Of a stretch of 23,398 nucleotides of DNA, positions 1 to 23,398 are shown piece after piece (the first letter of the stretch is position 1; each line of letters opens with the position of its first letter). Location: the IMG/VR virus record IMGVR_UViG_3300030329_001966, positions 1 to 23,398 of that record. The stretch is one strand, 5' to 3'. The notes beneath the pieces are model-generated. The model saw only the letters and a program-made list of their open reading frames with translations. It did no database searches and was not told the DNA's origin. This DNA is from a virus. Made by a program: the position numbers and the translations under genes.

Positions 1-150
1 GAAATCTTTTCAGAGTTCAGCACCAGCAACCGCAAGCGGCTCTATGCGCTGATAAAAGCTGGTGAAATTGAAACGATCAGGCCAACTGAAAATGGCCGCT
101 ACTTCATACCCCGTCGCGCTATTGCTGCCTTGCGAGGCGATGATGAGTGA
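1..150 (+). CDS. Helix-turn-helix (excisionase/MerR-like) DNA-binding protein, 3' end only
   Basis: Frame 1 is open from the first base to a TGA at 148-150, giving the last 49 residues of a protein that begins outside the window. The visible part has the pattern of an excisionase-type winged helix: a helix ending NRKRLYALIKAGEI, then a turn and the strand NGRYFIPRRAIAAL, the usual recognition-helix plus wing arrangement of small DNA-binding proteins that dock on a site and bend DNA. The stop overlaps the start region of the next gene (ATGATGAGTGA), so it belongs to the same transcription unit. Whether it is a true excisionase, a repressor or a small regulator cannot be told. No integrase is visible in the window. 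Confidence 0.6.
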   Translation, partial: EIFSEFSTSNRKRLYALIKAGEIETIRPTENGRYFIPRRAIAALRGDDE

Positions 151-511
151 GTGTGAACTTTGTCACGGTAATCACTTCATTCGCAATGCGGATTGGACAA
201 CGGAATCATGCCCGGTCTGCGTGACTACCCCAAAGAATATTCGCAGCCAAATACTTTCTAGAGCCAGCGATATTGTCAACGGCGACCGTGAGGACACATA
301 CGGAACGCCACAACAGAATTTTGCCTGCGTAGCCAAAATCTGGAGCGCGATTTTAGGTATAGAGATTTCTCCGGCTCAAGTCTGTCTCTGCATGGTTGGG
401 GTGAAGATGGGCCGCGCAGCAACCGGCAAAATCGACCATGAAGACAATTGGGTTGATATGTCAGGGTTTGCCGCTTGCGGAGGAGAGGTGTCTCAAAATG
501 ACAACCCTTGA
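143..511 (+). CDS. DUF6378-like phage protein with N-terminal zinc ribbon
   Basis: The 122-residue product has two parts. Residues 4-26 hold two CxxC pairs (C4, C7, C23, C26), a likely zinc ribbon. Residues ~35-115 match the phage family I know as DUF6378: a helix around ILSRASDIVNG, the hallmark GDREDTYGTPQQNF, then a helical stretch ending DNWVDMSGFAA. The function of the family is unknown; it is common in phage early regions. I chose ATG 143 because GAGG at 134-137 lies five bases upstream; ATG 140 is equally in frame but too close to that site. The frame is open back to 62, but the extension overlaps the upstream gene and has no family resemblance. The 3' end overlaps the PP-loop gene by 14 bases. 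Confidence 0.8.
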   Translation: MSECELCHGNHFIRNADWTTESCPVCVTTPKNIRSQILSRASDIVNGDREDTYGTPQQNFACVAKIWSAILGIEISPAQVCLCMVGVKMGRAATGKIDHEDNWVDMSGFAACGGEVSQNDNP

Positions 512-1376
512 ATACAAACGTGTCGCAAAAAAGGTTGCCCTTAGTTTTAGCAAGCCAATGCCAGATGCCAAGTTACGAGTAATCAGTTTAGGTGCAGGGG
601 TGCAGTCTTCAGTTCTGGCGTTGATGGCGGCGAAAGGTGAGATCGGCCCAATGCCTGACTGCGCAATCTTTGCTGACACACAGTGGGAACCGAAAGAGGT
701 CTACACGCATCTGGATTGGTTGGAAAAACAACTGCCTTTTCCAGTGCATCGTGTGACGGCAGGGAACATTAGGGCTGACCACGTTGCAGGGGTAAACACG
801 ACAGGGCAAAGGTTTACTGGGATGCCCATGTTCACGCCAACAGGGGGGATGATTAGAAGACAATGCACCAGTGAATATAAAATACACCCAGTTACGAAGA
901 AATTAAGGGAATTACTTGGTTTAAAATATAGGCAACGTGCGCCCAAGGTTCCGACGATAGAGCTTTGGATGGGCATAAGCACAGATGAAATCCAGCGCAT
1001 GAAACAAGCGCATCATAAATGGCTACAACATAGATGGCCTCTTATGGAAGAGGGCATGTCAAGACGAGATTGTTTAGCGTGGTTTAATAGAGATTTCCCT
1101 GACAAGCCGTTAGAAAGATCAGCGTGTGTCGGTTGCCCGTTTAACTCCAATGCGGAGTGGCGGCGAATACGCGATACGAGGCCAGACGATTGGGAAGATG
1201 CTGTTGAGTTTGATCGGCTTGTTAGAAAGCAATCTTCAGATAACAGCATAAAAGAGGATGTTTTCTTACATCGATCATGCGTACCGCTTGATGAGGTTGA
1301 CCTGTCTACTGCCGCTGACAAGGGCCAGCAAGAGTTTGGCTTTCTGGAAGAGTGCGATGGGATGTGCGGCATATGA
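498..1376 (+). CDS. PP-loop superfamily protein, PAPS-reductase-like (possible nucleic-acid modification enzyme)
   Basis: The 292-residue protein belongs to the phosphoadenosine-phosphosulfate-reductase-like PP-loop family that is frequent in phages. Residues 29-38 (ISLGAGVQSS) form the PP-loop that binds ATP, followed by a Rossmann-type segment CAIFADTQWEP. Downstream are the family's conserved cysteines: RRQC at 123, C192, CVGC at 210-213, C261, and C286/C290 near the end, plausible ligands for a metal or iron-sulfur cluster. The motif GISTDEIQRMK is also typical. Members activate a substrate by adenylation, and in DndC or tRNA-thiolation relatives they move sulfur; the phage version has no proven substrate. 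I chose ATG 498, with GGAGAGG at 481-487 upstream, over the earlier in-frame start at 438. The neighbouring cytosine methyltransferase makes DNA modification a reasonable inference. Confidence 0.85.
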   Translation: MTTLEYKRVAKKVALSFSKPMPDAKLRVISLGAGVQSSVLALMAAKGEIGPMPDCAIFADTQWEPKEVYTHLDWLEKQLPFPVHRVTAGNIRADHVAGVNTTGQRFTGMPMFTPTGGMIRRQCTSEYKIHPVTKKLRELLGLKYRQRAPKVPTIELWMGISTDEIQRMKQAHHKWLQHRWPLMEEGMSRRDCLAWFNRDFPDKPLERSACVGCPFNSNAEWRRIRDTRPDDWEDAVEFDRLVRKQSSDNSIKEDVFLHRSCVPLDEVDLSTAADKGQQEFGFLEECDGMCGI

Positions 1377-1501
1377 TCTGCCCTGAGTGCGATGGAGAGG
1401 GTTATATCGAGCGGAAGTCCTGGTTCGGCCCGTGGATGGAGCCTTGCACAAACTGTTACGGCGGCCTGGGTGAGGTGCCTGATGAGGATGATGATGAATG
1501 A
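1373..1501 (+). CDS. Tiny zinc-ribbon protein (42 aa)
   Basis: A 42-codon frame starts at ATG 1373, overlapping the TGA of the PP-loop gene (ATGA), and ends at TGA 1499-1501, overlapping the start of the methyltransferase. It encodes two DnaJ-type half-motifs, CPECDGEG at residues 3-10 and CTNCYGG at 25-31, followed by an acidic tail of mostly D and E. This is a complete small CxxC...CxxC zinc ribbon of the type often seen between larger phage genes. The tight coupling on both sides and the intact cysteine pattern support real translation. No specific partner or function can be named; a role in nucleic-acid or protein binding is only a guess. Confidence 0.65.
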   Translation: MICPECDGEGYIERKSWFGPWMEPCTNCYGGLGEVPDEDDDE

Positions 1502-2231
1502 AGAAATCCGCACCCTCGACCTGTTCTCAGGAATCGGCGGCATTGCATTGGGATTGCACCGGGCTGGGCCGTTCAAAACTGAATGCTTTGTCGAAAACGA
1601 CCCCTTCTGTCAGCGAGTTTTGCGACACCACTGGCCTGATACAAGAATCCATGACGATGTCTGCACCCTTGACACTGGAACCCTTGGAAAAATCGACCTT
1701 ATTGCCGGGGGATTTCCATGCCAGGACATCAGTTTTGCTGGAGGTGGAGAAGGACTTGAGGGAGACAGATCAGGACTGTGGCGAGAGTTCCACAGAATTA
1801 TTAGCGAGTTACGACCCCGATTCGTTATCGTGGAGAACGTCTCAGCGTTGCTTTATCGAGGGCTGGGCGAGGTTCTCGGAGACCTGGCCTCGCTCCGGTA
1901 CGATGCAGAGTGGCACTGCATACCGGCTTCCTACGTTGGCGGAACCCATATCCGCGACAGGGTGTTCATCATTTCCTACGCCCACGGCACGGGATTACAA
2001 GGGAAGCCGCTCGTTAGCTTCCCAGCAAGAGACGGGGAGAGGAGCAAGCAACAGCTTACCCGATTACTTGAGGATCAACGGCAACTGGCAATACCCACCC
2101 GTTCGGGCGGTGGAATACATGATGGGGTTTCCAGACGGATGGACAAGTTGCGAGGTCTTGGAAACAGCGTCTATGTGCCGGTCATCACCGCAATCGGACA
2201 AGCAATCCTCGAAAGTGAAAGACAGCCATGA
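1494..2231 (+). CDS. C5-cytosine DNA methyltransferase (Dcm type), compact
   Basis: This 245-residue enzyme would transfer a methyl group from S-adenosylmethionine to carbon 5 of cytosine in DNA, for instance to protect phage DNA from restriction. Motif I is LDLFSGIGG (8-16), motif IV is GGFPCQDIS with catalytic C76, motif VI is VENV (113-116), motif VIII is RDRVFII (154-160), and the C-terminal motif is LRGLGNSV (219-226). The target-recognition region between motif VIII and the C-terminus is only about 50 residues, so the enzyme is shorter than typical Dcm proteins of over 300 residues, though no catalytic motif is missing. I chose ATG 1494 with GAGG at 1484-1487; starts at 1488 and 1491 are possible, while the frame back to 1392 has no support. 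The target sequence is unknown. No cognate endonuclease is nearby, so it looks like an orphan methyltransferase. Confidence 0.88.
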   Translation: MNEEIRTLDLFSGIGGIALGLHRAGPFKTECFVENDPFCQRVLRHHWPDTRIHDDVCTLDTGTLGKIDLIAGGFPCQDISFAGGGEGLEGDRSGLWREFHRIISELRPRFVIVENVSALLYRGLGEVLGDLASLRYDAEWHCIPASYVGGTHIRDRVFIISYAHGTGLQGKPLVSFPARDGERSKQQLTRLLEDQRQLAIPTRSGGGIHDGVSRRMDKLRGLGNSVYVPVITAIGQAILESERQP

Positions 2232-2238
2232 GCATTAA
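1498..2238 (+). CDS. Candidate overlapping frame spanning the methyltransferase gene (246 aa)
   Basis: A frame shifted by +1 from the methyltransferase is open over its entire length, from ATG 1498 (four bases after the enzyme's ATG) to TGA 2236-2238. The product is not random-looking. It carries LLPGDFHARTS (68-78), SWRTSQRC (111-118), FSETWPRSGTMQSGTAYRLP (126-145), FPTPTARDYKGS (159-170) and MMGFPDGWT (208-216). I recognise these strings as recurring in many predicted phage proteins associated with cytosine methyltransferases. Each lies exactly over a conserved methyltransferase motif, so their recurrence may simply reflect conservation of the main frame. Start signals would be shared with the methyltransferase. 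It is either a true dual-coding gene or a widely misannotated shadow; sequence alone does not decide. Confidence 0.3.
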   Translation: MKKSAPSTCSQESAALHWDCTGLGRSKLNALSKTTPSVSEFCDTTGLIQESMTMSAPLTLEPLEKSTLLPGDFHARTSVLLEVEKDLRETDQDCGESSTELLASYDPDSLSWRTSQRCFIEGWARFSETWPRSGTMQSGTAYRLPTLAEPISATGCSSFPTPTARDYKGSRSLASQQETGRGASNSLPDYLRINGNWQYPPVRAVEYMMGFPDGWTSCEVLETASMCRSSPQSDKQSSKVKDSHEH

Positions 2239-2911
2239 GATGATGAACAGGGTATGGAAGCATTCCCAGGCCAAAGGAACGGCACGGCTGGTGCTTCTGG
2301 CTATTGCAGACCATTGCAATACGGCCGGTGTCGCATGGCCGTCCCTGACCAGGCTGGCAAGCTATGTGAATGTCGATCGGCGGAACGTCATTATGGCCGT
2401 CAATAGGCTTATAGAAATGGGTGAATTACAGCGTGTAAAAACCGGTAAAACGGGTGTCGCAACGACCTATAAAGTGGTTCTAACTAGTGATGCTACCGTC
2501 ACTAGTGATGCTACCGTCACTAGTGATGCTAGCATCACCCAACTAGTGACGGAGGCATCACCCCAACCACCATTGAACCGTCAAGACTCTTTATTAGGGG
2601 AAAGCGATTTTAACGCATTCTGGAAAGCATATCCAAGAAAGGTCGGAATAGGTGCGGCACAGAAATCCTACAATGAAGCACTCAAGGGAACACCCCACGA
2701 TATCATCATGGAAGGATTGGAGAGATACGATCCTGATCCGGACTACATTTGCAACCCAGCCACTTGGCTAGACGAGATGAGGTATTTTGATGAACCAACT
2801 GACTATTCAAAAACCACCAAGCGCAATCGACGCAATCAGGACGGACAAGGAAGCGGTGAACTCATTGACGCTTACAGCCGGTTTACTGGTCGAAGAGAGA
2901 CAATCAACTGA
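2228..2911 (+). CDS. O-like replication initiator with HTH_36-type winged helix
   Basis: The 227-residue protein has a winged-helix DNA-binding domain at residues ~15-82, with the recognition segment WPSLTRLASYVNVDRRNVIM and wing ELQRVKTGKTGVATTYKV. A low-complexity linker (residues 86-103) contains three TSDATV-type repeats. The C-terminal part (~128-190; FNAFWKAYPRKVGIGAAQKS, NPATWLDEMRYF) is typical of phage replication proteins that recruit the host helicase. The layout matches lambda O: DNA-binding N-terminus, iterons inside the gene, protein-binding C-terminus. The expected role is to bind the origin within its own gene and recruit the helicase loader. ATG 2228 overlaps the methyltransferase stop (ATGA), suggesting translational coupling. 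The next gene overlaps its 3' end by 122 bases. Confidence 0.75.
   Translation: MSIKMMNRVWKHSQAKGTARLVLLAIADHCNTAGVAWPSLTRLASYVNVDRRNVIMAVNRLIEMGELQRVKTGKTGVATTYKVVLTSDATVTSDATVTSDASITQLVTEASPQPPLNRQDSLLGESDFNAFWKAYPRKVGIGAAQKSYNEALKGTPHDIIMEGLERYDPDPDYICNPATWLDEMRYFDEPTDYSKTTKRNRRNQDGQGSGELIDAYSRFTGRRETIN
2483..2549 (+). repeat. 18-bp iterons inside the initiator gene, putative replication origin
   Basis: The unit ACTAGTGATGCTACCGTC occurs at 2483-2500 and 2501-2518, identical and head to tail. A third copy at 2519-2536 matches the first 13 bases and then diverges, and a further ACTAGTGA core stands at 2542-2549. The junctions create perfect palindromes TCACTAGTGA at 2499-2508 and 2517-2526, and the third copy is inside a 16-bp perfect palindrome, GTGATGCTAGCATCAC (2523-2538). 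The unit is six codons, so the protein stays in frame (TSDATV repeats). Iterons within the O-type initiator gene followed by an easily melted stretch define lambdoid origins; here 2585-2625 is moderately AT-rich. Origin function is inferred. Confidence 0.6.
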
Positions 2912-3317
2912 GTTTGATTTCAAGGGGTATATCATTACCAACAATATCGGTGATGAGAAACTGGCCGAAGCACATCAGGCATTGTTGCAGACAATGGCAC
3001 CGGCAGAGGACAACGAGATAGCCAGGGGGTTGCTAAAGCTACGAGCGTTGACATCGCATAGGAATGACGGAGGTGACATCGATATCATTCTGGAGGCCTA
3101 CGTTGAGAAGCTGAAGGACTACCCAAGGGATGCCGTCTTGGAAAGTCTCAGCAAGATGTCAGACCAGTCCAAGTGGTTCCCAAGCTGGATAGAGATCAAG
3201 GAAGATGTCGAGTTCAGATGTCAGCATAGGTTGGAAATGTTGAAAGCAATTGAAAGGAAGAGAGATGACCAAGCAAGAAGAGCCATCCTTCGGGAAGTCA
3301 GCAAACGCTCCGCCTAG
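2790..3317 (+). CDS. Putative helicase loader / replication accessory protein
   Basis: The 175-residue protein follows the O-like initiator and overlaps it by 122 bases, the position lambda P has relative to O. It is mostly helical and charged. Residues ~60-150 contain a segment ending DYPRDAVLESLSKM...KWFPSWIEIKEDVE, a pattern I associate with phage replication accessory proteins of the helicase-loader position, followed by a basic helical tail (LEMLKAIERKRDDQARR). No nucleotide-binding motif is visible, so it is not a DnaC-type ATPase. I chose ATG 2790, with GATGAGG at 2776-2782 upstream; the frame is also open from TTG 2787. The long overlap is unusual, but there is no good later start. 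The functional call rests mainly on gene order. Confidence 0.5.
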   Translation: MNQLTIQKPPSAIDAIRTDKEAVNSLTLTAGLLVEERQSTEFDFKGYIITNNIGDEKLAEAHQALLQTMAPAEDNEIARGLLKLRALTSHRNDGGDIDIILEAYVEKLKDYPRDAVLESLSKMSDQSKWFPSWIEIKEDVEFRCQHRLEMLKAIERKRDDQARRAILREVSKRSA

Positions 3318-3981
3318 TTTCTTCGCCAGAGTGCCGACAAGAGCTACATGGGATGTGAGAAGGCCAGGAAAGCGCAACAAGGGCAAAGGTCTCAGTTTCG
3401 GTGACTATCATATCCTGAGTATCCTGTGCAGTTATGCCAACAACCAGGGCTTCACATGGCCCAATGCCGCAACCATTGCAGAACTGACCGGAGTAGACCG
3501 GCAGAACGTCACCAGAGCTTTAGGAAGGGCTGAGAAACTGGGCTACATCGAGAAGGTATCGAGGTTCCGAAGTCATCCAAAATGGCGACATGTCATGGGA
3601 ACTGTATGGCGGATCGTTTATGACAATAGACTGGATCAGGAAGAACTCATTGACAGCATGAACATCGAAGACCCTGCACCGGTCATGGAAGAGGACTTGC
3701 CGACAGTGAGTGAGCCAGACACCGGTAAACAGACATCTGAGGATGAGGAGGAGAGACTAGCTGAGGCAGTTGTGGTGGCAAGATGGTACTCTCGAGCCGC
3801 AGAGGAAGCGACCGGAGAATTGAGGCTGGTCAACCCCAGGGCTGTCGAGCTTGCCAAGGAATGCCTGACGGATCGTGGACTGACCAAGGAACAGATGATC
3901 ACCAGGGCTGAAGCTGTCCTGGCTGATTGCCGCAAGCAACGGAGGTCAACGCCACCTCACCTTGGTTTCCTTTTGATTTGA
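3265..3981 (+). CDS. Second HTH_36-type winged-helix protein, replication/regulatory
   Basis: This 238-residue protein starts at ATG 3265 behind AAGGAAG (3254-3260), inside the 3' end of the preceding gene. Residues ~44-118 are a winged helix closely similar in plan to the one in the O-like initiator two genes upstream: both read WP(S/N)...GVDR-type NV followed by a helix and then LGYIEKV or MGELQRV. The middle (~130-165) is acidic and probably disordered, and the C-terminus (~165-238) is a helical domain with no motif I recognise. It could be a second replication initiator, a repressor of the early region, or a paralogue produced by duplication. Its neighbours favour replication. A non-coding gap follows, so this gene ends the early cluster. 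Confidence 0.6.
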   Translation: MTKQEEPSFGKSANAPPSFFARVPTRATWDVRRPGKRNKGKGLSFGDYHILSILCSYANNQGFTWPNAATIAELTGVDRQNVTRALGRAEKLGYIEKVSRFRSHPKWRHVMGTVWRIVYDNRLDQEELIDSMNIEDPAPVMEEDLPTVSEPDTGKQTSEDEEERLAEAVVVARWYSRAAEEATGELRLVNPRAVELAKECLTDRGLTKEQMITRAEAVLADCRKQRRSTPPHLGFLLI

Positions 3982-4139
3982 CCGGTATGTCACATAGCTA
4001 TACGTTCGGTTACCCTTGAGAAGGTCTCATCGCGCATGAAAAAAAGAAAAAGTCGCCAGCCACAGAAAACGACCCTTTCCCCCCCCTACCCTGCCCGGTG
4101 CGTAGGGGAGCTCTCACAAAAATATTTCGGGGTTTTTCC
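3982..4139. other. 158-bp non-coding gap between replication and packaging clusters
   Basis: The stretch contains a weak promoter-like pair (TTGACC at 3978-3983 and TATACG at 3999-4004, 15-bp spacing) and a small palindrome GAGA-AGG-TCTC at 4017-4027. It also holds an uninterrupted run of eight C ending at 4086, and an inverted repeat CCCCTAC (4083-4089) / GTAGGGG (4102-4108) around a 12-base loop. No T-run follows the hairpin, so it is not a standard intrinsic terminator. A 37-codon frame (4036-4149) crosses the gap but has no convincing ribosome binding site. The position between gene clusters suggests a control or processing site; a cohesive-end or packaging site cannot be excluded. Confidence 0.4.
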
Positions 4140-4349
4140 ATGTCGCTGATTTCAGACATCACTGAGGCCCTCAATGCGCTTCCTGAGTGCGACAGGCTGG
4201 ATATGGCTATTGCTATCGCCGCGCACTTCACAGGGGCCTACATGGTCGCTGAGAGGGCTGTATCGGCCGGTTATGCGAGGAAGGACCCGAAGCGTGTAGC
4301 GGTGACCATTAAGGAGATTATCCAGGGAGCGGTAAAGCATGGCGAATGA
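4140..4349 (+). CDS. Small phage protein of unknown function (69 aa)
   Basis: This gene opens the second cluster. ATG 4140 is preceded by GGGG (4129-4132) at a usable distance; an earlier in-frame GTG at 4098 would translate the hairpin region and is less likely. The product is a predicted all-helical protein (LISDITEALNALPECDRLDM, then AIAIAAHFTGAYMVAERAVSAGY and a basic C-terminal helix). I do not recognise a family. The 3' end overlaps the next gene by 11 bases, which argues that it is translated as part of the packaging-side operon. Confidence 0.5.
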   Translation: MSLISDITEALNALPECDRLDMAIAIAAHFTGAYMVAERAVSAGYARKDPKRVAVTIKEIIQGAVKHGE

Positions 4350-4557
4350 ATTTATCTGGGGGCAGACCTCTGATCCGGTCGTTAATCGGGTCATCCAGCG
4401 TTTTATGCAGAGGTCGAATGAAGGCATGGACCGGTTCGGCACCTCGATGGAGGCGAATGACGCACCGGCAATACACTGGATTGAGAGTGCCCAGGAGGAA
4501 CTGATGGACGGAATTTTGTACTTGGAACGACTGAAAAGGGAGATAGCTGATGGCTGA
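4339..4557 (+). CDS. Conserved small phage protein, MazG-like helix pattern (72 aa)
   Basis: The start ATG 4339 has GGAGCGG six bases upstream and overlaps the previous gene. The second half reads RFGTSMEANDAPAIHWIESA followed by QEELMDGILYLERLKRE. This arrangement, with the acidic EELMD in a helix, recurs in small phage proteins and resembles the helical metal-binding core of MazG-type nucleotide pyrophosphohydrolases. At 72 residues it has only about half of a MazG domain, so catalytic activity is doubtful. A nucleotide-related role is a weak inference; the alternative is a structural helical protein that only shares the pattern. Confidence 0.6.
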   Translation: MANEFIWGQTSDPVVNRVIQRFMQRSNEGMDRFGTSMEANDAPAIHWIESAQEELMDGILYLERLKREIADG

Positions 4558-4816
4558 AAGATATGATTTGAAAGTGATGCGTAAGGGCAAGGACGGGAAG
4601 GAGTACGGCACCAGGATCGGTGTCGCGTTTCCGTGGCGGAGCGGCAAAGGATTTAATCTGACGTTTGAGGCGTTGCCGGTTGGCCGTATTCGGGATGACG
4701 GGACGTTTAGCGTCGATGTGATGATGGCAGAGCCCTATGACGATCAGAAGGGAAGCGGCCGTGTTCCTGGAAGCGGTAACACTTCGATTGACCTGGATGA
4801 CGAGGTGCCGTTTTGA
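4550..4816 (+). CDS. Small beta-rich protein with an SSB-like acidic C-terminal tip (88 aa)
   Basis: ATG 4550 lies behind AGGGAGA (4537-4543) and overlaps the previous stop. The body (residues 1-65) alternates short strands (YDLKVMRKG, GTRIGVAFPWRSGKGFNLTF, EALPVGRI) and resembles conserved hypothetical proteins of phages and alphaproteobacteria with the core IGVAFP...GKGFNL. The last residues, IDLDDEVPF, closely match the acidic tip of bacterial single-stranded DNA-binding protein (consensus DDDIPF), which recruits replication and repair enzymes. The protein is shorter than an OB-fold SSB (usually over 110 residues). It may be a minimal SSB-like protein or a mimic of the SSB tail. The ending is directly visible; the function is inferred. 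Confidence 0.6.
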   Translation: MAERYDLKVMRKGKDGKEYGTRIGVAFPWRSGKGFNLTFEALPVGRIRDDGTFSVDVMMAEPYDDQKGSGRVPGSGNTSIDLDDEVPF

Positions 4817-4989
4817 ACATCACAAACGAGGGCCGAAGGAAAGGTTCGATAGTCCTCAAGCGGAACCAGAGCATGATACCGGCTGGAGGAATTAAAAGTC
4901 CGATAGCCGCCAATGCGGAATTTGCACGGCGGATTGGTGACCGGTGTTTTTGCAATGCGGTGTGCAAGTGCGGAAAGCGTAAAAAGTAA
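4813..4989 (+). CDS. Possible small basic cysteine-rich protein (58 aa)
   Basis: Between the previous gene and terS the frame is open from TTG 4813 (overlapping the upstream TGA as TTGA) to TAA 4987-4989, which itself overlaps the terS start (TAATG). An internal ATG at 4873 would give 37 residues. The product is basic and ends with four cysteines (CFCNAVCKCGK) before a KRKK tail, a possible metal-binding knuckle. Without it, this would be the only sizeable gap in a tightly packed operon, and the exact overlaps on both sides are what a real gene would show. The start is uncertain and I know no homologue. Confidence 0.45.
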   Translation: MNITNEGRRKGSIVLKRNQSMIPAGGIKSPIAANAEFARRIGDRCFCNAVCKCGKRKK

Positions 4990-5420
4990 TGGCTGGCTCA
5001 CCGCACCCGACTGGTCGCTTCGGCGGTGTCAAGAGACTGGAGGACCGGTTGAAAGGCCGGTCGGAGGTGATCAGTCACAACAAGGACGGTATTGCCCAGA
5101 CGCTGATTGATATTGCCAGGGCCAACCTGACGGATGTCATCACCTGGGATGAGAGTGGCAATGTGAAGGTCAAGGCTTCGGAGGATATCCCCGATTCGGT
5201 GGCCGCCGCTATCAAGAAACTGCGAGTGACAAGGAGTAAAGATGGTGACCCTACTCTCGAAATTGAACTCCACGATAAGATCAGTGTGCTTAAAGTCCTG
5301 GCAAAAAGCGCAGGGCTACTGGAACCGATTCCAAGCGAAAGTCAGGCACCTTCGGTCGTTGGTATCACGATGCATGGACCGGAAGTAGTCAGCGTGAAAA
5401 AGGACGATGGAGCCGGTTGA
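4989..5420 (+). CDS. terS: Terminase small subunit (TerS)
   Basis: The small terminase subunit recognises the phage packaging site and loads the large subunit on concatemeric DNA. The 143-residue product begins with a glycine- and arginine-containing arm, followed by a helical region (DGIAQTLIDIARANLTDVI). It ends with DPTLEIELHDKISVLKVLAKSAGLL, close to the conserved C-terminal pattern of terminase small subunits (hydrophobic-x-DK-x2-AL-x2-L-x-K-x2-G). Its place directly before terL supports the call. The start overlaps the upstream TAA (TAATG) and GGAAAG at 4972-4977 is only a weak ribosome site, so translation is probably coupled. The TerS family was assigned by pattern and context only. 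Confidence 0.75.
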   Translation: MAGSPHPTGRFGGVKRLEDRLKGRSEVISHNKDGIAQTLIDIARANLTDVITWDESGNVKVKASEDIPDSVAAAIKKLRVTRSKDGDPTLEIELHDKISVLKVLAKSAGLLEPIPSESQAPSVVGITMHGPEVVSVKKDDGAG

Positions 5421-5559
5421 CTGTCCCTGGTGCGGTGAATGGATGAGGCCGGTAATGGTGCGCGGTCATTACGAATGCCCCAGGTGTCACAGGCCGGTAG
5501 CGGATTGCTGTGACGGAGAGAGAGCGGAAGATGGACGAGACAGCCAGTCTGAATCTTGA
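5407..5559 (+). CDS. Small zinc-ribbon protein between terS and terL (50 aa)
   Basis: A 50-codon frame begins at ATG 5407, inside the end of terS, and closes at TGA 5557-5559, inside the start of terL. Residues 6-9 (CPWC) and 24-27 (CPRC) form a classic zinc ribbon around a GHYEC turn. They are followed by the sequence VADCCDGE, an ending I recognise from small phage zinc-ribbon proteins of this type. The overlap on both sides (14 bases with terS, 29 with terL) indicates a real, compactly arranged gene. The function is unknown; its location hints at a link with DNA packaging. Confidence 0.7.
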   Translation: MEPVDCPWCGEWMRPVMVRGHYECPRCHRPVADCCDGERAEDGRDSQSES

Positions 5560-7051
5560 TTTCAAGACCGCGCCGAATGTCTGGAAGTTCCTCCAGGATA
5601 ATTCTTTTGTGCGCGGCCTGATGGGGCCGGTCGGATCAGGAAAGAGTTACGCCTGTGCCGCTGAGATCATGTTGAGGGCCGTCAAACAGAAGCCATCTCC
5701 CCGTGACGGTATCCGCTATAGCCGGTTCGCTGTAGTCCGGAACTCGTATCCCATGTTGCGAACCACAACCCTCAAGACCTGGATGGAACTGTTTCCCGAA
5801 AATATCTGGGGACGGGCCCACTGGTCTCCTCCAATCACGCACCATATCAAGTTGCCCTCCAGGGGTGATGCTCACGGTGTGGACTGCGAAGTAATCTTTC
5901 TGGCCCTCGACCAGCCCAAGGATGTCCGGAAGCTGTTATCGCTGGAACTGACCGGAGCCTGGATCAATGAAGCCAGGGAACTGCCCAAGGCGATTATCGA
6001 CGGACTGAGCCACCGTGTCGGCAGATATCCGACCAAGGCCGATGGCGGAGCGTCCTGGAGAGGCATATGGATGGACTCGAACCCGATGGACGATGACCAC
6101 TGGTATTTCAGGCTGAGTGAAGGCAAGGAGGCACCCCTGGGTAAATTTGCGTGGAAGTTTTTCCGACAGCCTGGAGGTGTGTTGGAGGCTGACGCATCGC
6201 AGTTACCGGAGGAACCGGAGTTCAACGGGTTTATACAAAGTGCCGGTCGATGGTGGATGACCAATCCCAGTGCGGAGAACCTGCCCAATCTGCCAACGGG
6301 CTATTATGACCAGTTGGTCGGCGGCAAGAACCTCGACTGGATCAGGTGTTATGCCAAGGGGGAATATACCTTTGTTCAGGAGGGTCGGCCCATCACTCCG
6401 GAATATGACGATGAGGCCATGTCCGTGGACGGCCTGGAGTTCGACCAGAGCCTGCCGCTTCAGATCGGGCTCGACTTTGGTCTGACACCGGCGGCCGTGT
6501 TCGGTCAGAAACATCCCTCCGGTCAGTGGCGGATACTGCATGAGCTTGTCACCTTCGACATGGGCCTGGAAAGATTCGGCAACCAGTTGAAGTCGGAAAT
6601 CGAGACTTTGTTCCCCAAGGCGGAGATCATTGTCTGGGGTGACCCTGCCGGTCAGCAACGCGACCAGATATTTGAGGTCACGGCCTTTGACCATCTCAAG
6701 ACTTTAGGCTTGCTGGCAAGACCGGCGGCGACCAACGACTGGAAGACAAGACGCGAGGCAATGGCGGCACCCATGATCCGGTATTTCGACAAGCGGCCCG
6801 GACTGATGATCGATAAAAAATGCCAGCGTACCCGTAAAGCCCTGGCCGGTGGATATTACTTTTCACGGGTGGCAATGGGTTCCGGTCAGGAACGGTTTCG
6901 GGACGTTCCCAACAAAAATGAGCATAGCCACGTTGGGGACGCTTACGGCTATCTCGTTCTCCAGGGTGAACACAAGCGGATGACCAAACGGCCCATGAAC
7001 TTCGGCCAGTTGCCGGTCGCCAGTGCCGATTTCGATGTCTTTGCTCAGTGA
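5531..7051 (+). CDS. terL: Terminase large subunit (TerL), DNA-packaging ATPase/nuclease
   Basis: The 506-residue motor protein uses ATP to drive DNA into the procapsid through the portal and cuts the concatemer. Walker A is GPVGSGKS (32-39), preceded by an adenine-binding region. The Walker B/catalytic segment is GAWINEARELP (142-152) and the coupling motif probably DSNPMD (182-187). The RNase H-like nuclease half has the three expected acidic sites: GLDFGLTP (D315), WGDPAG (D371) and HVGDAYGY (D470). The length is slightly below T7 gp19 (586). ATG 5531 is preferred; an in-frame GTG at 5510 would add seven residues upstream and has no better ribosome site. The GNAT-like gene overlaps the last 17 bases. 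Confidence 0.92.
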   Translation: MDETASLNLDFKTAPNVWKFLQDNSFVRGLMGPVGSGKSYACAAEIMLRAVKQKPSPRDGIRYSRFAVVRNSYPMLRTTTLKTWMELFPENIWGRAHWSPPITHHIKLPSRGDAHGVDCEVIFLALDQPKDVRKLLSLELTGAWINEARELPKAIIDGLSHRVGRYPTKADGGASWRGIWMDSNPMDDDHWYFRLSEGKEAPLGKFAWKFFRQPGGVLEADASQLPEEPEFNGFIQSAGRWWMTNPSAENLPNLPTGYYDQLVGGKNLDWIRCYAKGEYTFVQEGRPITPEYDDEAMSVDGLEFDQSLPLQIGLDFGLTPAAVFGQKHPSGQWRILHELVTFDMGLERFGNQLKSEIETLFPKAEIIVWGDPAGQQRDQIFEVTAFDHLKTLGLLARPAATNDWKTRREAMAAPMIRYFDKRPGLMIDKKCQRTRKALAGGYYFSRVAMGSGQERFRDVPNKNEHSHVGDAYGYLVLQGEHKRMTKRPMNFGQLPVASADFDVFAQ

Positions 7052-7529
7052 CATCAATGCGCTCAATGAAGCGGCGAAACTGCAAGCCGACTACAAGCTG
7101 ATTAACTTTGAACCAAATCTGATCCGTATGCTGACACCAAGGGGTACGGATGCCACTTTCTTTGAACACATACCCAACTTCCCAGGTGTCCTCACCGGCT
7201 ACGCATCGATGGGACCGGCCTTTATGGGGTGCCATAAGGGACAGGTGATCTGCATATTCGGTTGCATACCGCTCTGGGACGGGGTGGCGGAATGCTGGCT
7301 GATTACCGATATCAGTTTGCCCTATCATGCGCGGCCGTTTCACCGTGTCACCAAGCTGGTATTAGACAGATTTATGTCAGAGTTAAAGATTGTTCGCCTT
7401 CAGATCACTGTCCATTCTGCGAATTTTCTGGCTCTCAAATGGGCCAAAGTCCTCTATTTTAAGGAGGAAGGGGTTTTGAAGAAGTTCGGCCCTGACGGAA
7501 ATGATTTTGTAATGATGGCGAGGACATAA
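7035..7529 (+). CDS. GNAT-fold protein, T7 gp13 / DUF2833-like
   Basis: The 164-residue protein has the order of elements of a GNAT acetyltransferase. An N-terminal helical part is followed by strands around GQVICIFGCIPLWDGVAECW, then a helix after ARPFHRVTKLVLDRF, a strand IVRLQITVHSAN, and the final helix and strand FLALKWAKVLYFKEEGVLKKF...DFVMMART. T7-type phages carry such a GNAT-like protein (gp13 family) required during virion assembly; acetyltransferase activity has not been established for it. Here it sits between terL and the head genes. The start is not certain: ATG 7035 is chosen, with an alternative GTG at 7023, and neither has a strong ribosome site, so coupling to terL is likely. 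Confidence 0.65.
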   Translation: MSLLSDINALNEAAKLQADYKLINFEPNLIRMLTPRGTDATFFEHIPNFPGVLTGYASMGPAFMGCHKGQVICIFGCIPLWDGVAECWLITDISLPYHARPFHRVTKLVLDRFMSELKIVRLQITVHSANFLALKWAKVLYFKEEGVLKKFGPDGNDFVMMART

Positions 7530-7530
7530 C

Positions 7531-7812
7531 ATGGGCGGAATTATCGGCGGATTGTTTTCAAAACCGAAGCCTCCCCCTCCACCTCCAGGCCCTGATCCTG
7601 AGATGCTGAAAGCGCAACGGGAACAGGAAGCGCGGATTGAGGCACGGGAACAGCAAAGCCAACGCGAGATAGCGGCACGGAAACGGGCACGGCGGAGCGG
7701 CGGTAACAGGGCCTTACTGGCTCAACGCGAGAATCCGTTCCTTGGCGTACCATCGCAGACGACTTTGGGACCGGCCCCTTTTTCAAGGAGCGGTGCCGGT
7801 TCGACCGGCTGA
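7531..7812 (+). CDS. Small proline-rich head-region protein (93 aa)
   Basis: The product begins with a glycine-rich hydrophobic segment (MGGIIGGLFSK). A stretch of seven prolines and a long charged helix full of E, Q and R (~25-58, coiled-coil-like) follow, then a flexible end. This composition, a short hydrophobic N-terminus, proline spacer and charged helix, is common in small proteins between terminase and portal genes of marine podophages. No function is known for them. It starts one base after the stop of the preceding gene and its TGA overlaps the next ATG (TGATG), placing it firmly in the operon. Confidence 0.65.
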   Translation: MGGIIGGLFSKPKPPPPPPGPDPEMLKAQREQEARIEAREQQSQREIAARKRARRSGGNRALLAQRENPFLGVPSQTTLGPAPFSRSGAGSTG

Positions 7813-7997
7813 TGCGTCTCTGGTTTTTTATCTGGTCGCGCCGGTTGATCCGGATATTGCGGCCAAAGACACGGTTTAGGAAAAAGATCAGTGATGCCGA
7901 CATCCTCTACACCTGGGACTGGTCCGTCGAAGAAGTTGCGGAACTGTTCGGCATTCATCCAGCCACGGTTTACCAGAGGCGGAGCAAGATGAAATGA
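7812..7997 (+). CDS. Small helix-turn-helix protein (61 aa)
   Basis: The 61-residue protein starts at ATG 7812 in a TGATG overlap and ends in ATGA overlap with the portal gene. Residues 1-25 are hydrophobic and strongly basic (FIWSRRLIRILRPKTRFRKK). Residues 29-61 form a compact helix-turn-helix, WSVEEVAELFGIHPATVYQR, of the type used by resolvases and sigma factors to read DNA. A DNA-binding helix-turn-helix between head genes is unusual and could act in late-gene regulation or packaging. The family is not identified beyond the motif. Confidence 0.6.
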   Translation: MRLWFFIWSRRLIRILRPKTRFRKKISDADILYTWDWSVEEVAELFGIHPATVYQRRSKMK

Positions 7998-9544
7998 AGC
8001 TATCACCGGAACACGTTGCCAAAAGATACCGGACAGCCTGGTCGCGTAAAGAGCAGTGGCGGTCTCTCTATGAGCAATGTTACCAGTACGCACTCCCCCA
8101 GCGGAACCTCTATGACGGTTACTATGAAGGCGGTGTTCCTGGTCGGGTCAAGAACCTCCAGGTCTTCGACAGTACAGCCGTCCACGGTGTCCAGCGGTTT
8201 GCCAACCGTCTTCAGTCGGGATTGTTTCCACCCGACAAGCACTGGATGGTTCTTCAGCCTGGAACGGAAATTCCGGAGGAGGCCAGGGACGATGTCCGTG
8301 AGGGTCTTCAGAATTACACCGATAAATTTTTCAGCATTATCAAGCAGACCTCCTTCGATCTGGCGATGGGCGAGTTCCTGCTCGACCTTGCTGTCGGCAC
8401 CGGCGTGATGCTGATCCAGCCAGGGGATGATCTGGAGCCGATACGTTTCCAGGCCATACCCCAGGCACTGGTCGCAATGGAGGAAGGGCCACAGGGCACG
8501 GTCGAGAATGTATTCCGGAAAATGCGCGTGGCGGCGGAAAACATCACCCAGATATGGAGCGATGCGGAACTGCCCGAATCGATCAAGCGGCTGGTCGAGG
8601 ACAAGCCACAGGAAATGGTCAACCTCCAGGAAAGCACGATCCTCGATGTCCGTGACGGGGGATACGGTTACTACGTCTGCCACAAATCGGAAGACGATGA
8701 CGAGATGGTCCTGGTGTACCGTAAGCTCAAACTCTCCCCCTGGGTTGTTTCAAGATTCAGCAAGGTCAGCGGCGAGGTCATGGGCAGAGGTCCGGTCATC
8801 TCCGCACTGGGTGACATACTCACCTTGAACAAGGCCGTCGAGCTTCTCCTCAAGAATGCCAGCTTGAACATCTCCGGTATCTATACAGCGGTCGATGACG
8901 GTGTCCTTAATCCGCAATCGATCCGCATTGTCCCTGGTGCCGTTATTCCAGTGGCATCCAACGGCGGAGCGAGGGGGCCGTCCCTGCAACCCCTGCAACG
9001 GGCCAGCGATTTGCAACTGACACAAATTGTCCTCCAGGATTTACGCATGGCAATCAAGCAGACGCTCCTCGATGACAGCTTGCCCCCCGACAACATGTCG
9101 GCCAGATCGGCTACAGAAATCGTGGAGCGAATGAAACTGCTATCGGTAAATATGGGCAGTGCGTTCGGGAGGCAAATCCGCGAATGCATGATCCCACTGG
9201 TGCGGCGTTCCATGCAGATCATGGATGAAAGGGGTCTGATAAACCTTCCTCTGAAGATTAACGGGCTGGAAGTCAAGATCGTGCCGGTCAGTCCATTAGC
9301 CCAGGCCCAGAATATGGATGATGTCCAGGATGTCATGCAGTGGGCCCAGATAGCGGCCTCAATGGGACCGGTCGCGCAATCAACGGTGAAACAGGATGCT
9401 ATCGCTGACTTTGTGGCCGATAAACTGGGAGTGCCTAACAGCCTCAGAACTTCGGATGAGGAACGTCAGGAACTGGAACAGCAAATCGGACAGATGCTTC
9501 AACAACAACAACAAATGCCACCGGAGGCGGCACCACCGCAATAG
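7994..9544 (+). CDS. Portal protein (head-tail connector, T7 gp8 type)
   Basis: The 516-residue protein matches the T7 gp8 head-tail connector family in length (T7: 536) and pattern. It has an N-terminal helical part with RTAWSRKEQWRSLYEQCYQY, a segment DSTAVHGVQRFANRLQSGLFPP, a central wing region, and the long helix region LRMAIKQTLLDDSLPPDNMS followed by SATEIVERM. Twelve copies would form the ring through which DNA enters and leaves the head and to which the tail attaches. The C-terminus is glutamine-rich, with five consecutive Q codons coded largely by CAA repeats (9499-9513). ATG 7994 is preceded by GGAGCAAG and overlaps the previous TGA. Confidence 0.92.
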   Translation: MKLSPEHVAKRYRTAWSRKEQWRSLYEQCYQYALPQRNLYDGYYEGGVPGRVKNLQVFDSTAVHGVQRFANRLQSGLFPPDKHWMVLQPGTEIPEEARDDVREGLQNYTDKFFSIIKQTSFDLAMGEFLLDLAVGTGVMLIQPGDDLEPIRFQAIPQALVAMEEGPQGTVENVFRKMRVAAENITQIWSDAELPESIKRLVEDKPQEMVNLQESTILDVRDGGYGYYVCHKSEDDDEMVLVYRKLKLSPWVVSRFSKVSGEVMGRGPVISALGDILTLNKAVELLLKNASLNISGIYTAVDDGVLNPQSIRIVPGAVIPVASNGGARGPSLQPLQRASDLQLTQIVLQDLRMAIKQTLLDDSLPPDNMSARSATEIVERMKLLSVNMGSAFGRQIRECMIPLVRRSMQIMDERGLINLPLKINGLEVKIVPVSPLAQAQNMDDVQDVMQWAQIAASMGPVAQSTVKQDAIADFVADKLGVPNSLRTSDEERQELEQQIGQMLQQQQQMPPEAAPPQ

Positions 9545-9553
9545 GAGAGAAAA

Positions 9554-9628
9554 ATGCCCAAAGGTAAAGGATACGGAAGTTCAAAGAAAACCAGGCCGGT
9601 TAAAACCAAGCCCATGAAAAAAAAGTAA
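9554..9628 (+). CDS. Lysine-rich 24-residue peptide
   Basis: An ORF of only 25 codons lies between the portal stop and the next gene, with an excellent ribosome site: AGGAGAG at 9543-9549, right after the portal TAG, four bases before ATG 9554. Its TAA overlaps the next ATG (TAATG). The peptide starts MPKGKGYGSSKK and ends PMKKK, with about half its residues being lysine or arginine. I recall similar tiny MPKGKGYG-type peptides next to portal genes in podophages; their role is unknown. Its strong charge suggests binding to DNA or to the acidic scaffold. A conventional caller with a length threshold would miss it. Confidence 0.7.
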   Translation: MPKGKGYGSSKKTRPVKTKPMKKK

Positions 9629-9915
9629 TGGCGGATATTATCGACATGACGACTCCTGGCTGGGAGGGAGTCAATGCCGACAGTCCGTTGCCACCGGATC
9701 AGACGGAAAAGTTCCAGGTTGAACTCGACCGGAGCATTGCACGGATATCACAAAGCGAAGACGGCAAGCGGATGCTTGACTGGTTATGCGGAGCGTTTCT
9801 GCACCAGCCCACATGGGCCCCAGGATACACAACCGATTACGGGTTTTTCCGTGAAGGCCAGAACACATTAATCAGGGAAATATTATTGAGAGCGGAGAGA
9901 GCGCAAAATGGCTGA
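9628..9915 (+). CDS. Bbp19-like small head-region protein (95 aa)
   Basis: The product contains GKRMLDWLCGAFLHQPTW...FREGQNTLIREILLRAE, which matches the plan of the Bbp19-like phage family: a helix G-x-x-x-L-x-x-L, a short hydrophobic loop and a second helix starting at a REGxR-like motif. Members lie between portal and scaffold or capsid genes in many podophages; function is unknown, though a minor head or assembly role is likely from position. The start overlaps the stop of the lysine-rich peptide and the end overlaps the scaffold start by eight bases, so the three are translated together. Confidence 0.65.
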   Translation: MADIIDMTTPGWEGVNADSPLPPDQTEKFQVELDRSIARISQSEDGKRMLDWLCGAFLHQPTWAPGYTTDYGFFREGQNTLIREILLRAERAQNG

Positions 9916-10675
9916 AGAAGCACAGGAACAGGAATCGGCACCGACCGGACTATTGGATAATGCCAAAATTGAGGAACCGGAAAAAGAAGTGGAGGAGGAG
10001 GAGCTTGACCATGTCGATAAAGCCGCAAGCGGAGAGCGGCCCGACTGGTTGCCAGAACGGTTCTGGGATGAAGACAAGGGAGCCGATTACGAGGGCCTCG
10101 CAAAGTCCCAACAGGAACTCTACAAGAAATTGCGCGGCGGCAAACACGATGCACCCGAAGACGGAAACTACGATCTGAAGTTTGCCGGTGACAAGATAGC
10201 CGAAGACGATGAACTGATGACCAGGTTCAAGACAATGGCCTCCGATCGTGGACTGACACAGGATGACTTTGAATCCATTGTCGGCATGGTTCTGGAAGCG
10301 GTGCCCGAAGTCCAGGAAGCTCCGGAAGAGAAGTTCGATATGGATGCGGAAATGTCGAAGCTGGGACCGAATGCCGAAGCGATCACCAATGGCCTGGTCA
10401 AATGGGCGGAGTCCTTAGTTCACCAGGGAGCCTGGACGGGTGAGGACTTTGAGGAATTTAAAATCATGGGCGGTACGGCCAACGGCATCCGTGCATTGAA
10501 CAGGCTCCGCAACTACTACGGGGAAAAGGACATCCCTGTTCATGTAACACCGGATGCGGAATCGATGCCGACCGAAGCGGAACTCCGCGAGATGGTGGCT
10601 GATCCCAGGTACAATACGGACACGGCCTACCGGAGAAAAGTGACCGAAGCCTTTGCCGCTGTCTATCCGGATTAG
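9908..10675 (+). CDS. Capsid assembly scaffolding protein
   Basis: The 255-residue protein is very acidic, with a disordered N-terminus (EEPEKEVEEEEL), followed by DWLPERFWDEDKGADYEGLAKS, a pattern widely seen in scaffolding proteins of T7-like phages. Later parts are helical and charged, ending with LREMVADPRY...RRKVTEAFAAVYPD, the C-terminal helices that in this family contact the capsid protein. It would guide procapsid assembly and leave before or during packaging. It sits directly upstream of the capsid gene, separated by a 173-base leader. ATG 9908 follows GGAGAGAG at 9893-9901. Confidence 0.85.
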   Translation: MAEEAQEQESAPTGLLDNAKIEEPEKEVEEEELDHVDKAASGERPDWLPERFWDEDKGADYEGLAKSQQELYKKLRGGKHDAPEDGNYDLKFAGDKIAEDDELMTRFKTMASDRGLTQDDFESIVGMVLEAVPEVQEAPEEKFDMDAEMSKLGPNAEAITNGLVKWAESLVHQGAWTGEDFEEFKIMGGTANGIRALNRLRNYYGEKDIPVHVTPDAESMPTEAELREMVADPRYNTDTAYRRKVTEAFAAVYPD

Positions 10676-10706
10676 TGTCACAACCCTATAGATTGTATCA
10701 AGACTG

Positions 10707-10734
10707 TTGACAAGAGGCACCATTTGTGTCTAAA
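10707..10734 (+). promoter_or_regulatory. Candidate sigma70-like promoter for the capsid unit
   Basis: TTGACA (six of six) at 10707-10712 and TCTAAA (four of six to TATAAT) at 10729-10734, 16 bases apart. The -10 overlaps the left arm of the first hairpin. It is a plausible but not strong promoter for capsid transcription by the host polymerase, consistent with the absence of a phage polymerase in the window. Confidence 0.35.
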
Positions 10735-10745
10735 ACGATTTAGAC
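10728..10745 (+). repeat. Hairpin GTCTAAA / TTTAGAC before the capsid gene
   Basis: A perfect seven-base inverted repeat with an ACGA loop, directly followed by CCTACC. It shares its design with the second hairpin 56 bases downstream. No T-run follows, so it is not an intrinsic terminator; an operator, an RNA-stabilising stem or a processing site is possible. Confidence 0.5.
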
Positions 10746-10783
10746 CCTACCCTCGTTTGAGGCCGGTCGGTTTTATAACAGCC

Positions 10784-10800
10784 GACTAAAAAATTTAGTC
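10784..10800 (+). repeat. Hairpin GACTAAA / TTTAGTC before the capsid gene
   Basis: A perfect seven-base inverted repeat with an AAA loop, directly followed by CTACC. It resembles the first hairpin (10728-10745) in arm sequence and in the following CTACC, so the two form an imperfect direct repeat of about 20 bases. Confidence 0.5.
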
Positions 10801-10848
10801 CTACCTGTTCAGCGATTAGATTTTAACCTTAACGAGGATTTTTTTCTC

Positions 10849-11688
10849 ATGGCAATGACGCTATCACAACAATTCGTGAAGCGGTTTGAGGCTGAAGTTC
10901 ACCATATCTATCAGGCTGAACGGAAACTCGCTGGCACGATAAGAACTCGCACTGGTGTGACATCCAGTACAGTTCAATTTCCTAAATTGGCATCCGCACA
11001 GGCCCAGGTCGTTGTACCGCAATCACAGGTAACAGCCCTTGGGGTGACGCACACAAATTCCACGGCCACGCTGGCTGATTATGCGGCCCCGGAATATACA
11101 TCGATCTTTGACCAGGCGAAGGTCAACTTCGATGAACGTCAGGAATTGACGCAAACCCTGGGCAAAGCTATCGGTCGAAGAGCCGACCAGATTGTCCTCG
11201 ACGCTTTGGCGGCATCATCCACATCGTTGACGGTAGCCAATTCCATTGGCGGATCGAATACGAATATTAACGTGGCTAAGGTGTTGGAGGCGGCCCGACT
11301 CCTCAATGCGAAGTCGGTTCCAAGCGGCGACCGCTACATGGCAATCAGTGCAGACGGGCTCGCCGCTCTTCTCGCTGAAGACAAAGCGGCATCGCAAGAC
11401 TTCACAGTCCACAAGGCCATGACCGATGGCCGCATAAACCAATTTCTTGGTTTCAACATCATTATGATTGGTGACATGGATGAAGGCGGTCTCGCCATTG
11501 ACGGCAGTTCCGACCGGACTTGCTTTGCATGGCACAAAGATTCAGTGGGTTACGCTGAAGGCATCTCCGCAAAAACGGAAATCAATTACGTTCCGGAGCG
11601 GATGTCCTGGCTTACCAACTGTGTCCTTTCGGCCGGTGCAATCGCAATCGATGCCACGGGTATCGTTTCGATAACGGCCAGAGAATAG
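10849..11688 (+). CDS. Major capsid protein (HK97-fold type)
   Basis: The 279-residue protein forms the icosahedral shell. Recognisable elements are an N-terminal helix (LSQQFVKRFEAEVHHIYQ) and the segment SSTVQFPKLASAQAQV. The phrase YTSIFDQAKVNFDERQELTQ follows, then a long helix AIGRRADQIVLDAL, and C-terminal strands with RTCFAWHKDSVGYAEG and INYVPERMSWL, all typical of podophage coat proteins in this gene position. It is smaller than T7 gp10 (345). ATG 10849 is taken as start; a second ATG two codons later is close to it. It lies between the scaffold and a small conserved protein, and the capsid unit ends in a strong terminator at 11988-12031. Confidence 0.85.
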   Translation: MAMTLSQQFVKRFEAEVHHIYQAERKLAGTIRTRTGVTSSTVQFPKLASAQAQVVVPQSQVTALGVTHTNSTATLADYAAPEYTSIFDQAKVNFDERQELTQTLGKAIGRRADQIVLDALAASSTSLTVANSIGGSNTNINVAKVLEAARLLNAKSVPSGDRYMAISADGLAALLAEDKAASQDFTVHKAMTDGRINQFLGFNIIMIGDMDEGGLAIDGSSDRTCFAWHKDSVGYAEGISAKTEINYVPERMSWLTNCVLSAGAIAIDATGIVSITARE

Positions 11689-11698
11689 GAGATTATTA

Positions 11699-11974
11699 AT
11701 GGCTTATTCTAAGACAGGACTCTCACTAATCGGTGGAGGAGGAAAGGCTGGATCTGCCCCCCAGATCTGGACATACACCTCCGCTGATGCAATCGCCACG
11801 GTCAACACGGCTGGGTACTTTAACAGCGCATCCACGTTGCTGAATGTACGCGACATCATGTTCATCGTGGACTCAAACACGCCCACCCTGCACATCGTCA
11901 GCGTTCTTTCCAACGCTTCCGGTGTGGTCGATATCTCCGATGGGACCGCCATCGCAGAGACAGACTCCGACTAG
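11699..11974 (+). CDS. Small capsid-adjacent protein, possible decoration/minor head protein (91 aa)
   Basis: ATG 11699 follows a good AGGAGAT site at 11687-11693, directly after the capsid gene. The product has the pattern KTGLSLIGGGGKAGSAPQIW followed by TYTSADAIATVNTAGYF, then hydrophobic strands (VRDIMFIVDS, LHIVSVLS). I recognise this as a family of small proteins found after capsid genes in phages. Its function is not established; by position and beta-rich composition it may decorate or stabilise the shell. It is the last gene before the terminator, so it shares the capsid transcript. Confidence 0.65.
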   Translation: MAYSKTGLSLIGGGGKAGSAPQIWTYTSADAIATVNTAGYFNSASTLLNVRDIMFIVDSNTPTLHIVSVLSNASGVVDISDGTAIAETDSD

Positions 11975-11987
11975 GGAGGTGATCAGA

Positions 11988-12031
11988 ACCGGCGGAGGGC
12001 TCTCTCCCATTACCTCCGCCGGTATCTTTTT
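11988..12031 (+). terminator. Strong intrinsic terminator between capsid and tail genes
   Basis: A perfect 11-bp stem (ACCGGCGGAGG at 11988-11998, CCTCCGCCGGT at 12013-12023) encloses a 14-base loop and is followed by ATCTTTTT (12024-12031). The GC-rich stem plus T-run is a textbook Rho-independent terminator. In T7 the terminator for the phage polymerase lies at the same place, after gene 10 and before gene 11. Partial read-through would give high capsid and lower tail expression. The T-run merges into GGAGG (12032-12036), the ribosome site of the next gene. Confidence 0.88.
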
Positions 12032-12043
12032 GGAGGACATCGC

Positions 12044-12673
12044 GTGGCCGTTAATGACACAGACGTTACGATTTGCAGTCATGCTTTGACGCTCCTTGGC
12101 GAAAACACGATCTCCAGTTTCTCTGACGGCACTGTTCAGGCAAACGTCTGTTCAGAGCTTTATCCCGACATCAGGGATATGTGCATCACGATGTATCCGT
12201 GGAGTTTCTCCCTGGTGAAAGTTGATTTGGCGAGGTCCAGTACCTCGCCGGTGAACGAGTGGACTTACGCCTACCCCATGCCTTCGGATGCCATCACCAA
12301 GATTCCACGGGCGGTGTTCAACAGTAGTGCTACAGGTGTGAGCCCCATCACAAGCGGATGGGAAATCTACGAAGGCGAGGTTCTTACAGATTCAACCGCT
12401 ATCACGGTCGATTATCAAAAGCGGCCGCTCGAAGCGGAGATGCCCAGCTACTTTGTCCAACTGGTCAAATACGCTGTGGCAATGCACCTGGCGGAGCCCA
12501 TCACGGACCAGACATCCAAGGCCCAGCATTATGAAAGGCTGGCTTTCGGCAATCCGGTCGAGGGAGGCCGTGGGGGATATTTTCGACAGGCCGCCAGCAT
12601 TGACGGTATGGGTTCAGGTACGCAATTTATCGGAGACTATCCGCTTATCGACTCCAGAATGACACTGAGCTAG
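12044..12673 (+). CDS. Tail tubular protein A (T7 gp11 type)
   Basis: The 209-residue protein (T7 gp11: 196) matches the adaptor family that forms the dodecameric ring below the portal. Typical marks are ICSHALTLLGENTISSFSDG at the start, NVCSELYPDIRDMCITMYPWSF (the characteristic helix with YP followed by W), and WTYAYPMPSDAI. It attaches the tail nozzle and fibres to the portal. The start is GTG 12044, not ATG: GGAGG at 12032-12036 lies seven bases upstream and no in-frame ATG fits. The ribosome site abuts the T-run of the preceding terminator. The next gene begins two bases after its stop. Confidence 0.88.
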   Translation: MAVNDTDVTICSHALTLLGENTISSFSDGTVQANVCSELYPDIRDMCITMYPWSFSLVKVDLARSSTSPVNEWTYAYPMPSDAITKIPRAVFNSSATGVSPITSGWEIYEGEVLTDSTAITVDYQKRPLEAEMPSYFVQLVKYAVAMHLAEPITDQTSKAQHYERLAFGNPVEGGRGGYFRQAASIDGMGSGTQFIGDYPLIDSRMTLS

Positions 12674-12675
12674 TC

Positions 12676-15063
12676 ATGCCCAGGGTCATCAAAGTCCAAA
12701 CGAATTTCAGTGTCGGGGAAATCAATCCGGAACTCCGTGGAAGAATCGATCTCCAGCAATATGAGTCGGCCCTTGAAAGGGCAAGGAATGTTATCTGCAA
12801 ACCGCACGGGTCTGTCGAGAGACGGCCGGGACTGAAATATCTGTACACGATTGCCAGTGCGGCCGCACCGCAAAGCGGTGTGCGCTTAATTCCATTCTCC
12901 TTCTCAACGACCCAAACCTATATGCTCCTGTTCAGCGGCACCCGTATGATGGTGTTCAAGGAGGGTGTCCAGGTCACAGCGATTAACGGGGGGAGTGATG
13001 ACTATCTTGATGTCTCGTCTTCCGTCAGCGATGTCACAGATGGCATTACCTCCGCACGGCTGGCAAACCTCTGGTATACACAGAGTGCCGACACCCTGCT
13101 TCTTTTTGAAGAGACGATGAAGCCGCTCAAGATTGTCAGGGGTGCGAACCATGCGGCGTGGACGGTGTCGGACATTACCTGGGAGACCGTTCCCTCCTAT
13201 GCGTTTACGCTGTCAACGTCAAACCCCAGTGCCACTTTAACGCCATCATCCGTGTCCGGTAACATTACTTTGACGGCTGGCTCCAGCGTGTTCGCTTCCG
13301 GTAATGTCGGTCAATATGTGGAGAATGATAATAATTTTGGCAGGGCACGGATCACCGAATATGTCAGCGGTACGGTTGTTAAAGCTGTCACGGATGTGCC
13401 GTTTCATAACACGGATTCAATTGCGTCAGGAGACTGGACGCTCGAAGCCGGTTACGAGGATGCATGGTCATCGACCCGTAACTGGCCTCGAACAGCCACC
13501 TTCCATGAGGGCCGGTTGATTGTCGGAGGCTCCTACTCCCTGCCTTCGACTGTCTGGGGGTCAAGGGTTGGTCAATATTTTAATTTTGATCCAGGTCAGG
13601 TTCTTGATGATGAGGGGATGTCGGCAACGATTGATACGAACCAGGTCAATGCGATTGTCGGTGTTTTCTCCGGACGCGATCTTCAGATATTTACAACCGG
13701 CACGGAATTTATCTGCCCACAGGTGGACGGCTCTCCGCTGACACCAACGTCATTTATTTTCAAGCCCATGACGACCAGGGGATCAAAGCAGGGCACCCAT
13801 CCGGTATCGACCGAAGGGGGAACGCTCTATCTGCAACGTGGCGGCAAAGCTATCCGTGAGTTTCTATTCTCTGATGTTGAAGGCTCTTATGTGTCAAACG
13901 ACATCAGCATGCTGTCATCACATCTCTTGCAGACACCGACCAGGATGAGCATGCGGCGAGGCACCAATGTGGATGAGGGTGACCTGATGCTGATCACCAA
14001 TTCCGGTGACGGGTCCATAGCGGCCTTCAGCATTCTCCGGTCGCAGAACGTCATTGCGCCCAGCCTGTTCACTACGGATGGCGAGTTTCAGGATTGCCAG
14101 GTCGAGGATGCGGATGCTCCGGTCATCTATGCGGTTGTTAAAAGGACGCTACCTAATGAATCGACTTGTGATATTGTTGTTTCGGATTTCGCCAATATTG
14201 CCGTCGGCTCCACGATTATTTTAAAGACATCTTCGGGAACGTCCGTCACATTTACCAGCGCCGGTTCGGCTGGAACCAGCCAGTGGCAAAGCGTTACGTC
14301 GAACAACCAGACGGCAACGAACCTGGCAGCGGCAATCAATGGCCATGCTTCTTTTTCAGCCAGTGCATCAACGGCGACTGTTACAGTCACCCGTGCGGCA
14401 ATCGGTAAACAGAACCTGACCGTGACATCGTCAGATACCACACGCCTGGCGGCAACGGATTTTACGAACACGGAAGTCTATTATCTGGAGTCGTTTGACA
14501 ACGATCATACGACAGACTGTTCAATTCAATACACGGCAACGGCTGGTAACCTGCCAGCATCAACGACTGTCAGTTCTCTGAACTTCCTTGAAGACCAGAC
14601 CGTCAAGGTGATTGCTGACGACAATATGCTGACGGATGTCACAGTTGCATCCAACCAGGTTACGGCTGATCGTGTAGCAACTACCTATCTGGAGCTTGGT
14701 CTGGAATACCCGTCATTCACGGATACGCTTTCCGGATCGACCAAGACGACACCCCTGGTCCGGACCATGCCGGTCGAGACAAGACTGCCGTCAGGGCCGG
14801 TGACCGGAAACAAAAAGCGGATCGTGAAAGCAAACCTGATTCTCGACAATACACAGAACATCAAGATCAACGGATCAGAAGTGCCCATGCGGCAACTGGG
14901 GTCCGATTTTCTCGACCAGGGCATTACCAAGTTCACCGGCACCAAAAGTGTAGGCCCGTTCCTGGGATACGACTTTAAAGGCCAGATTGAAATTACACAG
15001 AGCCAGCCTATGTTTATGACTTTATTAAATCTCGACTATCGCGTCAGCGTGGCGACAGACTGA
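12676..15063 (+). CDS. Tail tubular protein B (nozzle, T7 gp12 type) with inserted beta domain
   Basis: The 795-residue protein has the length of T7 gp12 (794). It has the family start VQTNFSVGEINPELRGRIDL followed by the RARNVICKPHGSVERRPGL block, and FHEGRLIVGGS...TVWGSRVGQYFNF in the middle. Six copies would form the tail nozzle through which DNA passes. Residues ~495-595 form a threonine- and serine-rich beta domain that breaks the expected join between AVVKRT and YYLESFDND. The C-terminal part (KRIVKANLIL, FLGYDFKGQIEITQSQPMFM) follows the family again. The start ATG 12676 has a weak ribosome site, so coupling to the upstream gene is likely; the stop overlaps the next start (TGATG). Confidence 0.9.
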   Translation: MPRVIKVQTNFSVGEINPELRGRIDLQQYESALERARNVICKPHGSVERRPGLKYLYTIASAAAPQSGVRLIPFSFSTTQTYMLLFSGTRMMVFKEGVQVTAINGGSDDYLDVSSSVSDVTDGITSARLANLWYTQSADTLLLFEETMKPLKIVRGANHAAWTVSDITWETVPSYAFTLSTSNPSATLTPSSVSGNITLTAGSSVFASGNVGQYVENDNNFGRARITEYVSGTVVKAVTDVPFHNTDSIASGDWTLEAGYEDAWSSTRNWPRTATFHEGRLIVGGSYSLPSTVWGSRVGQYFNFDPGQVLDDEGMSATIDTNQVNAIVGVFSGRDLQIFTTGTEFICPQVDGSPLTPTSFIFKPMTTRGSKQGTHPVSTEGGTLYLQRGGKAIREFLFSDVEGSYVSNDISMLSSHLLQTPTRMSMRRGTNVDEGDLMLITNSGDGSIAAFSILRSQNVIAPSLFTTDGEFQDCQVEDADAPVIYAVVKRTLPNESTCDIVVSDFANIAVGSTIILKTSSGTSVTFTSAGSAGTSQWQSVTSNNQTATNLAAAINGHASFSASASTATVTVTRAAIGKQNLTVTSSDTTRLAATDFTNTEVYYLESFDNDHTTDCSIQYTATAGNLPASTTVSSLNFLEDQTVKVIADDNMLTDVTVASNQVTADRVATTYLELGLEYPSFTDTLSGSTKTTPLVRTMPVETRLPSGPVTGNKKRIVKANLILDNTQNIKINGSEVPMRQLGSDFLDQGITKFTGTKSVGPFLGYDFKGQIEITQSQPMFMTLLNLDYRVSVATD

Positions 15064-15704
15064 TGTCCGGTATTGGATTAGCCCTCTCCGTTGCTTCGGC
15101 GGCCATGCAGTTTCGGCAGGCCCAGGCCCAGGCCGCCATGTTTGAAGGCCAGGCCCGTGGGCTGGAAGTCCAGGCGGAATATACGCGGTTTAATGCCAAA
15201 GGTGAATCGCTCAAGTATAAGAAACAGGCGGCGGATAGCCTGGAGGCTACACTGGCGCGGATGGCCCAGATTAATGCGGCGGCCGGTGCCGGTCATATGG
15301 ACCCGTTCAGCGGCAACCCGATGGGGCTCCGTGTCCGTGGGCTGAGTGTCGGCGGCGACAACTTTGCAATGGCCGGTTTGAACGAAACCATTACGCGATT
15401 GACCGGCGAGTCCCAGGCCAGGATGCAACTGTATCAGGCGGAACGTGCCAGGGCGGCCGGTAAGAGTGCCGCGCAGATGGGCATGATGGGTGCGATGCTC
15501 ACTTTGGCTGGCGGTGCGTTCCAGTATTACCAGACCAGTATCCCAGGATCAACGTCAACCCTGATTCCAAACCCAGGGGGGGTCGGTCCTAACCAGCAGA
15601 CAAATCAGTTCAGTAATTTTGTTGCCGCTCCGAAACCTACCACATTTTATTACCCGTCCAATGTAAATAATAACTTTGGCTTAACCCAAGGCTGGATGCG
15701 ATGA
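15063..15704 (+). CDS. Internal virion protein, T7 gp14 type
   Basis: The 213-residue protein (T7 gp14: 196) has a hydrophobic N-terminus (SGIGLALSVASAAMQF), a long alanine- and glutamine-rich helix (QAQAAMFEGQARGLEVQAEY), and a second hydrophobic glycine-rich stretch (GMMGAMLTLAGGAFQYY). This composition matches internal core proteins that leave the head at infection and form a channel in the host outer membrane. The C-terminal 50 residues are asparagine- and proline-rich. The stop overlaps the next start. Identification rests on composition, length and order between the nozzle and the large internal proteins. Confidence 0.75.
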   Translation: MSGIGLALSVASAAMQFRQAQAQAAMFEGQARGLEVQAEYTRFNAKGESLKYKKQAADSLEATLARMAQINAAAGAGHMDPFSGNPMGLRVRGLSVGGDNFAMAGLNETITRLTGESQARMQLYQAERARAAGKSAAQMGMMGAMLTLAGGAFQYYQTSIPGSTSTLIPNPGGVGPNQQTNQFSNFVAAPKPTTFYYPSNVNNNFGLTQGWMR

Positions 15705-17497
15705 CTGATAAGTTCAACCGCGCCACCTATCTTCAAGGGTCGGTCAGTCCCGTGGCTGGCGGCGGAGTGAGGGTGGCTTTGGATGATCCGCAAAATAAAG
15801 TATTAGCGGCAGGGCTTGGCACTCTTGCCAGCCGGCTGGACTCGTTCAAGTCGCAAGCGTTCCAGGTGGCCGGTGCCCAGGCCAAGGCGGCCGGTACGGC
15901 ATACGGTGCAAGAAACCCTATTACTAAATCGCAAATTGAAAAAGCCGCAAGGCTGGGACAGCAAGTTGAAATTGTTGGCGACCCCTCCAGCATCAATATA
16001 TATGAACAAGCGGCTTATGCCGGTTCCCTCGCTGTTACAGAATCCCAGTTTACCGCTCAAGGCCGCCGTGCCTTATCGGATGCAATGGCAGAAGCGGCGA
16101 TGGACCAAAGCATGGACCCTCAAAAGTTCACCGCTAAACTGGATACAATTATCAACGAATTTTCTGGGGCAATGTCGCAACTATCGCCATCCAGTGGGGC
16201 AAAGGTTTCCGCCTCCCTGGCATCAATGGCAAACGGACAGATTGTCAGCTATTCAAGAACTTACGCAACCAATTTAAAAAAGGCACTCAAAGATGACGCT
16301 TATTCCGGATTGTCTGATATCCGGTCGAGCTTGCTGACAGCTATTGACGGATATGTGCCACCCAGTGAAGACGATATAGATATGGCGGCCAAGGCTGGGG
16401 AGACCCCAGCAACCCTGCAAGACATCTATGCGGCTCGCCGCGCTGAAGCTGAAAATTTGCTGATCAATGCTGGTGAGTCACAAAAGACGGTAAACTCTCA
16501 ACTTAAACAGCTTGATAAAGATTGGGTTGAAACACAGAAAAACGCTGTTATCGATTGGGCTCAAAAAGATGATTATGCCAATAACACAGGCGCGGCGTAT
16601 ACGGACCTGACGGGTGGAAAGGCTCCTCCCCGTATTCAAAAGGTTTTTGAAAACCTTACCTCCACCGACAGAGTAAAAGTTCTAAGCGGCATAATGAAGA
16701 TTCATAAACAGCAATCCAGTCTGGATGCGGAAGAGGACGAGGCTATTAAGATTTCAAGGGCAAACAGTTCGATTAAGATTCAAGCGCAAATGAACAGAGA
16801 CGACTTAAAGGGAGATACAGCCGCATGGAATGCCCGTTGGAAGGAACTCAATAAAGTCGATCCGGAACGTGCAAAAGCCCTTATGTCGGAAAAGGAAGTC
16901 GGGGTCGTTACCAGGGACGTTGTCAAAGTCGTTGAGGGCATTGAAAACGATATAGCCAACCCAAACTATGATTTAGAAGTCCAGGCTGGAACCAAGACAA
17001 GCATTCTCCAACGTATTGCCAAAGCGCGAACCAATAAACAGATGAGAAAAGAAACTGCCCAAACTCTGAGAACTCGCGTAATGCAATTGCAAGATAAAGA
17101 CTTCAAAACTGCATTAGGTTTAGCGGCCACCGCTTTTAGTTTTGATTACGATAGTTTTTCAATGGACCCACGGCTGGATAAATTTGACAACTTAAAAAAC
17201 TATAAAACAGCAGAAAACAAACTCCGCCGTGTATACAAGAAAAATCCGGAAATTGATCTGGATAAGGCAATGCAAACAATTATTGCTGACATAGAAAAAA
17301 GCACAACCATACCTTTTGAAGAGATGCTTGAAGACCTCCCCGTAGAATACAGAAGCAAGGCAAAGTGGAAGGCTTTACTCGCCAAGGCAAATGCAGATCA
17401 GAAGACATATGGAACTGTAGTTAGATCCCATATTGGAATAGTTAATAAAATTAAAAAGAAGTACAAAAACGAATGGGACAAGACCGATGTCCAATGA
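15701..17497 (+). CDS. Internal virion protein, T7 gp15 position
   Basis: The 598-residue protein is almost entirely helical and charged, starting with MTDKFNRATYLQGSVSPVAGG followed by a predicted amphipathic alanine-rich part. It lies where T7 encodes gp15 (747 residues), an ejected protein that forms part of the tube across the periplasm. Low sequence conservation is usual for these proteins. I see no enzyme motif. It overlaps both neighbours by a few bases. From ~16450 on the gene becomes more AT-rich than the tail and head genes upstream, a change that continues into the next gene. Confidence 0.65.
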   Translation: MTDKFNRATYLQGSVSPVAGGGVRVALDDPQNKVLAAGLGTLASRLDSFKSQAFQVAGAQAKAAGTAYGARNPITKSQIEKAARLGQQVEIVGDPSSINIYEQAAYAGSLAVTESQFTAQGRRALSDAMAEAAMDQSMDPQKFTAKLDTIINEFSGAMSQLSPSSGAKVSASLASMANGQIVSYSRTYATNLKKALKDDAYSGLSDIRSSLLTAIDGYVPPSEDDIDMAAKAGETPATLQDIYAARRAEAENLLINAGESQKTVNSQLKQLDKDWVETQKNAVIDWAQKDDYANNTGAAYTDLTGGKAPPRIQKVFENLTSTDRVKVLSGIMKIHKQQSSLDAEEDEAIKISRANSSIKIQAQMNRDDLKGDTAAWNARWKELNKVDPERAKALMSEKEVGVVTRDVVKVVEGIENDIANPNYDLEVQAGTKTSILQRIAKARTNKQMRKETAQTLRTRVMQLQDKDFKTALGLAATAFSFDYDSFSMDPRLDKFDNLKNYKTAENKLRRVYKKNPEIDLDKAMQTIIADIEKSTTIPFEEMLEDLPVEYRSKAKWKALLAKANADQKTYGTVVRSHIGIVNKIKKKYKNEWDKTDVQ

Positions 17498-19745
17498 TCT
17501 TGATGCAATGCTAGGGGCCGACTTTGACATTCGTCAGCAAGCCCTGTCGGCTGATGTTCCGCTACGGGCAACCCGAAACGGATATGAACTGGATATTCCG
17601 CCGCCGCTAACGCTCAGTGAAGACCAGCCAGATGAGTTTGGTTTGCCTGGGATTATTACCGGCGGCGGCGGCCTGGATGAACAGATCGACACACGGCCTA
17701 GTCTGACTCAGGGGCCAGAGGACACCTGGCGAGATACAGCCCGTATGGACACGCTGAATTTCCTTCAAGAACAATTTGGATGGGATACACGGAAAGCTAG
17801 AGATTTTGCCGAAACATTATGGGGAACGTCCGGAGACCTTTCCAAAACCGCATTCGGGATCGGAGTAGCTGATTTATTGCCGCCCGTATCCGCACCGCTG
17901 ACTATGCAAGAAGGGATTCAAACATTTGGCGAGGGGATGGAAACCGGAAGCGGCACCGATATGGCTCTTGGTGCAGTCCTGACAGCGGCCGGTGCATTAG
18001 AGAGCATTCCGGTTATTGGGGCTGGTTTTAAGATGCTCAACAAGGCGGCTCAATCGGAAGTCGTAAAAGAGTTTATAACCGTGGCCGGTGATGCCTTTAA
18101 CAGGACCGGCGAGATTACACAGGATGCATTGATTGAAGCCGGTGAAGCGGCACAAGCACGGCTTGACAGCATGATGTCGGGAACGACCTTGTCAGCCAAT
18201 CCCGTCGGTGCGGCCGGTGATGCAATAGTAGCCGGTGCCGGTAAAGTAGCCAGCGCAATGAAACCAGATGCTAGCTTGCCTCAATTTATGACTTCTGATG
18301 GGTATAGATTTTATCAACAAAAAGACGGGACTTTAACTGATAATCCTAATCCAGAAATGTCGGATATGACATTTGATAGCCTTCAGTCTATAGCTGACGA
18401 TTTTGGCGAAATGCCGTTGCCTGTAGGCAAAAACGAAATTGCTGAGAGATCAAGCAAAGCGTTTGTTGATGATTTTTCCAGTTTTATGGATGACACGCCA
18501 GGGAGCTTGCCAGAAGACGTAAAACAACAACGTGCATTAAATGTACAATCGCGTAGAGCATCTTTTACGATTAATAATGACGAAGTGCCTTCCCTCCGCG
18601 AGGTTCTAATTAAGAAATCGGAAGAGATGCAACTCAAGCCAGCGAAGAGAGTACAACCGACAGATGATCAGATGTTTGATGTTGCTCCTGAGTCTTATGA
18701 GCAAGGCATAGTTCCAGAAATGCAAATTGAAACGCCTGTGCCTCGCGCACCGGCTGGGGCTAAGTTGCCGAAGAAAGGTCGGACGCAAGGTCTAGTAGAT
18801 AATATGGAAGAGATTGCCGACCGAATTGCAGAACGGGCGCGACCTCATGTTGGCACCAATGTTCAATACTTTTATCACTTGGGTCCGTTGCTTAAAAAGG
18901 CGGAAGATTTAGGCATTCCGGAAGATGAGGCCCGTGAAGCAATTAAAGAATTTTCTTTGCTGTATGGAGCAACCAGCCCACGGACACAGACAGAACCCAA
19001 TTTGAGGAGTGCCTCTCTGGTTCGCGCCAAGGACAAACAAAACATAAGATATGATGAAATAGTCGGCCCAGGTGGCACGGGTATTAATGAGGCCGGTTTC
19101 CCCATGATGATTAACCAAGCAAAGAAGGGTCAGGCGGCTGGCATACACAAATTGTTGATCGATCAGCTACGAACCACAGGCAAGATCGATTATAAAACCA
19201 ATCCTAAACCGGCTACCTTCGCAGAAAATGTAGGGGGCAATCTTAATGGCGTGACTGTAGACACACACGCAATCAGAGGGGCTCTCTATATGCTCAACGA
19301 TATTATGCCAGGGTCTATCCCCAGACAGTGGTTTAATAGCGAAACAGCATATAAAGCGTATTTGGACGATCCCTCTAATATTGAAAACTATGCCGGTAAG
19401 GGGATTGCTGATACGTTAGATGGTCAGGTTGTTGACGGTTCTAAACAGCAAACAGAATACGCCATTTTCTCAGATATTTATCGGATGGTTGCTGACCGTT
19501 TGGGTGTACAGCCAGCCGAAGCTCAATCCCTGTCATGGTTTGCAAATGGTGAGTTTACCGGATTGGCATCGCCGCCAAAGACAATAGTCGAGCTTATAAA
19601 TGAACGTGTAGACGTTACGGCCCAGGCATTGGGTCGCAGTAAAGACGCAATCTTTAAAGCATTTATTGAAGGTAAAATACCACTGATGTCTTTCGGAGGA
19701 GCCCTGGTCGGCGTGGGTATGTTGGAGCAAACCGATGGCAACTGA
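17487..19745 (+). CDS. Internal virion protein with C-terminal VDTH (DUF7178-like, glycosylase-reminiscent) domain
   Basis: The 752-residue protein has an N-terminal segment (1-110) of low complexity. A hydrophobic region (~115-220; GIGVADLLPPVSAPLTM, GAVLTAAGALESIPVIGAGF) follows, of the kind seen in ejected membrane-associated proteins. A charged linker (~280-430) leads to a conserved C-terminal domain (~430-700). This has the landmarks YGATSPRTQTEPNLRSA (493-509), KPATFAENVGG (574-584) and VTVDTHAIRGALY (589-601), with the invariant-looking D592. I associate this arrangement with a phage domain known to me as DUF7178, and the VDTH motif recalls endonuclease III-type DNA glycosylases, where that aspartate is catalytic. 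No lytic transglycosylase motif is seen. It overlaps the next gene by 11 bases. Confidence 0.6.
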   Translation: MSNDLDAMLGADFDIRQQALSADVPLRATRNGYELDIPPPLTLSEDQPDEFGLPGIITGGGGLDEQIDTRPSLTQGPEDTWRDTARMDTLNFLQEQFGWDTRKARDFAETLWGTSGDLSKTAFGIGVADLLPPVSAPLTMQEGIQTFGEGMETGSGTDMALGAVLTAAGALESIPVIGAGFKMLNKAAQSEVVKEFITVAGDAFNRTGEITQDALIEAGEAAQARLDSMMSGTTLSANPVGAAGDAIVAGAGKVASAMKPDASLPQFMTSDGYRFYQQKDGTLTDNPNPEMSDMTFDSLQSIADDFGEMPLPVGKNEIAERSSKAFVDDFSSFMDDTPGSLPEDVKQQRALNVQSRRASFTINNDEVPSLREVLIKKSEEMQLKPAKRVQPTDDQMFDVAPESYEQGIVPEMQIETPVPRAPAGAKLPKKGRTQGLVDNMEEIADRIAERARPHVGTNVQYFYHLGPLLKKAEDLGIPEDEAREAIKEFSLLYGATSPRTQTEPNLRSASLVRAKDKQNIRYDEIVGPGGTGINEAGFPMMINQAKKGQAAGIHKLLIDQLRTTGKIDYKTNPKPATFAENVGGNLNGVTVDTHAIRGALYMLNDIMPGSIPRQWFNSETAYKAYLDDPSNIENYAGKGIADTLDGQVVDGSKQQTEYAIFSDIYRMVADRLGVQPAEAQSLSWFANGEFTGLASPPKTIVELINERVDVTAQALGRSKDAIFKAFIEGKIPLMSFGGALVGVGMLEQTDGN

Positions 19746-22590
19746 TCCCAATTTAGTCATGGAAGAACCGCAAGCGGAATTACCGCTTGAGCCAGAAAAC
19801 ACACAGGTCGCTATGCTGGGATCGGTGCTAAAAGCTGGCAAAGGGGTTAAGAGAATTAACCGCAACAAGCTAGACCCTGATGCGGCCGTGCAGACATATC
19901 GTGGGGCCACTTTAATCAGGGATGCGTCACCAAGTGAGATGGCAGTGTTTGAGGCGGCATTGCCACGGCTGGACGGCAAGCCTGGGAACACAGGCATTCA
20001 ATACTATGAATTGAACCTCGACCAGATGCGTGAGGTTTTTGGCAATGACCTGACGGCGTTTCAATCGAAGATTGTAGAATTAAACCGCAATGCGATTGAG
20101 GAAGCCAAGCGCGGCAAGATGTCCATTAAAGAGATTGGAGCCGAAGCGGAAACACTGGGTCTTGAAATGATGATGACCCGACTTCTTAAACGCGAGACCG
20201 GCACTGCACTGAAGAGTCCCGAAGAGTTATACAAGGCGTTGATCGTGCAGAGATCGACTCTACAGATGGCCCGTCATGCTTATGATCGATTGATACAAGA
20301 AGGAACGGAAGAGGCCGCTTCGGACTTTCTGGGAGCGATGACGCTACAAGGAGCGGTCACAACCTCATTAATCGGAGCCAAGGCAGAGTCGGCCAGAATG
20401 ATGGCCGTTCTCCGGAATTTTAATATGGTTGTTGATGCCCAAGCCTCACCAGACCTTGCAGACCTGGAAAACATAATCGGCACCGATTTTCCCGATATGG
20501 GCCTGACATCAAAAGAGATTGTCGAGAATGCTGGAGGCGTTGAAGCAATTCAGCATATGGGTGTTCAATACATGGCTTTAACGGACGGGCAAAAGGTCAA
20601 TCTCAATCGCAGTGCCTTTCGATGGGTTGGCAAAGTATACGGAGCCTTTGTTGAATCGTTTCTGATGTCGATCCTGTCAGGCCCGACAACCCATGCTGTT
20701 AACATAGCATCGAATGCCGCCGCTATGATTGCTGAAATTCCGATTAACACTCTCGCCGCTACCATTGGAAAAATACGCAATACTGAAGATGCAATGAGTT
20801 ACCGTGAAGCCTTTGTCGATGTTATCGCTGGATATCACGCCATAGGCGATGCCATGAGAGCTATGGGCCACGCTTTTAGAACGGAACAGCCCAGCGACTT
20901 TGTTACAAAGCTCGACTATAAACGCCAAGCTATAAGTGCGGAGAATTTCGAGATTGATCCTAATAGCAATTTGGGTCAGATATTTGATGCCTTCGGTCGG
21001 ATAATACGCATCCCTGGCCGGTTCCTTTTAGCAACAGATGAGGGCTTTAAGACGATTGCCATGCGGCAAAAGATTTACCGTGAATCAATTGCGGCTGGCA
21101 TGGCGATTAAACGGGCTGGGAAAAAATCAGGCGAAACGGATGAAGCGTTTACGATGCGTATTGAGGAAACAATTGCAAATGTAATTGAGAACCCTCCGTC
21201 AAGTGTACGGGAAGCGGCGGAGGATTATGCCCGTTACAAGACATTTCAGACTCCAATCTCTGGCAAGGCCATGACAACCCTGCAAGAGTTTACCAACGTG
21301 CCGCCGTTTAAGTTTTTAATGCCGTTTTTTCAAACACCGACAAATGTCATCTCCCAGGTGTTTGAGCATTCTCCAGCCGCTTTTGCGACAAAGCGTTTCC
21401 GTGACGAGATAACCAAAGGCGGAAAACACGCTGATGTTGCTATGGCGCGGATGATGGCTGGCAGTGGCATGATGGGTTATTTCGTTATGGCCTCAATGGG
21501 GATGCTTGGTGACCAGACAATGATGACAGGATATGGGCCGAAAGACCCAACGGCCCGACAGAATTGGCTGGATCAGGGTTTCCGTCCTTATTCGTTTGTT
21601 ACAAAAAACGAAAACGGCACCTACACATCAACAAGTTATAGTCGGTTTGACCCCATATCCGGACTATTGGCAATTGCGGCGGATACCGGCTGGCATATTA
21701 GACATAACTCTGGTGATCCAACGTCTGTGGTAATGGCCGCCTTGGGTGCGTCTTATCACTATCTTAATGAGCTACCCATGATGGAGGGGTTTGGTGAAAT
21801 CACAAAACTTTTCCAGGGGGATGCCAATGAAAAGCCTTTAGCGTTGATGGAACGGGTGACGAAAATGTACGGCAAAGCAATGGCTAAAGCTGTACCTGGG
21901 TTTCTTCCGGTTTCTCCGACCGGTTCATTTGCAGACTCAGTCCAACGCTATATGGACCCAGAGCGGAGAGACACAACTTTCCCAGAAGATGCGCGACAGT
22001 TCTTTTCAAACTATGCTGGAACCGGTCCACTTGATGGCATCGTTAAGAACTACTATGAAACCTTGCAGACAGCGCGGTCCATGATGCCAGGAATATCCAA
22101 AGATTTGCCGCCTCTACTTGATAGGTTTAACAACCCTATTATGGAATCGAGTAGCCAAGCCTATGAGATATTTAGTCCCATACGAGTGCAAAATACCATG
22201 CTCAGTCCGGTCCATGATGAATTGAGAACATTGCAATTCGGGTTGCCTGATCGGCATAGACAGATCGGCGGCGTGGAATTATCAGCGGAACAAAGGAACA
22301 GATATATTGAACTTGCCAATACGCTTGAAGACCCGAAGTCAGGACTGAACTTACTGGGCCAACTCAATGCAACTATCCGTAATTACAAAGCACAAGACCC
22401 CGATGGAACGTCATTTTTAAGGGGGGCAAGAATTGATGCCATTAAGGCCGCTGATATAAAATATTGGAAACTTGCCCAAAAGCATATGCGGATGGAATAC
22501 CCAGAACTGGATGCGGCAATAAAAGACGCAAGCGCAAATCTGACAACATTTGGTCCGGAGGTGACATCGCCTGTGCCAAACTTTGAATAG
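19735..22590 (+). CDS. Large internal (ejection) virion protein, LPD38-like
   Basis: The 951-residue protein lies where T7 has gp16 and would be the largest ejected core protein. Residues ~305-345 read SFLMSILSGPTTHAVNIASN followed by a hydrophobic stretch. Residues ~525-540 read FKFLMPFFQTPTNVI, and residues ~570-600 contain a methionine- and glycine-rich hydrophobic segment (MMAGSGMMGYFVMASMGMLG). The pair of motifs, ...SGP.TH..NI.SN and F..TP.N, is what I know from the large polyvalent protein-associated domain 38 found in phage ejection and conjugative proteins. No peptidoglycan hydrolase motif is visible. It ends at TAG 22588-22590, followed by a 57-base promoter gap. Confidence 0.65.
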   Translation: MATDPNLVMEEPQAELPLEPENTQVAMLGSVLKAGKGVKRINRNKLDPDAAVQTYRGATLIRDASPSEMAVFEAALPRLDGKPGNTGIQYYELNLDQMREVFGNDLTAFQSKIVELNRNAIEEAKRGKMSIKEIGAEAETLGLEMMMTRLLKRETGTALKSPEELYKALIVQRSTLQMARHAYDRLIQEGTEEAASDFLGAMTLQGAVTTSLIGAKAESARMMAVLRNFNMVVDAQASPDLADLENIIGTDFPDMGLTSKEIVENAGGVEAIQHMGVQYMALTDGQKVNLNRSAFRWVGKVYGAFVESFLMSILSGPTTHAVNIASNAAAMIAEIPINTLAATIGKIRNTEDAMSYREAFVDVIAGYHAIGDAMRAMGHAFRTEQPSDFVTKLDYKRQAISAENFEIDPNSNLGQIFDAFGRIIRIPGRFLLATDEGFKTIAMRQKIYRESIAAGMAIKRAGKKSGETDEAFTMRIEETIANVIENPPSSVREAAEDYARYKTFQTPISGKAMTTLQEFTNVPPFKFLMPFFQTPTNVISQVFEHSPAAFATKRFRDEITKGGKHADVAMARMMAGSGMMGYFVMASMGMLGDQTMMTGYGPKDPTARQNWLDQGFRPYSFVTKNENGTYTSTSYSRFDPISGLLAIAADTGWHIRHNSGDPTSVVMAALGASYHYLNELPMMEGFGEITKLFQGDANEKPLALMERVTKMYGKAMAKAVPGFLPVSPTGSFADSVQRYMDPERRDTTFPEDARQFFSNYAGTGPLDGIVKNYYETLQTARSMMPGISKDLPPLLDRFNNPIMESSSQAYEIFSPIRVQNTMLSPVHDELRTLQFGLPDRHRQIGGVELSAEQRNRYIELANTLEDPKSGLNLLGQLNATIRNYKAQDPDGTSFLRGARIDAIKAADIKYWKLAQKHMRMEYPELDAAIKDASANLTTFGPEVTSPVPNFE

Positions 22591-22601
22591 AAATAATTTT
22601 T

Positions 22602-22630
22602 TTAACAATAACGTCAAAAAGGTATATAAC
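22602..22630 (+). promoter_or_regulatory. Sigma70-like promoter for the tail fibre gene
   Basis: TTAACA (22602-22607, five of six to TTGACA) and TATAAC (22625-22630, five of six to TATAAT) are separated by 17 bases, the optimum. The gap is very AT-rich. The ribosome site GAGGTG (22638-22643) and ATG 22648 follow at once, so transcription starting ~7 bases after the -10 would give a leader of about ten bases. This looks like the best host-type promoter in the window. Confidence 0.55.
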
Positions 22631-22647
22631 ACGTTTAGAGGTGTAAC

Positions 22648-23367
22648 ATGGCAATCACAGTAGAAGCAGTTCATAGGAAGGTGCAATACACCTCGACCGG
22701 CAGTGCAGGGCCGTACTCGTTTGCGTTTAAAGTCCTGGCGGCAACGGACATCAAAGTCAGTGTCGGAGCCACGGTGAAAACCGTGACCACGCACTACACC
22801 ACTGCCTATAATTCAGACGGCACGGGCTCCGTCACATTTACATCCGGAAACGAACCGGCCGCAGATGCTATCGTTACCATCGAATCTGACCAGGCTATCG
22901 CCAGGACAACGGACTATACAACCGGCGGAGACTTTACGGCATCCAGCATCAATGACGCTCTCGACCGGCTGACAATTAATGACCAGCAAATTGAGACAGA
23001 GCTATCGCGTAATATTCAACTGGCATCAACGACAACCAGGACGACAAGCGGCACCGGTACATCTGGGCCGCTGGTGTTCCCATACGATGCAACGGTTAGT
23101 AATAACGCCAGCAAGTTGATTGCATTCGACTCAAACGGCACTGCTTTGGAAACCACAACTGGCAGGGTGGTAAGCACCAGCGCGACAGCCAGCGGCTTGA
23201 GTGCCGGGGCAAGTCCGACAGTTAGCGTCAGCTTTACAGCATCAAGCGGTGCATTGGCATTTACGTTTGGAATCCCTGCCGGTGCAACCGGCAGTACCGG
23301 CGCGTCTGGTAGTGATGGCGAAGTATCTGAGGCGACCTGTGTGGCGCTTGCAATCGCGCTTGGATGA
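22648..23367 (+). CDS. Tail fibre / adaptor protein with T7 gp17-like N-terminus
   Basis: The 239-residue protein starts like the N-terminal anchoring domain of T7 gp17 fibres: YTSTGSAGPYSFAFKVLAATDIKVSV, a strand-rich part with SDGTGSVTFTSGNEPAADAIVTIES, then FTASSINDALDRLTINDQQI. That domain attaches fibres to the tail. A threonine- and serine-rich shaft (~140-205) follows and the protein ends with a short collagen-like stretch, IPAGATGSTGASGSDGE. It is less than half the length of T7 gp17 (553), and no receptor-binding domain is present, so it is either an adaptor for a separate fibre tip encoded beyond the window or a shortened fibre. ATG 22648 follows GAGGTG. Confidence 0.8.
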   Translation: MAITVEAVHRKVQYTSTGSAGPYSFAFKVLAATDIKVSVGATVKTVTTHYTTAYNSDGTGSVTFTSGNEPAADAIVTIESDQAIARTTDYTTGGDFTASSINDALDRLTINDQQIETELSRNIQLASTTTRTTSGTGTSGPLVFPYDATVSNNASKLIAFDSNGTALETTTGRVVSTSATASGLSAGASPTVSVSFTASSGALAFTFGIPAGATGSTGASGSDGEVSEATCVALAIALG

Positions 23368-23372
23368 TCAGG

Positions 23373-23386
23373 GGGGAAGCATCCCC
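23373..23386 (+). other. Small hairpin after the tail fibre gene
   Basis: GGGGA (23373-23377) and TCCCC (23382-23386) form a five-base stem with an AGCA loop, right after the fibre stop. There is no T-run, so termination is unlikely; a translational or RNA-stability role is possible. Confidence 0.3.
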
Positions 23387-23388
23387 GA

Positions 23389-23394
23389 AAGGAG
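23389..23394 (+). promoter_or_regulatory. Ribosome binding site of the next gene (outside window)
   Basis: AAGGAG is followed by TAAA at the window end, a strong Shine-Dalgarno match with its start codon expected within a few bases beyond 23398. From gene order the next gene probably encodes the distal fibre or a further virion part. Confidence 0.55.
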
Positions 23395-23398
23395 TAAA

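Follow-up and report, generated by a model that had tools for sequence, protein, structure and literature searches.

The locus examined here raises the question of whether a second reading frame, open across the full length of a viral cytosine methyltransferase gene, encodes a protein and, if so, what that protein contributes. The window, meaning the whole stretch of DNA that was analysed, is a virus record of 23,398 bases. The first-pass annotation had noticed that the +1 frame stays open for 246 codons across the methyltransferase gene and had picked out several protein strings in it; the open reading frame coordinates agree, and each string is found where it was placed. The product of the main frame is referred to as α and that of the +1 frame as P. 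Their features, in window coordinates, are:

1494–2231, + strand: α, C5-cytosine methyltransferase, proposed large chain; ATG 1494 to TGA 2231
1498–2238, + strand: whole +1 frame across α, 246 codons; ATG 1498 to TAA 2238
1651–2238, + strand: likely coding part of P (proposed β subunit); matches phrog_1008 and holds the start candidates, the N-terminal part of the frame appearing unselected
1707–1733, + strand: α motif IV, GGFPCQDIS; overlaps P GDFHARTS (1708–1731)
1809–2108, + strand: +1 segment with zero stops in 84 relatives (~201 expected)
1824–1850, + strand: α motif VI region, VIVENVSAL; overlaps P SLSWRTSQRC (1822–1851)
1876–1905, + strand: P core motif SETWPRSGTM; columns S71, G72, and G77 are invariant in alignment A2 (P and 66 others)
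1950–1976, + strand: α motif VIII, IRDRVFIIS
1972–2088, + strand: P segment FPTPTARDYKG..NGNW, variable, probable target-recognition region; overlaps an unconserved, predicted-disordered α stretch
2101–2145, + strand: P VRAVEYMMGFPDGWT, C5-methyltransferase motif IX; overlaps α DGVSRRMDKL (2121–2150)
2151–2189, + strand: α motif X, RGLGNSVYVPVIT

Further in-frame ATGs of α are present at 1482, 1488, and 1491. When the synonymous codons of α are shuffled, the whole +1 frame is open in 3 of 20,000 trials, and in none of 20,000 when the window's codon usage is applied. Directly upstream of the methyltransferase gene is a phosphoadenosine phosphosulfate reductase-like gene (438–1376), and such a gene is also near the methylase of mycobacteriophage ShiLan. 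Two neighbouring replication-initiation-like genes (2228–2911 and 3250–3981) both match phrog_270, and genes for terminase, head-tail adaptor, major head protein, and tail proteins follow in tailed-phage order (5510–15063).

α matches PF00145 (E=1.4e-42) and phrog_363 (E=1.1e-65). It carries C5-methyltransferase motifs I–VIII and X without motif IX; the canonical single-chain layout of Dcm and HhaI, where motifs VIII, IX, and X follow one another in one frame, is not found in α. In the AlphaFold2 model of α, only the large domain is confident. Its best PDB matches are M.HhaI and M.HaeIII, and the predicted fold is superimposable on M.HhaI over 177 columns at 2.0 Å. Residues 179–223 have pLDDT below 50 and are unconserved.

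If P is a protein, the +1 frame should be kept open in homologues more often than the α frame predicts. Relatives were fetched with the α protein (80 loci, picked irrespective of the state of the +1 frame), with P (26 loci), and then with a P profile (29 bacterial and 80 viral loci). The stop test used 84 sequences of less than 80% identity, and the shuffles keep each α protein and its codon counts. Positions in the relatives are aligned to the window, position 1 being α residue 6. At positions 1–60, 178 +1 stops are observed against ~180 expected, whereas at positions 61–100 there are 12 against ~90, and at positions 101–200 (α residues ~106–205) there are 0 against ~201. Stops return at positions 201–220 (32 observed, 46 expected) and 221–240 (123 observed, 86 expected). 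The +2 frame of the same 84 relatives has no comparable gap, and 176 flanking genes show no depletion (1563 stops, 1531 expected). Relatives of E. coli Dcm from viral contigs are too similar to serve as a control, and controls were therefore chosen by the pattern of motif IX. These were 43 canonical C5-methyltransferases whose motif IX is in frame; over the equivalent region they contain 343 stops where 378 are expected, and not one of them has an open +1 frame. The P profile matches the +1 frame of α in all 222 loci, whether these were found with α or with P. The first-pass annotation had suggested looking for relatives of P that overlap no methyltransferase; there are none among the 222 loci, nor among the phage and plasmid matches inspected closely.

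Synonymous sites of the two frames were compared in 189 pairs of 70–97% α identity, which share sequences and are hence not independent. Fourfold divergence of α in these pairs is 56% at positions 1–50, 43% at 62–100, 25% at 101–160, 5% at 161–208, and 49% at 222–238. The α sites are near-frozen where P is most exposed, whereas the P sites are free, with a fourfold divergence of 40% at positions 161–208. In the same interval the identity of P (0.61) exceeds that of α (0.50). The window and one relative (L029) give the same picture: at positions 161–208, fourfold differences number 0 of 15 in α and 9 of 16 in P, and at positions 1–50 they number 12 of 14 in α and 2 of 9 in P. This pattern indicates that P is under protein-level selection and that α, between its motifs VIII and X, is largely a passenger of P. 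Freely evolving α synonymous sites and +1 stops in close relatives with an intact enzyme had been named beforehand as the outcomes that would speak against dual coding; neither outcome was obtained.

The selected part of P is shorter than the open frame. Selection is seen from about α residue 66 on, and the first ~50 codons of the +1 frame look fortuitous, so that the length of 246 codons is partly luck. Translation of P probably starts inside α. A P-frame ATG with a Shine-Dalgarno sequence is enriched at positions 44–66 (38 of the 84 relatives, against 17.8 ± 3.3), and this enrichment is absent from control regions and from the +2 frame in those relatives. In the window, the start candidates are ATG 1651, ATG 1657, TTG 1684, and TTG 1756; none is decisive, and the candidate internal ATGs have no good Shine-Dalgarno sequence. 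The earlier proposal that α and P are initiated together at ATG 1494 and ATG 1498 does not hold up, as the N-terminus of P there is unconserved and internal starts are favoured.

The C-terminus of P, AVEYMMGFPDGWT, corresponds to C5-methyltransferase motif IX. The consensus is LNPxWVEWLMGFPxGWT, of which the window version is VRAVEYMMGFPDGWT. Among the 84 window-type relatives, the motif IX pattern is present in the P frame of 82 and in the α frame of none. In a relative on a Candidatus Megaera plasmid, a motif IX sequence, LNPDWVEWLMGYPISWT, is located in the frame of α and is followed by motif X. The Megaera protein covers PF00145 from 3 to 322 of 324 and aligns to M.HhaI LHPRECARVMGYPDSY...GNSVV (motifs IX–X), the second HhaI segment being weak alone. 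Selection on P, the location of motif IX on P, and its absence from α are in this sense established computationally.

P matches PHROG_1008 ('DNA methyltransferase'; E ~1.7e-27 to 2.6e-27), as do the 66 other members of alignment A2 (67 of 67 in all). The P profile finds no family entry in Pfam or NCBIfam, and no homologue is recognised for the N-terminal half of P. Against PDB sequences the only match of the profile is a plant DRM methyltransferase, at that protein's own motif IX and weakly (E=1.9). The model of isolated P has a mean pLDDT of 70 and is confident around residues 100–150 of a 184-residue construct, motif IX included. Foldseek matches this model to no solved structure in the PDB and to no known target-recognition domain (TRD); its few matches among viral models are P-like or annotated as methylases. 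In the absence of a solved-structure match, the assignment of a target-recognition region to P rests on motif IX, on the place of the segment between motifs VIII and X, and on its variable length and sequence, from which we infer that P probably holds this region.

The relatives differ in where the motifs are placed. In layout (i), that of the window, α has motifs I–VIII and X and the nested P has motif IX; this layout also occurs in the distant coliphage and Salmonella phage relatives UTI89UKE1 and SEN4. In layout (ii), α ends after motif VIII, and the P-frame gene overlaps the end of α and continues through motifs IX and X. Its members are the Streptomyces phages Heather and Vash, Gordonia phage Camerico, Arthrobacter phage Andrew, and mycobacteriophages Abdiel and Severus. 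Two methylase genes are usually annotated in these records, and the C-terminal half of the layout (ii) P genes is unrecognised by Pfam. In layout (iii), represented by Gudmit, ShiLan, and Megaera, motifs IX and X are in the α frame and the N-terminal half of P is still open in +1. The motif boundary therefore shifts, IX and X being on P in some relatives and on α in others. In the record of Paenibacillus phage Leyra, the nested P bears the name of a second cytosine methyltransferase.

Several individual loci show further features. The +1 half retained in Gordonia phage Gudmit (L228), mycobacteriophage ShiLan (L229), and the Megaera plasmid (L227) has LPTP modules. On two Bacteroides finegoldii plasmids (L237, 1685–2743; L238, 1835–2743), the α frame is broken by stops and the P frame is open; these loci are annotated as short hypothetical proteins. 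In mycobacteriophage Llama (L108, genes 74/75), a frameshift relative to phage Nitzel interrupts α and P at one and the same position, and α is annotated as two genes.

Other readings of the +1 frame have to be weighed against a β subunit. The first-pass annotation had offered, as its alternative to dual coding, that the recurring +1 family is a widely annotated shadow of the enzyme, in which conserved α motifs and codon bias make the frame look open and conserved. Several P strings do overlie conserved α motifs, and moderate GC predicts some +1 openness. However, shuffles that preserve α give ~201 stops where none is seen, P is better conserved than α at positions 161–208 while the synonymous sites of α are almost frozen, the +1 frame is not open in canonical relatives that share the catalytic motifs, and P extends past the stop of α in several phages. 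A shadow is thus contradicted by the synonymous shuffles together with the canonical control, and we reject it as extremely improbable. The dual-coding option is the one borne out, by the stop depletion, the constraint on α, and the extension of P beyond the α stop.

It is also very unlikely that P is made mainly as a frameshift fusion, with ribosomes shifting to +1 after motif VIII to yield a chain of motifs I–VIII, TRD, and motif IX. In Heather-type loci, a shift near the end of α would join I–VIII to TRD, IX, and X, but P is selected across α motifs V–VIII, upstream of any such shift, internal ATGs with Shine-Dalgarno sites are enriched, and the window-type P frame has no motif X. A real protein with a separate role, as a regulator or inhibitor of α or with an unrelated function, would accord with the lack of a structural match for P and with the N-terminal half, for which no homologue is recognised and which persists in loci where motif IX is in the α frame. 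We regard such a role as unlikely, as P carries exactly the motif that α lacks and some relatives have motif X on P too, α then having neither IX nor X. Of the functions originally guessed for P (regulator, inhibitor, or recognition subunit), the recognition subunit is the best because P carries motif IX, and the other two are less favoured.

The preferred reading, which we consider highly probable, is that α and P are the two chains of one cytosine-5 DNA methyltransferase whose genes are nested, P being the β subunit. The AdoMet-binding catalytic domain would come from α (frame 0), together with motif X. P (frame +1) would, in the window phage, most likely be made by internal initiation on the α message. 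Its contribution would be motif IX and most likely also the surface for target recognition, and it would bind α and complete the small domain. The α–P complex would then be the active, sequence-specific enzyme that methylates the phage DNA. Against a β subunit stand layout (iii), in which the retained N-terminal half of P is not explained by a pure carrier of motif IX, the lack of a solved-structure match for P, and the lack of a good Shine-Dalgarno sequence at the internal ATGs of the window.

Two-chain C5-methyltransferases as such are already known, and the reading of P as a nested β subunit has its model in M.EcoHK31I and M.AquI. In the window, the gene for the proposed small chain sits inside that for the large chain, in a different frame, and is selected as a protein; the small chain of M.EcoHK31I is reportedly encoded in another frame within the large gene (in work of Lee et al. 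in 1995). M.EcoHK31I (α/β, YGGCCR) and M.AquI each consist of two polypeptides, and in M.EcoHK31I the large chain has motifs I–VIII and X and the small chain motif IX alone (PMC3404938). Like M.EcoHK31I, the window has an α with I–VIII and X but without IX, and motif IX is on a second, smaller predicted chain. A further point against the β-subunit reading is that the predicted TRD of M.EcoHK31I sits in the large chain (PMC3404938); in the window, the corresponding α segment is unconserved and predicted to be disordered, which speaks against a TRD on α, although the P model resembles no known TRD, and the variable segment lies on P. The split of M.AquI, which separates the chain with I–VIII from that with IX and X, resembles that of Heather, Vash, Abdiel, Severus, Camerico, and Andrew, in which the P frame in addition runs over the end of the α gene. 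Unlike in M.AquI, motif X of the window is on α and P is nested. The ShiLan domain of mycobacteriophage methylases (PMC11855218) is a protein likewise concealed out of frame within a phage methylase gene, but there an HNH homing endonuclease has been inserted, read in the third frame (PMC11855218), whereas P would be a co-conserved part of the enzyme. PHROG_1008, P's own family, was annotated from phage genomes, and its name gives no hint that the members are encoded in +1 of another methyltransferase chain. A literature search, covering largely papers outside subscription journals, gave no account of the nested frame in phages or of a whole phage class so built.

We think it likely that a large class of phage and prophage 'Dcm' enzymes encodes its catalytic and DNA-recognition halves in two frames of one DNA, motifs IX and X being mobile between the chains, and that this class is mostly annotated as a single gene. 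The long same-strand overlap is common to phages and prophages of very different bacteria, both products apparently belonging to one enzyme. Many annotated phage cytosine methyltransferases would then be half-enzymes, so that recoded cloning or expression of the annotated gene would lose the partner. The locus offers a clean, assayable case of one sequence constraining two proteins, and its relatives form a rich natural set of split methyltransferases in which the boundaries move.
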